This document shows, in pieces, positions 1 through 64,000 of a DNA stretch of 64,000 bases. Position numbers and translations under genes: made by a program. Position 1 is the stretch's first letter, and the number at the start of each line of letters is the position of its first letter. The notes under the pieces were generated by a model that had not been told where the DNA came from, made no database searches, and saw only the letters and a list, made by a program, of their open reading frames with translations. The stretch comes from a virus, in the IMG/VR virus record IMGVR_UViG_3300033149_004116, positions 1-64,000 of that record, one strand, 5' to 3'.

Positions 1-115
1 CCCGCCGTGCAGAATCCGAGGAGGGTGATAGCCGACTAGGTAGGATTTTTCCTCGGTCACGCACGGTTTCGGGTGCCGTCATAAAACCCACTCCGCTTTT
101 TCTTTTTTACAATCG
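1..115 (+). ncRNA. Structured region, possible 3' part of a noncoding RNA
   Basis: Two nested inverted repeats are visible: CCGTGC (5-10) with GCACGG (61-66), enclosing CCGAGGA (16-22) with TCCTCGG (50-56). A further G/C-rich stretch follows, and then a T-rich run at about 95-112 that would suit an archaeal terminator on the plus strand. No ORF fits. The 5' end would lie beyond the window edge. The strand is inferred only from the T-run. Confidence 0.4.
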
Positions 116-125
116 GAGCAAATCA

Positions 126-341
126 TCAATTTCGACTTCCGTAGGTAACTGCCAACTGCTTTAGTGAATCTATTTTGTAATAATTGATAGTTCCATGAAG
201 GGTGAATCGCTTACCGCATTTATCACAATGTGCAAAGACTACTACTTCATTCTCGCTATGTCCTTTCCATAGTGGGCGATCTAAATCATATTCATCGCTA
301 CCACAGTAGGGGCAGGTTATTTCTAATTCCGCGAATAGCAT
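126..341 (-). CDS. Small zinc-ribbon protein
   Basis: This 71-residue protein carries CPYC near residue 10 and CDKC near residue 40, which would form one four-Cys zinc ribbon. It closes the leftward gene array and sits 4 nt after the secreted protein upstream. Its role is unknown; such ribbons in viruses often bind nucleic acid or partner proteins. Confidence 0.65.
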   Translation of the reverse strand: MLFAELEITCPYCGSDEYDLDRPLWKGHSENEVVVFAHCDKCGKRFTLHGTINYYKIDSLKQLAVTYGSRN

Positions 342-345
342 AACA

Positions 346-756
346 TCATCCCATAAAGCTTGTTGCTACTCTAACAAATCTGATACCATCCATCAAATAT
401 GTCCGTATAACAGGCTTCATTCCTGATGGCTGAATTACTACCGTAACATAAGCTCTCCGAGGAACCCTTCTCACTCCCACACAAGTTCTGAAGTGTTCAC
501 TTCCATCTACTCTGGTTCTATGATATGCCTTGAGTTGTCCATTAATATAGACTTTGATGAATACATAACGGAGACGCCTTGTATTAGAATCAATTTGCCC
601 ATCAACGAGAACATATAGCCTACGATTTTGTCGGAATAAATAGATGTGGAAATATACAAGTCTTCCACTAGAGAAGGCTATGGGCAAAAACGTTCCCAAC
701 AAGCACAGACTCAATAAAATTAGAGCTGATGTTTTCTTTATTTTTTGTGAAATCAT
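346..756 (-). CDS. Predicted secreted protein with N-terminal signal peptide
   Basis: A basic N terminus (MISQKIKKT) leads into a hydrophobic stretch (ALILLSLCLLGTFLPIAF), a typical signal peptide. The rest, about 110 residues, is rich in Arg, Tyr and Val and looks all-beta. I start it at 756 because GGAGGAAGGAAG lies directly upstream; the longer reading from 777 would place that ribosome binding site inside the gene. A TATA-like box at 871-884 lies about 120 nt upstream. The product may sit at the cell surface or in the virion. No family is recognised. Confidence 0.6.
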   Translation of the reverse strand: MISQKIKKTSALILLSLCLLGTFLPIAFSSGRLVYFHIYLFRQNRRLYVLVDGQIDSNTRRLRYVFIKVYINGQLKAYHRTRVDGSEHFRTCVGVRRVPRRAYVTVVIQPSGMKPVIRTYLMDGIRFVRVATSFMG

Positions 757-870
757 CTTCCTTCCTCCATTAAACAAGTTCCCCCGTCATTTAGGTGGCA
801 CTTTCTGGGACACGTCTCAAAGTCAAATCCCCAAATCATACAGGTTTTCAACTCGTATTATCCTCCGCCC

Positions 871-884
871 CCAAATATTTAAAC
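871..884 (-). promoter_or_regulatory. TATA-type promoter for the secreted-protein gene
   Basis: The minus strand reads AGTTTAAATATTTGG, an archaeal TATA box in the gap between the phosphatase gene and the secreted-protein gene. It would start a transcript near 850, leaving a leader of roughly 90 nt. Confidence 0.4.
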
Positions 885-915
885 TTATCGGTCATAAAAA
901 ACGATGACACTAAAG

Positions 916-1449
916 CTAAATCGAATTGAACCACTTGGTCCACTCCTCCTTTTTCCATTCAAGCCATGAATCTAAATGAGAAATGGTGGCTCTTTTCTCC
1001 CTCTCATAAACCCAAACTGGTTTTGCCTGTTCCACAATCCATAGCCAAAATCCGTTCCAGTCAAATTTTTTCTTCTCCCCCTCCTTATGCTCCCTCAGTT
1101 TATTAAAGGATTTTACCCAATCGTAATGAACTATTGTCTGGGGACGCTTGGATTCTACAATTGAATAGGCTCTATTTAATGAGATATTATGCTTTAAATG
1201 AAGATAGATTGCCGCGAGGAATGGTGAACGATCCATACCTCCAAGACAGTGAAGTAGAATTCTATTTTTAAGCGTAGCAGACACTATCAATTTTCCCGTC
1301 TCTCTTAAAATTCTCATTACGGCATCCCACGTTCCACGATAGAAGGGTCTAACATCAATTACCAAATTAATTTTCTCCTTCCTCAAGAGTTCGGCGTTTT
1401 TTGCATCTACAAGATTCCCAACAGCAACTCTCTCATCTATCCAGTTCAA
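916..1449 (-). CDS. Dual-specificity (Cys-based) protein phosphatase
   Basis: The phosphatase signature C-x5-R is present as HCLGGMDRS, with catalytic Cys68 and Arg74. A general-acid region with IDVRP at about residues 31-35 precedes it, as in VH1/DSP-type enzymes. The family removes phosphate from Ser, Thr or Tyr on proteins, and sometimes from RNA 5' ends or lipids. The last 60 residues are Trp- and Lys-rich and not part of the core fold. The start is a TTG at 1449 behind AGGATGTGA. In a virus it could alter host signalling; the substrate is unknown. Confidence 0.75.
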   Translation of the reverse strand: MNWIDERVAVGNLVDAKNAELLRKEKINLVIDVRPFYRGTWDAVMRILRETGKLIVSATLKNRILLHCLGGMDRSPFLAAIYLHLKHNISLNRAYSIVESKRPQTIVHYDWVKSFNKLREHKEGEKKKFDWNGFWLWIVEQAKPVWVYEREKRATISHLDSWLEWKKEEWTKWFNSI

Positions 1450-1460
1450 AAAATCACATC

Positions 1461-2144
1461 CTATTTCTTTCTAATAAAAAGACACTCTGTATTTTTTACT
1501 ATTGATTTTTGATCTATCGTAGTAGTTTTCTTTGCCGACCATATCTTGACAAAATCGCGCGGGGCTGAATATTCTGAAATTAATACAGTATTATTTTCAC
1601 TCCAACTCCGCATTATATCCCAGAATTTTTTATGATCGAATGCTGGGAGATGAGAGTATCCCTCGACATTCTTATAGGGCGGATCACAATAAATTAACAT
1701 ATTCTGTGGAAACCAATTAGTATAATCCGTTTTAATAAATATTGCTCCTATAAGTTTTGATGCCTGTCTTAAAGCATTTCTATAAGCTTCATTAGAAAAA
1801 TCTCTTCCCTCCCCTCTAGCATATCCTCCCCATTTTTTGCCCCCATACGAGCAACCATAAGCTACAAATCCTCTCAGAGCTGGAGATACGTTCATCCCAT
1901 TTTTTATTTTATTATAAGTTTCTTCTGAAATATGACTTGGAGGTATCCAACCGTCCCGTAAACCGACCAAAAAAGATATTATGTCTTCATCCAAATCCGA
2001 TCCAATTCTAGGATTTCTCATATTTTCAAATACACTTCCTGCTCCTACAAATGGTTCAAGATATATTTGCTTTGGTTCTCTATACTGCTTTAAAATGTTT
2101 GAGATTCTTTTTCCAAATCTAACTTTTCCGCCCAGATATCTCAT
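1461..2144 (-). CDS. dam: DNA adenine N6-methyltransferase (Dam/D12 class)
   Basis: The enzyme transfers a methyl group from S-adenosylmethionine to adenine in DNA. The N terminus MRYLGGK is typical of D12 methylases. The SAM-binding motif EPFVGAGSVF is at about residues 30-40, and the catalytic DPPY tetrad is at 154-157. Its 227 residues are slightly short for the family (about 260-280). No cognate restriction enzyme is adjacent, so it is more likely an orphan methylase protecting viral DNA. The target site cannot be read from the sequence. Confidence 0.88.
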   Translation of the reverse strand: MRYLGGKVRFGKRISNILKQYREPKQIYLEPFVGAGSVFENMRNPRIGSDLDEDIISFLVGLRDGWIPPSHISEETYNKIKNGMNVSPALRGFVAYGCSYGGKKWGGYARGEGRDFSNEAYRNALRQASKLIGAIFIKTDYTNWFPQNMLIYCDPPYKNVEGYSHLPAFDHKKFWDIMRSWSENNTVLISEYSAPRDFVKIWSAKKTTTIDQKSIVKNTECLFIRKK

Positions 2145-2709
2145 CTACAACCCCCCAGGAACATATATCACTATACGGACAAGCAACGTGATATTTACAC
2201 GGAACTTCAATTATATCCATTATAACATTACACCAAGGATATTTATCTTTTATTTCGTTCTCTCTAAATTTTTGCTTTATTATAACATCATATAAAACTA
2301 CAGAACCAGCACAAGCAACATTCAAACATCTGACTTCCCCTTGCATAGGCATCATAACTTTTCTAGTAATTTTTAAAATTTCCTTTGGAATGCCCGAATC
2401 TTCCGCTCCTAATATTATTAGAGGTTCTTTGCCCCATACAAAATTTTCCAATGATTCCGCATCATCATCCAATTCTACTGAGACCGCATTTTGTCCTTTA
2501 ATCATTTCCTTTAATTTTTCTATTGTTATAATTTTCAACTTTTGATAGGGTTCTTTTTCCAAATACATTTTCTTCTTGATATCCTTGGGAATGACATAAT
2601 CGTTATCAGGTATTATGAAAAATTTGTCAATTCCAAAGCCTTCAGCAGTTCTAAATAATGCCCAAATATTCCTCCAATATTTCACATTAACCATCGCTAC
2701 AGACGCCAT
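2119..2709 (-). CDS. SpoU/TrmH-type RNA 2'-O-methyltransferase
   Basis: The three SPOUT motifs are visible: an N-terminal N-I-W-A-L-F-R-T-A segment, then IILGAEDSGIP, then MPMQGEVRCLNVACAG. These form the trefoil-knot SAM site that methylates ribose in tRNA or rRNA. The C terminus adds a Cys/His-rich tail (CKYHVACPYSDIC), which is unusual and might bind zinc. I prefer the ATG at 2709, after the upstream stop and behind GTGAG, to the longer reading from 2748 that overlaps the preceding gene. Its 3' end overlaps the adenine methylase by 26 nt. Confidence 0.82.
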   Translation of the reverse strand: MASVAMVNVKYWRNIWALFRTAEGFGIDKFFIIPDNDYVIPKDIKKKMYLEKEPYQKLKIITIEKLKEMIKGQNAVSVELDDDAESLENFVWGKEPLIILGAEDSGIPKEILKITRKVMMPMQGEVRCLNVACAGSVVLYDVIIKQKFRENEIKDKYPWCNVIMDIIEVPCKYHVACPYSDICSWGVVDEISGRKS

Positions 2710-2728
2710 TTTCTCACTTTCTATGTTT

Positions 2729-2953
2729 TTATTCAACATAATCATCATAAATTGTTATTCTCCAATTTCGTCTTTCCACGTCAGGCGTGCCTTTATGGTC
2801 TTTCATTGCGTTTGGAATTGGGGCTTCTACGATAACACTACCTTCTCCTTTTTCGTCAATAAATGTTAATAATTCATCCAGACTTTCGATTTCTATTTCG
2901 TTCCGAGATCTCCAATTACTAGCGCGCCTTACATAAAACTTCATTTTATTCAT
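2729..2953 (-). CDS. Hypothetical protein
   Basis: A 74-residue acidic protein with a predicted beta-alpha-beta pattern, ending W-R-I-T-I-Y-D-D-Y. A strong AGGAGGTGATA precedes the ATG at 2953. It is tightly linked to the SpoU gene. No family is recognised. Confidence 0.6.
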   Translation of the reverse strand: MNKMKFYVRRASNWRSRNEIEIESLDELLTFIDEKGEGSVIVEAPIPNAMKDHKGTPDVERRNWRITIYDDYVE

Positions 2954-2970
2954 TATCACCTCCTAATTTT

Positions 2971-3207
2971 TTATCCCTCAATCGGATAATATCGAACTTC
3001 AACCTCGTCTATTCTGACAAGTTGAAAGTTTGGATATTTTGGATACATTCTTTCCCTGACGATTCTTGCCATCGACCTCAATCCTCCAATTCCCCACATT
3101 TCAAATTCCAGTATTTTTCCAGAGTAGATATTTCTCATTTTAATGAGATATTTTTTGAACTCTATCCAACTACATCCAAAATCTGATGGATATTTTGATT
3201 CATACAT
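2971..3207 (-). CDS. Hypothetical protein
   Basis: A 78-residue soluble protein of mixed charge with no recognisable motif. It sits in register in the operon with a short spacer on each side. Confidence 0.5.
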   Translation of the reverse strand: MYESKYPSDFGCSWIEFKKYLIKMRNIYSGKILEFEMWGIGGLRSMARIVRERMYPKYPNFQLVRIDEVEVRYYPIEG

Positions 3208-3223
3208 ATCATCACTCTTGTGA

Positions 3224-3511
3224 TTAGATTATAACTTCTAACAAATCCTCCTCGGGCATTATTCCAATCAATTTGTCTCTTTCGTCCGATTTTGGAAGCA
3301 TTTTAACTTGAAGTAAAATTCTACACGATCTCCATCTTTTTCCTCTCACTTTTTTCATCAAAAGTTTAAAGTGTTCCCAAAACAAATCTTTGACATATTT
3401 TTCTGTATCCATACTAATTAAAGCCAATTTTGATAATTCTAATACAGTACCATACGACGATATTTCTTTCTCCAATTTTCTCTTCTCTATTCTCCTTTCC
3501 AGTCTCATCAT
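3224..3511 (-). CDS. Hypothetical basic protein
   Basis: A 95-residue protein with a Lys/Arg/Glu-rich N terminus (RLERRIEKRKLEKE) predicted to be helical. Its ATG overlaps the stop of the 32-codon ORF just upstream (ATGATGA), which indicates translational coupling. Confidence 0.55.
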   Translation of the reverse strand: MMRLERRIEKRKLEKEISSYGTVLELSKLALISMDTEKYVKDLFWEHFKLLMKKVRGKRWRSCRILLQVKMLPKSDERDKLIGIMPEEDLLEVII

Positions 3512-3606
3512 CGTCGCCTCATCATCTCTTCAATCCAAAGAAGTCTCCTATCGAAATCTTGTAACATTTCAATAATAATTTTCATCTTCTCTTCTACATC
3601 CATCAT
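3508..3606 (-). CDS. Micro-ORF, 32 residues, helical
   Basis: An open frame starts at tandem ATGs (3606 or 3603) and ends in a TGA that overlaps the next gene's start by 4 nt. The product is charged and amphipathic (MKIIIEMLQDFDRRLLWIEEMM) and likely one helix. The stop-start overlap and the lack of another gene here support it. Confidence 0.5.
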   Translation of the reverse strand: MMDVEEKMKIIIEMLQDFDRRLLWIEEMMRRR

Positions 3607-3624
3607 CTATATAGCACAACTCCG

Positions 3625-3819
3625 TTATTTATTCCTCGATTTGAAGTATTTCCAAACCTCTTTGGCTGAATAATAAGGTTTATATGGTATCTTATAAATA
3701 TTTGGAAGAACAGGATGCCGAATTGAATTATTAGTTTTTCTATTTGTCAAAACAAAACTAACCGCTCGCATTTTGGGAAAATCTGGAGGAACTTTGCCCT
3801 CGTCTCCCTCTCTTCTCAA
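3625..3819 (-). CDS. Hypothetical basic protein
   Basis: A 64-residue Pro-, Lys- and Tyr-rich protein with no recognised domain. It follows the membrane metalloprotease-like gene with a 2-nt gap. Confidence 0.5.
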   Translation of the reverse strand: MRREGDEGKVPPDFPKMRAVSFVLTNRKTNNSIRHPVLPNIYKIPYKPYYSAKEVWKYFKSRNK

Positions 3820-3821
3820 AT

Positions 3822-4265
3822 TTATTCGCCCATGCTTAATTTAGAAATCAATTTTTTACTTGTCAGAAGACTCCACGCTATTGATATCGTCATAGCTATT
3901 ATGAAGAATATCGTGTTATATTTCCAGAGCCAATCGTTCATATATGTCGTTCCCTCAACAAGTCCGTAGGCAAATTGAACCCATCCAAAGACTCTCCAAA
4001 TTATTCTATCCTCATCGTCTTCTTCAAAATACCAAAGAAAAAGACAAAGAAGGGCTGACAACAATCCTCCAGCATAAGCAACTATTATCATAGAAAAGTA
4101 AGGAACTGTTAAAGTTGGAACAGTATATAATGCCTCCCAGCTAGCCATAATATGTCCCTGTCCACCCAATAATATGAGTGTGAAAAGATGTGCAAATTCG
4201 TGAACACAACTGATCAAAATTAATTTCAAGAACAGACTTATTACAAAATCTCTATATTCTAACAT
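3822..4265 (-). CDS. Membrane protein with HExxH motif, M50-like
   Basis: About four hydrophobic segments are visible. The first carries HEFAH at residues 22-26, the zinc-binding HExxH of membrane metallopeptidases. A late N-D pair (YMNDW) after an acidic loop could supply a third ligand. At 147 residues it is smaller than site-2 proteases, and it lacks their usual LDG motif. It may cleave a host or viral membrane protein, or it may only share the fold. It overlaps the zinc-ribbon gene upstream by 14 nt. Confidence 0.5.
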   Translation of the reverse strand: MLEYRDFVISLFLKLILISCVHEFAHLFTLILLGGQGHIMASWEALYTVPTLTVPYFSMIIVAYAGGLLSALLCLFLWYFEEDDEDRIIWRVFGWVQFAYGLVEGTTYMNDWLWKYNTIFFIIAMTISIAWSLLTSKKLISKLSMGE

Positions 4266-4455
4266 TATTTCTCCTCCTCAACTTTAATACACATTTTTCA
4301 CAAACGGGCAAATAGTCGGGAACATATTTTCTAAATCCTCTAGTCAACAAATATTTTATATGTCTTCCGATCCACTCAAAATATGTCTCATTATTGTATT
4401 CTCTTATTGCATATTTTTGATTGTATATTTTACTTCCACAAAGAATACATCTCAT
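4252..4455 (-). CDS. Zinc-ribbon protein
   Basis: A 67-residue protein with CILC at residues 3-6 and CEKC near residue 53, giving one four-Cys zinc site around a Tyr- and Arg-rich centre. The basic tail RRRNNVR suggests nucleic-acid contact. Function is unknown. Confidence 0.6.
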   Translation of the reverse strand: MRCILCGSKIYNQKYAIREYNNETYFEWIGRHIKYLLTRGFRKYVPDYLPVCEKCVLKLRRRNNVRI

Positions 4456-4476
4456 TTAAGTTTCCTCTTTAATCTT

Positions 4477-4611
4477 CTATTTTAGAATCTTTAAATGAAC
4501 GAGATTGAGATTGAATCTTCTTGCCCAATATTGGATAACTTCTTTTAATTGATTTAATTCAATTTCTGTCGGTTCATATGTTAGTAACAACTCTAGTTCA
4601 TATTTTTTCAT
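4477..4611 (-). CDS. Hypothetical 44-residue protein
   Basis: The open frame starts at the ATG at 4611 behind AGGTGAG and ends at TAG 4477. The N-terminal half is predicted helical and the sequence ends RRFNLNLVHLKILK. It fills an otherwise empty gap and shows coding-like composition. Confidence 0.5.
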   Translation of the reverse strand: MKKYELELLLTYEPTEIELNQLKEVIQYWARRFNLNLVHLKILK

Positions 4612-4622
4612 TTCTTTCTCAC

Positions 4623-4886
4623 CTATATCTTTGGCTTCGAACAACCAAAAGACTTCCTAAGAATCTCAACCAAACTCATCAAAGTCTTAACAAGATGCTC
4701 TAAGTTCACTTTTTTACTGTCAACGATAATAAAAAATTCCCCCGAATCTGTTAATCTAGCTATTTCTAAGTTCTGTGCTGTTTCATTATCTCTCATGTAG
4801 AATACAACATCCATAGATGCTGGAGTTGCAGAAAAACACGTTTCATTTGCTTCAGTTTGTTTCTTTTCGACTCTTCGATCTTTCAT
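4623..4886 (-). CDS. Hypothetical protein
   Basis: An 87-residue protein starting at the ATG at 4886, behind AGGTGGAAAGAAG. A longer in-frame reading from 4970 is rejected because that stretch encodes a zinc ribbon in another frame, whose TGA overlaps this ATG. The core (VVFYMRDNET... FFIIVDSKKVN) looks like a small beta-rich domain followed by a helix. Confidence 0.55.
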   Translation of the reverse strand: MKDRRVEKKQTEANETCFSATPASMDVVFYMRDNETAQNLEIARLTDSGEFFIIVDSKKVNLEHLVKTLMSLVEILRKSFGCSKPKI

Positions 4887-4987
4887 TCTTCTTTCCACCT
4901 GTGTCCACATTCCAAACATATATAATAATTGTATTCTTCTCTGATTCTGTATCCCCCACAACTTGGGCATTTTATTAAAGTTTGCAT
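4883..4987 (-). CDS. Mini zinc-ribbon protein, 34 residues
   Basis: The frame starts at the ATG at 4987 behind AGAGGTAG. It encodes a four-Cys ribbon with CPSC near residue 7 and CLEC near residue 24, ending GHRWKEE. The ATGA overlap with the next gene supports it. It is a rubredoxin-like knuckle without other domains. Confidence 0.6.
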   Translation of the reverse strand: MQTLIKCPSCGGYRIREEYNYYICLECGHRWKEE

Positions 4988-4996
4988 TATTTCTTT

Positions 4997-5737
4997 CTAC
5001 CTCTTAATTTGAATTTGTATGTTACCAAGTTTTTCTAAACAATTAGAAACATAAAACATTTTTAAAGATTCTCTAATTAAATCTTCTTTACATTTTTCAC
5101 AGAGTGAGACACGATAAAAATTATACCATGTTACATCATATTTAGGTACTTTACATCTAATGCAGGTAAAATATTTAGTTAATAAATTTGAAATTTTATT
5201 TTTATTTTTCATAATCATTCGTAAAGCGTTTCTCAACAAATCTAAACTTTCATAGTTCTCTGAAAAATAAATTCCTGGCGGATACGTATTTGCTTCAAAA
5301 TTTTCATCTAGATTTAAGTCTTTTAAAACTTGCCACATAATTTTTGAATTTTCTGATGAGAGAGAAATAACATATTTGGAATTATATAAATAATGTAAAT
5401 GAATGCTCCATCTAATTCCTCCCCCCGAAGAGAATATTCTGCCTCGCCTCAAGTGTCCCAATTCTTCATATATCACTCTGTTAATTTCAAAATCTAAGCA
5501 CTGACCATTCATATATTTGAAACATTTTTCTTTTTTACAATCATTTCCATTAATGGGACATTTATTGGTAAAAGGATAGTATTTTATGGCAACTGTTGCA
5601 GATATATACTCCGAAGCGTTTGAATTTGATATAGTTAATGAACGAATATATTCCTCAAATTCTTGCATTTTAGTTCCCCTGTAAAGGTTCGTAATACGCT
5701 TTAAATCTTTATATTTTTTAATTTTTCTTGTTACCAT
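4997..5737 (-). CDS. Cys-rich protein of unknown function
   Basis: This 246-residue protein has two Cys clusters. One, near residues 60-80, reads C-P-I-N-G-N-D-C then C then C; the other, in the last quarter, is CIRC followed by CEKC. The second looks like a zinc ribbon, while the first resembles Cys groups that hold zinc or an iron-sulfur cluster. Between them is a long mixed alpha/beta region. No family is recognised. Confidence 0.6.
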   Translation of the reverse strand: MVTRKIKKYKDLKRITNLYRGTKMQEFEEYIRSLTISNSNASEYISATVAIKYYPFTNKCPINGNDCKKEKCFKYMNGQCLDFEINRVIYEELGHLRRGRIFSSGGGIRWSIHLHYLYNSKYVISLSSENSKIMWQVLKDLNLDENFEANTYPPGIYFSENYESLDLLRNALRMIMKNKNKISNLLTKYFTCIRCKVPKYDVTWYNFYRVSLCEKCKEDLIRESLKMFYVSNCLEKLGNIQIQIKR

Positions 5738-5741
5738 TATT

Positions 5742-5981
5742 TCATTCTCCCGCCAAACTTAAATAGAAAATATAAACCGAAAAGATAAATCCTACACACA
5801 ATATACCTACAAAAAAATAAAGCAAAATAGCTCCTACCGCTAATAACCAGACATTTTGATTTATAGCTCCTTGAAGGAGGAGATCAATTATTTTCCAGAT
5901 TAAAAGTCCGCTTACTATCATACCTCCTGCTCCACCCAATATTGTAAATGTTCTAATAAACATATTTTTCCAATTCATCAT
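5742..5981 (-). CDS. Small membrane protein, two TM segments
   Basis: A 79-residue protein with two hydrophobic stretches, one around GGAGGMIVSGLLIWKIIDLL and one around LLAVGAILLYFFVGILCVGF. No enzyme motif is present. Confidence 0.55.
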   Translation of the reverse strand: MMNWKNMFIRTFTILGGAGGMIVSGLLIWKIIDLLLQGAINQNVWLLAVGAILLYFFVGILCVGFIFSVYIFYLSLAGE

Positions 5982-6175
5982 AACTTCCTCCTCCTAGTTG
6001 GAGATATGGGGATAAAAACTATTGGAACCATTCTCCTTCCAACTTTACGGAGAGCGTTCGTCCACTTCCCCCTCCATCTCCCCTTTTTATCCAACACTTT
6101 TTCTAGCAATCTTCTCCTCTCCCATTGCATTCCATATCTCCAGAACGGGTCATTAACCCATTTATATTTTCTCAT
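5978..6175 (-). CDS. Hypothetical basic protein
   Basis: A 65-residue Arg/Trp-rich protein (KGRWRGKWTNALRKVGRR) whose stop overlaps the next start by 4 nt. A TATA-like TATATA lies about 35 nt upstream at 6206-6213, so a new transcript may begin here. Confidence 0.5.
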   Translation of the reverse strand: MRKYKWVNDPFWRYGMQWERRRLLEKVLDKKGRWRGKWTNALRKVGRRMVPIVFIPISPTRRRKL

Positions 6176-6205
6176 CCCGCCCCCATCTAAAACATTCTCT
6201 CGTAG

Positions 6206-6213
6206 TATATATA
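6206..6213 (-). promoter_or_regulatory. Possible TATA box
   Basis: The minus strand reads AATCTATATATACT here, 30-37 nt ahead of the ATG at 6175. The spacing suits a short-leader archaeal transcript. Confidence 0.3.
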
Positions 6214-6271
6214 GATTTTGGTGTTATCATTTGTTGTTTCTAAACCTATAATTTTCATTTCATTTTGCCTC

Positions 6272-6490
6272 CTATATTTGAATTCTCTCCGCCTCAATTT
6301 TCAATTTTGGATCGTGCTTTGTCTTTATTTTTGGAGAGAAATAAATAATATCTAAAACGTCGTGTTTGATTGTCAATAAATCAGATATATGACTGTCTCT
6401 CGTAACAATTAATGAAGAAGACTTTAATTCCTCGACTCTGTTATTTATCTTTCTAACAATTTCCCATAGCAATTTTCTTTCCTCTTTCAT
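6272..6490 (-). CDS. Hypothetical protein
   Basis: A 72-residue protein with a helical N-terminal half and a Lys-rich tail. It overlaps the winged-helix gene upstream by 38 nt in a different frame, and no motif is recognised. Confidence 0.5.
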   Translation of the reverse strand: MKEERKLLWEIVRKINNRVEELKSSSLIVTRDSHISDLLTIKHDVLDIIYFSPKIKTKHDPKLKIEAERIQI

Positions 6491-6827
6491 TTCTCCCCAC
6501 TCTGTGATGGTCGAAAGTTGCTACATATTTTTCAGCTCTTTCCCTTCTAAGTTGATGGGCGATATCCCAAGCTTCTTGTGAAAAACGAACCTCATGTGTG
6601 TTTATTCCTGTGCCTCTTTTTATGCCCTTTTTTGTGTCTCCTCTTATTTCAGACCAACGCCGTCTAAAGAACACAATCAATCCGAGAGATTCAAGATGTT
6701 TGATGGCTTCAAAATCTTCTTTGTTCATACGAGCCGATTGAACTCTCCCTCGATGATCTACCAGACAAGTTTCCAAATAGAGGAGGAGAGATTTTTCAGT
6801 TTTTGTTAAATCTTCACATTTAATCAT
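6453..6827 (-). CDS. Winged-helix DNA-binding protein
   Basis: The 124 residues begin with a helix (LTKTEKSLLLYLE), then a helix pair that includes EAIKHLESLGLIVFFRRRW, and a basic wing. This is the layout of MarR/ArsR-like winged helices. It lies directly after the sliding-clamp gene with a 2-nt gap, so it is probably co-expressed with replication functions. The assignment rests on predicted helix pattern only. Confidence 0.5.
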   Translation of the reverse strand: MIKCEDLTKTEKSLLLYLETCLVDHRGRVQSARMNKEDFEAIKHLESLGLIVFFRRRWSEIRGDTKKGIKRGTGINTHEVRFSQEAWDIAHQLRRERAEKYVATFDHHRVGRNERGKKIAMGNC

Positions 6828-6829
6828 TA

Positions 6830-7693
6830 TTAACGCCCATTAAGTATCATCGGAGCCAACCAAAATTCCATCTGTATGTCTTCCCTCTCACCAATAATAT
6901 GAAGTGGCATATTTTCGCTATATTTAAATGTTAAAGTATCAAAATATTTCTTTGCTCTTTTAAGGAAGGAAAGAATGTACGATGGAGCATAACTGCTCAA
7001 TATTTTTGATTCTCTCTCGAAAATATCTGCCGATATAAGAGGATTATATTCAGTAGTATATCCCTCTAATGGTTCAAATATTTCTTCTATCTTAATTGGA
7101 TTCCAACTATCTCCCGTCTCCCAAGCAATTTTAACTCTGCTTTTTTCGCGGTGAGAATGTTCTGGAATATATTTTTCTACTATCATTTTTATATTATTCG
7201 TATCTTCATTTGCATATTTGAAAACTTTTAATATCGCCTCAGTAAGAATGTCAAATTTTGTAGTATAATTTAACTTGGGCGCGGGAATTTCTTGAGCGTC
7301 TGCGCGACGAGGTTCTAGTTTAAACCAAGAGGACAAACCTCTTTTACTTTTAAATATAATTTTTTCATCATCATCATAAGAAATTGATACTGGATATAAT
7401 AATGGCAATTTATAATGTGTATCAAATTCTTTAATGGTATATTCTCCATCAGGAATTAATTTAGAGTTTGGAAATGAAAAAGAGTATAAAGATACGTGAT
7501 CGGGGGTCATCCCCTCAATTTTAACTCGCTTTCCATGAATACATATTTTTATCATTTCATTATCGTTAAAATTTCCATATTTTGATTTAACAAATTCCCC
7601 CAAAACAGTAAAAGGTAGAATGTGAGTATTCCAATAGAATGGAATAAGAGGATTGTTTTTGTCTGAAGGTATTTTAACAATTGCTTCTGCCAT
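6830..7693 (-). CDS. pcn: PCNA-like DNA sliding clamp (divergent)
   Basis: PCNA is the ring that tethers polymerase, ligase and nucleases to DNA. The family signature GMDPSHV is recognisable as GMTPDHVSL at about residues 60-70. The C terminus shows the PCNA ending ENMPLHIIG then FWLAPMI. The length, 287 residues, exceeds the usual 245-250, with extra sequence near the middle (EPRRADAQE). A GAGGAG site precedes the ATG. It stands between a wHTH gene and small ORFs, 2 kb from the MCM-like gene. Similarity is to sequence patterns I recognise, not a search. Confidence 0.78.
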   Translation of the reverse strand: MAEAIVKIPSDKNNPLIPFYWNTHILPFTVLGEFVKSKYGNFNDNEMIKICIHGKRVKIEGMTPDHVSLYSFSFPNSKLIPDGEYTIKEFDTHYKLPLLYPVSISYDDDEKIIFKSKRGLSSWFKLEPRRADAQEIPAPKLNYTTKFDILTEAILKVFKYANEDTNNIKMIVEKYIPEHSHREKSRVKIAWETGDSWNPIKIEEIFEPLEGYTTEYNPLISADIFERESKILSSYAPSYILSFLKRAKKYFDTLTFKYSENMPLHIIGEREDIQMEFWLAPMILNGR

Positions 7694-7697
7694 TTTC

Positions 7698-7862
7698 TCA
7701 TTCTCCTCGAATTATTATTTTAATATTTTCTGGTCTTCCTTCAAATTCATTTTTTGGAAGATATAAATTTAAAATCATACTTCCATCCTTCAATTGAAAT
7801 CGGAAGTAGTTTTTTGTTTCAGCATAAAGAGGAACTACAATTTCTTTTTCCGTTTCATTCAT
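7698..7862 (-). CDS. Hypothetical 54-residue protein
   Basis: I choose the ATG at 7862 behind GGGAGG because the longer reading from 7913 overlaps the coding end of the upstream gene. The sequence is acidic and beta-prone (FRFQLKDGSMILNLYLP). It follows the clamp in the operon order with unknown role. Confidence 0.5.
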   Translation of the reverse strand: MNETEKEIVVPLYAETKNYFRFQLKDGSMILNLYLPKNEFEGRPENIKIIIRGE

Positions 7863-7863
7863 C

Positions 7864-8334
7864 TTATTTTTCCTCCCTTGCTTCCCAACAGTTATCCAAG
7901 TCTTGATTTGCACTCACACATCTATATCTTGGAGCGTCATACCATCTACAAGTTTTGCACGAATTTTCAATATGTTCGCTCCTCAACATCCTTTTTAGGA
8001 CTTTTATTTCTAGTGATGGTCTTCGTAGGAGATCAAAATAATCGTTTTCAAAAAGTTCAATATCTATTTCTCCATATATATATTTATGGACTTTTTCATC
8101 ATCTAATTGTGCTTGTTCGCCACGCGCTGTAATAGAAAAATCAAATGCTCTGCCAATTTTTGATAGCACGTTTATGTTATCATCTAAATCAACGTCCCGA
8201 ACGGTGAGTTTTCTTTTCGAGTAATATTCTTGCTTCCAATCTATTTTTGCATTATATCCAAATATGGAAGTAACCAATCGGCTCAAAAGCTCGACCTTCT
8301 CCGCATCGCCAAGTTCTTTTCGCTCCCGAAACAT
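7864..8334 (-). CDS. Protein with C-terminal zinc motif
   Basis: The last 30 residues carry CKTCRWYD, then C, then C, a four-Cys site also seen in the gene at 8661-8918. I start at the ATG at 8334. The 26 residues upstream are the translation of an AT-rich promoter whose TATA box ends about 22 nt before this ATG, so the mRNA would be near leaderless. The N-terminal 120 residues have no recognised family. Confidence 0.6.
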   Translation of the reverse strand: MFRERKELGDAEKVELLSRLVTSIFGYNAKIDWKQEYYSKRKLTVRDVDLDDNINVLSKIGRAFDFSITARGEQAQLDDEKVHKYIYGEIDIELFENDYFDLLRRPSLEIKVLKRMLRSEHIENSCKTCRWYDAPRYRCVSANQDLDNCWEAREEK

Positions 8335-8355
8335 TTCAAGATTAGGTAGGAGAAG

Positions 8356-8367
8356 ATTATATATAAA
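8356..8367 (-). promoter_or_regulatory. TATA box for a near-leaderless transcript
   Basis: The minus strand reads TTTATATATAAT, centred about 28 nt before the ATG at 8334. Confidence 0.5.
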
Positions 8368-8433
8368 GATTTTGGTGTTATTGTTTTTTAAACAAAAAAC
8401 TTTGTCTGACACAACCTCGTTCTTAATTGGGAA

Positions 8434-8637
8434 TTAAAAGAAAATTTGTCAGGTCGGGGTTCCGAACCGTCATTCTTTCCATCTTATCTCTCTTATATTC
8501 TCACTTATTACGGTCGAATCTTGTCCCGCCAACGACCTACTCGTGAAGTCCCATGCTTCAACCAGCCTACCCCCGACACTTGTGCTGGTGCGGTTCTGCG
8601 TTTCCACCATATGCCCTCGGGGAATACGATGGAACAC
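8434..8637 (-). ncRNA. Putative structured noncoding RNA 1
   Basis: No ORF fits this interval, yet a TATA box (8657-8666) would start a transcript near 8637, and a T-rich stretch on the minus strand (8433-8446) would end it. Four to five hairpins line up: arms 8602-8606/8630-8634, 8561-8566/8584-8589, 8544-8548/8556-8560 with a seven-base loop, 8512-8516/8533-8537 and 8458-8461/8465-8468. GC content is far above the flanks. I could not match it to RNase P, SRP, tRNA or C/D RNA motifs. Confidence 0.55.
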
Positions 8638-8656
8638 ATAATTCTATTATATGCTT

Positions 8657-8666
8657 ATATTTAAAT
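8657..8666 (-). promoter_or_regulatory. TATA box of ncRNA 1
   Basis: The minus strand reads TAATATTTAAATATAAGC, with the box about 25 nt before the predicted RNA start. It overlaps the 3' end of the Cys-rich gene. Confidence 0.5.
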
Positions 8667-8918
8667 ATTACGGTTTCTGGGCTTTTCCCGTTTTGGGGCG
8701 AAGTGCTTACAATATCTCCATACTTCGCCAATTCGACGCATTTTGTGTCCACGAATATCACCAGTATAGCCAGAGATGTCTTCGCCAGCTTTGTCAGAAA
8801 TACACCAACCGACTGACCGATTGTAAGTGAATGACAGGGAAAACATATATCTAGGACTTCTCGTCTTAACTCCAGCATCCAACCAGAATCTGCAATCTTT
8901 ACATCTGACTTTGGGCAT
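8661..8918 (-). CDS. Cys-rich small protein
   Basis: An 85-residue protein beginning with CKDCRFWLD, with later single Cys residues (WCISDK, YCKHF). The C-x2-C-R-W/F-(Y)-D start resembles the C-terminal motif of the protein at 7864-8334, suggesting a shared zinc-binding module. GGAGTAATGTGTA precedes the ATG. The structured RNA at 8941-9055 could be its leader. Confidence 0.55.
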   Translation of the reverse strand: MPKVRCKDCRFWLDAGVKTRSPRYMFSLSFTYNRSVGWCISDKAGEDISGYTGDIRGHKMRRIGEVWRYCKHFAPKREKPRNRNI

Positions 8919-8940
8919 TACACATTACTCCATCTTTCAT

Positions 8941-9055
8941 AAAAAGGAGGCGGTAGCGAACCGCCCATATTAACTTGCGGGACAACCCGCATATTCACGA
9001 CCTCGCGACCTTGCAAATCCTTCCGAGGTTCTCCCCTTGGACTTGGAGAGACATC
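8941..9055 (-). ncRNA. Putative structured noncoding RNA 2 or structured leader
   Basis: A TATA box at 9077-9084 would start RNA near 9055. Read leftward, hairpins follow at about 9031-9050, 9001-9005/9024-9028 and 8976-8981/8986-8991. A last six-bp stem (8949-8954/8960-8965) is followed at once by a run of T on the minus strand (8941-8945), which looks like a terminator. Either this is a free RNA of about 115 nt, or it controls the Cys-rich gene downstream. Confidence 0.55.
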
Positions 9056-9076
9056 ATCAATTAATCGAAAGGAAAT

Positions 9077-9084
9077 ATTTAAAT
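9077..9084 (-). promoter_or_regulatory. TATA box of ncRNA 2
   Basis: The minus strand reads CGAAACATTTAAATATTTCC, with a purine-rich BRE-like stretch ahead of the box. Confidence 0.5.
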
Positions 9085-9090
9085 GTTTCG

Positions 9091-9327
9091 TTATTCATTT
9101 TCGTCCTCCCGTCCTCTGAAAGAGACGAAGTGTTTGGTTTTTATGTCAAGTTGACCGACTTCTTCCCAATCTTGAGAGGGAGGCAAATCGGCATCTATAC
9201 AAGCGAGATAGTATTGTTTCAGCGAAGCTCCCTTCTTTCCGATCGTTATGAGTATCTCGCTTGATTGAGTGATAGTCAGTCTTATCGGAATATCGAGGTT
9301 GTTTCTCGCCCTAACCCTGAAACTCAC
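9091..9327 (-). CDS. Hypothetical protein
   Basis: I start at the GTG at 9327, just after the MCM-like gene's stop and behind GAGGTG. The 78-residue product has a beta-rich first half and an acidic tail. No family is recognised; coupling suggests a replication-linked role. Confidence 0.45.
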   Translation of the reverse strand: MSFRVRARNNLDIPIRLTITQSSEILITIGKKGASLKQYYLACIDADLPPSQDWEEVGQLDIKTKHFVSFRGREDENE

Positions 9328-9331
9328 CTTG

Positions 9332-10492
9332 TTACACCTCAACATACATTGGTTTATTCCCAATTTTTTTCAATCTATCCTCCGAAATTAACTCTTTTAA
9401 TTTACGATAGAATGTCGCCCGAGACATAATCTTGTATTCCTCTATTGTTCTTTCAAGCTCTGAAACCTTCCACTTATCTCTTCCAGATATTATCTCATAC
9501 AGCCTTTCCTTTAAATCTGAATTGATCAAGTTTCTATTTGCCGAAGTATATATTATTTCTCGCTTATTTATTATCGACTCCCAGAGAGTTATACTTTTAT
9601 CAATATCTACATCTTCCGCGCGAACCGTTAAACCTCCCCTCTCGTTCTTATTCTCTCTCCTTGAGACATTAAGACATACAACCGTATTAACCAAACGAAG
9701 GAGAGTTTCAAAATCGCGCGGAATCAATAAAACAGGTCTTTTCCCCCTCAAATTTTTGTTGTGCAGTTTGAATGTATCTCTCAGTCTATTTTTTTGTTTT
9801 TCCGCGAGAACTACTCTCTTTATTTTATCCATAATCCATTTAATATTCCTCAATTCGGATTTGATTCCTCCCAAATCAAAGTTTTTATCAGAAGAAAAAA
9901 ATGACATTTTATCTATTATTTTTTCATTTAGAGAAGTGTTGACTATTGTTGGAAGCATTATATCAAATCTTGATAAATCTCCCTCGCTCTGATTTATTTG
10001 AAGTCTCAAATTTTTACTGTTCAAGAACCAATCTCCCTTGGGATTTATCGCCACCATCATAACTGTCTTGGGCTTTATTGCTTTCACAAATCCCCATTTG
10101 GAGATTGTAATTGTATCATTATCTAGGAATTGTCTCAAGTATGGAATTTTGACTTTGGCATATTCGGGAATAAACATCGCTCCACTCTTACACATATCTA
10201 TTATTCCAGGTTGTATCCCATTTTTGGTCGCTATTCCCACAAAGCTCGCTTTTGTTGAATCGTCAATCCAAACATATTTTGGAGAAATTTCCGCCAATAA
10301 ATGTAAAGCAGAAGTTTTAGCCGATGATATGTCTCCACAAAAAATTGTGTGAATACTTGATCTCTTTTCGAGTCCATTAATTGGGATTTTCGGGGCATAA
10401 GCAGACATCAAACTACATATTAATAATTCCCAATTTTCTTCCCCAATCGTGATACTTCTATTCAATTTTTGAGTTATATTTTCAATAATCAT
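9332..10492 (-). CDS. mcm: MCM-like AAA+ ATPase (short, helicase core)
   Basis: MCM is the archaeal replicative helicase. Walker A is GDISSAKTS at about residues 53-61, as in the MCM form GDPxxAKS, and the arginine-finger motif LSRFD is at about 173-177. The Walker B region reads MFIPEYAKV: the catalytic Glu is kept but the usual preceding Asp is replaced by Pro. At about 386 residues it lacks the N-terminal hexamer and zinc domain of cellular MCM. It ends with a likely winged helix (SRATFYRKLKEL). The start is set at 10492 behind GGAGGGG. Confidence 0.8.
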   Translation of the reverse strand: MIIENITQKLNRSITIGEENWELLICSLMSAYAPKIPINGLEKRSSIHTIFCGDISSAKTSALHLLAEISPKYVWIDDSTKASFVGIATKNGIQPGIIDMCKSGAMFIPEYAKVKIPYLRQFLDNDTITISKWGFVKAIKPKTVMMVAINPKGDWFLNSKNLRLQINQSEGDLSRFDIMLPTIVNTSLNEKIIDKMSFFSSDKNFDLGGIKSELRNIKWIMDKIKRVVLAEKQKNRLRDTFKLHNKNLRGKRPVLLIPRDFETLLRLVNTVVCLNVSRRENKNERGGLTVRAEDVDIDKSITLWESIINKREIIYTSANRNLINSDLKERLYEIISGRDKWKVSELERTIEEYKIMSRATFYRKLKELISEDRLKKIGNKPMYVEV

Positions 10493-10496
10493 TTTC

Positions 10497-10751
10497 TCAT
10501 TTTCCCCTCCACCCATTAAAAACATCAGAAATTAATATCGGCTTATTTAATATTCTTGCTTTATTTTTATGTCCCTCTATTTTTTCGGCGTTATTGGGGA
10601 ACTTCAATCTCAATATTATCTGTCTCCCTGTTTGTTTACTAAATCTCTCCGCCTCAGTTATTGCCTCCCATCCTCTAATGGGAGGATTTATTCTTCCATT
10701 CTTGAGATATTTTAAGAATTTAGATATTGATGTTACGTGATAAACAATCAT
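10497..10751 (-). CDS. Possible ADP-ribosyltransferase-like small protein
   Basis: The 84 residues begin IVYHVTSISKFLKYLKNGRI, which resembles the H-x-T/S entry strand plus helix (H-G-T..I..G) of ADP-ribosyltransferase-fold proteins, but it is far too short for a complete ART. It may be a minimal relative or a different fold. The start at 10751 follows GGTGA. Compare the larger protein at 23544-24125. Confidence 0.35.
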   Translation of the reverse strand: MIVYHVTSISKFLKYLKNGRINPPIRGWEAITEAERFSKQTGRQIILRLKFPNNAEKIEGHKNKARILNKPILISDVFNGWRGK

Positions 10752-10770
10752 TTTCTTCACCGTCCACTAT

Positions 10771-11130
10771 TCACCTAGCCATCCTATTCTCCCACAATCT
10801 TCTAATTTCCCCCTCGTTATCGTATAACAGTTCCAACCCATGTAATCCTCTTCTTACAAGATCCAGAAATCCAAAGTCAATTTCATCATTATGATAGTAT
10901 TTTTGAATTTCTTCCTCGACTCTCTCAATTATTCTTTTTATATCTCTCTTTAAGAGGAACATATGATCTGTTTTCCAATATAAATCGCTTCCAAACTTGA
11001 ATTGTAGATGATCGTATTCCTCCCATTTCTCTATTATTTCCTTAAGGTCTTCTGGTATGTTATTGAAGAGTTTAATTACTCTATCCATATATTTTTCAAA
11101 ATCTCTCTCTAACAAACTAGGATGCCCCAT
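10771..11130 (-). CDS. Hypothetical helical protein
   Basis: A 119-residue, strongly charged and helical protein (RVIKLFNNIPEDLKEIIEKWEEY and similar runs), perhaps a coiled-coil bundle. It is in the operon ahead of the MCM-like gene. No family is recognised. Confidence 0.5.
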   Translation of the reverse strand: MGHPSLLERDFEKYMDRVIKLFNNIPEDLKEIIEKWEEYDHLQFKFGSDLYWKTDHMFLLKRDIKRIIERVEEEIQKYYHNDEIDFGFLDLVRRGLHGLELLYDNEGEIRRLWENRMAR

Positions 11131-11135
11131 TACAC

Positions 11136-11363
11136 TCAGAAAAAAGATTCCATATAATTCACTACATTCTTTTTTTGAACCAATTCATCATTATTCCCTT
11201 CGAACAAACATCTATCCGACTCTGTGATCTTCTGCCAAGTTTCCTCTAAATTCGTATAAGGAACTCTCTCTGAGATATTCGAACATTTCGATGCCATCAA
11301 GTTCTGATCAATACAGAAACTACAAATTCCCTGTCTGCAATTTTTACCTTTAACATACTTCAT
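11136..11363 (-). CDS. Small Cys-rich protein
   Basis: A 75-residue protein with Cys residues arranged C-x4-C-x2-C-x10-C in its first 27 residues (CRQGICSFC then C), possibly a zinc or Fe-S site. It overlaps the upstream gene by 14 nt. Confidence 0.5.
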   Translation of the reverse strand: MKYVKGKNCRQGICSFCIDQNLMASKCSNISERVPYTNLEETWQKITESDRCLFEGNNDELVQKKNVVNYMESFF

Positions 11364-11892
11364 TAAGAAGCAAGCATCTAACCAATATCGTATACCAATC
11401 TTGGCTAGAATAATTTACAGTCATAGTATCGAAAGCGACTGTTATGTAATCAGAACAATTATGTTGCATAGAAAATTTCCACATTACCCCAATAACTATT
11501 TTGGAAACATTTCCGATATCAACTTTTCTCTTCTTTACAAGGTCATAAAAATACTTATATCCTGTCAAACCTATCGGTAAAGATTTAGCATTGGGATAGT
11601 ATTTCTCAATTAATTCTTCAGCATCCTTATCGAAATACAACCCTTCTACTTTATGTTTTCGTGCATATTCTCCCTGCGCTTTTTTCCTACCCTGTTCTTC
11701 CCAATCCGAATACGAATCACTGACGTAAATTACATCATCTTCTATATTATTTACTCGGATAGACAATACCCCATACACCAATGAAGATTCTAAAACCTTT
11801 AGAACATCATCCAACATCTTTTGTCTATTTTGATAATCCACGATATGTGGATCGGCTGTGCAATCTACCGTTTCATATAAAATTTTAACCAT
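11350..11892 (-). CDS. Hypothetical protein
   Basis: About 180 residues with mixed alpha/beta pattern and no recognised motif. The start is placed at the second ATG of ATGATG (11892), behind TTAGGAGGAGAT; the longer reading overlaps the preceding gene. Confidence 0.5.
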   Translation of the reverse strand: MVKILYETVDCTADPHIVDYQNRQKMLDDVLKVLESSLVYGVLSIRVNNIEDDVIYVSDSYSDWEEQGRKKAQGEYARKHKVEGLYFDKDAEELIEKYYPNAKSLPIGLTGYKYFYDLVKKRKVDIGNVSKIVIGVMWKFSMQHNCSDYITVAFDTMTVNYSSQDWYTILVRCLLLNEVC

Positions 11893-12271
11893 CATATCTC
11901 CTCCTAATTGATAATGTTTCTTCGAGATATCGAGCAATTTTTTCAATCACTTCCTTCTCATCATATAACGCCCACCAATCTACACAAGCATTATCATTAT
12001 ATTCGCTTACCCCCGCGAGTTGATAATCCAATTCCGAATCATAGAATATTTCCAGAATTTTCTTTGCTATCTTTATGTATATATCTTGCGAGTCTTTCGT
12101 TTCAATCGATTCTTTATCTAGTTCGCCCTTCCAACAGACATAAGAGAACTCTTCGCTCTCCCTTCCCTCATATTTCTGATAAAAACTGCAATTCTTGCAA
12201 TCTCCCTCAGCATCAAAATTGGCGCAAGTTCCAACGCTCCCATCTTTGTCTATAAAACAGACAATCCTCAT
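11885..12271 (-). CDS. Protein with N-terminal Cys cluster
   Basis: A 128-residue protein. Its first 48 residues hold five Cys (CFID, CANF, CKNC, VCWK), probably a metal site, followed by a helical acidic part. It is one of many Cys-cluster proteins in this array. Confidence 0.5.
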   Translation of the reverse strand: MRIVCFIDKDGSVGTCANFDAEGDCKNCSFYQKYEGRESEEFSYVCWKGELDKESIETKDSQDIYIKIAKKILEIFYDSELDYQLAGVSEYNDNACVDWWALYDEKEVIEKIARYLEETLSIRRRYDG

Positions 12272-12283
12272 TATGACCTCTCC

Positions 12284-13258
12284 TTACCCTCCTTGATTTC
12301 CCCTCAAAAACGATTTAACGACAGGCTTTATAAATCTTCCCCTCTCTGAGATTCTTTCATATTCAACTTTTAATTTTATTGGCGGATATGTTGTAGTATA
12401 ATTATCATCTAAATCTAAATTAATCTTGGGAGTTATGTATTTTTTAAGTATAAGTTTAAGCCATTCTAAATCTTTATGCGAGAATCCCGATCCGACTTTG
12501 CCACGATATTCCCCATTTTTCGCTACCAACAAAGCCCCGAATAGTCCCGCGCGTCTTCCCTTCCCCTCCGTGAAACCTATTATATCAACAATATCTTCGT
12601 GTTTCAACTTAACCTTAAGCCAATCATAATTTCGATCATCTTCAGAATATTTTGAGTTTATTTCTTTCAGAACTATCCCCTCCCAATCATTATTTATTAC
12701 TTTTTCCCACATTTGATTTAAATCTTGATTGTGAGGAACATATTTAACATACTTCCATCCTGATTTTTCTATCAGCTTTTGTAACAACTCTTTTCTTTTG
12801 ATATAAGGCAAATTCTCTGTTGATTTATCATTCAAATAAAGTAAATCAAATGCCATAAAACAGATTGGAAGTTCTCGTTTGAGCTTTGTTATTTTTCTAA
12901 GTTCTTGAGTCGAACACCTTCGCTGTGAACTTGTAAAGCAATCTTTACCATTCCTAAAAACTACGGCTTCCCCATCCATCGCGAATCCCCCAATATTTTT
13001 TGTTTCGTGAAGTTCCAAGAGTCTTTTTGTATAATCTTTTTGGTGTCTATTGTAAATTTTAAATTCTCCGTTTCGTGTATCAATTAATACTCTCGTTCCA
13101 TTATATTTTCTTTCAGCCACATATCTATTCTCGAACTTAAACAAATCTTGAGGATATGTCTCTTCGCAGAGCATCGGAGATATCATTTTGATTCTCTCTC
13201 CAGTTTTGAGTGTCATTTTAAAATATCTACTAGGTTCTATTATACTCATTTCTATCAT
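12284..13258 (-). CDS. lig: ATP-dependent DNA ligase
   Basis: The enzyme seals nicks using ATP. The active-site motif KYNG has the adenylated Lys51 (ERKYNGTR). MDGEAV, FMAFDLLYL, EGIVLKE and the motif V region WLKVKL follow in family order, with an OB-fold C terminus ending in RFIKPVVK. Its 324 residues match small viral ligases, which lack the archaeal N-terminal DNA-binding domain. Its start overlaps the end of the gene at 13255. It probably joins lagging-strand fragments with the clamp. Confidence 0.92.
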   Translation of the reverse strand: MIEMSIIEPSRYFKMTLKTGERIKMISPMLCEETYPQDLFKFENRYVAERKYNGTRVLIDTRNGEFKIYNRHQKDYTKRLLELHETKNIGGFAMDGEAVVFRNGKDCFTSSQRRCSTQELRKITKLKRELPICFMAFDLLYLNDKSTENLPYIKRKELLQKLIEKSGWKYVKYVPHNQDLNQMWEKVINNDWEGIVLKEINSKYSEDDRNYDWLKVKLKHEDIVDIIGFTEGKGRRAGLFGALLVAKNGEYRGKVGSGFSHKDLEWLKLILKKYITPKINLDLDDNYTTTYPPIKLKVEYERISERGRFIKPVVKSFLRGNQGG

Positions 13259-13914
13259 TCCAATTTAAAATCATCCATTCCATAATTAAAAGCGTTCTGA
13301 CATATTTTTGTAGCATCAATCCAATGCTGTATTTCCCCGTCGCTTGATATAATTATCTTATCTTTGAGATAGTGTTTTGCTATCACCAAGAAGACTTGAA
13401 CTGCAAGATCATACGGTTTAAAATTCGTTTTACAGCAATCAAAATATTTTCCCACCAATTCAGGTTCATTATACGCGATAGTCCCATCGACTTTTCTGTA
13501 ATTAATTTTTCCTATTTTATGAGCATACTTCTCGGACAAAATTCGGGGGAAATTAAAAGTTTCATAACTACAATCACCATCGCACGTTCTTTGATTTAAC
13601 ACCACTCCAGCAAACCAATTATCACATATTGTTCCTTCAGAACTTGGAGCAGTTCCAAACTTCACGTTCTTTGATGGCCACGCCAATCCTATATGTTTAT
13701 TCTTTTGATGCCCACAGTTTCTTCGACCATTAAACCATACAGTATTTTCATTTATTTCTGGTTCATTCTCTCCAAATCCATCTGCAAGAGGAATATCCAA
13801 AACTTTAAAGAGAGGCAATAATTTTTTAAAGTCCGCCACTATTTTATTAAATATTATTGGGTCAATTTCTCTCTCCCTGTACCAATAATGCGAAAATCCC
13901 ACGCCGATCACCAC
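13255..13914 (-). CDS. Conserved-looking virus protein of unknown function
   Basis: A 219-residue protein starting IGVGFSHYWYRERE, with later segments ADGFGENEPEI and VWFNGRRNCGH and Cys residues near the middle (CDGDCS) and after (DCC). These patterns look like a family widespread in viruses but I cannot assign a function. It is translationally coupled to the ligase. Confidence 0.55.
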   Translation of the reverse strand: MVIGVGFSHYWYREREIDPIIFNKIVADFKKLLPLFKVLDIPLADGFGENEPEINENTVWFNGRRNCGHQKNKHIGLAWPSKNVKFGTAPSSEGTICDNWFAGVVLNQRTCDGDCSYETFNFPRILSEKYAHKIGKINYRKVDGTIAYNEPELVGKYFDCCKTNFKPYDLAVQVFLVIAKHYLKDKIIISSDGEIQHWIDATKICQNAFNYGMDDFKLE

Positions 13915-13945
13915 TCACAGGTCTATGAGATAAGTATAACCCATA

Positions 13946-14092
13946 TCACTCACTTACTTCAAGTTTCCAATACATATTTATTGTATCCTTAACTGTGAAT
14001 CCTTTTGCTATCATATATATGATACTTCCGATTTCGTTTATAATATCTGTTTTTGTTCCACAAACGGTTAATTTGTATTGTTTTTCTTTCAA
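13946..14092 (-). CDS. Hypothetical 48-residue protein (TTG start)
   Basis: An open frame starts at TTG 14092 behind GGAGGAACGTAAG and ends at TGA 13946. The product (KEKQYKLTVCGTKTDIINEI) is beta-strand then helix. The strong ribosome binding site supports it. Confidence 0.5.
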   Translation of the reverse strand: MKEKQYKLTVCGTKTDIINEIGSIIYMIAKGFTVKDTINMYWKLEVSE

Positions 14093-14093
14093 C

Positions 14094-14399
14094 TTACGTT
14101 CCTCCTTTGGGAGAAAACTTCGAGCAACTATTTCCGTGCGTTACCCATATTTCCACTATTTTTGGATATTTTTTCTTCAATCTTTTTATAGTATCACACT
14201 CATAAAACATACAGTTTTCACATCGAATAAAATGTTTATGTTCCCCCAGCTCTATCTCCAACAAGGAGGAAACTATCCATCCCTCCTTATCCATGCCTGC
14301 AAGTTTAACAAGCGGTTCTACCTCTGGATATATTTTATTAATTTCTCTAATTATTTTCTCCTTTATCATGCATTTTATATCCATATTTTCATCACTCAT
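14094..14399 (-). CDS. Protein with C-terminal Cys cluster
   Basis: A 101-residue protein with a helical N terminus and a C-terminal CENCMFYEC plus a late Cys (NSCSKF). This C-x2-C-x3-5-C arrangement recurs in several proteins of the window and probably binds zinc. Confidence 0.5.
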   Translation of the reverse strand: MSDENMDIKCMIKEKIIREINKIYPEVEPLVKLAGMDKEGWIVSSLLEIELGEHKHFIRCENCMFYECDTIKRLKKKYPKIVEIWVTHGNSCSKFSPKGGT

Positions 14400-14401
14400 T
14401 T

Positions 14402-14728
14402 TTACTTCCTCAATATTTCTATAGCTTCTGGAGCATTTAATATCATTCTTTTCAACTCTTCTTGGGGAACTTCATAATCCAACATTCTTTGCCCAAATCC
14501 ACAAACTATTTCACAACCACATTTAGGACAACGATAACGATCCCCGCGCACTATAAAATCAATATTTGAAGTATCTATATCCATCATCCTATCCACGTTT
14601 ATGATATTTATTCCGTTTTTCACTTCAGATATTGGTTCCTCATCTGGTCTTTCATAGGGATGGTACACAACCACCCCATTTCTCTCACATCTCATCTCCC
14701 GCCCACATCGAATACACACGGGTCGCAT
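14402..14728 (-). CDS. Zinc-ribbon protein
   Basis: A 108-residue protein with CIRCGREMRC at the N terminus and CPKCGCEIVC near residue 73, so one or two zinc sites. GGAGGAGAAATTAAA precedes the ATG. Likely nucleic-acid or protein binding; function is unknown. Confidence 0.6.
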   Translation of the reverse strand: MRPVCIRCGREMRCERNGVVVYHPYERPDEEPISEVKNGINIINVDRMMDIDTSNIDFIVRGDRYRCPKCGCEIVCGFGQRMLDYEVPQEELKRMILNAPEAIEILRK

Positions 14729-14811
14729 TTTAATTTCTCCTCCTTTTTAATCTTTCCCATAAAATCGTCTAATCCATCCATTTCGTAAAGCTCGAAGATC
14801 AAGATACATTT

Positions 14812-15024
14812 TTATTTTTTGTTTCCTCCCCCATTTGGAGTAGCAAGCCACTTATTAACATCATCTAAGGACAAAAGAAGACCTCTTCTTATTCCCTCAA
14901 CTGTGCGCCATTCGTCTTTAGAGCCAGATTTAATATTAAAATCATTTAGTATTGAACACCACATAGAATTTATTCTCCTTTTAACTTCTATTGCAATTCT
15001 ATCCTCATATGGAGCTATTTGCAT
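14812..15024 (-). CDS. Hypothetical protein
   Basis: A 70-residue protein starting at the ATG at 15024 behind GAGGGGGGAT. The longer reading from 15165 is rejected because that stretch encodes a zinc ribbon in another frame. The middle part (WRTVEGIRRGLLLSLDDVNKW) is amphipathic helical. Confidence 0.5.
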   Translation of the reverse strand: MQIAPYEDRIAIEVKRRINSMWCSILNDFNIKSGSKDEWRTVEGIRRGLLLSLDDVNKWLATPNGGGNKK

Positions 15025-15025
15025 T

Positions 15026-15163
15026 TTATCCCCCCTCAATATATTTAACTCGCGTTCCGCATAATGCACAAATGTAACACCATCCTTTATCTTTATACCA
15101 CCAAGGTCCATCCATATATCTCCCACATTCTGGGCATTTAATTTTTTCCGTTCCTCCCCACAC
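15026..15163 (-). CDS. Mini zinc-ribbon protein (GTG start)
   Basis: The 45-residue frame from GTG 15163 encodes CPECGRYMDG and CALCGTRVKY, a classic zinc ribbon. GGGGGGTAG, which includes the stop of the upstream gene, acts as ribosome binding site. It ends just before the next ATG. Confidence 0.6.
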   Translation of the reverse strand: MWGGTEKIKCPECGRYMDGPWWYKDKGWCYICALCGTRVKYIEGG

Positions 15164-15168
15164 AAAAT

Positions 15169-15813
15169 CTACCCCCCAATTCCCAGAACTTTTGTTATGC
15201 TTGGAAGTGTTTTGATTGTTATTGCCTTTTCCTCCTCCTCTTTTATCTCCATAACGTTTTGATACTGTATTCTGCCCCTTGTAGTTATCAATCTCCACAA
15301 TACTCCATTTCCTATTTTCAGAGGCTGAAGTATTGCAAAATATTCTTTGTATCCTTTTCTCCAAGTAAACCCATCAACAAAATAACACACATCCTTCTCG
15401 AAGCACTTTTCAGCCTCCTCAATAAGTTCTCTGATAACCTCATCATCGTTACTGAAAACCTCATATATACCTTCGGGGAGCATTAATTGAACATAATTTG
15501 CAGGGAACATATTGTCTTGATTAAATAAAACAATCTTTGTTTTAGTTTTAGGCTTGACCAATATTTCTGATCCGTCTTCTTGGACAAGATAATCTCTCAC
15601 ATTTTTTGGAGCAATTTTATTCCCCTCAACGTCCACAGTTACCCAACGAAACTTATCAAATATCTGTCCAAAATTGGTTTCTCTCTTCTTAAATACTTCC
15701 CTTCCCTTCTCGTCTCTTTTAATTATTGTAGGTTCGTTCACCTCTACTTTTATCTTTTTTACCGATACCCCTACAACTTTTCCATTACTTAGTTGAATTG
15801 AAAGAGTTGTCAT
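15169..15813 (-). CDS. Hypothetical protein, 214 residues
   Basis: A beta-rich N-terminal half (TTLSIQLSNGKVVGVSVKKI) is followed by an acidic helical segment (DDEVIRELIEEAEKCFEKD) and a further beta region. The start at 15813 follows GGGAGTGG. I do not recognise the family; its size makes it one of the larger products of this array. Confidence 0.5.
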   Translation of the reverse strand: MTTLSIQLSNGKVVGVSVKKIKVEVNEPTIIKRDEKGREVFKKRETNFGQIFDKFRWVTVDVEGNKIAPKNVRDYLVQEDGSEILVKPKTKTKIVLFNQDNMFPANYVQLMLPEGIYEVFSNDDEVIRELIEEAEKCFEKDVCYFVDGFTWRKGYKEYFAILQPLKIGNGVLWRLITTRGRIQYQNVMEIKEEEEKAITIKTLPSITKVLGIGG

Positions 15814-15815
15814 TT

Positions 15816-16001
15816 TTACCACTCCCTCGCGTCTTTATAAGCATAAGATAATAATAGACTTCCTGATATTATCGGCACTATTCCTATTATTCCGCCCGAT
15901 CTTGAAAAAATGATAACTACGGCTCCCCCCAAGATTGTCATAATTCCAAATATAAATGAGAGCTTCATACGAAGCCATTTTAAAAACTTTATAGTTTTCA
16001 T
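15816..16001 (-). CDS. Small membrane protein, two TM segments
   Basis: A 61-residue protein with a basic N terminus, then hydrophobic segments around FIFGIMTILGGAVVIIF and GIIGIVPIISGSLLLSYA. The orientation and function are unknown. Confidence 0.55.
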   Translation of the reverse strand: MKTIKFLKWLRMKLSFIFGIMTILGGAVVIIFSRSGGIIGIVPIISGSLLLSYAYKDAREW

Positions 16002-16017
16002 CCAATTTCCTCCTCCT

Positions 16018-16221
16018 CTATGGATTTAGATTTTTCCCCGTTCTACTAATTCCAATTTTTTCTTTTGTGCATTTTTCACATACATAAACGGGCTTTGATC
16101 TAAAATTGGAAGCATAAGGACGATTTACTATTATAAGTTTAACTTCTGTATGAAACGGAGGTAGTCGTGAGCCTACCCCAGACTCTACTATCTGTTTACC
16201 ACATATCCAACATAACTTCAT
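16018..16221 (-). CDS. Zinc-ribbon protein
   Basis: A 67-residue protein with CWICG at residues 4-8 and CEKC near residue 51, one predicted zinc site, with a basic middle. Confidence 0.55.
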   Translation of the reverse strand: MKLCWICGKQIVESGVGSRLPPFHTEVKLIIVNRPYASNFRSKPVYVCEKCTKEKIGISRTGKNLNP

Positions 16222-16227
16222 TTTTCT

Positions 16228-16455
16228 TTATTCCCTCCAAGTCTCTTTTAACAAAAGACAGGCAAGACATTTACATTTTGGATATTCTAAGCCTTTTTGA
16301 TGTCTTGGATAAAGAGAGCCTCGCGGAACTTTAAATCTTTTCAAGTTTCTGATCTGAGAAATTGTTAAAGTCCTCCCGTTTGTTTCCATCTTATTCTGCA
16401 CTATTTGTAAGTTTTCTTGAAAACTACGTCTAAATGATACGCCCAACTTGCTCAT
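16228..16455 (-). CDS. Basic protein with C-terminal Cys motif
   Basis: A 75-residue Arg/Lys-rich protein ending CKCLACLLLKETWRE. The ATG follows GGGGGAAGTTGG. It could contact nucleic acid; no family is recognised. Confidence 0.5.
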   Translation of the reverse strand: MSKLGVSFRRSFQENLQIVQNKMETNGRTLTISQIRNLKRFKVPRGSLYPRHQKGLEYPKCKCLACLLLKETWRE

Positions 16456-16531
16456 CCAACTTCCCCCTCGTTTCTTTTCTCTCCCCTCTTTATAAACATT
16501 TTCGTGTTTCCTTCAATTAAATCAAAATCGA

Positions 16532-16777
16532 CTACCTCAATCTGCCATATTTTTTGGACAACTGTCTTAAATCTTTTCCATGTAGCAACATTAAAATATC
16601 GGAAAAACTCACTTTTATTCTATATTTTCTTCCCCCTCTTGTTTTTGTTTCAATACTATACTGTATTCTACCATCCTTTAAAATTTCAGCTTTCGCCTTT
16701 TTATCTCTAGCAACAGAACTTTTAGCAATCATTTTATTAATTTCGTCAATTTTTTCCTGTTTTTTATTGTTTATCAT
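16532..16777 (-). CDS. Hypothetical basic protein
   Basis: An 81-residue Lys-rich protein with a helical N terminus and a beta hairpin-like middle (ILKDGRIQYSIETKTRGG). Function is unknown. Confidence 0.5.
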   Translation of the reverse strand: MINNKKQEKIDEINKMIAKSSVARDKKAKAEILKDGRIQYSIETKTRGGRKYRIKVSFSDILMLLHGKDLRQLSKKYGRLR

Positions 16778-16781
16778 ACTA

Positions 16782-16904
16782 TCAATACCTTCTAACTTCC
16801 TGAATAGCTCTATATAATTCTCTCTGAGATATTTTTCTCTCTATTACTCTCGCCCTTCTAAAGATTCTTTTCCGCAAGTATCTTCTCCACGTTTCAGCAC
16901 TCAT
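16782..16904 (-). CDS. Arg-rich 40-residue protein
   Basis: An open frame starts at the ATG at 16904, overlapping the upstream stop (ATGA), and ends at TGA 16782. The product has 12 Arg in 40 residues (WRRYLRKRIFRRARVIERK) and should be one strongly basic helix, suited to binding nucleic acid. Confidence 0.5.
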   Translation of the reverse strand: MSAETWRRYLRKRIFRRARVIERKISQRELYRAIQEVRRY

Positions 16905-17170
16905 TTTCGTTCACTTTCAAATTTGTTATTGAACCATACTCGCCCATCATATTCCTCAATAATGCCCGATTTGTTATGTCCACACTCACAAGTTCCTCTC
17001 ATCATCACCATATTAGAACGTTCTATTTTATTCAAATTCTCCATCCATTGTTTATAACTATCCTCATTATGAATATGATGTTGCCCTTTATACATACCTA
17101 TATAATTTTGAATATGATAAAGTCCGTCGGAGTTTTTCCACACATAAAATTTCGGTGTAATATTCATCAT
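16901..17170 (-). CDS. Hypothetical protein with CxC motif
   Basis: An 89-residue protein rich in His, Tyr and Met with CECGH near residue 61. It may be a reduced zinc-binding domain. It overlaps both neighbours by about 4 nt. Confidence 0.5.
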   Translation of the reverse strand: MMNITPKFYVWKNSDGLYHIQNYIGMYKGQHHIHNEDSYKQWMENLNKIERSNMVMMRGTCECGHNKSGIIEEYDGRVWFNNKFESERK

Positions 17171-17346
17171 CGTTTTTGCCTCCCTAAAAATTCTTTTACA
17201 GCCTCTATAATTTCCTCTACTGTATCATCTTCATCTATCATATAGAATTCTGTGATGTCTTTATTTGGATATAATCTTCCGCTTATTTCCCAATCAGCAG
17301 AATATATTATATCCGCTATCAACTCTTTTAATTCCTCTTTATTCAT
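17167..17346 (-). CDS. Acidic hypothetical protein
   Basis: A 59-residue protein starting at the ATG at 17346 behind GGAGGAGAACAAATA. It is acidic and helical (KEELKELIADIIYSAD ... VEEIIEAVKEFL). The longer reading overlaps the upstream gene. Confidence 0.5.
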   Translation of the reverse strand: MNKEELKELIADIIYSADWEISGRLYPNKDITEFYMIDEDDTVEEIIEAVKEFLGRQKR

Positions 17347-17566
17347 TATTTGTTCTCCTCCTTTCCTCCTCACATAAATAAGCAAGCGGACATATTTTGC
17401 AATTATTTTGAACTATATTATATGTACCAAAACAATCCAAATCCGCCCAAAGATTATTTATATTTTCCATCCATCCCTCATCTCTCGCTCTTTTTAACGT
17501 CTTTCTAAGATGATTTAATACTTCTCTAAATTCTCTTCCTACTTCATTTATTTTCTCCCCCCTCAT
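17339..17566 (-). CDS. Small protein with C-terminal four-Cys module (CFG type)
   Basis: I start at the ATG at 17566 behind AGGAGGTATTGAG. The 75-residue product has a helical first part, then C-F-G-x8-C-x2-C-P-x4-C. The same Cys spacing occurs at 24668-24895 and 33592-33777. It may ligate zinc or an iron-sulfur cluster. Upstream, 17567-17727 holds only very short possible peptides. Confidence 0.5.
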   Translation of the reverse strand: MRGEKINEVGREFREVLNHLRKTLKRARDEGWMENINNLWADLDCFGTYNIVQNNCKICPLAYLCEEERRRTNNE

Positions 17567-17727
17567 CTCAATACCTCCTACTTTTTTGTTGTCCAAGAGT
17601 AAGAGTCCTCTCCCCCTGCACCATTCATCTAATCTTTCTCCTTTGAATTTCGTTTTGTATTCCCACAATTACTACTTGAATTCCTACAATCCCCAACATA
17701 ACGAGGAATATATTAATACTATTCGTC

Positions 17728-17916
17728 TCATATCACCCCCGCTATTTTCATAATGTTTTCTTGTCCATATTTATAACCTACTACATATCCCCGAACATAA
17801 GCCCTTTCCTCCGCCTCTTTAATTAGTTCATTAAAACAATCCTCACAATAAGCTATTTCACCAGAATCTTCAGAATCTATGATTCTATCGCATGAAATAC
17901 ATCTAGGATTGCACAT
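17728..17916 (-). CDS. Zinc-binding small protein
   Basis: A 62-residue protein with CNPRCISC at the N terminus and CEDC near residue 24, then a Tyr/Gly-rich helix (RGYVVGYKYGQ). Confidence 0.5.
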   Translation of the reverse strand: MCNPRCISCDRIIDSEDSGEIAYCEDCFNELIKEAEERAYVRGYVVGYKYGQENIMKIAGVI

Positions 17917-17918
17917 TT

Positions 17919-18299
17919 TTATTCCTCCTTTATCCTTTTTCCCTTTTTTATTTGATAGATTAAATCTGCAAAAAGAATATCCGTATCGTATCCTTCATTA
18001 TCCTTTTTGGAGTAACCAAATTTTTCTAGTTCTCTCTCTATCCAACTTCGGTCTTCTCTATGTCTGTATATTTCTGCAAGTTCTAATTGTTCTTCGCGAA
18101 ATTTCTCGGCTTCCTTTCGACTATTAAATCTGGGCAATTCTCCCTCCACTATTCTATTTCTGCCATTTTCCGTTTTTGGATATATTATATAGATTGGTCT
18201 TTTCCTCTTATATTTCCACTTGCCTTTAAAGTAGAACTTTTCCTCGCATATTTCATAATCGGCGGGAATTTCTCCATCCCAGAAAGTTAGTAATTCCAT
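17919..18299 (-). CDS. Hypothetical charged protein
   Basis: A 126-residue protein with a beta-rich, Lys/Tyr-rich N-terminal half and a helical half containing SRKEAEKFREEQLELAEIY. The 50 nt upstream hold at most a 14-residue peptide. Function is unknown. Confidence 0.5.
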   Translation of the reverse strand: MELLTFWDGEIPADYEICEEKFYFKGKWKYKRKRPIYIIYPKTENGRNRIVEGELPRFNSRKEAEKFREEQLELAEIYRHREDRSWIERELEKFGYSKKDNEGYDTDILFADLIYQIKKGKRIKEE

Positions 18300-18347
18300 T
18301 ATTTATTCCCCCTCTTTTTCATCCAATTGCTTTAGATTCAAAGTCAT

Positions 18348-18569
18348 CTAAAAATCAAGCCTTCTTTTTATCTTAGCCAATTGTTTTAATTCTTTAATCC
18401 TTCTCTTAGTTTCTTTGCTTGTATGTCGTTCCCTTCTATATACTTCTCCTGACTTTACTGTTTTCATCATATCTTCTATGAAGCATCTCGACAATCTTCT
18501 ATTTGTTTCCTCAAGCTTTTTGAGGATTATACGATTCTCTAGTGTTAATCTCTCCGCGAGCGTTTGCAT
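18348..18569 (-). CDS. Hypothetical helical protein
   Basis: A 73-residue coiled-coil-like protein starting at the ATG at 18569 behind GAGGGGGAAATA (MQTLAERLTLENRIILKKLE). The basic C terminus ends KRRLDF. Confidence 0.5.
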   Translation of the reverse strand: MQTLAERLTLENRIILKKLEETNRRLSRCFIEDMMKTVKSGEVYRRERHTSKETKRRIKELKQLAKIKRRLDF

Positions 18570-18571
18570 CA

Positions 18572-18715
18572 CTATTTCCCCCTCATTTTGGAGTCCCATA
18601 AAACTCTTGATAGTTCCTCTATAGCGTGTAGTATGTTTTCAAGAATCATAACTTTGGCTAATTCGTATTCTCCATCGTTTATTGCCTCTCCAATTAAATC
18701 TTCATGCCACTTCAT
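18572..18715 (-). CDS. Hypothetical 47-residue protein
   Basis: The frame from ATG 18715 to TAG 18572 encodes an amphipathic helical product (WHEDLIGEAINDGEYELAKV). It fills the gap between two genes, with its end 2 nt from the next start. Confidence 0.5.
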   Translation of the reverse strand: MKWHEDLIGEAINDGEYELAKVMILENILHAIEELSRVLWDSKMRGK

Positions 18716-18716
18716 T

Positions 18717-18941
18717 TTAATTTACCTCCACATCTAAATCATTCCATATAGAGCCATAAATCTCTTCCCCCTCTTCTAACATTACCATAATCCAATATTC
18801 CCCTCCTATTTCAGTTAGATATACACTTATGAATTCATCGTCATATTTTTCTATCGAAGGGAATTTTTCAGCTATTGCTTTTATCTCGTCCCACAAAACG
18901 TCTCCCTCTGTCTTCCAATTTAATGCTTCATTCTCTCCCAT
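18717..18941 (-). CDS. Acidic hypothetical protein
   Basis: A 74-residue, strongly acidic protein with a Trp-rich beta part (GGEYWIMVMLEEGEEIYGSIW). Such acidic small proteins are sometimes DNA mimics, but nothing here proves that. Confidence 0.5.
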   Translation of the reverse strand: MGENEALNWKTEGDVLWDEIKAIAEKFPSIEKYDDEFISVYLTEIGGEYWIMVMLEEGEEIYGSIWNDLDVEVN

Positions 18942-18947
18942 ACTATT

Positions 18948-19214
18948 TCACCCCATTATGAAAACGAGTCCTTCGTCCCATATACCATCTTCAGAAGAAA
19001 TCATTAGAATTCTCCAATTGTTACGGAGTGCCTGCTGGATATCACTTTTCCAACTCTGTTCTCCGCTTGAGTCGAACCATTCAAAATCTTCGGGAAGTTT
19101 TTGGAAGTATTGAGTTTTATCAGTTACTCTTATCCTTTCATTTTTCTTATATCCACTGAGAATATTATAAGGATCAAACAATCCTTCTATTTCTCGTATT
19201 TCCTCCACTCTCAT
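18948..19214 (-). CDS. Hypothetical protein
   Basis: An 88-residue protein with a helix-strand mix and no recognised motif. It is one nucleotide from the next gene downstream of it in the operon. Confidence 0.5.
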   Translation of the reverse strand: MRVEEIREIEGLFDPYNILSGYKKNERIRVTDKTQYFQKLPEDFEWFDSSGEQSWKSDIQQALRNNWRILMISSEDGIWDEGLVFIMG

Positions 19215-19397
19215 CTATTTCCCTCCCAAAATTTCTTCTATGCACTTCCTTAAAGGCGGAACGTTCTTTAAGCATTTTACTTTCATCCAATCCAAGACGT
19301 ATTTCTTTGCTTCAACTAGGTTTGGACAGTTTCTACAATAGACGGAGACTCGATACTCTCCGACCAATATTTCTTCTATTTCTTTTTGTGTTTCCAT
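19215..19397 (-). CDS. Small Cys-containing protein
   Basis: A 60-residue protein starting at the ATG at 19397 behind GAGGGAGAAG. It holds four Cys (YCRNC, KC, KC) in its second half, a possible metal site. Confidence 0.45.
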   Translation of the reverse strand: METQKEIEEILVGEYRVSVYCRNCPNLVEAKKYVLDWMKVKCLKNVPPLRKCIEEILGGK

Positions 19398-19408
19398 TTT
19401 CTTCTCCC

Positions 19409-19516
19409 TCAAACATCCTTTAATAAATCAGCAAGAATTGAAGAACTTATTTGTCCATCAGAACTTAAGTGACATTTAAGGCTGTTGTGGTAATCTTCAA
19501 GATGTCTATACGTCAC
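19409..19516 (-). CDS. Micro-ORF, 35 residues (GTG start)
   Basis: The frame from GTG 19516, behind GGAGGGAGAGAATA, to TGA 19409 gives a helical product ending SSILADLLKDV. The ribosome binding site is strong. Confidence 0.4.
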   Translation of the reverse strand: MTYRHLEDYHNSLKCHLSSDGQISSSILADLLKDV

Positions 19517-19613
19517 TATTCTCTCCCTCCAACTTTTCCACATCAGAAAAAAGTCGAGGATGTGAACTCCCTAATGAAACTACAACTTGTTCAGTTGTGG
19601 TTCTTCCCATCAT
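19506..19613 (-). CDS. Micro-ORF, 35 residues
   Basis: The frame from ATG 19613 overlaps the upstream stop (ATGATG) and ends at TAG 19506, overlapping the next micro-ORF by 11 nt. AGGTGTG lies upstream. Confidence 0.4.
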   Translation of the reverse strand: MMGRTTTEQVVVSLGSSHPRLFSDVEKLEGENSDV

Positions 19614-19909
19614 TTTTCACACCTATGGTTTTTCACCATATCGGATGTGGAAGGGTTTCCTCCACATCTTTCGATTGGTTTCTTCTCCCATTCATACAAC
19701 TCTTTTTCCTCCTCCCACCAAGGATTATTTTGTTCCCATTTTTCTTCTCTATAATTCCAAATCTCTGTTTTCTCTATTATTAATATTAATTCTCCGCCCA
19801 TATCTAATTCATCATCCAATTTATTTACAGCATCTGAAATATCTTTTGCTTCTACTATATCCTCTATATTACCATCTAACCATCTTGTAGTTATTTTATA
19901 TCTTCTCAT
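19610..19909 (-). CDS. Acidic hypothetical protein
   Basis: I start at the ATG at 19909; before it lies a 14-codon frame behind GGAGG whose stop overlaps this ATG (TAATG), so translation is probably coupled. The product is acidic and Trp-rich (KWEQNNPWWEEEKELYEWE). Confidence 0.5.
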   Translation of the reverse strand: MRRYKITTRWLDGNIEDIVEAKDISDAVNKLDDELDMGGELILIIEKTEIWNYREEKWEQNNPWWEEEKELYEWEKKPIERCGGNPSTSDMVKNHRCEK

Positions 19910-19949
19910 TATTTTCTCATCTCTACTTTTATTTTGTATTCTTTCTCTT

Positions 19950-20177
19950 TCATCTTTTATTTCCTCCAAATTTTATTAAAGCTCTATATCTCATTTTAAT
20001 TTTGTTTCCATATTTATCTTTTGCCCAAGACTTAACTAATATCATTTTGTGAATCTTCCACATATCTATAATTTTGATGTCCTCTATTCCACTATCATCT
20101 ATTCCTATCGTTATGAGATATCTATTATTCACTATTTTTTGTTCAATTTTATAATCGACGCGTTGCATTTTCCCCAT
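19950..20177 (-). CDS. Hypothetical basic protein
   Basis: A 75-residue beta-prone protein (NNRYLITIGIDDSGIEDIKI) with a basic C terminus. It abuts the upstream gene without a gap. Confidence 0.5.
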   Translation of the reverse strand: MGKMQRVDYKIEQKIVNNRYLITIGIDDSGIEDIKIIDMWKIHKMILVKSWAKDKYGNKIKMRYRALIKFGGNKR

Positions 20178-20582
20178 TTACCCTTCCCCCTCCGAGAATT
20201 TAAGCATTTTCGTTTTTGTGTCATCACATACTAAATCAAACGTAATATATTTTTTATATCCTGGTTGAGCATACACCCCATAAACGCGATTTTCTCTCTC
20301 ATATTCCCAAAAGAAAATTACTTTTGCTTTAAACCCTATTTCCTGTATTTTTCTTCTCAACTTCATCGCTTCAGAAAAGTTCTCCGTTATTAATTCGAGT
20401 TGATACCTTCTCCTAATTAAGGGTATTTTTATAGGATAAAAAGAATAATTAACCTCATAACAATCTGGATTCCTTTTAATCTCCCATATTTCATCTAAGT
20501 TTATCTTTGGTTTAATATTAGCTGTAGATTGTTCTCTTCTCCTTCCTATAACTTCAGGATCAATCCGTCTCTGTTTTCTCAA
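20178..20582 (-). CDS. Member of a local paralogous family (DDTKTKMLKFS tail)
   Basis: A 134-residue protein with TTG start behind AGGTAAAG. Its ending, CDDTKTKMLKFSEGEG, matches the ending VSDETKTNILKYSGGE of the protein at 23107-23541. The core is basic and alpha/beta. Function is unknown. Confidence 0.5.
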   Translation of the reverse strand: MRKQRRIDPEVIGRRREQSTANIKPKINLDEIWEIKRNPDCYEVNYSFYPIKIPLIRRRYQLELITENFSEAMKLRRKIQEIGFKAKVIFFWEYERENRVYGVYAQPGYKKYITFDLVCDDTKTKMLKFSEGEG

Positions 20583-20587
20583 ATTCT

Positions 20588-20644
20588 TTACCTCCCCATT
20601 TTGTTAAAGTCCGCTACAGTTTCAATAAAATCTAAAGCGACCAT
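20588..20644 (-). CDS. Possible 18-residue peptide
   Basis: A short frame from ATG 20644 ends at TAA 20588, using GGGGAGG as the ribosome binding site of the next gene. Its coding status is uncertain. Confidence 0.2.
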   Translation of the reverse strand: MVALDFIETVADFNKMGR

Positions 20645-20645
20645 A

Positions 20646-21011
20646 TTATATCATTTCCTTTAAAATCTTTTTAATTACTTTATATAATTCCTCAACATTC
20701 TCAACTTCTTTATTGAAAAATAATATATAAACGGTATCCCCCTTATATTTTAATTGTTTGTGTTTGGTTAAGAGATTTTTAAATTTTTGAGAATCATATT
20801 TTGCATATATCTTTCTATAAAATTCTACTGATAATTCTCTTGATATAGTTTCCGTTAACCATTTATATCTATATTTCCAAATTTCTATTGATATTTTTTC
20901 TCTCTCTATTATATATCTAGTTCTATCATATTTATGCCCCGCAGTTCTTATTATCTTGATATCATTTGTATCACAAATTTTTTGTAAAGTTCTTTTATTT
21001 ATTCGTCGCAT
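20646..21011 (-). CDS. Paralogue of the 23107 protein
   Basis: A 121-residue basic protein. Its N-terminal half (INKRTLQKICD ... TAGHKYDRTRYII ... WKYRYK) parallels LNKSRIEKMFD ... TTGWKYSETRYTL ... GKYKYK in the gene at 23107-23541. The two copies flank the GHKL-zincin gene and its neighbour. Function is unknown. Confidence 0.5.
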   Translation of the reverse strand: MRRINKRTLQKICDTNDIKIIRTAGHKYDRTRYIIEREKISIEIWKYRYKWLTETISRELSVEFYRKIYAKYDSQKFKNLLTKHKQLKYKGDTVYILFFNKEVENVEELYKVIKKILKEMI

Positions 21012-22541
21012 CTACTCCCACAGCTCCTTTATTTTTATCTTTTTATATCCGCTGTTTATTTTATTCTCAAACTTCTTTGGAATATTTATTGTTCTCCCGC
21101 CATTTGGTTGATTTATTATTTTTGCCTCAAATGTCACTCCTTTATTTCTCTCATTTAACAATATCTTTATAACCGTTCTACAGAATTCGTCTAATTCCGC
21201 CTGAAACTGCGCCGTTGCATCTCCCCATCCCTTCTCTAGATGGATTAATTCATGTCCAATCTTCTCTATCAAATCTGGGAGGTCTTTTAATACCTTTATG
21301 CTTATTCCTATTTTATTTCCTTCCTGATAACCGCCTATTTTTACATACTTCGCGGGAATAAATTCTATTGTTCCCTCCTCCACCATTCTTTTCAGCGTCG
21401 ATCTGAAAAGTCTCGTCTCTTCTATCACCTCAAAAGCTCTTTCAACCATTCTTTTTTGAGGTTTTGATAACTCCTCAAATTTCCTCCTCTTTTCTTTCCG
21501 TATCTTATCATCTTCATCTCTTATGAACTGTATTGCATCCTTTATTCCACAATTTTTGAAAGCTTGAATTATTTGAGGAGTTTGAAACTTGATAAATCTC
21601 CCCCCTCTGTGTGTTACTTTCCCCCGTAAATCTGAATCGTATCCAGGAACTGCATTACTTCCATACATATCATAAAATACTTCTTTATATGATTCGTTTA
21701 GTTCCATATATGATGCTTTTGCCTCAAAAGAATCTTTTTGGAATTGTCTGATTACCTTCCTTATCTCGATATGATCGGTAATTAATGATAACAATCTCCC
21801 CAAACTAAATTTAATTGAAAATTCATCTGCAAACTGTCTATCAGTTCCCAGCTTCACCTGATATAAATCATAACCATAAAGAGAACCTTCTTTTATATCC
21901 TGTACCCAAATTCCTCGTTGATATAATTTTCCCCCGTATTTCTCTCCCTTTAAAATTTCACCTGTAAAATTGCTTTTTACAATTATATCTTTTTGATGAT
22001 TTATTGGTAAAAATCTATGCTCCATAAATTCGTCTATATCCTTTTTGTTTAATCCTCCTATCCTTATTTCTACTCCTCTTATTGGATTCAATCCATCTCC
22101 ATAAACATAGTTGATAACTTTATATCCGCCGAAGTTTTCACTTTCCACCGTGCTGATCCAATCTCTCGACCTGATAAGGATATCATAACCTAATCTTTTT
22201 AAGATCACCAAAGCAATTTTAAGACCTTCTCCATATTGCCCGCGCTTGTTCTCTCCCTCCTTTTCAGATACACCCAACAAGAAGAATTGTGTTAAGGACA
22301 TTCCACAACCATTATCTCTTATAATTAGAGTGTTATCTTTTTGGGAGATATCGGGAAGTTGTTCAGTTTCATCTAAAGTGTTCTGCACAATCTCCCTGAT
22401 AGCTTCCCACAATCCCCATTGACGACGATAATTCGTCGTTAGGGTTGTTTCTCTTTTCTTTACTCGACGAAAGTCGAGGTCTATTTCATATTCTTCTTTC
22501 AACCTTCTTATGAAGGTCTGAACTTGTTCGTTTTCTTTCAT
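21012..22541 (-). CDS. GHKL ATPase fused to a zincin-like metallopeptidase domain
   Basis: The N-terminal third is an HSP90/MutL/histidine-kinase type ATPase: N box EIVQNTLDE, G1 box DNGCGM and G2 box GQYGEGLKIAL. The C-terminal part carries HELIH at about residues 430-434, with acidic residues about 20 later (AELDEF), as in HExxH zinc peptidases. No histidine-kinase phosphoacceptor or topoisomerase VI transducer is obvious. ATP-driven dimer closure might control proteolysis; target and role are unknown. It is the largest gene of the early array and is flanked by duplicated small genes. Confidence 0.72.
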   Translation of the reverse strand: MKENEQVQTFIRRLKEEYEIDLDFRRVKKRETTLTTNYRRQWGLWEAIREIVQNTLDETEQLPDISQKDNTLIIRDNGCGMSLTQFFLLGVSEKEGENKRGQYGEGLKIALVILKRLGYDILIRSRDWISTVESENFGGYKVINYVYGDGLNPIRGVEIRIGGLNKKDIDEFMEHRFLPINHQKDIIVKSNFTGEILKGEKYGGKLYQRGIWVQDIKEGSLYGYDLYQVKLGTDRQFADEFSIKFSLGRLLSLITDHIEIRKVIRQFQKDSFEAKASYMELNESYKEVFYDMYGSNAVPGYDSDLRGKVTHRGGRFIKFQTPQIIQAFKNCGIKDAIQFIRDEDDKIRKEKRRKFEELSKPQKRMVERAFEVIEETRLFRSTLKRMVEEGTIEFIPAKYVKIGGYQEGNKIGISIKVLKDLPDLIEKIGHELIHLEKGWGDATAQFQAELDEFCRTVIKILLNERNKGVTFEAKIINQPNGGRTINIPKKFENKINSGYKKIKIKELWE

Positions 22542-23105
22542 CTATACACACACCTCTATAGCTTTTCTTATTCGTATAGCCTTTATATTTTCAGGAGAAA
22601 TTTTCTTTTTATGTATTAATATTTCAGGATATCTATATGTATTAGGAGCAGTTACTGATATCATTAATTTAACATTTTTAGGTATTTCTTCTCCTCTATT
22701 ATAAAGATATATTTTCCCCTCCCTCAAATAAATTAATACATCTGATAATGGTTTAATACTATCAATATACCAATAATCTCTTTCTCCACTAGGATAAAAA
22801 TATGCTTCATTTATTAATTTTGCATCTCCAACATAACACTCATCAATATTAACATTAAGTTCGAGAGTTACAATATCGTCCCCCTCTCTCTCCATACTTT
22901 TAATATACTTCATCATTTCCCCCCACCAAGGGAGTTCAAGATTAAAATATCCAAATATAACTTCGTTTCTTGTAGGCAAGTTCTTTTTTCTTAATAATCT
23001 ATTCAATCTTTTTTCGTGTTCGGCTTCTCTTTTATGTGGTGTAAGACCTTCTCTTAATGTTCTATCCAAATATTTCTTTTGTATATCTTTATATATAGTT
23101 ATCAT
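22542..23105 (-). CDS. Hypothetical protein, possibly ART-like
   Basis: A 187-residue protein starting with TIYKDIQKKYLDRTLREGLTP, in which a strand-helix-G-L-x-P start slightly recalls ADP-ribosyltransferase or toxin folds. VIFGYFNLE and VTLELNV strands follow. The likeness is weak. GGGGAGG precedes the ATG, and the stop abuts the GHKL gene, suggesting a functional link. Confidence 0.4.
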   Translation of the reverse strand: MITIYKDIQKKYLDRTLREGLTPHKREAEHEKRLNRLLRKKNLPTRNEVIFGYFNLELPWWGEMMKYIKSMEREGDDIVTLELNVNIDECYVGDAKLINEAYFYPSGERDYWYIDSIKPLSDVLIYLREGKIYLYNRGEEIPKNVKLMISVTAPNTYRYPEILIHKKKISPENIKAIRIRKAIEVCV

Positions 23106-23106
23106 C

Positions 23107-23541
23107 TTAAAGCCTCCCCCGATCTACTTCTCCCCCTGAATATTTAAGTATATTCGTTTTTGTTTCATCGGAAACTACAACAATCATCTCCATCTTTTTT
23201 ACCTTAATGAGTAGTTCATAAAGATCGTCGATATTTAATCCTCCTCTTTTAATTAGAGGTCGATATGTCCTATTTTTTATTATAGTTAAAGTTCCATATT
23301 TCGAGAGCAAATCATCATATTCTTTTGTATATCTCTTTACGTTAGTTAATTCTTTCACAATCAAATAGTAATCTACTTTTTTACTTCTCTTATATTTGTA
23401 TTTTCCAATTGTGATATAAAATTTAGATGTAAAGAGTGTATATCTAGTTTCCGAATATTTCCATCCCGTCGTTCTCTTTACTTCAACATCAACATCAAAC
23501 ATCTTCTCGATTCTTGATTTGTTTAGGATTTTATTCGACAT
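23107..23541 (-). CDS. Paralogue of the 20646 and 20178 proteins
   Basis: A 144-residue basic protein. Its first half matches the protein at 20646-21011 and its last residues match the protein at 20178-20582. This suggests either an ancestral longer gene split into two on the other side of the GHKL gene, or domain duplication. Function is unknown. Confidence 0.5.
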   Translation of the reverse strand: MSNKILNKSRIEKMFDVDVEVKRTTGWKYSETRYTLFTSKFYITIGKYKYKRSKKVDYYLIVKELTNVKRYTKEYDDLLSKYGTLTIIKNRTYRPLIKRGGLNIDDLYELLIKVKKMEMIVVVSDETKTNILKYSGGEVDRGRL

Positions 23542-23543
23542 CT

Positions 23544-24125
23544 TTATTCCTCCCTTTTTATTTCATAAGCTTCAAGTTCATCTATATCATACATATTTTC
23601 TATCCACCATTCGCATAATTTCTCATATACCATTTTTGATATTGCCCATAATTTATTATCTATTCCTTCCTCGAAATTAATTACTCTCTGTCCTCCCATA
23701 TCCCATCTATTTGTAGATATTCCAATAAAATAAAGACAATACATATCTAAATCATCCTTATCAATATAAACTCTATATATTGCGTTTATTGATATTCTTC
23801 CTGAATATTGTTTACAATCCATCATACTTTCTCCACATGATATATCTTCCTCGACTTCTCCATCCAATTTTTCACTATCAACAATTATCACAACTCTCTT
23901 TAGGTTCTTTCGCTCCTGTGATAATGCTATTTCTGCCGACTCTAATGCCAACCTTATTCCTTCTTCATACCAATAATCTTCATATTCCTCCCTCAAATAA
24001 TCCTCTCCCCAGAAATATGTAGTTTCTGGCTGGCTGGCTGTCCATACTACATCTTTACTTCCGATGTAGCCGTCTTTTAGAATCTTCATAAATCGGTTAT
24101 ATGTCGTTCCATGAAATAACAGCAT
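23544..24125 (-). CDS. Putative ADP-ribosyltransferase-like protein
   Basis: The N terminus LLFHGTTYNRFMKILKDGYI has the H-G-T strand followed by a helix and G-Y/L that begins many PARP/DarT/KptA-fold proteins. TASQPETTYFWGEDY then resembles the second NAD-contact strand. The catalytic Glu cannot be fixed by eye. Such enzymes put ADP-ribose on proteins or nucleic acids, and viruses use them against hosts. The start at 24125 follows GGAGGGATAAGTG. Confidence 0.45.
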   Translation of the reverse strand: MLLFHGTTYNRFMKILKDGYIGSKDVVWTASQPETTYFWGEDYLREEYEDYWYEEGIRLALESAEIALSQERKNLKRVVIIVDSEKLDGEVEEDISCGESMMDCKQYSGRISINAIYRVYIDKDDLDMYCLYFIGISTNRWDMGGQRVINFEEGIDNKLWAISKMVYEKLCEWWIENMYDIDELEAYEIKREE

Positions 24126-24445
24126 CACTTATCCCTCCTTTTAGATTCTATTTCTTCTTCCACCTTAACTTGATATCTATAATGATTGTATGCTTCCCTC
24201 CTGCTTTTTGCGAATAGTGATTTATTCCATATCTTTCGACCGTCCTTTTTGTATTCGTAATATCCCGCGACGTAATAATATACAGGTTTGGCTAATCCTA
24301 ATCTTTTCTGATCTTCTATAAGAGTATGTCCATAAGGATAATCCCAATGAGACAATAGTCGGAGCAATTCCCACCGTCCCCAGGAAAACTCTTTTGACTT
24401 GAGCAGTTTTACTTCCTCATATTCCCCCCAATCTTCCATACTCAT
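24125..24445 (-). CDS. Paralogue of the 24892 protein
   Basis: A 106-residue protein. Its core (WELLRLLSHWDYPYGHTL ... SLFAKSRREAYNHY) aligns by eye with WELTRSVDHYEYPKGRDI ... SIRFTKSIREAKNIF in the gene at 24892-25176. Function is unknown. Confidence 0.5.
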   Translation of the reverse strand: MSMEDWGEYEEVKLLKSKEFSWGRWELLRLLSHWDYPYGHTLIEDQKRLGLAKPVYYYVAGYYEYKKDGRKIWNKSLFAKSRREAYNHYRYQVKVEEEIESKRRDK

Positions 24446-24651
24446 TTTCTCTCCCCCCTTTCCTCTTTACAATATCTACATCTTTCGTGTAGTATTATTT
24501 TAATTCCTTCCTTCTTATCGGAAGATAATGTATTTTTTAGAATTACTTCCCTTGATATGCAATTAGATTTAACTTTTGAATATAAACACCAATTTGGTGT
24601 TTTGTATTTATTAGGAATTCTCTTATTATATTTCACACATCTTAACTTCAT
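24442..24651 (-). CDS. Small Cys-containing basic protein
   Basis: A 69-residue protein with Cys residues spread through it and a C-terminal CRYCKEE. It probably binds zinc. Confidence 0.45.
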   Translation of the reverse strand: MKLRCVKYNKRIPNKYKTPNWCLYSKVKSNCISREVILKNTLSSDKKEGIKIILHERCRYCKEERGERK

Positions 24652-24667
24652 TTTGCCTCCTCCTCTT

Positions 24668-24895
24668 TCACTCCTCTCTTATCCTCCCTCTTTTATCCAT
24701 TATAATATGAGGTATTGATTTTTTGCGATGATAAAGATTGTAGTTTTTAATGCTATCGATAAGAATCTCCGCGTTTTCTTTTTGTCTATTTCTAAATCTT
24801 AACTCCCTTTCAACTTCCTTTATACATAAGGAGTTAGATGGGCAATTCAAACATTTTAATGTATCTTTATGTTTTCCGAAACATTCAGGCTTCAT
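24668..24895 (-). CDS. Small protein with N-terminal four-Cys module (CFG type)
   Basis: The N terminus reads C-F-G-x7-C-x2-C-P-x4-C, close in spacing to the module at the C terminus of the protein at 17339-17566. A basic helical region follows. Iron-sulfur or zinc binding is plausible. Confidence 0.5.
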   Translation of the reverse strand: MKPECFGKHKDTLKCLNCPSNSLCIKEVERELRFRNRQKENAEILIDSIKNYNLYHRKKSIPHIIMDKRGRIREE

Positions 24896-25176
24896 CTTAA
24901 TTCCTCCCCCTCTATAGCATCTTTAAATATGTTTTTAGCCTCTCTTATGCTTTTAGTAAAACGAATTGAGTGAAATCTTCCTATTCTTTCGCCCCTTCTC
25001 TCTCTGTATCCTACTTCATAATTATATTTCGGGATTCTATATTTGTCGTTTTTTGTCCAAAAATATATATCCCTTCCTTTCGGATACTCATAATGATCTA
25101 CTGATCTCGTTAATTCCCATATCACATCTGAAAAAACTTTTGATTTGATAACTTCATCCTCTATGATATTGTTCAT
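24892..25176 (-). CDS. Paralogue of the 24125 protein
   Basis: A 94-residue protein sharing the WEL..R..DHYEYPKG and FTKSIREAK segments with the protein at 24125-24445. The pair is separated by two Cys-rich genes. Confidence 0.5.
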   Translation of the reverse strand: MNNIIEDEVIKSKVFSDVIWELTRSVDHYEYPKGRDIYFWTKNDKYRIPKYNYEVGYRERRGERIGRFHSIRFTKSIREAKNIFKDAIEGEELR

Positions 25177-25177
25177 T

Positions 25178-25411
25178 TTACCTTATCCTCCTTTTAGGAC
25201 TCCTTATTTTTCTAGTTGATTTATCCATAACGTAATTATGCCTTCTTAAATAGGCTGTTCTCTTTTTTCCTCGAATCAATTTTAATCCCTTCTCCTTAAG
25301 GAATTTTTCAGATACAAATTGTATCCTCATAAGTTGATCATCTTTAAAGACTGCAACCTTTATAATACCTTTATGTCTTAGACCTTCCCAGAGGCTTATT
25401 ACATCGATCAT
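25178..25411 (-). CDS. Hypothetical basic protein
   Basis: A 77-residue Arg/Lys-rich protein (GLKLIRGKKRTAYLRRHNY), likely to bind nucleic acid; no family is recognised. Confidence 0.5.
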   Translation of the reverse strand: MIDVISLWEGLRHKGIIKVAVFKDDQLMRIQFVSEKFLKEKGLKLIRGKKRTAYLRRHNYVMDKSTRKIRSPKRRIR

Positions 25412-25412
25412 T

Positions 25413-25829
25413 TTAATCCACCTTAAAAGACATAACTTTTATATCTCCCTTCTCTAAGGCTTTTTGTAACCTTAGAGATATTGTTTGTCTCCTTCTCCTT
25501 CTTTCGGAGAACTTCCTCCCGCGCAATTGAAAGAATCCCAATTTAATTCTTTCAGCTTCTCCACTTTTTTGTGAAGGATAATTATCGTCGTTTAAATATT
25601 CTTCTTTTATTTGAGAAATTAAACTTTCATTTATTGATTGTTTAACTTCAATATCTTTTATATTGAATTTAGGGAGAAGATTTTTTCTGTTTTCCTCCCT
25701 GATCCACATTAAACACTTCAACTTGTTTTTACACTTATCACAAATAGGCGATAACCTCAAACTTCCTGTTGAAGTTTTTTGTATATGTTCACAGTTGAAG
25801 TTAAGACCTTCATAATCTATTGTTCTCAT
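25413..25829 (-). CDS. Protein with N-terminal Cys cluster
   Basis: A 138-residue protein with C-x17-C-x2-C-x5-C in the first 40 residues (CEHIQ, CDKC, LKC), then a basic helical region (SERRRRRQTISLRLQKALEK). The layout suggests a metal-binding, nucleic-acid-binding protein. Confidence 0.5.
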   Translation of the reverse strand: MRTIDYEGLNFNCEHIQKTSTGSLRLSPICDKCKNKLKCLMWIREENRKNLLPKFNIKDIEVKQSINESLISQIKEEYLNDDNYPSQKSGEAERIKLGFFQLRGRKFSERRRRRQTISLRLQKALEKGDIKVMSFKVD

Positions 25830-25832
25830 TTT

Positions 25833-26048
25833 TTAATCCTCCATAGATTTAACCTTATCTTCTCCTTTTTTTGTTAATCTCCAATGGATAATATGATATG
25901 GTCTAATTTCATCTATTGTATAAATCAGACCTTTTTTTTGTAAATTTAAAAGTGCTTTATGTTCTATACATACTTTGGGAACATCTATTCTTGATCCCTT
26001 CTCTTTAATTATTTCTAATAAAAAACGTTCTTCCATTGTCAATCTCAT
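25833..26048 (-). CDS. Winged-helix regulator at the head of the early operon
   Basis: A 71-residue protein. Its helix-turn-helix (VPKVCIEHKALLNLQKKGLI) and following wing (WRLTKKGEDKV) are typical of small archaeal transcription factors. I start at the ATG at 26048 behind AGGTGG. It is the first gene after the promoter at 26086-26095 and near a 23-bp dyad, so it may regulate its own operon. Confidence 0.65.
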   Translation of the reverse strand: MRLTMEERFLLEIIKEKGSRIDVPKVCIEHKALLNLQKKGLIYTIDEIRPYHIIHWRLTKKGEDKVKSMED

Positions 26049-26085
26049 TATTTCCACCTACAATTAGAGTTTATCCTTTGATTAG

Positions 26086-26095
26086 TTAATATAAA
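26086..26095 (-). promoter_or_regulatory. TATA-type promoter of the leftward early operon
   Basis: The minus strand reads CATTTATATTAACT about 40 nt before the ATG at 26048. It is the rightmost promoter of the 1-26 kb array. Confidence 0.55.
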
Positions 26096-26109
26096 TGGAC
26101 TTCTTCGAT

Positions 26110-26132
26110 CATCGCTAAAGTCTTTAGCGATG
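26110..26132. repeat. 23-bp perfect dyad, possible operator or origin element
   Basis: CATCGCTAAAG and its reverse complement CTTTAGCGATG are separated by a single T. The centre (26121) lies just upstream of the early promoter, suited to a repressor or to an origin-binding protein. Confidence 0.5.
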
Positions 26133-26284
26133 TTTACCGTCGTGGCTTCTTCCTCTTTCATGTTCATCGAATACCCAAATGATCTAACTTTTATTTAAGC
26201 TTTAGCTTCCTTCTCAAAAATTCTATCTTTCGTGGAAATAAGCTATTTTATCAATCCTTTTACTGTCGAACAACTTTGAAGCTT

Positions 26285-26476
26285 TCATTTTTCGAGACTT
26301 CCTTTTAGATTTTTTTCATCGAATTTGGGAGGTAACACTTCTCCTTCACATTTTTGTAAATCTTTGTTTTTATGGACTCTTTCGATGAAAGATTTTAAAT
26401 GAAGTTCTCTCAAAAATTTGATGAAGTTATCTTTATCGAAAGTTGAAGGGTTCTCAAGACTTCTCCAAATTTTCAT
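26285..26476 (-). CDS. Doubtful 63-residue ORF
   Basis: The frame is open and Lys-rich (FIKFLRELHLKSFIERVHKN), but I see no convincing ribosome binding site or promoter. It lies beside a long noncoding region. It may be a remnant. Confidence 0.25.
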   Translation of the reverse strand: MKIWRSLENPSTFDKDNFIKFLRELHLKSFIERVHKNKDLQKCEGEVLPPKFDEKNLKGSLEK

Positions 26477-27424
26477 CTTTTATTTTTTTCACCTTGAGTT
26501 ATGTCTTATAATTTTTAAGGCTGTTGTGTGCTTATCTCTTTTTTGGGCTGAGAATTTGAGACATCGAGACATGAAAGTGAAAGTTTCGGAGGAATCTAAA
26601 GAATTATGATGATCAGTTATCACCAAACATCACCACCGACATCAGTTATCCTTTTATCTTTATCTTTCAATATGATCTTATTCAATACCTGAACTAACAC
26701 ATGAACCTTCAAATCTTTTAATTTCACCCCAAGCTAACCTGCCAAGTGTCATGTGAATCAAGTAATTATTATTGTATTACCACGAATTTCAATTGAATTC
26801 CACACTTTTTGTTCAGTTTTACCTTCAATTCCATCTTATTTCCTCAAAAATCATGGGAATTAAGTGTTATTTCAATCTAAAAGTGATCATTTGAACAGAA
26901 TCGGGGGGATTTTTACTCTCATTTGAGGTTAAATCATCTATTATCAATAATAATTGAGGGATTATTCTGTTAGTTTCAAGTGAATCATAATTGATACTCT
27001 CAAAATTATCTAAAACTGTGGGAATCTTTACTTTAATATGGAATTCACAGTTCTACTGCGGAAAGCGTAAGTGTCTCCTATAGGTAAATCTACGAATTAC
27101 TTATAGTTTCTACGAAATCTTTAGGTAAATTCATCCTTTACTTTCAGTTCAAGCATAAATGATACCTTCATTTCAAACTAAAATGGCAGGGATTTACCTT
27201 CACCTGAAGCATAATTTTCACCCAGGGCTGAAGTTTTCGTGGAGATTTACTCTAAGTTCTCATTTACAATAAGCTATTTTTAAGCCTAATTTCCAATTTA
27301 GACTAATTCTGGGCTATCTCTAAGTTTGGAGTTACTGTAAGTTCCTGTGGAATATTATGGTTCAGTTTAAAGTAAACGGCTCAGTTTCAGGTGAAAGTAA
27401 CAAATTAAAAAATTTAGTTTTAGT
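26477..27424. other. Long region without genes
   Basis: About 950 nt between the doubtful ORF and the small ORFs at 27.4 kb lack any supported gene on either strand. From about 26854 it holds the degenerate tandem array listed separately; before that it is plain AT-rich sequence. Confidence 0.6.
26854..27350. repeat. Degenerate tandem repeat array, period about 50-60 bp
   Basis: A motif close to GGGRWTTTACTYT, followed about 8 nt later by a CAAG/AAGTTC-like tail, recurs near 26854, 26905, 26957, 27019, 27187, 27239 and 27326, with a weaker copy at 27130. Spacings are about 51, 52, 62, 111 (two units), 57, 52 and 87. Copies are too diverged for a recent duplication. An origin, packaging or regulatory region is possible. 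Confidence 0.45.
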
Positions 27425-27447
27425 TTAGAGTAAGGGATATTGGGAAC

Positions 27448-27561
27448 TGTTACATATAGTAGAAACAGAATCATTTAATCTATTGTTATAAAAAATATCT
27501 TCCCAAACTTGTTTTATGTTACATATATTGGAGAGTGAATTAAATCGTCTATTATTATAAA
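27448..27561. repeat. Pair of imperfect 45-bp direct repeats
   Basis: TGTTACATATA begins both 27448-27492 and 27517-27561, and both units end in a TATTRTTATAAA-like stretch. Their offset is 69 bp. On the minus strand they keep one reading frame (Y-N-N-R ... I-C-N twice in a 77-codon frame, 27425-27658), which may or may not be translated. Confidence 0.45.
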
Positions 27562-27632
27562 CTCCCGAAAAAATTTGGAAAAATTCCCGACGACTATTCA
27601 AAGAGTCTCCGCAAAAATGAAAATTTTGAGAT

Positions 27633-27916
27633 TCAACAACGTACCTTCTCTCCTTCAAGTTCTTCTCTCCTCCTCATAGCTTTTTCATAATCTTCAGCAA
27701 ATTTGTAAGCATATTCATTAGGAGTAAAGCTATGACCGAGGGGGTATTTGGTTATTACACCATCTATAAGCCTTATGGAATAATGATATCCATCACAAAA
27801 TTGGCGCGAATGACCCTCCCCCAATCGCCAAAACAATTACCTTTGTATTCACAAAAAGGGCAAAGACCTCGACTTCCGTAAATTAAAAGATTTCCATTTT
27901 TCAATCTTATACTCAA
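27633..27916 (-). pseudogene. Cys-containing gene with apparent frameshift
   Basis: A frame from TTG 27916, behind AAAGGAGGAGATACTAC, encodes LCPFCEYKGNCFGDW and then runs out. The 67-codon frame ending at 27633 continues it sensibly (GEGHSRQFCDGYHYS) if one base is added in the run of five G (27818-27822 on the plus strand). This is a real mutation, a -1 frameshift site or a homopolymer sequencing error. Downstream residues look coding (AYKFAEDYEKAMRRREELEG). Confidence 0.45.
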
Positions 27917-28002
27917 GTAGTATCTCCTCCTTTAGAGTTAAATTTTCGTTTTCCACTTCGTTCTTCAAATTCTATAAGAACTGCTCTCTTCTCGCATTTC
28001 AA
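27913..28002 (-). CDS. Micro-ORF, 29 residues (TTG start)
   Basis: The frame from TTG 28002, behind GGAGGTAAGATAA, ends in TGA overlapping the TTG of the next gene. The product is basic (MKCEKRAVLIEFEERSGKRK). From 28003 to 28152 I see only peptides of 8 and 19 codons. Confidence 0.4.
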   Translation of the reverse strand: MKCEKRAVLIEFEERSGKRKFNSKGGDTT

Positions 28003-28152
28003 TTATCTTACCTCCTCTCTCCTTCTATCAGAAGAGTGCGTCCAATATCTATATGAAGGCAACTATTTTATCGTTCTGCAAAATTATAGTTCCACTCTTT
28101 ATATTCATTCTTTTTTCCTCTTTTTTCTATTATCTTCCACAAATTAGACAGT

Positions 28153-28344
28153 TCATTTTCTACTTCCTTCTAAAAGCGGAACCTCTTCCAAAAAACTACA
28201 ATCTTCCATACTCGGACTTCCCCGTTCATCGATATTACAGTGATCTCCCCACCCAGAATCGCCCCCATCATAGAAGGGACATTCCCAACACCCCTCAATT
28301 ATTTTACCTTCGAGGAATTTTGGTAAACTAACTCCTCTCTTCAT
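28153..28344 (-). CDS. Small Cys-rich protein
   Basis: A 63-residue protein with CWECPFYD, then HCNID and DCSF, four or five Cys that should bind zinc. The C-x2-C-x2-Y-D start recalls the CKTCRWYD motif at 7864-8334. Confidence 0.55.
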   Translation of the reverse strand: MKRGVSLPKFLEGKIIEGCWECPFYDGGDSGWGDHCNIDERGSPSMEDCSFLEEVPLLEGSRK

Positions 28345-28495
28345 TCATCTATCACCTTTAACTTGAACTCTATTACATCATTAACTGTGGGACGACCAAG
28401 TAAGGTATATTCTCTATTAGTAAGAAGGAGACTTTTTACTTGTGAAGTTTCTCCATATATGGACTGATGCTATTCTTAATTTAAGCGTTATTATT
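28341..28495 (-). pseudogene. Small gene broken by frameshifts
   Basis: The frame ending at TGA 28341 is protein-like for 38 codons (YGETSQVKSLLLTNREYTLL and onward) but has no start. Another frame upstream (ITLKLRIASVH), just after GAGGTGA, would join it if one base were added in an A-run near the start and one dropped in TATATAT near 28456. LLGRPTVN faintly recalls a retropepsin ending. Decay or sequencing error are equally possible. Confidence 0.35.
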
Positions 28496-28696
28496 TCATT
28501 TCACCTCAGAATTCAAATTATTAAAATAACATTCTTTAAGAAGAACTATTTGATTTTCAATATCTTCAAAAATTTGTTGAATCTCCGAAATGGTTAGTTC
28601 AAATATCTCAAATCGAATATCTCCTTGATTGAAAGAAATATTAAAATGCTTCCCATCATCTGAGTCAACTTGAATCTCAATTCTTGAATTGCTCAT
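28496..28696 (-). CDS. Hypothetical protein
   Basis: A 66-residue protein with a beta-rich first half (IEIQVDSDDGKHFNISF) and a helical second half. Its ATG overlaps the upstream stop. No family is recognised. Confidence 0.5.
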   Translation of the reverse strand: MSNSRIEIQVDSDDGKHFNISFNQGDIRFEIFELTISEIQQIFEDIENQIVLLKECYFNNLNSEVK

Positions 28697-28992
28697 GTTT
28701 GATTCACCGAATCGGGGTAAACTTTCTTAAGTAACGAGGAGAGAGATTTATCTTTAATGTGATATTCAGCAATAGCATTATGAAGCATCTGAAGTTCTTT
28801 ATTATTCAAATATAAAGCGGTCAAATTGGCGAGGCGAGGATCGGTAATTACTATATTCCATCGATTTCCTCCAGCAACTCTAACCCCATTCTTGAACAAT
28901 CTTTCTAAAGCGTCTGCCTCAGAACTACTTTCAGCACTTAATTGTATAAAAATATCATTCTCGTCAAAGCTCTCCATAATTTTGGCTCTCAT
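28693..28992 (-). CDS. Hypothetical protein
   Basis: A 99-residue protein of mixed alpha/beta pattern. It is the first gene after the promoter at 29028-29048 and is coupled to the next gene. Function is unknown. Confidence 0.5.
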   Translation of the reverse strand: MRAKIMESFDENDIFIQLSAESSSEADALERLFKNGVRVAGGNRWNIVITDPRLANLTALYLNNKELQMLHNAIAEYHIKDKSLSSLLKKVYPDSVNQT

Positions 28993-29027
28993 TTTATATT
29001 TTCACTCATCCTATTATTCATCAACTT

Positions 29028-29048
29028 ATTATAAAATCTCATATAAAA
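29028..29048 (-). promoter_or_regulatory. TATA-type promoter
   Basis: The minus strand reads CCTTTTATATGAGATTTTATAATAAG, two possible TATA boxes 40-55 nt before the ATG at 28992 and directly after the tRNA gene. Confidence 0.4.
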
Positions 29049-29066
29049 GGTTATCGGTTGGAGAGC

Positions 29067-29138
29067 GGGTCGAGTTGGGAATCGAACCCAAATCTTCAGT
29101 TCCACAAACTGATATGTTTGCCATTACACCACTCGCCC
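29067..29138 (-). tRNA. tRNA-His, anticodon GTG
   Basis: The cloverleaf is complete. The D stem is 4 bp with loop AATGGCAA. The anticodon stem TCAGT/ACTGA holds loop TTGTGGA, anticodon GTG. The variable loop is AGAT, and the T arm is TTGGG-TTCGATT-CCCAA. The discriminator is C73, as expected for tRNA-His. The acceptor stem has one G3:A70 mismatch. Neither CCA nor G-1 is encoded, so host enzymes must add both. A TATA box sits 25-30 nt upstream. Confidence 0.9.
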
Positions 29139-29160
29139 ATCCAAGAAAATCACCACATGA

Positions 29161-29169
29161 TATTTAAAT
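29161..29169 (-). promoter_or_regulatory. TATA box of the tRNA-His gene
   Basis: The minus strand reads ACATTTAAATATC, placed so that transcription would start at or just before the mature tRNA 5' end (29138). Confidence 0.55.
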
Positions 29170-29215
29170 GTATAGAAAAGGCAAAGTTCTATTTAAACAC
29201 TTTACTAAAAGTATA

Positions 29216-30718
29216 TTAAAAATAATTACTTAAAGAAGAAACGTTCTTTTTCGGAATTTTATAATTCCCACGAACCCTCCATCGCGCCATTTCACAATAT
29301 TCGGGTTTTATATCAATAAGGATAAAACGACGATTCAGCCGTCGAGCAACCAAACCAACAGTTCCACTCCCGCCAAAGGGATCAAGAACAACTCCAGGAA
29401 CCCACCCCGCGTCACAACTACAACCAGACCAACCAACGGTTTCATATTGAGTGTGAGTGACCTTCTCCACACTATACAGAGATGATCCTATTCTTTGATA
29501 AGAACTTATCTCGCCCTGCTCGATGTGCTGTTTTTGTTCGACTTCAACATCAGCCACCCTCTTTCCCCTCCTAACCGCTCTCAATAATTCACGATATTCC
29601 TTAGTTGGCTGTGTCATCCGTACCCGTGGAACGCCACACTTCGGACATATCCAACGCGGACAACCTGCCTTTATAATGGGAATAATAAGTTTTGGGGGGA
29701 AAGTGGCAAAATGCGCGCCAGAAAATGCTGTGGTGGGGATGGTCCAAACATCCCCAGGATTTTTTCCTTTTATATTTCCAGCTTCTCTCCTCTTCGTGAT
29801 TCTGGAGATGTGTGGATTATTCACCTTATAAGGTGCTTTATTTCTCACACCAGTATTTGGACCATCTGCAAGCCTTTTTTCTTTATTGAATTGATACGAA
29901 ACGTCCTTTCCACGAGACGCCCAAAGTTGTTTTCTATACTCCATCTGAAACGGATTTGTTTGATGGGGAACTCTGATCGCGTCTAAATCAAACCAATACC
30001 TTCTCTGTTTAGCGAAAAGAAATACGAACTCGTAAGCATTTGTCAGTCTATCTTTAACAGAACTGGGCATATGGTTAGGTTTTTCCCAGATTATAGAATT
30101 ACGAAGTATCCAGCCGTCGTGTTGGAGAGCTATGGCAACTCGCCAGGGGATACCGAGAAGTTGTTTGGGTTGAAGCCAGTTAGATTTATATTTTTCTCTA
30201 AGTTCATTAATTTTAGACAATCCATATCGTTCTGCTGAAGACGTAAATTGTTCTGTTGAACCTTTAAAGGAAGAACCGCTCTTTGTGTAATAGGTATCTC
30301 CAAGGTTGAGCCAAAACGTCCCAGACGGCTTCAATACGCGTTTAACTTCGCGAAAAATCAGAACCAAGTGATTAACATACATCTCTGGATGTGGCTCCAA
30401 TCCTAGCTGCCCGCGCCATGCCCCACATTTAGCACAGGTTTCTGCTAGCTGTTTGTGTTGTCCGTGTAATTCCCTTTTAATCGACGTTTGGGAGGTAGAT
30501 AGCCCCTTTCTATTTACAGAAGATAGTCCTACGATGTGTTCAGCCCACTTATGTTCACAATCTGGATTACCTCCCCATATTCTATTTGTTTCCGTTCCAT
30601 AATCGCGGAGTCCCCAATAAGGAGGAGATGTAACTACACAATCCACGCTATTCAGGGGGAACTTTTTCATTTCGGTAATACAGTCCCCGCAAATTATTTT
30701 ATTAAATGGTAAATTCAA
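29216..30718 (-). CDS. DNA N4-cytosine/N6-adenine methyltransferase (beta class)
   Basis: Motif IV TSPPYW lies near the N terminus, and the SAM-binding motif DPFGGSGTV near residue 460. This order is that of beta-class methylases, which modify exocyclic amino groups. Cys pairs in the middle (CAKCG, CPKCG) suggest zinc knuckles in the target-recognition region. I set the start at TTG 30718, overlapping the upstream TGA behind GGAGAGAGGG; GTG at 30736 is an alternative. No restriction partner is evident, so it probably protects viral DNA. Confidence 0.88.
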   Translation of the reverse strand: MNLPFNKIICGDCITEMKKFPLNSVDCVVTSPPYWGLRDYGTETNRIWGGNPDCEHKWAEHIVGLSSVNRKGLSTSQTSIKRELHGQHKQLAETCAKCGAWRGQLGLEPHPEMYVNHLVLIFREVKRVLKPSGTFWLNLGDTYYTKSGSSFKGSTEQFTSSAERYGLSKINELREKYKSNWLQPKQLLGIPWRVAIALQHDGWILRNSIIWEKPNHMPSSVKDRLTNAYEFVFLFAKQRRYWFDLDAIRVPHQTNPFQMEYRKQLWASRGKDVSYQFNKEKRLADGPNTGVRNKAPYKVNNPHISRITKRREAGNIKGKNPGDVWTIPTTAFSGAHFATFPPKLIIPIIKAGCPRWICPKCGVPRVRMTQPTKEYRELLRAVRRGKRVADVEVEQKQHIEQGEISSYQRIGSSLYSVEKVTHTQYETVGWSGCSCDAGWVPGVVLDPFGGSGTVGLVARRLNRRFILIDIKPEYCEMARWRVRGNYKIPKKNVSSLSNYF

Positions 30719-30900
30719 TTCTTTCCCTCTCTCCACATTTTTTCAAATTCTTGAAACTTAAATTGAAGCCAAGCATTGAGATGCGATTTATTTCCAACTT
30801 CTTCACAAATCTGTATAGGTTTGCCCTCTTCTTTAAGGAACTTCCAGAACCTTTCCCACCACGTAGAACCGTGTCTCATTTTCAATTCTCTTCCAAACAT
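30715..30900 (-). CDS. Hypothetical basic protein
   Basis: A 61-residue Trp-rich helical protein (STWWERFWKFLKEEGKP) coupled to the methylase downstream. It may assist that enzyme; there is no motif to prove it. Confidence 0.45.
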   Translation of the reverse strand: MFGRELKMRHGSTWWERFWKFLKEEGKPIQICEEVGNKSHLNAWLQFKFQEFEKMWREGKN

Positions 30901-30957
30901 TTTAGAATCTTGTAACCCAAAAATTCGATAACATTAACTGTTGTGGCGTTCCCAAGG

Positions 30958-31482
30958 TTAAGCGAGTTGATATTCAAGTTTTTCCTTGTCAAATCTCACA
31001 ATCCCTTTTCTAATTAAAATGCCTATTATTTTATCTGCGCTTGAATGAATCAGACCGTGTTCTCTATGATTTCTACAAATTATAAGATTATCTTCATTAG
31101 AATTTTTCCTATCAAAGTCTATATGATGTATTGGTTCGCTTCTTCTTGGTGTTCTGCCCAATATTTTCTCTCCAACAAGAATGTGATCGTAAACATATCC
31201 AATTTTCATAGCTCTTGGGTGTTCTGGATTATATGTTGCAGGATAACCGTTTTTTATAATTTTTCCTCCCTTCCAAGAACCATGATTTTTTCCTACTGTC
31301 TTTCTACGAGGGATATTGTATTCTTGCATTCTGAGATGTATAACTCGTTTCGTTGTTCCTAGTTTTTTTGCAATATCCTCCATAGTTAGCCCTTCTGAAT
31401 AAAGCATTTCTATTTGCTCCTTAGAGATAACTATTTTTCTTGGATTTACACCTGATTTAAAATTCTTTTTACTGTGACCCAT
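30958..31482 (-). CDS. HNH homing-type endonuclease with N-terminal HTH
   Basis: The N-terminal part contains a helix-turn-helix (SEGLTMEDIAKKLGTTKRVI). The C-terminal HNH core reads HHIDFDRKNSNEDNLIIC, with the metal-binding His and catalytic His pair and the central Asn. Such nucleases cut one strand or both strands of a specific site and act as selfish elements or in packaging. The start at 31482 follows GGCGGTGATT. Its beginning overlaps the end of the cytosine methylase by 14 nt, a typical mobile-nuclease nesting. Confidence 0.8.
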   Translation of the reverse strand: MGHSKKNFKSGVNPRKIVISKEQIEMLYSEGLTMEDIAKKLGTTKRVIHLRMQEYNIPRRKTVGKNHGSWKGGKIIKNGYPATYNPEHPRAMKIGYVYDHILVGEKILGRTPRRSEPIHHIDFDRKNSNEDNLIICRNHREHGLIHSSADKIIGILIRKGIVRFDKEKLEYQLA

Positions 31483-32746
31483 AATCACCGCCGAGTGATA
31501 GCAATATTTGTTTTCCTAAAAATGTTATTACTGGAACACTAACTGCATTTCCGAGCATTTTATAGCGCTGTGTGTCCGAGATTTTGACAATTTCCCCGTT
31601 TTTATTAATTCCCCGCTCAGTCCAGCCATCGGGGAATCCTTGTAGTCGCTCGCACTCGACGGGGGTCAGTCTTCTTATTCTATTATTTTTCAGAAGAGAT
31701 GGTATGTGACCCCCTCCCTTTGCGGTTCTTATTGTAGGAGAGTCTTTTCTAAAAATTCTAACGCCTTCTTTGAATCCTCCGTAAATATTGTGAAGTAGAA
31801 CTCCTTGATCGCCAGCAGAATTTAACGCCCAAGATATCCCCTCTGATTGGATTGGCGTTCTAATATAGCCTTGTTTGTATCTTCCTGTCTGTGCTAACGT
31901 TACGCCTTCCGCGATCAGGTTCTCACTTCCGTCTTTATAATAACGACGACTAATTGCCCTTGCCACGATTCCAACACTTCCAGCACCATCAATCGTTGGG
32001 GAAACTTCGCTCTTCTTGAACCAGTTTCCCCGCCTGTTGGGATGGAGATGGGCAGTCTGAACCGTTATCAAGTTTTCCTCCCTTCCGCTTCCTCCGACTC
32101 TGAGACTTCTTGAAACGCTATCACGTTCATCCCGAAGCCGTGACCCTTCTCCTCGTGTCGCCTTTTGTGTTCCAGTAAAGTTTTCACCAATTTCGGTGAT
32201 AGGAAATATCGGTCGGGAACCCCCTCCTCTAAGATGTCCGATAATGAACACCCTCTCCCTATTCTGGGGGACACCGAACCACTTAGAGTTGAGAACTTGC
32301 CACTCACATCGATAGCCGATACGCCCCAAGACTTCCAAGATAGTTCCGAAGGTCTGCCCCGCGTCGTGACTAAGGATGCCTCGTACATTCTCCAGGAGTA
32401 GAAGCGTGGGTCTTTTAGCCCTCGCAATGCGGGCGATCTCGTAGAAAAGCGTTCCACGAGTGTCCTCAAAGCCCTTCCTTTTCCCGGCAATCGAGAAAGC
32501 CTGGCAAGGGAAGCCAGCACAGAGAAGGTCGTGATCGGGGATGGTTTCGACTTCGACGAGTCTAACGTCGCCTGAATGATGAGTTTCCGCTCCGAATTGT
32601 TTGATATAGACTTGGTTGGCGTACTTGTTGTTGTCAATCGAATACACACATCTGAACCTTTCTGATGCTTTTTCAAGACCTAAACGAAACCCCCCAATAC
32701 CTGAAAATAAATCAATGAATTTTATTTCTCCATTTTGGTCTAACAT
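31469..32746 (-). CDS. dcm: DNA C5-cytosine methyltransferase
   Basis: All main C5 methylase motifs are present: FSGIGGFRLGLE (SAM), the catalytic PCQ with Cys81, ENVRG, the QNRERV motif and the C-terminal RRLTPVECERLQGFP and GNAVSVP. The target recognition region lies between QNRERV and RRLTP. The 425-residue length is normal. It is the third DNA methylase of the window. Its recognition site cannot be deduced here. Confidence 0.92.
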   Translation of the reverse strand: MLDQNGEIKFIDLFSGIGGFRLGLEKASERFRCVYSIDNNKYANQVYIKQFGAETHHSGDVRLVEVETIPDHDLLCAGFPCQAFSIAGKRKGFEDTRGTLFYEIARIARAKRPTLLLLENVRGILSHDAGQTFGTILEVLGRIGYRCEWQVLNSKWFGVPQNRERVFIIGHLRGGGSRPIFPITEIGENFTGTQKATRGEGSRLRDERDSVSRSLRVGGSGREENLITVQTAHLHPNRRGNWFKKSEVSPTIDGAGSVGIVARAISRRYYKDGSENLIAEGVTLAQTGRYKQGYIRTPIQSEGISWALNSAGDQGVLLHNIYGGFKEGVRIFRKDSPTIRTAKGGGHIPSLLKNNRIRRLTPVECERLQGFPDGWTERGINKNGEIVKISDTQRYKMLGNAVSVPVITFLGKQILLSLGGDYGSQ

Positions 32747-32783
32747 ATTTCATACCGATCTCTTTCATTTATCTTCATACCCC

Positions 32784-33080
32784 TCATTTTCTCTCAACAC
32801 CATAAGTATAAATATAGAAATGAGAATCTTTTGATGTCGATCTGAAATATTCTACGATTGTGCCAAAGAAATTTACCATCTTTTGCATCATATATGTCAT
32901 CTCCCTTCTATTCGGCTCTGAGACGTGTTTTTTAAGAGTGCATACAAATTTATCTATGTCTTCTACGTCTCTATATATTACAATCATATAATCTTCATAA
33001 ATTATTTCATCAACATTCATTAAAGCGCAGAAGGGACATTTTTCATCTCTATTTGAATCATATTTCCCATAGCGGAGCAT
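32784..33080 (-). CDS. Hypothetical, possibly degenerate HIT-like protein
   Basis: A 98-residue protein with CPFC, then IIYEDYMIVIYRDV and later a His-containing loop, which recalls the start of HIT proteins. The catalytic HxHxH triad is absent (SHFYIYTYG is in its place), so an active HIT hydrolase is unlikely. AAGGAGG precedes the ATG. Confidence 0.4.
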   Translation of the reverse strand: MLRYGKYDSNRDEKCPFCALMNVDEIIYEDYMIVIYRDVEDIDKFVCTLKKHVSEPNRREMTYMMQKMVNFFGTIVEYFRSTSKDSHFYIYTYGVERK

Positions 33081-33195
33081 TATGTTTCCTCCTTAACTTT
33101 TTTCCACAAGAAATACAATAAATTGAACCCATCTTTTCAGTAATATGTTTATATTTACAGTTGCAGTATCCATCATCATTTTCATTCCCCTCCAA
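33058..33195 (-). CDS. Mini zinc-ribbon protein (TTG start)
   Basis: The frame encodes YCNCKYKH and CISCGKKLRR, a clear zinc ribbon, and overlaps genes on both sides. The start codon is uncertain (TTG 33195 suggested; no ATG in frame upstream of the motif). Confidence 0.45.
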   Translation of the reverse strand: MEGNENDDGYCNCKYKHITEKMGSIYCISCGKKLRRKHNAPLWEI

Positions 33196-33595
33196 ATTCT
33201 TTTTCAATCTTGCCTCTCCCCTTATCTGTCAGAGAGAATACCCATTCGTCGTTAATAAAATTGGCGGTTAAATTGCCAGAAAATACGCCCTCAACTAGAG
33301 ATATTCTCAAACTAAAATCGCCCAATAAATCCTGAGCTATAGTTACATCATTTTCTGTGAATGAAAGTTTCTTCTCATCTTTGGATATCAAAACCCCAAC
33401 CATAAAATAATAAATTTTCTGCCATATATCGTCTTTATTATTCTTTTTACATTCATCTGAAATGAGTTCTACTAGAACTGCTATTAAACCGTACGGAAGT
33501 TGCTTGAGTTTATATGATAATTCTGTCATTTCATCAACGAATAACATTAAGTTCGGATTTTCTAAAGACATCTTATAATGACTTTCTTCCATCAT
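33182..33595 (-). CDS. Hypothetical protein
   Basis: A 137-residue protein with a helical N-terminal two thirds and a C-terminal strand-helix (WVFSLTDKGRGKIEKEF) that looks like the end of a winged helix. The family is not recognised. Confidence 0.45.
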   Translation of the reverse strand: MMEESHYKMSLENPNLMLFVDEMTELSYKLKQLPYGLIAVLVELISDECKKNNKDDIWQKIYYFMVGVLISKDEKKLSFTENDVTIAQDLLGDFSLRISLVEGVFSGNLTANFINDEWVFSLTDKGRGKIEKEFGGE

Positions 33596-33777
33596 TCAAT
33601 TTTCCTCCGACCAAAACCAAAGCGATATTTTCCCTTCTCAAATTCCTCCCCCTTCAACTCTCTTCTAATTTCTAAACAGGAATAGGCATATTTACACATT
33701 CCACAGGAAGAATTTGTTGTATCAAGATTCCCCAAACAATTTATCAACTTGTAATATTTTTTTTCAAGTTCTTCCAT
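33592..33777 (-). CDS. Small protein with four-Cys module (CLG type)
   Basis: It contains C-L-G-x9-C-x2-C-x5-C in a helical context, the same layout as the modules at 17339-17566 and 24668-24895. It ends with a basic Gly-rich tail. The start at 33777 overlaps the end of the dehydrogenase. Confidence 0.5.
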   Translation of the reverse strand: MEELEKKYYKLINCLGNLDTTNSSCGMCKYAYSCLEIRRELKGEEFEKGKYRFGFGRRKIE

Positions 33778-35116
33778 AACCGACCCCAAAATATCTAACT
33801 CCTTTTTTGATCATCTCTTCTGGATTATAAATTCTCCTCCCATCCAATAAGTTTGCCTGTCGCATTAGAGCCTTAAATGTGATGGGGGGAATTTCTTTGT
33901 ATTCATCCCAAGCCGTTGCTACAATAACATAATCGGAACCGAGAATGACATCTGTAGGATGTTTGGCATATTTTATTCTATCTGAAAATATTTTCTTCGC
34001 GTTTTTCATCGCTTTTGAATCGTGAACTATGACTTTAGCTCCAAAATTTAACAATTCTTCAATCATTTTTATAGCTGGTGACTCTCTTATATCATCCGTA
34101 TTGGGCTTAAATGAAAGACCCAGAATTCCTATCTTCTTGTGTTTAATTTCAATCCCACAATCGCGCAAAATCAAATTTGTTGCCCACAGCGCTTGTGTTT
34201 CGTTAATGTATTGGATTGTCTTCAATAGCGATTTGTCATTTAAAATTTCCTTTCTACGTCCAAATTTTATCAATGCGTTTACATCTTTTGGAAAACAACT
34301 TCCCCCATATCCTATTCCTGCCCGCAAAAATCTATCCGAAATTCTGTGATCCATTCCAATGGCTTTCTCTATGATTTTAATATCTGCTCCAGCAACTTTT
34401 TCACAAATATTAGCAATTTCATTCATAAAACTAATTTTTGTAGCCAAGAAACTATTATTAACATATTTAATAAATTCAGCATTTACATAATTACAGACAA
34501 ACATTTTATCTTTTGATATTTTCAACTTGTTAATATAAAAATTTAATAGAAAATCTCTCTCTCTCTGATACTCATAACCAATTACAACTTTGTCTGGATC
34601 TAGAGTGTCTTGTATTGCTCTTCCCTCCCTCAAGAATTCGGGATTGTAACAGAATCCAAAATCAACTCCGTGTTTTTTATTGGAACAACTTTCGATGATA
34701 TCTATGACTTTTTGTGAAGTTGTTGGAATAACCGTTGATTTTAGAACTATCACTTTATAATTTTTAATATTTCTCAAACATTTACCTATAGTTCTACTAA
34801 CATCAAAAACGTATTTTAAATTTATTGATTTGTCTGGAAGAGAGGGCGTTCCCACACAAATAAATACTATTTCTGATTGTTTCATCGCCTCCATTAAATC
34901 ATCATCAAATACCCCAACCATTTTTCCGTCTTTCCGTTTTGAGTGAGCGTTCATTATGTTTTCCAACCTCTCTTCAAAAATATAAGGAATGCCATCATTA
35001 AATTTTTCTATCCTTTCCTCATCTATATCATATCCTCCAACTGATATTCCTCTTTCAGCAAAAGAGGTAGCTGTACACAAACCCACGTAGCCCAAGCCAA
35101 ATATCAACACGTCCAC
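33764..35116 (-). CDS. UDP-glucose/GDP-mannose dehydrogenase family enzyme
   Basis: The enzyme oxidises a nucleotide sugar to the uronic acid with two NAD+. The Rossmann motif GLGYVGL is at the N terminus, the catalytic Cys lies in GYGGSCFPKD near residue 270, and the C-terminal domain has LGLSFKPNTDDIRESP. The length, 450 residues, is normal. Whether the substrate is UDP-glucose or UDP-N-acetylmannosamine cannot be decided by eye. The start is GTG behind GAGGAG. It could feed uronic acid to the glycosyltransferases at 53-64 kb. Confidence 0.9.
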   Translation of the reverse strand: MDVLIFGLGYVGLCTATSFAERGISVGGYDIDEERIEKFNDGIPYIFEERLENIMNAHSKRKDGKMVGVFDDDLMEAMKQSEIVFICVGTPSLPDKSINLKYVFDVSRTIGKCLRNIKNYKVIVLKSTVIPTTSQKVIDIIESCSNKKHGVDFGFCYNPEFLREGRAIQDTLDPDKVVIGYEYQRERDFLLNFYINKLKISKDKMFVCNYVNAEFIKYVNNSFLATKISFMNEIANICEKVAGADIKIIEKAIGMDHRISDRFLRAGIGYGGSCFPKDVNALIKFGRRKEILNDKSLLKTIQYINETQALWATNLILRDCGIEIKHKKIGILGLSFKPNTDDIRESPAIKMIEELLNFGAKVIVHDSKAMKNAKKIFSDRIKYAKHPTDVILGSDYVIVATAWDEYKEIPPITFKALMRQANLLDGRRIYNPEEMIKKGVRYFGVGYGRT

Positions 35117-35163
35117 GTCAAATCTCCTCGCTTATATTATAAAAATCCATTATAAAAACGTTT

Positions 35164-35280
35164 TCATTTTTCTTCTTCTCGCTTGAATGGGAAAACTTTA
35201 TATTTTAGCTCGGACGGAACAAAATCATAGATTGGATGAGGCTTTTTCTTTTTATTTCTCTTAAATCTTTTTATTTCCAT
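35164..35280 (-). CDS. Hypothetical basic 38-residue protein
   Basis: The frame from ATG 35280 to TGA 35164 gives a Lys-rich product (MEIKRFKRNKKKKPHPIYDF). It lies between a promoter and the dehydrogenase. The leader before it contains an inverted repeat (TCATTCC 35321-35327, GGAATGA 35350-35356). Confidence 0.45.
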   Translation of the reverse strand: MEIKRFKRNKKKKPHPIYDFVPSELKYKVFPFKREEEK

Positions 35281-35386
35281 TTTGAATCATCCATTATTTG
35301 ATTTAAAAAGTTGAGTCGAGTCATTCCCCGCGCCCTGAAAGTCAACGGTGGAATGACGATCTGGACTCTGATATATGATGTAAAAC

Positions 35387-35677
35387 TTATTTAAAAATGT
35401 TTGTATTAACATTTAGTTTCCCCATTCTTTTGATTTCTCTCTCCAAATTCTTTTTTGTGAATCCCCTTTCGATTTTTCCAAGAAACTTGTTAGCCGAAAA
35501 AACCAATAAAGTCGGAGCAACTTTTAAATCATATTTTTTTAACATTTTTTTACTTAAACATTTTGAGTTTATCGAGTCTATTTTTATTTCATTATTAACA
35601 CAATCAAGTAGCTTTTTGACGTGAGAGCATTTTGAGCATCCATCCATCCAAATAATTTTAATCTTAATATCGTTCAT
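35387..35677 (-). CDS. Thioredoxin/glutaredoxin-fold protein
   Basis: The redox motif CSKC is at residues 15-18 and the cis-proline strand APTLLVF follows near residue 55, the classic thioredoxin fold. At 96 residues it is a small glutaredoxin-like protein. It sits two genes downstream of the class III reductase and could help reduce it, although many class III enzymes use formate. This is an inference from context. Confidence 0.78.
   Translation of the reverse strand: MNDIKIKIIWMDGCSKCSHVKKLLDCVNNEIKIDSINSKCLSKKMLKKYDLKVAPTLLVFSANKFLGKIERGFTKKNLEREIKRMGKLNVNTNIFK
35388..35397 (-). promoter_or_regulatory. TATA-type promoter
   Basis: The minus strand reads CATTTTTAAATAAG, about 110 nt before the 38-residue ORF and within the end of the thioredoxin-like gene. 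It probably drives the dehydrogenase operon. Confidence 0.45.
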
Positions 35678-35698
35678 CTGATATTTCCCATTAAAATC

Positions 35699-35836
35699 TT
35701 AATTTAATTTTGGAATCCAAACTCCAGAAGCGTTCGGATATTTGTCAAAATATTCAATACTCTGTCCTCCTCTAATCACAGAAAGGCGATAAGAGCCTTT
35801 GAAAGCCGTTCTCTCTCCCCCTTCAGCTTTTGGCAT
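35699..35836 (-). CDS. Hypothetical 45-residue protein
   Basis: The frame from ATG 35836 to TAA 35699 encodes ERTAFKGSYRLSVIRGGQ and a Trp-ending tail. The frame stays open for about 14 codons upstream, just after the reductase stop and behind GGAAGG, so the start may be non-canonical and earlier. Confidence 0.45.
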   Translation of the reverse strand: MPKAEGGERTAFKGSYRLSVIRGGQSIEYFDKYPNASGVWIPKLN

Positions 35837-35874
35837 AATAAATAAAATACCATAGAAATTATTAAACCTTCCGA

Positions 35875-37620
35875 TTAGAAATTATAGTATTTCCTTTCCT
35901 TGATCTCTTTATATTTTCCGACGTTGGCTCTAGAAATGTCTCTATAATATCCCACAATTCTAGCAAAAATCGATGTTTCCCCTCCGCATTTTGAACATTT
36001 TGATATTTCCCCTCTTTCGTATTGTCCACATTTTTTACAAATAGAGAAGGAAGTTGCAAAATCATAATATGGAATTTTGGTATATTTTGCTATTCTCTCC
36101 GTCAACTTGATTAATCCTTCAGGACTAGGATGGCGTTCGCCCAAGTAAACTCTAAATGCAGTTCCTCCAGTAAAGAGTGGCAATAGATCCTCCTCTATAT
36201 TAATTCTCTCAAAAAGATCAATAAATCTATTTGATGGAGTAAGCATCGTTGTATAATAAGGACCATCATTATCTCCCTGTGTAATAATGTCTTTATACAT
36301 ACTTCTATCCACAAAAGCAAGCCGCGTTGCCGACCCCTCGCCAGGAGTCATCTCAACATTCCATAGTTTGCCTGTCTCCATTTGCGCCCTTTTAGACCAA
36401 TTTCTTATATACATCAGAACCTTTTTAACAAAGAGTTTTCCTTCCTCCTCCCAGATTGGATATCCCATAAAATTTAAAACCATTTCGTGTAGCCCAATAA
36501 CTCCTATAGTTCTGAAGTATCTATTAAAATCTATATTGTAATTTTTCGTAACTGGCATATATCCCTCATCCAGCATCTCCTGACACCATACATTTTTTAA
36601 TAGTAATGATTCTTTAGCCTTTTCTAGAAGATAATTTAGTCGCTCAAAGAAGTCCGCTTCATTTTTTGATAAATATCCCAATTTTGCCATATTCAAAGAA
36701 ACTACTCCAATGCTTCCAGTTGAACCTTGAAATGCCCATCTTCCACCTGCTGGGGGGAGTTCGGTTAAATCTAATCGAAGGCGGCAGCACATAGCTCTCG
36801 TACTATTAGCAGATATACCGCTTCCATCGAAGTTCATAAAATAGTAAGATCCATATTTTTCCATCGTTTTCCCAATTTCATACCATAAATCCGTATCAAA
36901 TTTTGTAGATTTAATTATATTAATTGTGGGAATTGGGAAGGCAAAAGGATTCTGCTTCCCGTCGCCTTCGAGGAGGATTTCATTAAAAGCTCTCAATATC
37001 ATCAAACTTTCATCCTCGAAATCTTCATAAGTATTGTTTGTGTCAAACCAAGGTGAAAATTCTTTCAGGTTTTCGGGACATTTTGTATTCAACATGATGT
37101 TTGAAAACGGGGTCTCATAGCCCGATCTTGATGGATAGTTCATATCAAAAACAAATCTCTGTATGCTCTGTTTAACATCATCATAGGAAAGACCATCTTT
37201 TGCTATAAAGGGAGCTAGTAATGTATTAAAATCCCCCGCCGCCTGCGCGCCCGCCCATTCCTGCTGTTGAGTGCAAAGTCTGTTCACAAGTTGATTTAGA
37301 GCGGTATCTAAATGTTTGGCTGGCTTAGAAATTATCCTATCTGTGATAAGTCCTTTATCTAGAAGTTCCAAGAAGTCGATACCACAACAATATGGGATAA
37401 TTCCATTTGAGAGATCATGGAGGTGAAAGTAGCCCTCATTATGTAATCTTTTTATTTCTTTGGGATATTTATTTAAAGTATATTTTTTAATTTCCTCTCC
37501 TGCTATAAATCCCTTCATCTGTGAATAAGATTTATTCTGATTGGCATTTTCTTTTATCAACCAATTCTTCTGCCCAAAATATGTGGGGATATATCCTTCA
37601 TCGCCTATTTGTTCTGTCAT
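35875..37620 (-). CDS. nrdD: Anaerobic (class III) ribonucleoside-triphosphate reductase
   Basis: NrdD makes dNTPs from NTPs with a glycyl radical. HLHDL and YCCGID lie near the N terminus. Active-site Cys segments such as NTKCPEN and MCCRLR follow. The C terminus has the CKKC/CSKC zinc site and the glycyl-radical loop RIVGYYRD. About 581 residues, without an N-terminal ATP cone, is compact. I start at the ATG at 37620, because the ATG at 37650 overlaps the TATA box. No activase NrdG is in the window; host NrdG may be used. Confidence 0.93.
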   Translation of the reverse strand: MTEQIGDEGYIPTYFGQKNWLIKENANQNKSYSQMKGFIAGEEIKKYTLNKYPKEIKRLHNEGYFHLHDLSNGIIPYCCGIDFLELLDKGLITDRIISKPAKHLDTALNQLVNRLCTQQQEWAGAQAAGDFNTLLAPFIAKDGLSYDDVKQSIQRFVFDMNYPSRSGYETPFSNIMLNTKCPENLKEFSPWFDTNNTYEDFEDESLMILRAFNEILLEGDGKQNPFAFPIPTINIIKSTKFDTDLWYEIGKTMEKYGSYYFMNFDGSGISANSTRAMCCRLRLDLTELPPAGGRWAFQGSTGSIGVVSLNMAKLGYLSKNEADFFERLNYLLEKAKESLLLKNVWCQEMLDEGYMPVTKNYNIDFNRYFRTIGVIGLHEMVLNFMGYPIWEEEGKLFVKKVLMYIRNWSKRAQMETGKLWNVEMTPGEGSATRLAFVDRSMYKDIITQGDNDGPYYTTMLTPSNRFIDLFERINIEEDLLPLFTGGTAFRVYLGERHPSPEGLIKLTERIAKYTKIPYYDFATSFSICKKCGQYERGEISKCSKCGGETSIFARIVGYYRDISRANVGKYKEIKERKYYNF

Positions 37621-37650
37621 AGATAACGCCCTTCTTAGGGGCGATATCAT

Positions 37651-37660
37651 ATTTAAACTT
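37651..37660 (-). promoter_or_regulatory. TATA box of the nrdD operon
   Basis: The minus strand reads AAAAGTTTAAATATG, about 35 nt before the ATG at 37620, giving a leader of roughly 10 nt. A short GCCCCTAAGAAGGGC inverted repeat lies between box and start. Confidence 0.55.
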
Positions 37661-37718
37661 TTCTAATTAAAAAAATTAAGGGACGATGAACAAACTATTT
37701 TTACTTTAAATTGAAGAA

Positions 37719-37916
37719 TTAATTTTTAATTTCCTTCCACAGTTTATCAACACTTCTGCCCTCTAAATCTACCAATAAAAATCCATCTACAACATCTGAT
37801 ATGACATGATGAATTTCGCCCCGTTTGATGTTATAAGATTTAACTATATCTTCTGGAATTGTGATACCTAACGAATCCCCCACTTGGAGAATTTTTCTTT
37901 TAAACATTACAGGCAT
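37719..37916 (-). CDS. AbrB/SpoVT-type transcription factor
   Basis: The 65-residue protein has the swapped-hairpin pattern RKILQVGDSLGITIPEDIVK seen in AbrB/MazE DNA-binding dimers. It is divergently transcribed from the head operon, and an inverted repeat lies in its own leader. It probably represses itself and perhaps controls the late/early switch. No toxin partner gene is adjacent. Confidence 0.75.
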   Translation of the reverse strand: MPVMFKRKILQVGDSLGITIPEDIVKSYNIKRGEIHHVISDVVDGFLLVDLEGRSVDKLWKEIKN

Positions 37917-37925
37917 TTCTCTCTC

Positions 37926-37953
37926 CTCATCTTCTCTATTATATTAAGATGAG
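37926..37953. promoter_or_regulatory. Inverted repeat, probable operator of the AbrB-type gene
   Basis: CTCATCTT (37926-37933) and AAGATGAG (37946-37953) are perfect 8-bp arms with a 12-nt spacer. They lie between the AbrB gene's TATA-like box (about 37955-37965) and its ATG. Confidence 0.5.
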
Positions 37954-38012
37954 ACATTATTAAAACTTTCTATATTTCATATAAAATTATAATATAAATT
38001 ATTAATTTGTAG

Positions 38013-38025
38013 AAGGATTTATTAA
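38013..38025 (+). promoter_or_regulatory. Promoter of the head operon
   Basis: AAGGATTTATTAA, a purine BRE plus TATA box, lies about 36 nt before the ATG at 38055. It matches the motifs at 39323, 44247 and 53063. Confidence 0.6.
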
Positions 38026-38054
38026 TAAGCACAAGTAAATATAGTTGAAGAAAT

Positions 38055-38360
38055 ATGAAGTTGAGAAACTTCTTAAATAGAATCCGAAAGGATAACCTCA
38101 TAAAGGATATTAAAAACTTAGAAGCTACTACTGGAACTATAACCACTCTAACTTCAACGACTGCTACGATCACGACTGGAACTATTACAACTGCCACTCT
38201 CACGACCGCTACAGTTGCTACGGGAACATTTACGGGCAATCTAAACATTCCAGTTACTAACAGTCCAGTTACGGCAACGGGCAGTTTCTATGTTTCTGGC
38301 GACGGAAGTTATATGTTTGTTCGGGTTGCTGGTGCGTGGAAGTCTGGTGCATTAGCTTAA
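38055..38360 (+). CDS. Thr-rich repeat protein, probable virion component
   Basis: A basic helical N terminus is followed by pentapeptide units TT(A/G)T(I/L/V) (TTATI, TTGTI, TTATL, TTATV, ATGTF) and then a compact C-terminal domain with GSFYVSGDGSYMFVRVAGAW. Such repeats would form a beta-rich stalk, and the C-terminal segment resembles tip domains of fibres or spikes. It is the first gene of the head operon. The structural role is an inference. Confidence 0.55.
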   Translation: MKLRNFLNRIRKDNLIKDIKNLEATTGTITTLTSTTATITTGTITTATLTTATVATGTFTGNLNIPVTNSPVTATGSFYVSGDGSYMFVRVAGAWKSGALA

Positions 38361-38384
38361 GACCTATATCTGGGGCGATCTAAA

Positions 38385-38780
38385 ATGGGTAGTTACACCT
38401 CTGTAAATCTAGTTCGTAGTGCGACGGGATTAAGTGTTGCAAACGCCCCAAGTTATACGGTCAATTTCGCCATTCAACGTGGCGAAGCGGCGATGAAGAA
38501 ATACCTCGGAGTTACCCCCGCCTCAAATAACGTGACTGGAACAAATATGTGGTGTCGAGATGCGGCAACATCCTTCGCGGCTCACTATCTTTTTATGCGC
38601 CTCGCCAGTCAGAATGCCCCTGCCGTTCAATATGCTCGCGGAACAAGGACTGCGGGGGGAGGACAGGGAGGTTCTGCATTTCAAGGATATGGAATAATGG
38701 GCGAGAGCTGGTGGAACGATGGCATTAGAATCTGTGATATGCATGGCAGAGACATAATCATTCAAAGGGTAGAACCATAA
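38385..38780 (+). CDS. Structural protein candidate, possible connector or adaptor
   Basis: A 131-residue protein with helices (AIQRGEAAMKKYLG) and a Gly-rich loop (RTAGGGQGGSAFQGYG). Its position just upstream of the portal suggests a head or connector role. No family is recognised. Confidence 0.45.
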   Translation: MGSYTSVNLVRSATGLSVANAPSYTVNFAIQRGEAAMKKYLGVTPASNNVTGTNMWCRDAATSFAAHYLFMRLASQNAPAVQYARGTRTAGGGQGGSAFQGYGIMGESWWNDGIRICDMHGRDIIIQRVEP

Positions 38781-38792
38781 TTTCTATTTTTT

Positions 38793-38810
38793 GAGAAACT
38801 TTTAATAATC
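38793..38810 (+). promoter_or_regulatory. Promoter before the 38833 gene
   Basis: GAGAAACTTTTAATAATC lies about 25 nt before the ATG at 38833, so the mRNA would have almost no leader. It resembles the tail-operon promoter. Confidence 0.5.
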
Positions 38811-38832
38811 TGTTTAATAATATTAATTTATA

Positions 38833-39318
38833 ATGAAAGAAAAATCAAAAGATTTCTTTTTTGAGACGTGGAATATTATTAAAAAATTCGACAAATACAA
38901 ATCTCTATCTATAGATAAAAAATTAAAATTATTATCCATTACGAAATCTTTTTTATATCAATCTCCTTTAATGGATGACAAAACTCCAGAAGATTATTCA
39001 AAAATAATAATTTCTAGTAAGGCATCTTTTCTTTTTAAATCTATAGGGAGGCAAAAAAGAAAAAGAACGAACATCGAATTGAATAAAATTCGTAGAGACA
39101 GGCTTCAAAATCTTATTTATAATGTGATTCCTCATTATTCGTCTGGATACAATCATATAAATACAATTCGTGCCGATATAAGGGCATCAACGGGTTCTAA
39201 TATGTTTAGTAGAAGAGAATGTTCTAGTGTAATAAGATGGATGCTTATTAATGATGATCGCGTTCTCTCCATAACATCACGCGCGGGACTTCCATTTAAA
39301 TATGCTCGCAGTGGATGA
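38833..39318 (+). CDS. Hypothetical basic protein upstream of portal
   Basis: A 161-residue Lys/Arg/Ser-rich helical protein. A terminase small subunit often lies near here, and the DNA-binding-like composition would suit that, but no motif supports it. It has its own promoter. Confidence 0.45.
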   Translation: MKEKSKDFFFETWNIIKKFDKYKSLSIDKKLKLLSITKSFLYQSPLMDDKTPEDYSKIIISSKASFLFKSIGRQKRKRTNIELNKIRRDRLQNLIYNVIPHYSSGYNHINTIRADIRASTGSNMFSRRECSSVIRWMLINDDRVLSITSRAGLPFKYARSG

Positions 39319-39322
39319 TAAG

Positions 39323-39335
39323 AAAGATTTATTAG
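39323..39335 (+). promoter_or_regulatory. Promoter of the portal gene
   Basis: AAAGATTTATTAG is about 25 nt before the ATG at 39356, indicating a leaderless transcript. Confidence 0.55.
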
Positions 39336-39355
39336 TATCTAATCTAATATATTGA

Positions 39356-40966
39356 ATGATAAGATTGACCAAGTGTAAAGCAATAAAGGCGGATGGAACT
39401 CCGTGTAAAGCTCAAGCTATGCATGACTCCGAATATTGCTTTTTCCACAGCCCAAAAGTTGGAAATAAACGTTCAACTCTTTCAATAGATTTGGGAAGGG
39501 CAGTAATAGCCCAAAAGAGCGGATATTCATATGAGAGACTTTTTGGCAAGGGCATTAGAGAGATGCCAAGAAAGGACAAATTGAGAGAATATGAGAAATT
39601 TTACGACGAAGGGGGGATAATAGCAAGAGCAATAGACTCTTATGTTCATGTGGCAATAGCGAATGGATATCAAATTATAGATACTGAAACGGGTGAGAGA
39701 GATACACCAAATACAAGAATAGTTAAAGAATTGGATGAACGTATCAACTTTCATGCTTGTTTTGAAAAAATGTTTCGTTCGACGCTTATTTATGGATTTG
39801 TATGGGGGGAGCAGGAAGTTGATGCCAATAAAATAAAGAGACTTATTTTCCTTCCCCCATATGAATTAGAAATAGATAGAGTCAAAACTGGGAAAAATGT
39901 AGGAATAATAAAATCATTAACACAAAAAAGGGGCAAGGATGTCGCTCAATGGAGAGGCAAAGAATTAAAAAACACGTTTTTCATACCAATTAATGTCAAA
40001 CATTCAGAGCTGTTTGGAAGAGGTTTGATAGAGAGGATTTACACTCAAGCGGAGGAGAGAAAAACACAAGGAAAAAATCTCGACGCTGTAACGAAATTCA
40101 TAGCTTATCCTTTTAGAGTTGTTAAAGTGGGAACCGACGAATTCCCCGCCAGCGAGGATTCTGTTACTAAAGTTGCTGATGCAGTTGAAAAATTAAATCC
40201 TGGAGACTGGTTTGCAACTAGACACAATATAACATTTGAATTCCACTCTCCTAGAACTCCGGAGGCGTTGACAGAAGTTTATAAGGAAAAAACTCGCCAA
40301 CTTATTGTAGCTTTGGGGGTTCCAAGTTTATATACGGCGTTAGAAGATATAGATGCACAAACATTAAAGGAAATAAGAAGTATATTCAATTCTACAGTTA
40401 GAAGTCTTCAAACAACCGTCGGCACCGAATTTGAAAATCAAATAATAAAAAGACAATTTGAACTGTTGGGAAAACTTAAAAAAAGAACGGATAGATGCCC
40501 CGTCAAGGTGGTGTGGAATCCTCTGACAGTTTCAGTTCTTAGTATCCTAGAATTAACACAGTTAGTACAAGCCGGAGTAGTAGGAATTGGGGAGGCAAGG
40601 AGGATAATAGAATCTATGGGATATGGAATGTTGAAGGGGGAAGGCAAAGAGATACAAGCTCCTCCTATAAAGAAAAGAAGACCTAAAGAATCTCATCCAT
40701 CCGAGGAGAAACCAGAAACCCCTCCTATAAAGCCTCCCGTTCAAGAGCCAGACGTACCTCCAACCAAAAAGCCATCAACACAACCGATTATCAAAAGAAG
40801 ACAGCCCAACGAACCACAACTAAACTTTAAAGAGTGGCTTGAAGGAATTAAAGTTCTCAAAGAAATAGATAAACACAGGGCATGGATGATATTGTCTGAT
40901 ACATTAAAAGCGGGATTTAATCAAGATAAAAAGTCGAACGGAGATGATATAGATGCCGATACATAA
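39356..40966 (+). CDS. Portal protein with N-terminal Cys/His zinc motif
   Basis: Portal proteins form the dodecameric DNA gate at one capsid vertex. The core matches phage portals of the DUF935/SPP1-like type: ARAIDSYVHVAIANGY, YGFVWGEQE, HSELFGRGLIERIY and the region after VALGVPSLY. An unusual N-terminal extension holds C-x9-C-x10-C-x3-H (residues 7-31), a small zinc site not usual in portals. The last 90 residues are Pro- and Lys-rich and disordered. The end overlaps the next gene by 14 nt. Confidence 0.88.
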   Translation: MIRLTKCKAIKADGTPCKAQAMHDSEYCFFHSPKVGNKRSTLSIDLGRAVIAQKSGYSYERLFGKGIREMPRKDKLREYEKFYDEGGIIARAIDSYVHVAIANGYQIIDTETGERDTPNTRIVKELDERINFHACFEKMFRSTLIYGFVWGEQEVDANKIKRLIFLPPYELEIDRVKTGKNVGIIKSLTQKRGKDVAQWRGKELKNTFFIPINVKHSELFGRGLIERIYTQAEERKTQGKNLDAVTKFIAYPFRVVKVGTDEFPASEDSVTKVADAVEKLNPGDWFATRHNITFEFHSPRTPEALTEVYKEKTRQLIVALGVPSLYTALEDIDAQTLKEIRSIFNSTVRSLQTTVGTEFENQIIKRQFELLGKLKKRTDRCPVKVVWNPLTVSVLSILELTQLVQAGVVGIGEARRIIESMGYGMLKGEGKEIQAPPIKKRRPKESHPSEEKPETPPIKPPVQEPDVPPTKKPSTQPIIKRRQPNEPQLNFKEWLEGIKVLKEIDKHRAWMILSDTLKAGFNQDKKSNGDDIDADT

Positions 40967-41669
40967 AAGTTGGAGTAGTTTAATTAAAGGACTTAATAGC
41001 CAATATTGTGGAAAAAAAGCTGAAAATGATGTACCAGCGCCTTTTAAATGTAAAAAATCTAGGAGTATATTTTATGCAATAATGAGGAAAAATGGGTGGG
41101 ATGAAACAAAACGTCGTCCCACATCATCGAAAAATGATGATGACAATTTAATTGTAAAATCAAAAGATTTATTAGACACAAAATATGATTTACAATATGA
41201 TGATAGTAAAATGAGCGATGTGGACATGGGCAGATTAACCTATAAAGCCAGACAGAAACTTAAATCCTCTGAGTTCTGTGATCCAGAGAATAAAAGATAT
41301 CCCGCACATGATGCGGCTCATGTAAGAAACGGTATCGCGAGAATCAGACAGCATCCGAATGATCCAAAATATAAGAGCATTCTCAAGTGTTTGATTAGAA
41401 GAGCTAAAAAGTTCGGTATCAAAGTTTCAGAAGATGTTAGAAAGAGCGCGCAATTTGAACCTTATCCCGATTCGGATTTCGTGCTAATAAGAGAGAACGG
41501 CGACAAATTCTTCCAGATAAGAAGAAACGGTTTGCTCGACCCTCAAATGCTCCTAGACTCCCTCAAAACCGTCGATTTCGTATGTGAATTGACAGACGAT
41601 GAGTGGAAGGAAGCAAAAACAAAACTAATGGATACTGCTCGCCAATACATAGAAGTAATGTATGGGTGA
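40953..41669 (+). CDS. Head-associated protein, possible minor capsid or morphogenesis factor
   Basis: The middle contains LKSSEFCDPENKRYPAHDAA, then HVRNGIARI, a segment found in head-gene regions of many phages next to the protease. Flanking regions are charged. Overlap with the portal and closeness to the protease suggest a role in capsid maturation; the function is not established. Confidence 0.55.
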   Translation: MPIHKSWSSLIKGLNSQYCGKKAENDVPAPFKCKKSRSIFYAIMRKNGWDETKRRPTSSKNDDDNLIVKSKDLLDTKYDLQYDDSKMSDVDMGRLTYKARQKLKSSEFCDPENKRYPAHDAAHVRNGIARIRQHPNDPKYKSILKCLIRRAKKFGIKVSEDVRKSAQFEPYPDSDFVLIRENGDKFFQIRRNGLLDPQMLLDSLKTVDFVCELTDDEWKEAKTKLMDTARQYIEVMYG

Positions 41670-41674
41670 TTATT

Positions 41675-42940
41675 ATGAATCTTGAACTGTATTCCTATGG
41701 AGCCACAATTGAACTCTCTCAAGAAGAGAAGGAGAAAAACGATCTTCCTCTAATGATTGGCGGAACGTCTGTAAAGGCTGGATATATTGCTTCTAAAAAT
41801 TTTATAATTCCAGAAAATGAATTGGATAATATCGCAAAGACTTTAAAAGAGGGGATAGATGGTGATGGAGCATATCTTTTAATAGATCATGGATATCAAG
41901 GAGCGGGCTTCTTGACATTTAAAAGTGTAGAAAAACTTGTCGGGAAAATTACAGATGCCTTTAAAACCGATAATGAAGTAAAATACGTTGCGAGAGTGGA
42001 AGATGAAGATTTGGCAAAGAAGATAAGAAGGGGATTGATCTCCAGTTCCTCTGTAGGATTGAGAGTTTTAGATGCTTACTGTAGCATTTGCGGGAGAAAA
42101 TATGGAGATCCAGAATGCTCACACATCTTGGGGAGAGAATATCCCGAAGAGAAATTAGACGAATCTGTATCACAATATCTTGATGATATGGGAGGAGTTC
42201 CCAAAGCCGCCCTCGTCGGTTCCAATATTTCTGGGATGGAACAGAGCATAGTATTATATCCCGCAATCAAGGGGGCAACAGCCAAGGCATTTGGTGCTGA
42301 TTTTAGTGAGGAGACTAAAAAAATGATTGATGAAATTGAATCGAGGAAAAAAACAGATGAAAATACAGACACCAATCTCGATGCTACCGATTTAATTGAA
42401 AAAATAGAAGAAAGACTTCCCAACGATTTAGAATACAATTGTGATGAGGATATTGATGAAAAAGAGTTGGATTCAACGGAATTTATAGGAAAGTTATCCA
42501 AAATAATAGAAAGTTTTAATAAGGACTTATTATCCTCTTTAAATAGTGAACAACATATGGATGTGGATAATGATAAACTTGAAGAGATGACGGCATTAAT
42601 GGAACAGTTAAAAACAGAAAACGAGAACATAAAAAATGAACTGGAAACGGCAAAACAGGTAATTGCAAAATACAAAGAGGAGGAGGAAAAGAGACATCAG
42701 AAGTGGAGAGAGAACACCGTTTCTGAACTCGCTTCTCTCAGAAAGGAGAAGGGGCTTCCAGAGAAAGATTATTCAAATCTTTCGGATGACGTTTTAACAA
42801 ACGAACTCGAACTTCTGAGCAATTTGAGTATCAGTGGAACTCATGGAATGGTGGGCAAGGACGCAGATGAAATTGCCAAAGAGGAAAAAGAGAAGGAGAA
42901 GGAACTTTGGAGAGAGAGGATATTTGGGAGGAAAAGGTGA
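41675..42940 (+). CDS. Prohead protease fused to scaffold-like coiled coil
   Basis: The N-terminal 180 residues look like an HK97-type prohead serine protease, with LLIDHG for the catalytic His and RGLISSSSVGL for the Ser. A C-x2-C and C-x-H pair (CSICG, CSHIL) follows, which is unusual. The second half is an acidic coiled coil (residues about 285-400) typical of scaffolds that are degraded after assembly. I start at the ATG at 41675, after the upstream stop. Confidence 0.75.
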   Translation: MNLELYSYGATIELSQEEKEKNDLPLMIGGTSVKAGYIASKNFIIPENELDNIAKTLKEGIDGDGAYLLIDHGYQGAGFLTFKSVEKLVGKITDAFKTDNEVKYVARVEDEDLAKKIRRGLISSSSVGLRVLDAYCSICGRKYGDPECSHILGREYPEEKLDESVSQYLDDMGGVPKAALVGSNISGMEQSIVLYPAIKGATAKAFGADFSEETKKMIDEIESRKKTDENTDTNLDATDLIEKIEERLPNDLEYNCDEDIDEKELDSTEFIGKLSKIIESFNKDLLSSLNSEQHMDVDNDKLEEMTALMEQLKTENENIKNELETAKQVIAKYKEEEEKRHQKWRENTVSELASLRKEKGLPEKDYSNLSDDVLTNELELLSNLSISGTHGMVGKDADEIAKEEKEKEKELWRERIFGRKR

Positions 42941-42946
42941 TAAAGG

Positions 42947-43318
42947 ATGACACAGATTGAATACGGAGAAGGTAGGGTCTGGAGCTTTGAAGCTTCCGTG
43001 AACACGACCAGCGGGGTTGTGGTTTACATCGACGGCGGAAAGATTCGACCAACTACAGCAGCTTCTCAGAACGTGGTGGGCGTTTCTCTCATTCCTGCAA
43101 GCGCTGGAAAGCAGTGTGCGGTAATCATGGAGGGGATTGTGAAGATTCCCACGACTGGTGTCGGAACCGTTACCGCCGGAGACCTCTTTGGTGGAGGCGC
43201 TGGCGGAAAGGCAGCAGAGAGAGCGTGGTCACAGGATAACGAGAGACGGTATGACTTGGGCTTTGCACTTGAATCGGTAGCACGGAACGCCAGTTGTAAG
43301 ATTAAGCTAACTTTGTGA
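42947..43318 (+). CDS. Capsid decoration protein (DUF2190-like)
   Basis: A 123-residue beta-rich protein (SVNTTSGVVVYIDGGKIRPT ... VVGVSLIPASAGKQ) with the pattern of small head-decoration proteins that sit between protease and major capsid genes. GGTGATAAAGG precedes the ATG. Confidence 0.72.
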   Translation: MTQIEYGEGRVWSFEASVNTTSGVVVYIDGGKIRPTTAASQNVVGVSLIPASAGKQCAVIMEGIVKIPTTGVGTVTAGDLFGGGAGGKAAERAWSQDNERRYDLGFALESVARNASCKIKLTL

Positions 43319-43329
43319 GGTGATATGAA

Positions 43330-44148
43330 ATGACTTTAACAACGGCTGAACAAGCCTTGATTGATGAGGTCGTTTTCGACCAGATTGTAGAATTCATGGA
43401 AGACGTGGATGTTAGCAGGCGCGTTTTCCCTGTAGTTTACAAGAACGAGGGCGATAGCATCAAAATAGTAAAAGAGGGCAGATGGCCAAAGGCAGTAGAG
43501 ATAGGACAGGGCGCGGAAGTTCCGATATTCCAACCCACATATAAACAGGTTAGTGAAATTTACAAAAAGATTGGTTACAGGGCGCAGATAACCCACGAAA
43601 TGATAGAGGATTCAAGATGGGATTTGGTCGAGCGAGCGGCTCTAAACGCGGGTCAGCAACTCGGACTGAAGATGTCCATCGACGTTCTTCGAGAGGCGTG
43701 GGGAACTGCTGGTGTCCAGACATTTACTGTATCTGGTAGATGGGGCGGAGCGAATAGCGACATTATAGGCGATCTTTCAGAATGCATGGGCAAATTGAGA
43801 AGTAAAAACTACATTCCCGATCTACTCGTACTTCATCCAGCAGATTACGCACATCTTGCAACTTTGGACGAGTTCGTTGACAGAAGTAAGGCTCCAGAGG
43901 GCAAGGATCTCAGAAGTTATGAGGTGGGGAGAGTTATGGGCATGGATGTCATAACTACCGCTCAGATGTCTGAGAACAACTTCCTCATGCTGGATACTCG
44001 ACGTGCTGGAAATCTCTATATCAGAGAAGACTTGAGACGGGCATCTTATACGGACGTTCCAAGAGATGTTGAGGGACAGGTGTTCTTCATTCGCTACAAG
44101 GAAGCTGTAGTTGCCCCCTCGGCAATAGTATTTGCAACGGGCTATTAG
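43330..44148 (+). CDS. HK97-fold major capsid protein
   Basis: The gene order protease, decoration, capsid fits. The sequence has an N-terminal helical arm, the E-loop/P-domain region (EIYKKIGYRAQITHEMIED) and an A-domain (DLLVLHPADYAHLATLDEF, VMGMDVITTAQ) typical of HK97-fold capsid proteins. At 272 residues it is a compact version, with no long delta domain. GAGGTGATATGAA precedes the ATG. It is followed by a T-rich terminator. Confidence 0.88.
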   Translation: MTLTTAEQALIDEVVFDQIVEFMEDVDVSRRVFPVVYKNEGDSIKIVKEGRWPKAVEIGQGAEVPIFQPTYKQVSEIYKKIGYRAQITHEMIEDSRWDLVERAALNAGQQLGLKMSIDVLREAWGTAGVQTFTVSGRWGGANSDIIGDLSECMGKLRSKNYIPDLLVLHPADYAHLATLDEFVDRSKAPEGKDLRSYEVGRVMGMDVITTAQMSENNFLMLDTRRAGNLYIREDLRRASYTDVPRDVEGQVFFIRYKEAVVAPSAIVFATGY

Positions 44149-44154
44149 TCTCTT

Positions 44155-44192
44155 CTCTTTTTTTAAATCCTTTCTTTTTTATTTTTATATTA
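44155..44192 (+). terminator. T-rich transcription terminator after the capsid gene
   Basis: Runs of T (TTTTTTT at about 44158 and TTTTTTATTTTTAT at about 44175) directly after the capsid stop are typical of archaeal intrinsic termination. Confidence 0.5.
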
Positions 44193-44246
44193 TAATATCA
44201 TACTTCTTGTAACATAGTAATATAAATAACTTCTTCATACAATTTC

Positions 44247-44260
44247 AAAGGATTTATTAG
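44247..44260 (+). promoter_or_regulatory. Promoter of the neck genes
   Basis: AAAGGATTTATTAG lies about 35 nt before the ATG at 44289 and is the clearest copy of the structural-gene promoter motif. Confidence 0.6.
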
Positions 44261-44288
44261 ATAGAAGTTATTATTTTTAAATGAATCT

Positions 44289-44801
44289 ATGTCATCAATT
44301 AATAGAGTCAGATTAGAAGTTAAAGTATCTACAAAGGATGTCTTATCCAGTCTTAATGATGTCGTTAAAGGCATAAAAAGCGCGGTAGAAGATGAGACTT
44401 TGAAGTGGCTTCAGGATTTGACTGTTTATGCCCTCAATATCAAACCTTGGAAGGATAGAACTGGTATGTTGAGGGCTGGACATAGAATCGAGCAAAGAGA
44501 GGGCGGATGGCAATTGGCGGTGAATCCAGAAAATGTTGGAGCATCATATAACTACGGTCCAATTCTTGAATTTGGATGGGGGAGTTTGTCAAGAGCTTTC
44601 CCTTGGATTGGTCCAGCATATGATGCGATGGAACCTCAATTGGATGGAAGGATAAGAAGTCGGATAAATGATGTCATTAGAGGTTCGGTTATAACGACAA
44701 CTCATGTAATTAAAGGAAAAACAAGAACGGTTCGGAGATGGGGCGCTGGAACGGTAATAGGTGGAAAGAGAGTTGGCGGAAGATTTGCACCAAAAGTATA
44801 G
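44289..44801 (+). CDS. HK97 gp10-like tail completion/neck protein
   Basis: A 170-residue protein with a helical start and the family pattern NVGASYNYGPILEFGWG followed by a conserved FPWIGPAYDAM segment. gp10-like proteins join head and tail. The tail is basic (RTVRRWGAGTVIGG). Confidence 0.75.
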   Translation: MSSINRVRLEVKVSTKDVLSSLNDVVKGIKSAVEDETLKWLQDLTVYALNIKPWKDRTGMLRAGHRIEQREGGWQLAVNPENVGASYNYGPILEFGWGSLSRAFPWIGPAYDAMEPQLDGRIRSRINDVIRGSVITTTHVIKGKTRTVRRWGAGTVIGGKRVGGRFAPKV

Positions 44802-44804
44802 ATA

Positions 44805-44814
44805 AATTTATATA
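44805..44814 (+). promoter_or_regulatory. TATA box before the 44845 gene
   Basis: ATAAATTTATATACTTCG lies about 35 nt before the ATG at 44845. Confidence 0.45.
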
Positions 44815-44844
44815 CTTCGTTGAATAATAATGGATGGGAGATAA

Positions 44845-45318
44845 ATGCCTACGACGACGAGCGCGATGAACGCTTTTATTAATGCTCTTCGAGTGAATTG
44901 TTCTGACTATAATCGAAAGGATATAGATAATAACTCCATCGGAGCGAGAGCTTCTAAATCTTATTGGATTGCTGAAGGTTGGATAAGCGATAGATGGGAG
45001 AGTTATGGACTCCCACAAATAGGGGTATTTTCTATTGGAGGAGGGGTAATTTCTGAGGGGGATTTGGGAGAGAGATACGAGCAGCAGAGAATTCTGGTCG
45101 ATATTTTTACTTCTGGTATCAATCAGAGAAAAGATTTAACCGAACAAGTCAAAAACGCTCTCCTCCTCAAAGATCGGAGGAATAGTTTAAACGATTCTGG
45201 CGTTAAGATAGATCGCCTCCTCTCTGATATTGATATAGTCGCAGATGATATAATTCCTCAAGACGTTTATAGGAGACAACTGGTTTTTGGTATAATCTAT
45301 AAGGCAAGTGGAACTTGA
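44845..45318 (+). CDS. Tail terminator-like protein
   Basis: A 157-residue protein with position (after gp10-like) and pattern of tail terminators: a short helix, then strands with YEQQRILVDIFTSG and a helix DLTEQVKNALLL. Such proteins cap the tail tube at the head end. The call rests on position and pattern. Confidence 0.55.
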   Translation: MPTTTSAMNAFINALRVNCSDYNRKDIDNNSIGARASKSYWIAEGWISDRWESYGLPQIGVFSIGGGVISEGDLGERYEQQRILVDIFTSGINQRKDLTEQVKNALLLKDRRNSLNDSGVKIDRLLSDIDIVADDIIPQDVYRRQLVFGIIYKASGT

Positions 45319-46014
45319 ATGTCTTCTATTGATATTGGGATAGATACTAGAGAGCAACATTCAGGATTTTTTGTTGCCCAAATAATAGATGCTGGATACA
45401 GACCGAAAGTTGAAAAACTCCCCGCTGGAGATTTCATCATCTATGGAAGAGATGAGAACGATTCGACTCTAATAGAGCGGAAAGATGATAGCGATTTTCT
45501 AAGTTCGTTGGAGGGGAAAAAGAATTCAGATGGAACTTGGGAGAAAGGAAGGCTGTGGGATCAATTAAAGAGAATGAAGGAGACGGGAATTAAGGACAGA
45601 TGGGTATTAATTGAGGGCAATCCCTTCAGTAAGAGATTGTCGGCGTATAGAAGAAAGGGATTCAATAAACACAGAATATGGGGCAGTTTTATCGGAATCT
45701 CCAAGTGGGGAACGAGTATAATCATTTTAAAAAATAAACAAGAAACTGTCGATTTCATCCTCTATTTGATTAAGAAAAAGAAGAATCCAAAAAAAGAGTT
45801 TACGCTTCGATCAAGTCCCCCGAATAGTATGACTCTGCGAGAGAAGAGATTGTATTTCCTTCAAGGTCTTCCCAAAATTGGAGCGAAGGCATCGAAGGAA
45901 ATATTAAAGTATTATGGTTCAATTAGAAAATTTATAAATGGAATAGATGAACTCGACAAACTATCTGGAATTGGAGAAAAAACAAAGAGGGAAATCAAGA
46001 AAATAGTTGGATAA
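45319..46014 (+). CDS. XPF/ERCC4-family structure-specific nuclease
   Basis: The nuclease core has D-T-R-E at residues 9-12, GDF at 37-39 and the hallmark ERK-x3-D at 53-59. The C-terminal 50 residues form a (HhH)2 domain (LPKIGAKASKEIL, LSGIGEKTKREI). The family cuts branched DNA such as forks, flaps and Holliday junctions. It lacks the helicase part of archaeal Hef. It directly follows the neck genes, so it may trim branched DNA before packaging. Confidence 0.88.
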   Translation: MSSIDIGIDTREQHSGFFVAQIIDAGYRPKVEKLPAGDFIIYGRDENDSTLIERKDDSDFLSSLEGKKNSDGTWEKGRLWDQLKRMKETGIKDRWVLIEGNPFSKRLSAYRRKGFNKHRIWGSFIGISKWGTSIIILKNKQETVDFILYLIKKKKNPKKEFTLRSSPPNSMTLREKRLYFLQGLPKIGAKASKEILKYYGSIRKFINGIDELDKLSGIGEKTKREIKKIVG

Positions 46015-46407
46015 TCATTTATTATTTTTTAAATATTCCTTAACTGCTGGTAGCAATAGGAGTGCGGCAACTCTCTCGCCACCATTAGATTTCTTATTTT
46101 CGGTTATTTTTTTCAAACATCCCCGCAACTCTTCTCCCTCTTTCGGAGTTAAAGTATTAATTCCTTTTAAAACTTTTTGAAGCAGATAATCCCTTCGTGG
46201 GGTTTCTGGGTGTATCAATATTTTTGGAAGTTCATTTATTATAACATTCCAGATGGGATCGAGGCGATCTTCCAATTTCTGCTCAATTGTAGAAAGTCTG
46301 CGTTCTATTTTTCTAGTATTCTTGGTTACATATATGTAGAAGGTTAATCCTAAACTAACCAAGCCGATTGCGGTTCCCACATCCATCGGAATCATAATCG
46401 CGCTCAT
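46015..46407 (-). CDS. Membrane-anchored coiled-coil protein
   Basis: The 130-residue protein has one N-terminal TM segment (VGTAIGLVSLGLTFYIYV), a coiled coil (KIERRLSTIEQKLEDRL) and a helical tail. It ends exactly where the nuclease ends (convergent). It could act in lysis or egress together with the next gene; this is an inference. Confidence 0.5.
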   Translation of the reverse strand: MSAIMIPMDVGTAIGLVSLGLTFYIYVTKNTRKIERRLSTIEQKLEDRLDPIWNVIINELPKILIHPETPRRDYLLQKVLKGINTLTPKEGEELRGCLKKITENKKSNGGERVAALLLLPAVKEYLKNNK

Positions 46408-46418
46408 ATCTCCGCCAC

Positions 46419-46598
46419 CTAAATTTTACTAGCACTAACTCCAAATAGGAAGCCTACAGAGGCGTACATCAATCCTTTTGCCATTTCATCATTTTTTGTA
46501 TAAAAGGCAAATATCCAAGCGAGAAGATATCCCGCTCCAGCAATTACAATTTTTAACTTATTTTCGGTAAGCCATTCTTGAATTTTTATGAGAGACAT
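46419..46598 (-). CDS. Small two-TM protein, holin-like candidate
   Basis: The frame from ATG 46598 to TAG 46419 encodes 59 residues with two hydrophobic stretches (LKIVIAGAGYLLAWIFAFY, GLMYASVGFLFGVSA) joined by a short charged loop. The layout suits a holin or other small membrane protein at the end of the tail operon. Function is not proven. Confidence 0.5.
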   Translation of the reverse strand: MSLIKIQEWLTENKLKIVIAGAGYLLAWIFAFYTKNDEMAKGLMYASVGFLFGVSASKI

Positions 46599-46671
46599 TA
46601 CTATCTAATATTGTATTGAATAAATACCTTATTAAGTTTTTCTATTAATTTATAATTAAATTATTTAAATT

Positions 46672-46902
46672 TTAATCAACTTCAGTAAAGGATGTGATGT
46701 GATATAAATCTGAAAAAGTAATTTTATGGTTGTTAAGAAGAGTTAATAATTTTTGTTTTTCTGCCTTAGTTAAGTTTGGTTCGACAATTAAAGTTATTCT
46801 ATTCATAGATGAAATACCAATAGTTACTTTTTTTCCTAAAGATTTGAGATACCGTTTTATAATTTCTGTAAATGTTTTATTTTTAAATTCTATTATATTC
46901 AT
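46672..46902 (-). CDS. Hypothetical protein after the baseplate hub
   Basis: A 76-residue basic alpha/beta protein. The ATG at 46902 is in frame behind GGGTATAAGTGATTCAT and overlaps or abuts the hub gene's end. It may be a small tail component. Confidence 0.45.
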   Translation of the reverse strand: MNIIEFKNKTFTEIIKRYLKSLGKKVTIGISSMNRITLIVEPNLTKAEKQKLLTLLNNHKITFSDLYHITSFTEVD

Positions 46903-46907
46903 ATGAA

Positions 46908-48281
46908 TCACTTATACCCTAAATGTAATTCTGCAATTGTTGTTTTAGAAGCAAAAGGAGAATCTCTTGAGTCTTCTTTAGTACATACAATTTTAAGATG
47001 TTGTGCAATTATTGCTCCAACCGAGGGATAAATCCAAGAAGTCCACCACCACCAATTCCCTGTCGAAATATTAGTTTTCCAATCATTCCACTGATTTTTT
47101 TTGATATCCAACCACTGTATTTTCCATCGCCCATCTCCAATTGATCCAGTTCCTGAAACATATCTAAATCGATTCATTGCGTATGGTTTTTGTAGTTCTA
47201 TATGGATGTATTCAGATGTGTCAAAAACGACATAAGATGTTATAAGATTATCATTAATATAAGTTGGATTTTGAGCATTTCCACTTGCTACTCCAGACTG
47301 AATAGTTGTGCTTTTAATAGTCGGAGCTAGTTGAGTGGGATTATATATATAAATGCCGTAATCTTCATAGCCTCTCATTTTATCAAAATAATTTTGTAAT
47401 GTAGTTTCTTCTCTATCAATTTCTATTTCTGCTACAGTAGGCTTTTTTGTTATTTTTCTAATGGTATAACTTCCAGACATATTTAATTTTGGTTTATTTA
47501 TTGTGATAGTATCTCCAGGAGAGAACGTATAAGCATTAATGATATTAGTTTTGAGTTTGACTCCTTGTGTATCCTTATTGAGGAGATTTTTATAATATGA
47601 GGCTATTCTATTGAGAGTTGGTTGATCCATCGCCTTTCTCTCAGTAAAAGTAATTATATTTGTTCCATTTCCAGCACTCCCATAGATTAAATTTCCCCCA
47701 GCATCAATTCCTCTTACTAGAACTTTATCCCTCCTCCTAAAAGGACTAATAGTTCGTCTTGATATTAATAAGTCTGATAGTCTCCCCTGATTTGATCCTC
47801 GAATACCAATATTAAAAGAAGATCCGCCAGTTGTCCAATAATCCGAATTTAAGGTTTTTGCTAGAAATTTGGCAGCTTCAAGACAGGAAGTGTGGTCGTA
47901 ACTAACTGAAACTTTGCTTGTGGGACAAATTCCAGATCCCACTCCAGCAACTTCATCTACTATCTGATTTAAAACATAATTTCCGACGGCTCCAAAATAA
48001 TCTCCTGTATGAACCTTTTTATCCATCTTATCATAAACTTTGTTATATACTATACAATCCAAATTTGCATCATCATATCCAACTTTGCCTAAAACTCCTT
48101 GGAAAAGAGTGCTACCGCCGAACTTTATTGTTATATTTAAATCGGATGTGGCAACTATGTCTCTAAATTGAGGCGTATTGGGCAGAATAAAATTGGCTTT
48201 TTCGTCTCCATTCAATTCTTCCTGTATGTATTTGAAAGTCGCAGGAACTCTTTCATCAGATGCTATTACTTCCCAAGACAT
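46908..48281 (-). CDS. Tail hub/baseplate protein with C-terminal galactose-binding-like domain
   Basis: The N-terminal part has the strand pattern of gp27/late-control-D-like hub proteins (LNITIKFGGSTLFQGVLGKV, then a domain with GDTITINKPKL). The last 130 residues resemble an F5/8-type C (discoidin) sandwich: YIHIELQKPYAMNRFRYVSG and a WWWW cluster before the final LKIVCTKED. Such domains bind sugars, here perhaps host glycans. It follows the distal tail gene as in siphovirus tails. Confidence 0.65.
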   Translation of the reverse strand: MSWEVIASDERVPATFKYIQEELNGDEKANFILPNTPQFRDIVATSDLNITIKFGGSTLFQGVLGKVGYDDANLDCIVYNKVYDKMDKKVHTGDYFGAVGNYVLNQIVDEVAGVGSGICPTSKVSVSYDHTSCLEAAKFLAKTLNSDYWTTGGSSFNIGIRGSNQGRLSDLLISRRTISPFRRRDKVLVRGIDAGGNLIYGSAGNGTNIITFTERKAMDQPTLNRIASYYKNLLNKDTQGVKLKTNIINAYTFSPGDTITINKPKLNMSGSYTIRKITKKPTVAEIEIDREETTLQNYFDKMRGYEDYGIYIYNPTQLAPTIKSTTIQSGVASGNAQNPTYINDNLITSYVVFDTSEYIHIELQKPYAMNRFRYVSGTGSIGDGRWKIQWLDIKKNQWNDWKTNISTGNWWWWTSWIYPSVGAIIAQHLKIVCTKEDSRDSPFASKTTIAELHLGYK

Positions 48282-48282
48282 T

Positions 48283-49149
48283 TTAAATCTCCCCGAACTG
48301 TGGACTCTTATTCATCAAAGTCAATCTGTATCTGAAACTCCTTATATTTCCATCCCCCTCTTCTACTTGAAAGTCCTGTATGGCATATATTCCATCGTAT
48401 CTCGTTCCTGGAGCATTCAATTTCCATCCTTGCCCAGCGCCGAAAGCATCAAATCGGTATCCCTGTGATACTGGATTGAAATTTGATGGAGCAATTTCTA
48501 TCGATCTGATTTTGTCCCACCCAGTTGGAGTACCCGTCGTATTTGTAATATAATCGCTGTAATCTGCCGAGGAAATGGAGACAAAAGTTTGATTCCAGCC
48601 AGCACTTGAACACTGTGCATAAAATCTATATCCATTTGCTTTACTGGCATTTACCTCATTATAGAATGATACTTTGAACTTTTCGCTTCCAGTTCCTTTG
48701 ATCCACAAACTAATAAGATTTCTATCTGACAAATCTTTATTTTCCGAGAAATCTCTATATATCAATCCGTTTGCATTACTAAACTCGACATATAAACTGT
48801 CATTCAGTCTTACTACATCATCTCCAGTATTTTTACAAACCGCACCAACGCCAGCAAGTGTCCAATATGTGGCTGGGGCTTCATCCAAATACAATTCATC
48901 TACAACTTGTTTTTGTTCTGCATAATCTTCTATTGGTTTACAGTAAGATTTATAAATTGTTGAGAGAGAATCGTTCCCCTCAAAAAATTCCCCTTCCAGA
49001 GATAAAATCTTCGTATCAGTACCTAGAGACATTAGCATAGGTCCTTCAAAAAATTGAGGAACCTTCAAAATAGATGTATTCATTTTATATATGATTCTTC
49101 TAGGTGCCTTGGGCAGGGAAATTTTTCCGAATGTCCACCCACTAGCCAT
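48283..49149 (-). CDS. Distal tail-like protein with inserted carbohydrate-binding-type domain
   Basis: The first 75 and last 60 residues (TKILSLEGEFF ... DGIYAIQDFQVEEGDGNIR) look like the split core of distal tail or baseplate proteins. Between them sits a jelly-roll-like insert of about 150 residues (VEFSNANGLIYRDF ... LISLWIKG). Such inserts are known in tail-tip proteins that bind hosts. Gene order (tape measure, this, hub) supports the assignment. Confidence 0.6.
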   Translation of the reverse strand: MASGWTFGKISLPKAPRRIIYKMNTSILKVPQFFEGPMLMSLGTDTKILSLEGEFFEGNDSLSTIYKSYCKPIEDYAEQKQVVDELYLDEAPATYWTLAGVGAVCKNTGDDVVRLNDSLYVEFSNANGLIYRDFSENKDLSDRNLISLWIKGTGSEKFKVSFYNEVNASKANGYRFYAQCSSAGWNQTFVSISSADYSDYITNTTGTPTGWDKIRSIEIAPSNFNPVSQGYRFDAFGAGQGWKLNAPGTRYDGIYAIQDFQVEEGDGNIRSFRYRLTLMNKSPQFGEI

Positions 49150-51540
49150 CTATCCCACCACCACCAATCCTTCTATTTTATCTGCCAACTTTCTACTTAT
49201 TTCATCTATTGTCTCATCCAAGTCCATATTAGAGGCTAAATTCACTCCGCCCATATCAATTGTAATTGTGATGTTCTGTGATGGTCTTGGTCTTGCTCCA
49301 CCAGTAGAAACATCAATTCCGGAGGAAAATTCCTTAGCGCTTTCAGTAGCAATTTTGTATCCTTCTGCGGCAGCGATCATATTTCTCTTAATGTCGTCTC
49401 CAATACTGCTTCCATATAGTATTTTTGTTATTCTATCAATCTCGTTTTGTATTCGTATCCAATCTTCCTGAATCTGCATTAAATCGTCAAAATTCCCTTG
49501 GCAGGTGTTCATTTCTTCGTCAAGCTTTTTTAATTCCTCTCGCAATCTTGCCAATTTTTTTTTCAATTCCTCTTTATATATTAAATCTGAAACATCTACA
49601 GTACCGCCAATTCCTGATTGCATCTCATCTAAAACATCTTCTAATTCGCTTGTTTCATCCACAATTTCATCCACTCCTGTATCTTCACCCCCTGTCCATT
49701 TCTTAATTTTATTCCATATACCTTTTACATAATCTTTCAATCCACTCCATACTTTGTCCCAATTTATATCACTAAGCCAATCCTTTAAGGGATTTTCTTT
49801 GTCTCCATAAGACCAAGCTATCATATTTGGGAAAAAATCGCTTGCCCAGTCTTGCATGGGAGCTTGTGTTTCCCCCCAATCTATATCATCCAATAAATCT
49901 TCCATCGGCGCATTATTTCCCTCTTTCGCCCACGTTACAATATTATCATAAATATTACTTGCCCATTCTTTGATAGCATCGCTCCAATCTTCTAAGAATC
50001 CCCCACTATATGCCAGAGGATGGAAAAATCTGTCCATGTTTGCCCAAGCTCTCGCTGTAACTTCTATATCATATTCGTCAAAAAGTTTCTGAATATCTTT
50101 TAATATTGCTTCTTGAGTCTTCAATAATGTTACTCGCTTAGTTTCAGGAATATTGCTCTTATTTAATTCTCTTGTAACATTTCTATATTGTTCTCTTAAT
50201 TTCGCAAGTTTGTTTTCTATAATAGGAATATCCCATGCTGGTATCACTTTCCACATATCTTCAAATATTTTTTCAGTTAATTTGCCCCAATCGATTTCAT
50301 CAATACCTTCTATCGCCCATTCAAATATTTTCCCACCTAAATTTACAGAATAAGATTCGAGAGAACTCCACACTTCATCCCAATCAATTAAATCAAGTTC
50401 TTTTTTCATTTCGTCGGCAAAGGATGCCATTTCTAAATCCAATCCCTCTAATCCTCTCAATTCGTCCCCCAAACCACTTCTTTTCAATATGGAACTCATT
50501 ATAGCGAAACCTACTATTACCGTTGCAAGAAGGGCTAAAATGCCCAAGCCCCCGCTCAAGGTTCCCAATATACTTACTAATCCGCCTATCAATCCAATAA
50601 CTGCCTGAATTGGAACGCTAATGAAATAGAAGCCAAATCCTACTGCTACGAGGAGGGGAGAAAGTGCCATCATTATTCCAGCAAACTTTGCCATCATCGG
50701 AAGGAACGGTCGCATAACTTTGAAAATTTTCAAGATCAGGGGAATGGCGAATTTGAACCCCTTGACGATACTAGTCATAATAAGGGGTCCCACCTCTTTG
50801 ATTAAATCTATAAATTTGGGTAGAACACTATCAATCATATCCTTTAAAATTTTGACCACTCTTCCACTATTAACTTGCCAGACCTCATAAAGCGCCTTAA
50901 TTAAATCGAGAAGTGCTTTCGTCATCATAGGCAGAATGTCCGCCCCAATATTTGCCGTTAATGCTGACAATTGAGCGAATACGCCCTGAACCATCATTCC
51001 AACTCGCGGAAGAGCAGACATGGCATTTATCATCATATTCTGCCCCTCGGCAGTTAGCATTCCCTGTGCTGCCAACATCCCCATGCCCGTTCCTATTTGT
51101 TTGATAGTTCTTTGCCAATTCTGAAATAAAGAAATGGCGTTTCTAAGAGGTTTTGTAAGATATCTGCTCATTATTCTTCCTATTATCACAAGCCTGAAGC
51201 CGAACCATGTAAGTTGTCTTCCAATACTGCTTATTCTCCTTAAGAAAGGAACGTCTCTAGTTCCTAAATGCTCTTTTTGCCAATCCCTAGCCTTCTTGGC
51301 AAACTCTGCCGTTTTCCTTGAAAAAAGAGCTAAACGTTTAAAACGACCCACTTCTCCTCTTAAAGTTACACCCGTAATTCGACCTTTTCCTTTGATTGGT
51401 ATATATGTTTTACTTCTAAAGACTTTTTCTGTATCTGTTAAAAACGTTTTAATAAAATTGCCCGCCTCTTTAATACTTCCCTTTAATCCTTCAATATTTC
51501 CTTTAATATTTATTATTATATCTTTAACATTAGCACTCAT
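49150..51540 (-). CDS. Tail tape measure protein
   Basis: This is the longest gene (796 residues). It has an N-terminal helical region, a central hydrophobic stretch of several membrane-like segments (residues about 230-350, with LLVAVGFGFYFISVPIQAVIG) and Trp/Asp-rich repeats in the second half (DWASDFFPNMIAWSYG, DWLSDINWDKVWSGL). Tape measures set tail length at about 0.15 nm per residue, so roughly 120 nm is expected. It is preceded by the chaperone pair. Confidence 0.85.
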   Translation of the reverse strand: MSANVKDIIINIKGNIEGLKGSIKEAGNFIKTFLTDTEKVFRSKTYIPIKGKGRITGVTLRGEVGRFKRLALFSRKTAEFAKKARDWQKEHLGTRDVPFLRRISSIGRQLTWFGFRLVIIGRIMSRYLTKPLRNAISLFQNWQRTIKQIGTGMGMLAAQGMLTAEGQNMMINAMSALPRVGMMVQGVFAQLSALTANIGADILPMMTKALLDLIKALYEVWQVNSGRVVKILKDMIDSVLPKFIDLIKEVGPLIMTSIVKGFKFAIPLILKIFKVMRPFLPMMAKFAGIMMALSPLLVAVGFGFYFISVPIQAVIGLIGGLVSILGTLSGGLGILALLATVIVGFAIMSSILKRSGLGDELRGLEGLDLEMASFADEMKKELDLIDWDEVWSSLESYSVNLGGKIFEWAIEGIDEIDWGKLTEKIFEDMWKVIPAWDIPIIENKLAKLREQYRNVTRELNKSNIPETKRVTLLKTQEAILKDIQKLFDEYDIEVTARAWANMDRFFHPLAYSGGFLEDWSDAIKEWASNIYDNIVTWAKEGNNAPMEDLLDDIDWGETQAPMQDWASDFFPNMIAWSYGDKENPLKDWLSDINWDKVWSGLKDYVKGIWNKIKKWTGGEDTGVDEIVDETSELEDVLDEMQSGIGGTVDVSDLIYKEELKKKLARLREELKKLDEEMNTCQGNFDDLMQIQEDWIRIQNEIDRITKILYGSSIGDDIKRNMIAAAEGYKIATESAKEFSSGIDVSTGGARPRPSQNITITIDMGGVNLASNMDLDETIDEISRKLADKIEGLVVVG

Positions 51541-51764
51541 CTTCTCATCCTCGCCTTCCTCTCAGCCCTTTTTGCCATTCTCTCCTCCTCCTTCGCCTTG
51601 ATATTTCGAGCCAGTATGTAGGCATATATCTGTCTTCTCGTCATCTGGGAAATGGGTCTTCCATCTAAGGAATGCCCCTCCAACATCAAGATGGTATAGG
51701 GCATTCCCATATCACTGCGCAAGAAAGGATTCTGTCTCTTTCTCCACGTTTCTTCCGAAGCCAC
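51537..51764 (-). CDS. Tail assembly chaperone, frameshifted extension (GT-type)
   Basis: This frame overlaps the end of the upstream chaperone by 53 nt in the +1 frame and ends at the tape measure start (ATGA). It ends in a basic coiled helix (KAKEEERMAKRAERKARMRR). The likely product is a fusion made by ribosomal frameshifting at TCC-TTT-C (51729-51723), three codons before the upstream stop. An independent GTG start at 51764 is an alternative. Confidence 0.6.
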   Translation of the reverse strand: MASEETWRKRQNPFLRSDMGMPYTILMLEGHSLDGRPISQMTRRQIYAYILARNIKAKEEERMAKRAERKARMRR

Positions 51765-52158
51765 TGATTTCTAGTATTCTCATTCCAACTATGGGCGATT
51801 CTCCGATAGCAAAATTTGTCTTGATTGCTTTTTTGGGCAATCCACTAGATGCTTCAATCAAATTCCAGAAAAACTCAAAGTTTTCGATATTAATATCATC
51901 CTCACCCATTTTAGATAATCTGCCTATGCCAAATTTATTCATAATATCAAGAACTTCTCCTTCTCCTAATGCACTTATAGTGAGAACTCCATAGCTATCA
52001 TCTTTTAACTTTACGACTACATCTTCTTTATATTCTATGCCCTTCAATAATTGCTGTGTTATCTTTGGTGCTTTCTTTTTGAATTCTTCTCTTTCTGCCA
52101 TTATTTTCTTTCTAGCTTCCTCTACCCTAGAAGCCATTTCCTTCTGCTTGTCAGACAT
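51712..52158 (-). CDS. Tail assembly chaperone (G-type)
   Basis: A 148-residue protein with a charged helical start, a central domain (VVVKLKDDSYGVLTISALGE) and helices that fit small tail chaperones. Its place between the tube proteins and the tape measure, and the overlapping second frame, are the hallmark of this gene pair. GGTGATATAA precedes the ATG. Confidence 0.7.
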   Translation of the reverse strand: MSDKQKEMASRVEEARKKIMAEREEFKKKAPKITQQLLKGIEYKEDVVVKLKDDSYGVLTISALGEGEVLDIMNKFGIGRLSKMGEDDINIENFEFFWNLIEASSGLPKKAIKTNFAIGESPIVGMRILEISGFGRNVEKETESFLAQ

Positions 52159-52167
52159 TTATATCAC

Positions 52168-52596
52168 CTACTTTATTACTAGAGCGGGAATATCTATCGT
52201 ATCGGTTGCCCATCCATCTGAATCGAAGTTCACGTCAAAGGTTCCAACTCTACAGCCACTGAAGACTACACCCTTATCCGATCCGCTAAATCCAAGAGCG
52301 AAAGCTGTTAGCGCGCCTGTCTTTGAAGATTCACCCAAGAAGAACGAATGTGCTCCAGAATCGATCCACAATCCCTCAAGATGAGTTGTGAGATCGTATC
52401 TTCCAGCCTTAATGCCCCATCCTTCTCTTTTTCCAGCACCGTAATAAACCTCAACATTATGTTCTGCCGTATATGTTAAGTTATTTACCAATCCAACTCT
52501 TATTCCGCTTGCAAATTGATGATTCACCAAAGAGGCTATATTAGTTCCTGTCTGAAAGTAAACAATCATGTCTTGCCCAACTTGAACACTTACCAT
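52168..52596 (-). CDS. Tail tube-like protein 2
   Basis: A 142-residue beta-rich protein whose ending (VVFSGCRVGTFDVNFDSDGW) parallels IVLSGCSIETWDFEIPDDGW in the protein at 52609-52986. Both look like tube-fold subunits. It may form the tube or a tube cap. Confidence 0.65.
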   Translation of the reverse strand: MVSVQVGQDMIVYFQTGTNIASLVNHQFASGIRVGLVNNLTYTAEHNVEVYYGAGKREGWGIKAGRYDLTTHLEGLWIDSGAHSFFLGESSKTGALTAFALGFSGSDKGVVFSGCRVGTFDVNFDSDGWATDTIDIPALVIK

Positions 52597-52608
52597 TTCA
52601 TATCACCT

Positions 52609-52986
52609 CTAATATGATTTGACAGTTTTTGCCCTCCAATTTACCGTCTCTCTGATCCATCCATCATCAGGAATCTCGAAGTCCCAAGTTTCTATTGAAC
52701 ACCCACTGAGAACTATTGCATTAGTTGCCATAGACGCTTGAATATCAAAGGTTGTAAGCTGTGTAGTTCCTAAAGCGGCGGTAGCAAATAAAGTAACATC
52801 TATGAAGCCTCTCTCTATTGTTCCAGTAATTTCCCTTCTTGCCTCCCTTCTCGCCGCCAGATCGTAATTTCCAAGCTCGAAGAAGGTTTGAAGACCTCTA
52901 TCTATCGTTATGGTTCCATTCGCGAATCCCACTTCCGTTCCGCCTTTATAGATATGTCCTTCCCAATGTCTTTTTGCAACAGACAT
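52609..52986 (-). CDS. Tail tube-like protein 1
   Basis: A 125-residue beta-rich protein (TGTIERGFIDVTLFAT) and the first gene of the tail operon. It is paralogous to the next gene. No sheath gene is seen beside it, so the tail should be non-contractile. Confidence 0.65.
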   Translation of the reverse strand: MSVAKRHWEGHIYKGGTEVGFANGTITIDRGLQTFFELGNYDLAARREARREITGTIERGFIDVTLFATAALGTTQLTTFDIQASMATNAIVLSGCSIETWDFEIPDDGWIRETVNWRAKTVKSY

Positions 52987-53017
52987 TTTCTATCGTTCTC
53001 TATTTTATCTTTACTCA

Positions 53018-53031
53018 TTATTAAATGTTTC
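53018..53031 (-). promoter_or_regulatory. Promoter of the tail operon
   Basis: The minus strand reads GAGAAACATTTAATAA about 35 nt before the ATG at 52986. It matches the structural promoter motif. Confidence 0.6.
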
Positions 53032-53062
53032 TCGTAAAGCATATTTATTCAATTAACCATAC

Positions 53063-53076
53063 AAAAGATTTATATT
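53063..53076 (+). promoter_or_regulatory. Promoter of the 53108 gene
   Basis: AAAAGATTTATATT lies about 35 nt before the ATG at 53108, divergent from the tail-operon promoter. Confidence 0.5.
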
Positions 53077-53107
53077 GATCTTTGAGTGAAATATAATTGA
53101 AATCTGA

Positions 53108-53500
53108 ATGAATGACGAAAGAGTGAAATCCCTCTTAAATTCTGGTATTAAATGTATTGGAGATATTGACAGATGTAATGATTGTGGTAGTAGAACTAAT
53201 CTCTTATTTCATCATATATCTTATGACCCCGAAATTGTTCAGGTTCTCTGCGAAAGTTGTAATATCAAATTTCATAAAAAACACCCAGATATTAAAATTT
53301 CAAGCACATATAAAAGAAGAATAAAGGGGAAGCCAGCATACACCACAATCACGTTAAAAAAACAATTGAAGCGAGACATGGAAGATTTTTGTGATGAAAT
53401 GCGCATTCCTAGACATTACAGTTGGGGGGATGTCATAGAAATGTTAATGAAAGAATACAGAAAATATCAAATGATTAAAAATAGATATAAATTAAGATAA
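53108..53500 (+). CDS. HNH-like zinc finger plus ribbon-helix-helix protein
   Basis: Residues 22-60 show C-x2-C, HH, C-x2-C and H (CNDCGSRTNLLFHHI, CESCNIKFHKKH), which is the zinc-bound frame of HNH nucleases. The C terminus (AYTTITLKKQLKRDMEDFC) looks like a ribbon-helix-helix DNA-binding domain. It could be a nuclease or a regulator. It is the only plus-strand gene among leftward operons and its end overlaps the converging glycosyltransferase by 9 nt. Confidence 0.6.
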   Translation: MNDERVKSLLNSGIKCIGDIDRCNDCGSRTNLLFHHISYDPEIVQVLCESCNIKFHKKHPDIKISSTYKRRIKGKPAYTTITLKKQLKRDMEDFCDEMRIPRHYSWGDVIEMLMKEYRKYQMIKNRYKLR

Positions 53501-54550
53501 TTCTTTAATGAATTTTATATATTCTTTTTCATATCTCTCCCAAGGAAAAGCTTCTATCACTTTTCTTGCATTCGCTCCCATCCTCTTTGCTTGATTCCTA
53601 TTATCATACAACCATTGAAGCTTTTCTGCTATTGCTATGTAATTTTTTGGTGGAACAATAAACCCGTTCATTCCATTATAGACGTGTTGATATGTCCCCA
53701 TATTTTCAGATATTATCACGGGCAATCCGCAAGACATGGCTTCTAACGCCGCCAGAGGGTTGCCATCTTCAATAGCTGGAAGACAAAAAACGTCAGAATT
53801 TTGATAAGATTTAACCAAGTCAGGAACCCACCCCCATTTCACATTTTTAATATCTTCAAAATATTTAGCTACACTTTTATCTACTCCAGCAACTATTAGT
53901 TCTGCATTTTTAAAATCCAATTTTTTCCAAGTAGCAAGTAGATAAACCAATCCTTTTCTAATCCAATTGCTTCCAACATAAATCACTCTGAATTTATCAT
54001 CTTCCACATCATCGCTTTTCGGTTTAAATTTATTCAAATCGACTCCAAATGGGATTATTTTTGCTTTATATTCCAATCCATATTTTTTTAAAGATTTATA
54101 TATCCATTCTGAGGGTATTAAAATATGATCTGCTATTTCCATTTCTTTTATTATTTTTTTCTCCAACGTTGGGTTAATCATATTCGTTCCCATCTCTCCT
54201 TGGAGAAGCTCTTTTTGTAGAGAAATATGCGCACTGTAAAGATTGATTAATTTGATCGACTTGGGAAATTCTCTCATAGTAAAGAGTGAGTGAGAACACC
54301 ACGATTGAAGAATTTCTGGCGGAGATTTCATATTTAATGCAACATATCCATCGAAAAATATATCCTGTTGTTCATAACTTCCTACCGACTGAGGGACTTT
54401 GTGAAATTTTTCTTTTGGAATCCCTATTAATTCCGTAGCATAAATTTTATCAATCAGTTTCTCATCATATAATGGTTTTACTTGGTGAAATGCCGTTCTT
54501 CCAATTCCTCCCGCTCCAATATCCATTTTTCCAGAATAAGTTACTTTCAT
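53492..54550 (-). CDS. Glycosyltransferase, GT-B fold (GT4-like)
   Basis: A 352-residue protein with the C-terminal donor-binding half typical of GT4: FRVIYVGSNWIRKGLVYLL, then DVFCLPAIEDGNPLAALEAM with the conserved E-x7-E pattern, then CGLPVI. It transfers a sugar from a nucleotide donor, probably to a surface glycan or glycoprotein. It is the last gene of the glycan operon. Confidence 0.88.
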   Translation of the reverse strand: MKVTYSGKMDIGAGGIGRTAFHQVKPLYDEKLIDKIYATELIGIPKEKFHKVPQSVGSYEQQDIFFDGYVALNMKSPPEILQSWCSHSLFTMREFPKSIKLINLYSAHISLQKELLQGEMGTNMINPTLEKKIIKEMEIADHILIPSEWIYKSLKKYGLEYKAKIIPFGVDLNKFKPKSDDVEDDKFRVIYVGSNWIRKGLVYLLATWKKLDFKNAELIVAGVDKSVAKYFEDIKNVKWGWVPDLVKSYQNSDVFCLPAIEDGNPLAALEAMSCGLPVIISENMGTYQHVYNGMNGFIVPPKNYIAIAEKLQWLYDNRNQAKRMGANARKVIEAFPWERYEKEYIKFIKELS

Positions 54551-54754
54551 TTAAATCATCCTTTTATGTAGAAAAATTCTATGAGCATAAGGCAGGATAC
54601 AAGTATATTGTCTTATGATGGTTCCCTTCTGAGTTGAGTCCGGAAGAAAATCTACATCTGCTTGATAACATTCCATACAGAAACCATAGCAGGCATTTCT
54701 CCGCCCCGCTCTGGGATGTATTCTTTCCTTTATCCTCCCTCTTTTTTCCCTCAT
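54551..54754 (-). CDS. Small Cys-containing protein in the glycan operon
   Basis: A 67-residue basic protein with CYGFCMEC near residue 22. It is coupled to its neighbours (1-nt gap and 4-nt overlap). Its function is unknown. Confidence 0.4.
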   Translation of the reverse strand: MREKRGRIKERIHPRAGRRNACYGFCMECYQADVDFLPDSTQKGTIIRQYTCILPYAHRIFLHKRMI

Positions 54755-55632
54755 TTCAATAACTCCACAAGTTTATCTTTAAGGAGGTGGCGCTTATATA
54801 CTTTTTGTTGTCCCGCTCTTGCAATTTCCTCCCTTTCCTCCTCATCCTCCAAATATTTCAATATCAATCTCTTTGCCTCTTTAATTGTGTCATAAGCAAT
54901 ATATTCCTTTCCTTTAACCAAACATTTTTCTAGCCCAGTTCCAGTATCAGATATTAAGGCAGTTCTACTTGCTGGGGCTTCTATAGAACGCATATTTGGA
55001 GTTTTTCCCCTTACATAATGAGCATTAAGAATTAATTTTGATGAAGAATATGCTTTATATAATTCATCCCAATAAATGGCATTTCCCGCCCAATTGGGAG
55101 TCTTTTTGCTCCAAGAATTTCCCCATATTTTTGAAGTCCAAGGCATATTTCGCATAATATTAATTATTCTTTTGCTCCTCTCTGGATGTGATGTGCCACA
55201 AAAAACCAAATCTGACTTATATTTTTCATCTGTAGTTTCTATTCTTCTATGAATATCCGAATCGATTCCAGTAGCCATCCAAGGATGACCCCATCCTTCT
55301 TCAACTACATAATATTTATCATATACATCAATATAATCATCAAAGTCTGAATATCTAAGAGGGGAATCAAACCACCACAAGACTTTTTTTGCTGGAATAT
55401 CTTTAATAACATTAGGATATAATCCCCTTCCTTTGATAGATAGAATATAATCAAAATCTATTGCCTTGGTTATTTCTTCTAGATATTCATTTGTATATTT
55501 TGCTCCATAATTATATATTAAAGCTCTATGATCGAATCTATATATCATAAATCCCATTTTTTGGAGAACGTGATAAATAACATGAGAATATGCGCCCATT
55601 TGATAAGTAGAAATCAATAATATATTTTTCAT
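54751..55632 (-). CDS. CgeB-like glycosyltransferase
   Basis: A 293-residue protein. KVLWWFDSPLRYSDFDDYID and KSDLVFCGTSHPERS are typical of CgeB/spore-type glycosyltransferases, and KTPNMRSIEAPASRTALISD covers the donor site. It lacks a long N-terminal extension. It is part of the operon. Confidence 0.82.
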   Translation of the reverse strand: MKNILLISTYQMGAYSHVIYHVLQKMGFMIYRFDHRALIYNYGAKYTNEYLEEITKAIDFDYILSIKGRGLYPNVIKDIPAKKVLWWFDSPLRYSDFDDYIDVYDKYYVVEEGWGHPWMATGIDSDIHRRIETTDEKYKSDLVFCGTSHPERSKRIINIMRNMPWTSKIWGNSWSKKTPNWAGNAIYWDELYKAYSSSKLILNAHYVRGKTPNMRSIEAPASRTALISDTGTGLEKCLVKGKEYIAYDTIKEAKRLILKYLEDEEEREEIARAGQQKVYKRHLLKDKLVELLK

Positions 55633-55645
55633 TTTTGTTCTCTCC

Positions 55646-56047
55646 TTAAATTTTATACCTTTTTGGATAATTAAAATCTTTTATTATTTTTTCACATTTT
55701 TCTTCTATCATAAGGTCAAACCCTCTCACAGCTTAATCTCGATGTTGATTGATTAATGTTTCCTATTGGTGGAAATCTTTTTCTGTTAAATGATGTTCTT
55801 TTATATTTTCCTTCCATCCATAGCTCCAACAAGCTCCCTTCCAGCTTTCTGGATTTCTCAGAGATCGTGGCAGAATGTGATATAAACCATTCATAGCTTC
55901 ATCCTCTTGATACTTGTCTCTTCCGGAATAACAATAAATTTTATCGTGTCGTCTCAACATATTACAGAAAAGCGTAAGTCCGCCGTGAGGATAGCCAATT
56001 ATATATATAGGCTTGAAAGGTATAAAATCTGCTTTTAGACTTCTAAT
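55646..56047 (-). pseudogene. Decayed sulfotransferase gene
   Basis: The frame contains PIYIIGYPHGGLTLFCNML, a worn form of the sulfotransferase PAPS-binding loop (GYPRSGTTLLCNML), and a sulfotransferase-like ending (EEKCEKIIKDFNYPKRY). Two in-frame stops (TAG at 55763-55765, TAA at 55733-55735) separate these parts. At 134 codons most of the enzyme, normally about 250 residues or more, is missing. No ATG starts it; an ATT at 56047 follows GGAGGGAG. Confidence 0.6.
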
Positions 56048-56048
56048 C

Positions 56049-56552
56049 TTATTGCTCCCTCCAAATGAAATCTTGATAAATTCCTCGTCCAGTTTTGATG
56101 ACTTCTAATATTTCCTCAAAACTAACTGGATATCCTCGCCAGACATCAACACCTACATTAATTACAATTTTCGACCCCCTTCTTCGCACCTTCCATTTTT
56201 CGTGAATATGACCACAGAGATTGTATTTAAATCTAAAATCTGGCTCGTGACTTATATGCCAATCAATTCCTCCATAATTTATAGTTGCCGAATTGATGAC
56301 TGCATATTTATTTAATCGATCATGACTGCCTTTAATAAAGATAATATAACCATTAAGCGAATCAATAAAGTGTTGAACGTTCTTAAATGCAAAATCACCA
56401 AGATGAATAACCAAGTCGTCTTTGGCGACTCTTTCGTTCCATCGTCGTATCAGTTCTTGATTCATATGTTCGACACTTTTAAACGGTCTTTTACAGTAGG
56501 TAATAATATTTTTATGTGAGAAATGATGATCTGATGTCACAAATTTCCTCAT
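56049..56552 (-). CDS. Metallophosphoesterase (calcineurin-like)
   Basis: The 167-residue protein has the metal-binding motifs in order: SDHHFSH, HLGDFAF, GSHD (in place of GNHD) and GHIHEKW. These define small phosphoesterases of the YfcE/MPP type, which hydrolyse phosphodiesters or phosphomonoesters. Its substrate is unknown; it could process sugar or nucleotide phosphates of the glycan pathway. Confidence 0.85.
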   Translation of the reverse strand: MRKFVTSDHHFSHKNIITYCKRPFKSVEHMNQELIRRWNERVAKDDLVIHLGDFAFKNVQHFIDSLNGYIIFIKGSHDRLNKYAVINSATINYGGIDWHISHEPDFRFKYNLCGHIHEKWKVRRRGSKIVINVGVDVWRGYPVSFEEILEVIKTGRGIYQDFIWREQ

Positions 56553-56576
56553 ATTATCTCACAATTTCTTATAATT

Positions 56577-57263
56577 TTAATCGTCACTTCTTTCTCCAAT
56601 TACCAATAGATTTCCAAACCAGTCCAAACCCATAGCCAAGCAAATTCTTTCCTGAAATTCATTAATTGATCTCATTTCGTCAGCTTTGTTGGGTTCTCTC
56701 CTCATTCTATCTTCTCTCAAAGCATGATAACCCTTCCCCCGCCATATCTGGACTTTTTCAAAGTCAAAATGTTTGCAAAGTCCATATAGAAATTCATAAG
56801 AGTAAAAGGTAGTATGTTGAGGATCAACAAACATATAATCAAAACACAAAGGATTTGGAGTCATTATTATGATTTTATTATCAATATAAGGATTTAAAGT
56901 TTTAATAGTGGTATATGCCTCCTCCAATTTCATATGTTCCATAATATTTAACATTATTAAAGCATCAAATTCTCTTATTCTCCTTCCTATGATAAATTCA
57001 TCTACGTCTTTAAAGAGGGGGAAGTTAGTTACGAGCGATGGGTCATTATCTATCCCCACATACTCCCCCGAAAAATTATTGGGCAATAGTGCCTCATTAT
57101 ACAGGTTTCCTCTGCCACATCCAAAATCTACTATCTTCATTTTCGGAGCCAACTCAGACAAAATTAGAGGATATTCGTGTTTGAATGACGGATATGAATA
57201 AATAGGCTGTAACTTATTTCTATATTTCATTAGTTCCCCATATGGGACTTTAGTGATGTTCAT
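56577..57263 (-). CDS. SAM-dependent class I methyltransferase
   Basis: The SAM-binding motif I reads KIVDFGCGRGNLY near residue 60, followed by EYVGIDNDPSL and FDALIMLNIMEHM, a standard class I Rossmann methylase. Placed among glycosyltransferases, it probably methylates a sugar or lipid-linked glycan. It overlaps nothing and is 1 nt from the epimerase gene. Confidence 0.82.
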   Translation of the reverse strand: MNITKVPYGELMKYRNKLQPIYSYPSFKHEYPLILSELAPKMKIVDFGCGRGNLYNEALLPNNFSGEYVGIDNDPSLVTNFPLFKDVDEFIIGRRIREFDALIMLNIMEHMKLEEAYTTIKTLNPYIDNKIIIMTPNPLCFDYMFVDPQHTTFYSYEFLYGLCKHFDFEKVQIWRGKGYHALREDRMRREPNKADEMRSINEFQERICLAMGLDWFGNLLVIGERSDD

Positions 57264-57264
57264 A

Positions 57265-58269
57265 TTATTTTACCTTTACAGAATTGTATTTTAAGTTGAA
57301 AAATGCTTTGAGGCGCTTAATTCCCTCTTCAACCAAAATTGTCGGCTCCCAATCAAAAGCCTCCCTTGCTTTTTGAATATTTGAAATATAAATCTTCTGA
57401 TCTGCGAGTCTCCAATTATGATATTTTATATTCTTGAATTCTTTATTGAAAAGTTTAATGAGTTCCAATACGGATATAGTATTTTTAAATCCCCCGCCAA
57501 TGTTGAAAACTCCTCGTTCCTCGCTTTCAATAGCTTTATCAAACAAATTGACTAAATCATCTATGTATAGAATGTCTCTTACCTGCTTACCGTCACCAAA
57601 AATTTTTACAGTTCCTCCGCCTATTATCAAATTTCCGAGATGATAAATCCATCCTTGATCTTCAGTTCCGCTCTGATCTGCTCCATATATACAGCTACAT
57701 CTAAATACTTTATTATTTAAACCATATATTTTCTCATAATCTTGAACGTATAAATCGCCCACGAGTTTGCTAACTCCATAAGGACTATGAATGCAACGAT
57801 CTATTGGAAAATCTTCTCCGATTGAAAACGTCTTATCAATAAATTCATATCTTGTTGATGTTTCTTCTATGGGAATCTTATTTACGTTATCTCCATAAAC
57901 TTTATTTGTTGACATATAAATTATCCCCGAATCGTTCTCTCTCGCGTATTCACACAATTCAAAAGTCCCCCTCGCATTATTTATAAAATCATATCTTGGA
58001 TTCTTTAGGGAACGAGTTACAGCAGTTTGAGCGGCACAATGCAAAATTGTATCTATATCTCTCCCCATCTCCTTCCCCATCAAACCATTTATCCATCCAA
58101 TATATTCTTTATGAATACATCTAATTCCGTTCTCGGCTAGAATTGAAGTTCTGTGGTTTCCGACATCATCTCGTCTATTATCTATAACTGCGACTTCATA
58201 GCCCTCCCCTTTAAAATGTAAAGCCAAATTAGAGCCTATAAATCCAAGCCCTCCAGTTATGAATATCAT
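57265..58269 (-). CDS. NAD-dependent sugar epimerase/dehydratase (extended SDR)
   Basis: The N terminus ITGGLGFIGSNLALHF holds the GxxGxxG nucleotide-binding motif. The catalytic YxxxK is present as SPYGVSKLVGDLY, preceded by a Ser/Thr (YMSTNKVYG). The 334-residue length fits the family. UDP-glucose 4-epimerase-like or dTDP-sugar dehydratase-like activity are both possible. It makes a nucleotide sugar for the neighbouring transferases. Confidence 0.88.
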   Translation of the reverse strand: MIFITGGLGFIGSNLALHFKGEGYEVAVIDNRRDDVGNHRTSILAENGIRCIHKEYIGWINGLMGKEMGRDIDTILHCAAQTAVTRSLKNPRYDFINNARGTFELCEYARENDSGIIYMSTNKVYGDNVNKIPIEETSTRYEFIDKTFSIGEDFPIDRCIHSPYGVSKLVGDLYVQDYEKIYGLNNKVFRCSCIYGADQSGTEDQGWIYHLGNLIIGGGTVKIFGDGKQVRDILYIDDLVNLFDKAIESEERGVFNIGGGFKNTISVLELIKLFNKEFKNIKYHNWRLADQKIYISNIQKAREAFDWEPTILVEEGIKRLKAFFNLKYNSVKVK

Positions 58270-59241
58270 CTAAATCTCCTCCAACAATCTGGAGAGAACA
58301 TCCTTTCCTTTTTCATTCCTTCTTTCAGCCTCTTCTTGCATAAAAGAGAAGCATTTCATATTTAAGTCTTTTCTTTTAGTCTCAGATAGATTAACAATTT
58401 TCTTGATTTTTTCTGCCACTTCAAGAGGATTGTCCAAATTTTTGACTAAAAGATATTTCCACAACTTTTTATCTACCCATGATGTCATAACTGTAGATAT
58501 TAAGCAAGGTCTTTCCATCGCAAAATGTTCTGCAACAACGTAATCAAAAGTTTCGGCATAGGTAACTTGAAGCCCTAATTTCATGGTTTGAATTGACTTG
58601 AAATAATTTTCTTGACTCATCCATCCCATATCAGTAAAACGCAACTTTATTAATTGTGCAAAAAATTTATATCTCGGCTGAAGACCACTAAAATGTAGAT
58701 GAACATCTGCTTTTTGCGCCCCGTGAATTTGTACCAGAGGGTTTTTTCTTGTATCTAGAGGACAAAATATGTCCACCCAATCCTTCCCCATTTCTAATGT
58801 ATTGTCTTTAAATTTTTGTATATTATTCCAATCAAAAGCATAAGGCAGATAAATCAGCTTCTCTTTTGGAATGAATTGTTTGAATAAATCAAAGTTTTGA
58901 GGAGTGCCTAAAACAACATAATCTAGCAATTTGCTCATAACTATGTCCTTAATTAGGTGAATATAAGAAATTTCCATTCCGTTATTGGAGAAATCCATCT
59001 GACCGACGCTCGAAGTCCAGAAAAGCGCTGTAGGAATATTATGAATATAAAGTCTTTGTAATGCCTCGTAATAGATTGGATGCCACCCTCCCAATATCAC
59101 CAATTTTCTGCCATCTACAGTTTCTTTGGATATTTCATCCGTATGTTGTGTTAATCCAGTTACATCATAGTGTTTTAATACCGAAGTAACCCCAGGATAG
59201 CTTTTAGGACACACGGTTATTATCGGTTTGATTTCTCCCAT
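58270..59241 (-). CDS. Glycosyltransferase, GT-B fold
   Basis: A 323-residue protein with LVILGGWHPIYYEALQRLY in the acceptor half, DWVDIFCPLDTRKNPLVQIHG in the linker and TYAETFDYVVAEHFAMERPC in the donor half (E-x7-E). The family is plausible by pattern. It abuts the epimerase start. Confidence 0.75.
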   Translation of the reverse strand: MGEIKPIITVCPKSYPGVTSVLKHYDVTGLTQHTDEISKETVDGRKLVILGGWHPIYYEALQRLYIHNIPTALFWTSSVGQMDFSNNGMEISYIHLIKDIVMSKLLDYVVLGTPQNFDLFKQFIPKEKLIYLPYAFDWNNIQKFKDNTLEMGKDWVDIFCPLDTRKNPLVQIHGAQKADVHLHFSGLQPRYKFFAQLIKLRFTDMGWMSQENYFKSIQTMKLGLQVTYAETFDYVVAEHFAMERPCLISTVMTSWVDKKLWKYLLVKNLDNPLEVAEKIKKIVNLSETKRKDLNMKCFSFMQEEAERRNEKGKDVLSRLLEEI

Positions 59242-59565
59242 CTATTTAGCCTCATAAACCAATATTTCTCTCAAGTGAGGGACTATGTAAACTCTATTTT
59301 TTAAATAGAAGATTGGATATGTAAAATTCTTTATTTTTCTTTTAATCATTTTTTGGGGAATTAAAATTACAAATGGTTCTGTTTTAGCTTCTCCCCTCGC
59401 CTTTGCTATTTCATATATTATTTTCTTTTTAACGCCTTTTGATAGAACAAAATAGTTAAATTTGACAGTATAAATTACGTTGTCCGTCTCTTTGCCCTCA
59501 CAAGTGGATATTTTATCATAATAATAAATTTTACTATCCTCATATGCGTCGATATTTACAGCCAA
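59242..59565 (-). CDS. Hypothetical protein in the glycan operon
   Basis: A 107-residue beta-rich protein (NVIYTVKFNYFVLSKGVKKK) with a basic middle. It is 1 nt from each neighbour. Its function is unknown. Confidence 0.45.
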   Translation of the reverse strand: MAVNIDAYEDSKIYYYDKISTCEGKETDNVIYTVKFNYFVLSKGVKKKIIYEIAKARGEAKTEPFVILIPQKMIKRKIKNFTYPIFYLKNRVYIVPHLREILVYEAK

Positions 59566-59566
59566 T

Positions 59567-60640
59567 TTATATTACCTCCTCAAAAGCTTCAATATATTTA
59601 TCTCCAATTTTTTCTACTGAATAATTTTCAACAACCCATTCTCTTCCCTTCTTTGCCTCTTTATAAGAATCTTCATTTTTAAGGACAGAAACAATTGCAT
59701 CAATATCGCCCTGCTGAACAAATGTAATGTCTGGACTTTGCCCCCACATTTCCATCAAAGATTTGCTCGTGCTTGCTAATACAGGTTTGTAACAAAGTAA
59801 TGCTTCCCCAGCACAATATCCCATTTGTTCTTTCCACACGGGAGTGTCTAGACTGTGGAATATGAATATATCAGCCCAATTATATATTTTTGGGAGTCTT
59901 TCGTATTCAGTCCAAGATTCTAATAGTACCCTCTTGCCGTATTCGGGATGCTGCAAAATGATTTCATTCATATTCCCCCTGCCCCCAACAAACTTCAATA
60001 TATAATTTTCACCCAATTTATCAAAGGCTCTTAAAATCACTTCTATTCCTTTTTCTTTTACAAGTCTTCCAACGTATAGTATTTTCTTCGGTTCCTTCCT
60101 CTCCTCAAAATGAATTTTAGGTTCTGGAACAAAAAGTTCTACATCCAAGCCTGTTTGTGGAAGTTGTATGACTCGTTTTGCTCCCTTTTCCAACAATATT
60201 CTTGATGCATCCTTATTGCCTCCAATTGCCAAATTTGCCTCTTTGATGACACAACTCTCCATCGTTCTCCAAGGCTGTGGATACGCCTTTCTGATATTTT
60301 CCCAAGTAAAAAAGGAGAAAGGTATATCAAAAAGTTTAGATACACCAAGTGCATTATATGCACAATAAGTAAATGGTTCTTGCATACAATAAATAATGTC
60401 TGGACTAAAATCTTTAATAATTTCGTGTAACTGAGGGAAATACCAAAAATTGGATATACTAGAGAAATAAGGGGGAAATAATTTTAATTCAAATCCGTTC
60501 CTTTTAATGGGATGATAGGTTTCCCCCGCATAATTTGGAATACATATAGAGAGAACTTTATGCCCGCGATTGGCTATATATTCCCACATTTTTCTTTGCC
60601 TATAATGCGCTCCAGAGTGGGAAATGAGAAGTATTCTCAT
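59567..60640 (-). CDS. Glycosyltransferase, GT4 family
   Basis: A 357-residue protein with KKILYVGRLVKEKGIEVIL and, near residue 290, EQMGYCAGEALLCYKPVLAS, in which the usual E-x7-E is partly kept. The N-terminal half starts LLISHSGAHYRQRKMWEY. It is a GT-B retaining-type transferase of the operon. Confidence 0.87.
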   Translation of the reverse strand: MRILLISHSGAHYRQRKMWEYIANRGHKVLSICIPNYAGETYHPIKRNGFELKLFPPYFSSISNFWYFPQLHEIIKDFSPDIIYCMQEPFTYCAYNALGVSKLFDIPFSFFTWENIRKAYPQPWRTMESCVIKEANLAIGGNKDASRILLEKGAKRVIQLPQTGLDVELFVPEPKIHFEERKEPKKILYVGRLVKEKGIEVILRAFDKLGENYILKFVGGRGNMNEIILQHPEYGKRVLLESWTEYERLPKIYNWADIFIFHSLDTPVWKEQMGYCAGEALLCYKPVLASTSKSLMEMWGQSPDITFVQQGDIDAIVSVLKNEDSYKEAKKGREWVVENYSVEKIGDKYIEAFEEVI

Positions 60641-60641
60641 A

Positions 60642-61052
60642 TTACTGCGCCACCCACAGCCCCTCGCCGCGAGGTATTGAAGTTATTTCGTCCTTTTTTG
60701 CGCCCACAACATCTTCCAATTTAAACCATCCTTTTATATAAGTTTCCTCTCCTAGTGGCAATGCTTTAATATAAATTTTGTCGGGGTTAATCATTTTTCT
60801 TCTCCTTCTAGCCGCGTCTTGTAATATATTAATTATCTGAGACTTATATTTAATAACTATTGACTCCTTTGTTAAGTTGCTTGTTTCAACTTGAAAGCAT
60901 ACAGCAACTATTTCATCATCTGACTTTAGAAAGTCGGATAGTCTATTAAGACTGTATTCTATCAGGGGATATCTTGTCTTTAGAACCTCCCTCTCCTCCT
61001 TTTTATCTTTTATTTTCATCCCTCTTTTCTTCTTCTTTTTTCCTCTTGCCAT
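60642..61052 (-). CDS. Hypothetical protein with basic N terminus
   Basis: A 136-residue protein. Its first 20 residues are almost all Lys/Arg, the middle is helical (YPLIEYSLNRLSDFLKSDDE) and the end is beta-rich. Function is unknown. Confidence 0.45.
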   Translation of the reverse strand: MARGKKKKKRGMKIKDKKEEREVLKTRYPLIEYSLNRLSDFLKSDDEIVAVCFQVETSNLTKESIVIKYKSQIINILQDAARRRRKMINPDKIYIKALPLGEETYIKGWFKLEDVVGAKKDEITSIPRGEGLWVAQ

Positions 61053-61153
61053 TTTTGGGCATCCTCCACATTTATTTCAATTGTCTTGTTCCCACTATTT
61101 ATTACCAAAATAATGCTTGGGTCGAAAACGTTTAAAAATATTTTTCTTTTCAT
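61016..61153 (-). CDS. Micro-ORF, 45 residues
   Basis: The frame from ATG 61153 overlaps the end of the next transferase (ATGA) and ends at TGA 61016, inside the start of the basic protein. It is beta-strand then helix (KRKIFLNVFDPSIILVINSG). Confidence 0.4.
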   Translation of the reverse strand: MKRKIFLNVFDPSIILVINSGNKTIEINVEDAQKWQEEKRRRKEG

Positions 61154-62313
61154 ATATCATTCCTCAAATCAAGTTCATAATACAATTTGGTAAAATCATC
61201 TCCCGCTCTTCTGGAATCAAAATTTCTTCTGACATAATCGTATCCTTCCTTTGCCATTTTATATCTTTTTTTGGGCAATAATAACATATCTACAATCTTC
61301 TCTGCAAGTTCTACGTGATTTCTTGGTTCAAACATTTCTCCACCATATTTTAAAAGTTCTGGAATTGAACCCGTTCTCGAACAAATTACAGGCGTTCCGC
61401 ACGCTAAAGCTTCGAGCCATATGAGACCAACAGTTTCCTCCCATATCGAGGGAAAAACTACAATTGCAGATTCATTATAAGTTCCCCTGAGACTTTCTGG
61501 TGGCATACGTTCTACAAAGTGAACATTCATTAAATTTAAACTTTTCGCTAGATTAACTACCAAATCCAAACTTCTATAATCGCCCTGAGCCACTAGATGT
61601 GCCATAGGAAGTCTCTTATTAACCATCTTCCACGCTTTAAGCAAAACTTGAATGCCTTTGTGAGCAATATAATTTCCCGCAAAAAATACCTGCCAAGGAT
61701 TTTTATTAACATTTTTCATTATATTAAAAAATTCCAAATCAATCCAAGGTTTAATAATTTTCCATTTCCCAACCAATAAATTGTTGTCCTCGAATATCTT
61801 GATGTGTCGTTCTGATGGGACGATTCCAGCATCACATTTGTTAATTATTTCTCTTTGTCTTCTCGTCATCTCATAATTATATCTTCCAACACATTTTATA
61901 CACTTGTCAGCATTAATCTTATAGCACGCGTCATAATCCATTGCTTGCCATACTCTTATCATAAATCTTTGTGGGCAAAGTGTCCAAAAATCGTGAAAGA
62001 CCCATACTGTAGGAATTCCCATTTTCTGGGCTTCCTCAATCCCCCTCGTTCCGATAAATTGGTTGTTATGGAGTTGGACAACATTTATATCAAAATCTTC
62101 TATTATCTTCCTCGTTAGAGGTTTTATTTTTCCCTTTTCTACCTGCCATAGATGTAATTTTCCATCTCCTCTCAATTCGTGTTTGGGGTGTCCAACAAAC
62201 ATAAAGTGAATGGAGTTTATATCATTTCTCTTAACTAATGCATCCAATAATCCTCTAATCCGATTTTCAGCGCCTCCCGCCGTCAAAAATGGGTTTTGAA
62301 GCAACACATTCAA
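61150..62313 (-). CDS. Glycosyltransferase, GT4 family
   Basis: A 387-residue protein with LQNPFLTAGGAENRIRGLLDA at the start and, in the donor half, WQVFFAGNYIAHKGIQVLL and PSIWEETVGLIWLEALACG (E-x7-E). The middle carries four Cys (CPQRF, CYK, CIKC) near residues 112-142, an uncommon addition found in some archaeal transferases. It is a clear family member. Confidence 0.9.
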   Translation of the reverse strand: MNVLLQNPFLTAGGAENRIRGLLDALVKRNDINSIHFMFVGHPKHELRGDGKLHLWQVEKGKIKPLTRKIIEDFDINVVQLHNNQFIGTRGIEEAQKMGIPTVWVFHDFWTLCPQRFMIRVWQAMDYDACYKINADKCIKCVGRYNYEMTRRQREIINKCDAGIVPSERHIKIFEDNNLLVGKWKIIKPWIDLEFFNIMKNVNKNPWQVFFAGNYIAHKGIQVLLKAWKMVNKRLPMAHLVAQGDYRSLDLVVNLAKSLNLMNVHFVERMPPESLRGTYNESAIVVFPSIWEETVGLIWLEALACGTPVICSRTGSIPELLKYGGEMFEPRNHVELAEKIVDMLLLPKKRYKMAKEGYDYVRRNFDSRRAGDDFTKLYYELDLRNDI

Positions 62314-62540
62314 GACTTATCGCCCCATTTGTTTTTCCTCACCAATAACATTTTCAAACAATTGGCTAAGTCTTCCATTGCAGGTCTTTGATATTCCGTC
62401 ACCAATTCGTATTCCTCAAAATATTTTTTGAAGTCCTCGTCATTCACATCATCAGGAAAGAGATCAAGCAAAAACGTCAACGATAAAACGTCAACTTTTG
62501 ATTGCATGAAGACCATCGTTATGTCAATCAAATCTGACAT
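62310..62540 (-). CDS. Hypothetical acidic protein
   Basis: About 76 residues, acidic and helical (FPDDVNDEDFKKYFEEYEL). The ATG at 62540 follows GTGAGG-like sequence; the longer reading overlaps the next gene. It is coupled to the transferase downstream by a 4-nt overlap. Confidence 0.45.
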   Translation of the reverse strand: MSDLIDITMVFMQSKVDVLSLTFLLDLFPDDVNDEDFKKYFEEYELVTEYQRPAMEDLANCLKMLLVRKNKWGDKS

Positions 62541-62556
62541 TTTCACACTTACTTCT

Positions 62557-63756
62557 CTACTCAATACGATCCCTCAAATATTCGTCAAATTGTTTAACAA
62601 TAATGTTTATATCATATACTTCTCTCGCTCTTTTTACTCCTCTCTCGGACATTGCCTTCTTCTCGTCTGGATTTTCTATCAACCATTTCATTTGTTCATA
62701 AGCATGATCAACATCGGCTAATGCTCTATCAACTCCCGCGCTTCCAGTTTCAAACGTTTCAACCTTGACGGGGAGTCCACAAGTCCAATTCCCAAGTATT
62801 TCTTTCGAAGTTGTATATGTCGTTGCAACGTTAGCACAGCCACACGAGAGAGATTCGGTTAAAGTTAGCCCCCACCCCTCCCCGCCAGTTAAGTAACAAA
62901 ATATATCTATACAGTTATAGACCTCCGCTAATGTTTCCTCAGAAACTCCATACATAAAATTTGCCATCATATCGGGCGAGGGGAATATAACATCTTTCCC
63001 TTCCTGCAAGCCAAATCTCTTGACTATAAAAGATAAATCCCATCCCTCCTTGTCAACTTTATCCATCCATAGAAGAAGAACAGTATTTGGATAATCTTTA
63101 TGAAGTTTGACGAATGATTTGATAGTTCTGGGGATTTTCTTTCGAGTTTGGTTTCGATCCACCCGTCCAATTACAATTTTGGATGGGGGTATTCCAAGTT
63201 TCTGTCTCATTTCTCCAATAGTTTGCTCATCCAAAGGTTTAAAGATATTTGTCTTGACTCCATGAGGAATTTGATCGGTTTGTATTCCCTCCGCTTTAAT
63301 CAAGTCCGCGCCGTATTTTGAAATACACACCTTATAATCCACTCTTTTCAATATCTCTTTTATTTGATCTGTTACTGGATATCCATCGATAGGAAACCAA
63401 TACAACCAAGGGACGGGAATCTCTGTTTTATATAAATAAGAGATCATCCAGAAATCAGCAAGCGTTATCAGAACATCTGGATTTTCCTTTGGAAGCCAAT
63501 ATTTGATTGCTCTCTCCCCGAATCTGTCTCCATAAATATTTGGAAGAATCCTATAACCCAAGACATCCTTATGAAAGGAGGCAACCATTTCCTGACCAAA
63601 GGATTGCCATCCTATGTGAGCAACATCATGTCCAACTTTATGAAGATATGTATCCAAATTTCTTAATGCAGTTCCAAAGCCAGATATGGTGTGTGATGAT
63701 TGGTGTCCAAGAAGGGGATTCCTTACTTAGATATCACCCATCGTTAATATCTTCAT
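62557..63756 (-). pseudogene. Glycosyltransferase gene with an in-frame stop near its start
   Basis: The natural start seems to be ATG 63756 (ATGA overlap with the gene before it, behind AGGAGGGATAAG): MKILTMGDI, then TAA at 63729-63727, then more coding leading to SSHTISGFGTALRNLDTYL. If 33 nt are removed, MGD joins SSHTISGFG, the expected GT4 start. The remainder is intact: HIGWQSFG, VGRVDRNQTRKKIPR and LTESLSCGC. A TTG restart at 63657 would give 366 residues. Confidence 0.7.
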
Positions 63757-64000
63757 TTTTTCACCTTATCCCTCCTATATTGTCTTCTATTCCAATATCC
63801 CTTTTCTTTTAATTTCATATATTTTTTCCACTTCCTCTCTCCATATATTGTAGCATCATTATATATCCAATCTAGTAGTTTTCTTGCTTCTCTAGTTGCA
63901 TATTTTATTTTATAAACACCTATTTGTTTGTGACACGTTTTCAATCTTAATCCCAACAATTTGTTTATCATCGCTGAAATCCACGTTAAAAATTCTTTAG
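63753..64000 (-). CDS. C-terminal part of a LAGLIDADG-like homing endonuclease (cut by window edge)
   Basis: The frame stays open to the right edge, so the start is outside. It ends VYKIKYATREARKLLDWIYN, then DATIYGERKWKKY, which resembles the end of LAGLIDADG endonuclease domains (a..ll.wlY..a.i.l.RK). The active-site helix lies outside. It may be a relic or a regulator derived from one. Confidence 0.5.
   Translation of the reverse strand, partial: KEFLTWISAMINKLLGLRLKTCHKQIGVYKIKYATREARKLLDWIYNDATIYGERKWKKYMKLKEKGYWNRRQYRRDKVKK

Follow-up and report, generated by a model that had tools for sequence, protein, structure and literature searches.

A GC-rich intergenic stretch of an IMG/VR virus record, here called RNA A, probably represents an independent gene, located on the minus strand, for a viral non-coding RNA that matches no known family. 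This reading of the sequence is based on the promoter geometry, a strand-specific hairpin at the 5' end, the lack of a coding signal, and several sister islands of similar layout in the same record. All coordinates refer to the analysed window, which is the whole 64,000-nt stretch covering positions 1 to 64,000 of the 100,022-bp record, unless record positions are given (Table 1).

Table 1. Features of the RNA A region and of the other GC-rich islands
Feature	Position	Strand	Remarks
TATA box of RNA A	8665-8658	-	TTTAAATA; overlaps the end of the stop codon of gene 8661-8918
Predicted RNA A transcript	8437..8635	-	about 190-200 nt; +1 at G8635, 3' end approximate
5' hairpin	8602..8634	-	UUCCAUCGUAU-U-CCC-CGA-GGG-C-AUAUGGUGGAA
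GUCGGGG	8571..8577	-	5' side of the possible 7-bp closing stem of a second domain, fold I
CCCCGAC	8453..8459	-	3' side of the fold I closing stem, partner 8571-8577
GAUGGAA	8477..8483	-	fold II partner of UUCCAUC 8634-8628, joining the RNA ends
T-rich stretch	8432..8444	-	TTTTCTTTTAATT; probable end of transcription
Small frame	ATG 8639	-	43 aa, MCSIVFPEGIWWKRR...
Small frame	GTG 8637	-	55 aa
Downstream gene	7864-8412	-	182 aa (or from ATG 8334)
TATA box of downstream gene	8360..8367	-	TTTATATA; 33 nt before ATG 8334
MCM helicase gene	9332-10525		upstream of RNA A
Island B	8944..9053	-	preceded by TTTAAATA at -30, with its first hairpin at +3; just upstream of RNA A
Island C	record 99711-99589 (L023)	-	GC-rich, TATA at -30, ends joined by a stem
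Island D	record 85312-85150 (L024)	-	TATA TTTATATA at about -30
Island E	1..112	+	closing stem CCGUGC/GCACGG, T-rich end GCTTTTTCTTTTTT; promoter outside the record
Island F	record 98680-98520 (L023)	-	GC-rich, TATA at -30, ends joined by a stem

The virus and its relatives

The record contains tailed-virus genes, which are portal- and capsid-like and have relatives in other viral contigs, as well as genes for replication proteins, namely an MCM helicase and an ATP-dependent DNA ligase. A further gene outside the window was interpreted as encoding a family B DNA polymerase, judging by its YGDSDS motif. The virus is tailed and probably infects archaea. An archaeal host is the likeliest because of the leaderless-type TATA spacing described below and the TATA box located 30 nt before the gene for tRNA-His (29067-29138), which is the sole locus of the record above the cut-off of the Rfam tRNA model. 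The closest relatives, found by capsid and polymerase scans, are three contigs (G001-G003) with a capsid identity of 61-68%, while two others (G004, G005) are remote.

A SpoU-type RNA methylase is encoded by the virus at 2119-2748 on the minus strand (Pfam PF00588, E 1e-19). A protein with an ARPP-1 domain and a winged-helix C-terminal end (record 94522-95778, L003:14523-15779, minus strand; PF20208, E 5.5e-25) is homologous to a G003 protein.

Promoter and predicted transcription start

To calibrate the promoter spacing, TATA 8-mers were scored by their distance to the start codons across the virus's own genes. They peak at -31/-30, with 4 + 3 cases compared to 0.24 expected per position, which is the pattern expected of leaderless archaeal mRNAs. 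The archaeal TATA box has been described as an 8-bp element around -27 (PMC5316973). In the studied virus, the 8-mer TTTAAATA is found exactly 30 nt before the 5' end of tRNA-His (+1 = 29138), and RNA A and island B have the identical 8-mer at the identical spacing of 30 nt. Based on the TATA spacing calibrated on the leaderless genes and on tRNA-His, the transcription start of RNA A is predicted at G8635 on the minus strand. This places the box at about -30 to -23, as in archaeal-type ncRNA genes. The initial annotation had proposed a promoter of its own with a TATA box for the region 8434-8637, and such a box was indeed found with a calibrated spacing, just outside this interval. Another TATA box, at about 8492 on the plus strand, is also compatible with the GC edge of island A. 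Therefore, the minus strand is probable for RNA A, yet not certain.

Structure and extent of RNA A

RNA A stands between two minus-strand genes, 8661-8918 upstream and 7864-8412 downstream. The locally high GC content reported for this region was confirmed, with values of 0.49 for 8434-8637, 0.55 for 8508-8639 and 0.51-0.55 for the predicted transcript compared to 0.353 for the entire record, and so were its proximity to a replication gene, the MCM helicase gene located upstream, and the T-rich end, which corresponds to TTTTCTTTTAATT at 8444-8432. By analogy to archaeal oligo-T termination, transcription would end within this stretch at about 8437.

The initial annotation had listed four to five consecutive stems, of which only the first withstood the comparison with shuffled sequences. 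This hairpin (8634-8602), found at exactly the coordinates proposed, far exceeds chance, while the four others, taken together, do not, as the whole region reaches a z-score of only -0.9. The predicted +1 base G8635 opens the hairpin, which has a stability of -21.5 kcal/mol together with its flanking pairs and would grow to 8597-8638 if the transcript started 3 nt earlier. It ranks second in fold stability among the 13,328 windows of 45 nt in the record, and RNA A ranks first among 65 strict TATA boxes by the fold energy of +1 to +45. On the minus strand, none of 200 dinucleotide shuffles matched the best hairpin (p 0.000), compared to 57.5% on the plus strand (p 0.575). This strand difference is due to G-U pairs and favours a minus-strand RNA over a DNA palindrome.

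Beyond the first hairpin, the whole-region fold has z-scores of -0.86 to -0.96, and 17% of the shuffles fold equally well. Several mutually exclusive folds lie within about 3 kcal/mol of each other. Fold I contains a possible 7-bp closing stem (8577-8571 / 8459-8453), which is not significant alone. Fold II joins the ends of the RNA and additionally pairs CCCCGA 8622-8617 with UCGGGG 8576-8571, closing the whole RNA; its stability is lower by about 2.5 kcal/mol at 37 C and nearly equal at 70 C. A secondary structure is claimed for the first hairpin only.

Other GC-rich islands in the record

A scan for TATA boxes with GC-rich, stable, non-coding sequence downstream also yielded four islands that are candidate RNAs and likewise read on the minus strand: B, with its +1 at 9053, and C, D and F, with theirs at record positions 99711, about 85312 and 98680, respectively. 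The record thus has at least four non-coding GC-rich islands of similar layout besides RNA A, plus island E, which is cut by the record start and has a fold z-score of -2.2. Island B comprises three hairpins, the last of which is a GC hairpin followed by T5 (TCCTTTTT), with a terminator-like site at 8966-8948; its best hairpin was equalled by 0 of 200 shuffles. A stem joining the ends closes C and F, and also D in its best fold. In island C this stem is GCGUAG/CUACGC, followed by ACCA and T6, which gives a tRNA-like outline that is not a tRNA by the model. The outer stem of island D is formed by AACCACAAACGCG and CGCG-ACA-UUUGUGGUU with one internal loop. For the minus-strand whole folds, the p-values against shuffles were 0.17 (A), 0.037 (B), 0.063 (C), 0.027 (D) and 0.020 (F), resulting in a combined value of about 0.001 by Fisher's method.

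An approach starting from GC-rich segments found that four of five strong non-coding islands have an edge with a TATA box located 25-36 nt ahead of it, compared to an expectation of 5.4% at random non-coding positions. The box counted for A and D was the plus-strand one, because the GC-scored edges lie inside minus-strand stems; this casts some doubt on the strand of both. Pairwise comparison of the islands with blastn gave chance-level matches only, and the idea that they are copies of one family was rejected on this basis.

Applied to the relative G003, the TATA-plus-GC test returned mainly tRNA genes, whereas no tRNA was returned in the studied record. Since it recovers the tRNAs of G003, the test does find RNA genes in such viruses. 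ARAGORN predicts 18 tRNA genes in G003 (17 when the record is read in pieces), several of which are preceded by a TATA box near -30. In the same contig, one of the Rfam tRNA matches (L014:15977-16139) spans 163 nt and appears to hold a large intron.

Searches for homologues and known families

RNA A had initially been described as possibly new, with no match to RNase P, SRP, C/D, H/ACA or tRNA. The covariance search against Rfam, run both at the cut-off and at E 10, matched no family to RNA A or to the other islands; RNase P RNA, SRP RNA, rRNA and the other Rfam families all stayed below the gathering cut-off. Inspection by eye for guide-RNA features revealed no box C/D pair and no guide pocket in the main hairpin. 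As no homologue was found in anything searched either, the description as new is supported in this sense.

These searches covered 22 related or gene-sharing viral contigs (blastn and nhmmer, no credible match), phages and plasmids (blastn, nothing significant) and IMG/VR by exact patterns (nothing significant). A single-sequence covariance model applied to the record and G001-G005 recovered only RNA A itself. Relatives collected via MCM, the 182-aa neighbour, the ligase and PolB in IMG/VR, or via MCM and the anaerobic RNR in genome contigs, do not carry the region, and queries with the capsid and the 629-aa protein described below led to more distant relatives only. Weak matches in G006, G011 and G019 are 14-22 nt long. 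DNA matches to the T-rich end in G002 and G003 were dismissed as chance, as these stretches look like ordinary coding sequence. With no homologue found, there is no covariation for RNA A. The absence of relatives is neutral with regard to function and speaks neither for nor against it.

The 629-aa protein (record 92513-94402, L003:12514-14403, minus strand) is shared with 19 loci at about 43-56% identity; apart from G003, these belong to viruses that are for the most part unrelated otherwise. It has no Pfam family. One of its homologues is 28-29% identical to proteins of the cyanophages S-CRM01 and S-CBWM1, and the AlphaFold model of a homologue consists of a helical N-terminal part and a TerD-like C-terminal domain. 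A link to Ro60 and Y RNAs via this protein was considered and discarded, as the helical and TerD-like fold includes no TROVE or vWA domain.

Alternative explanations

RNA A could be a 5' leader or cis-regulatory element that continues by read-through into the 182-aa gene and controls it, since it adjoins this gene in the same direction, its stable 5' hairpin and competing stems could form a switch, and archaeal termination at T-runs can leak. This is unlikely. The start of the downstream gene is better placed at ATG 8334 than at GTG 8412, given the TATA box 33 nt before the former and the G003 homologue of the protein, whose alignment with the longer frame does not begin before residue 30. The gene therefore appears to have a TATA box of its own, which argues against the RNA A region as its leader, and the T-rich stretch separates the two. 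The homologous gene of G003 directly follows another gene, methyltransferase-like by reading of its sequence, with no RNA A-like region between them, and the other islands of the studied record occur in unrelated gene contexts. There is likewise little chance that the virus merely acquired a GC-rich stretch without present function, with a TATA-like sequence arising by coincidence. TATA-like words are plentiful in the AT-rich DNA (495 matches in the record), no conservation was found and the whole-fold energy is not significant; the hairpin found at +1 of an exactly spaced promoter, the strand specificity of this hairpin and the recurrence of a similar layout in several islands speak, however, against such an origin.

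The two small frames across RNA A are both open near the promoter, and leaderless starts occur in this virus, so that a leaderless small protein gene starting at ATG 8639 or GTG 8637 has to be considered. It is very unlikely, as the coding z-scores are 0.34 and -0.25, respectively, compared to 2.59 +/- 0.94 for 50-codon pieces of the virus's genes and 0.63 +/- 1.04 for off-frame pieces. Both starts also precede the predicted +1 by 2-4 nt, neither Pfam nor NCBIfam matched the frames, and tblastn of the 55-aa frame against plasmids gave no meaningful match. A small leaderless protein was thus rejected by codon statistics, and the earlier statement that the region has no reading frame remains valid in the sense that none is credible. 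A TnpB/omega-RNA remnant, hinted at by TTGAAGC...GACTTCA, was also rejected, since the overlapping frame had no Pfam, NCBIfam or plasmid match. That RNA A is a tRNA or tRNA-like gene which has decayed, has been split or is unusual in another way is scarcely probable: such islands are tRNAs in G003, which carries 18 of them, many of the same promoter layout, and the closing stem of island C followed by ACCA is suggestive, but the Rfam tRNA model finds only tRNA-His and leaves the islands unmatched even at E 10. A proper T arm is missing as well; RNA A has GGUUCGGAACC, which is without the conserved A58. Intron-bearing, split or permuted tRNAs were excluded on the same grounds. Finally, a replication origin, a protein-binding palindrome or another DNA element near the MCM gene would suit the replication genes nearby. 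It is extremely improbable, as the G-U pairs weaken the hairpin on the other strand, no iterated repeats are evident by eye, and comparable islands are located far away from replication genes.

Comparison with known RNA systems

In Thermococcus onnurineus, 57 intergenic ncRNAs have been reported (PMC5316973). RNA A resembles them in its location between genes and in having its own TATA box together with a BRE-like stretch of purines about 30 nt upstream, but they are of low GC, while RNA A is viral and GC-rich. Viral tRNA genes such as those of G003 likewise stand out as GC islands from the AT-rich viral DNA around them and have a TATA box near -30, and the promoter word of the virus's own tRNA-His is identical to that of RNA A. 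In contrast to tRNA genes, RNA A has neither a tRNA model match nor a T arm and is longer (190-200 nt). The phage-associated ornate RNAs GOLLD and ROOL (PMC12286853) are large structured RNAs likewise carried by some viruses. However, they are several hundred nucleotides long, bacterial and deeply conserved with covariation, whereas RNA A is short and archaeal-type, without relatives found or an Rfam match. With Y RNAs, the partners of Ro60, RNA A shares the pairing of its ends in one competing fold and a T-rich tail thereafter, but it differs in lacking an Rfam match. No described structured RNAs of tailed archaeal viruses were found in the literature.

Possible function and significance

If RNA A is an independent gene, its TATA box of the tRNA-His type would start minus-strand transcription at G8635, and the RNA would begin directly with a very stable hairpin and carry no protein-coding signal. 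With an end at about 8437, the transcript would be about 190-200 nt long. The 5' hairpin may protect the RNA end and serve as a protein-binding site. The likeliest mode of action, itself a rather doubtful proposal, would be that of a trans-acting RNA binding a host or viral protein as a regulator or decoy, and not that of a cis leader. Within the same virus, the search for an antisense target revealed a longest complement of 13 nt, which is equal to the controls.

Apparently, RNA A is one of a small group produced by the virus (A, B, C, D, F and the truncated E), whose members are mutually unrelated in sequence. It is possible, although we would not favour it outright, that about six short, unrelated structured RNAs with tRNA-type promoters replace the tRNA array of the relative and represent a new class of viral ncRNAs that act in trans while an archaeon is being infected. 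If real, they would provide a set of viral RNA genes open to testing, with the 5' ends already predicted, of a kind that is missed by standard annotation. The combination of a GC island with a TATA box at -30, which is correct for the tRNAs of the relative, would be a simple screen that can be used on other AT-rich archaeal viruses.
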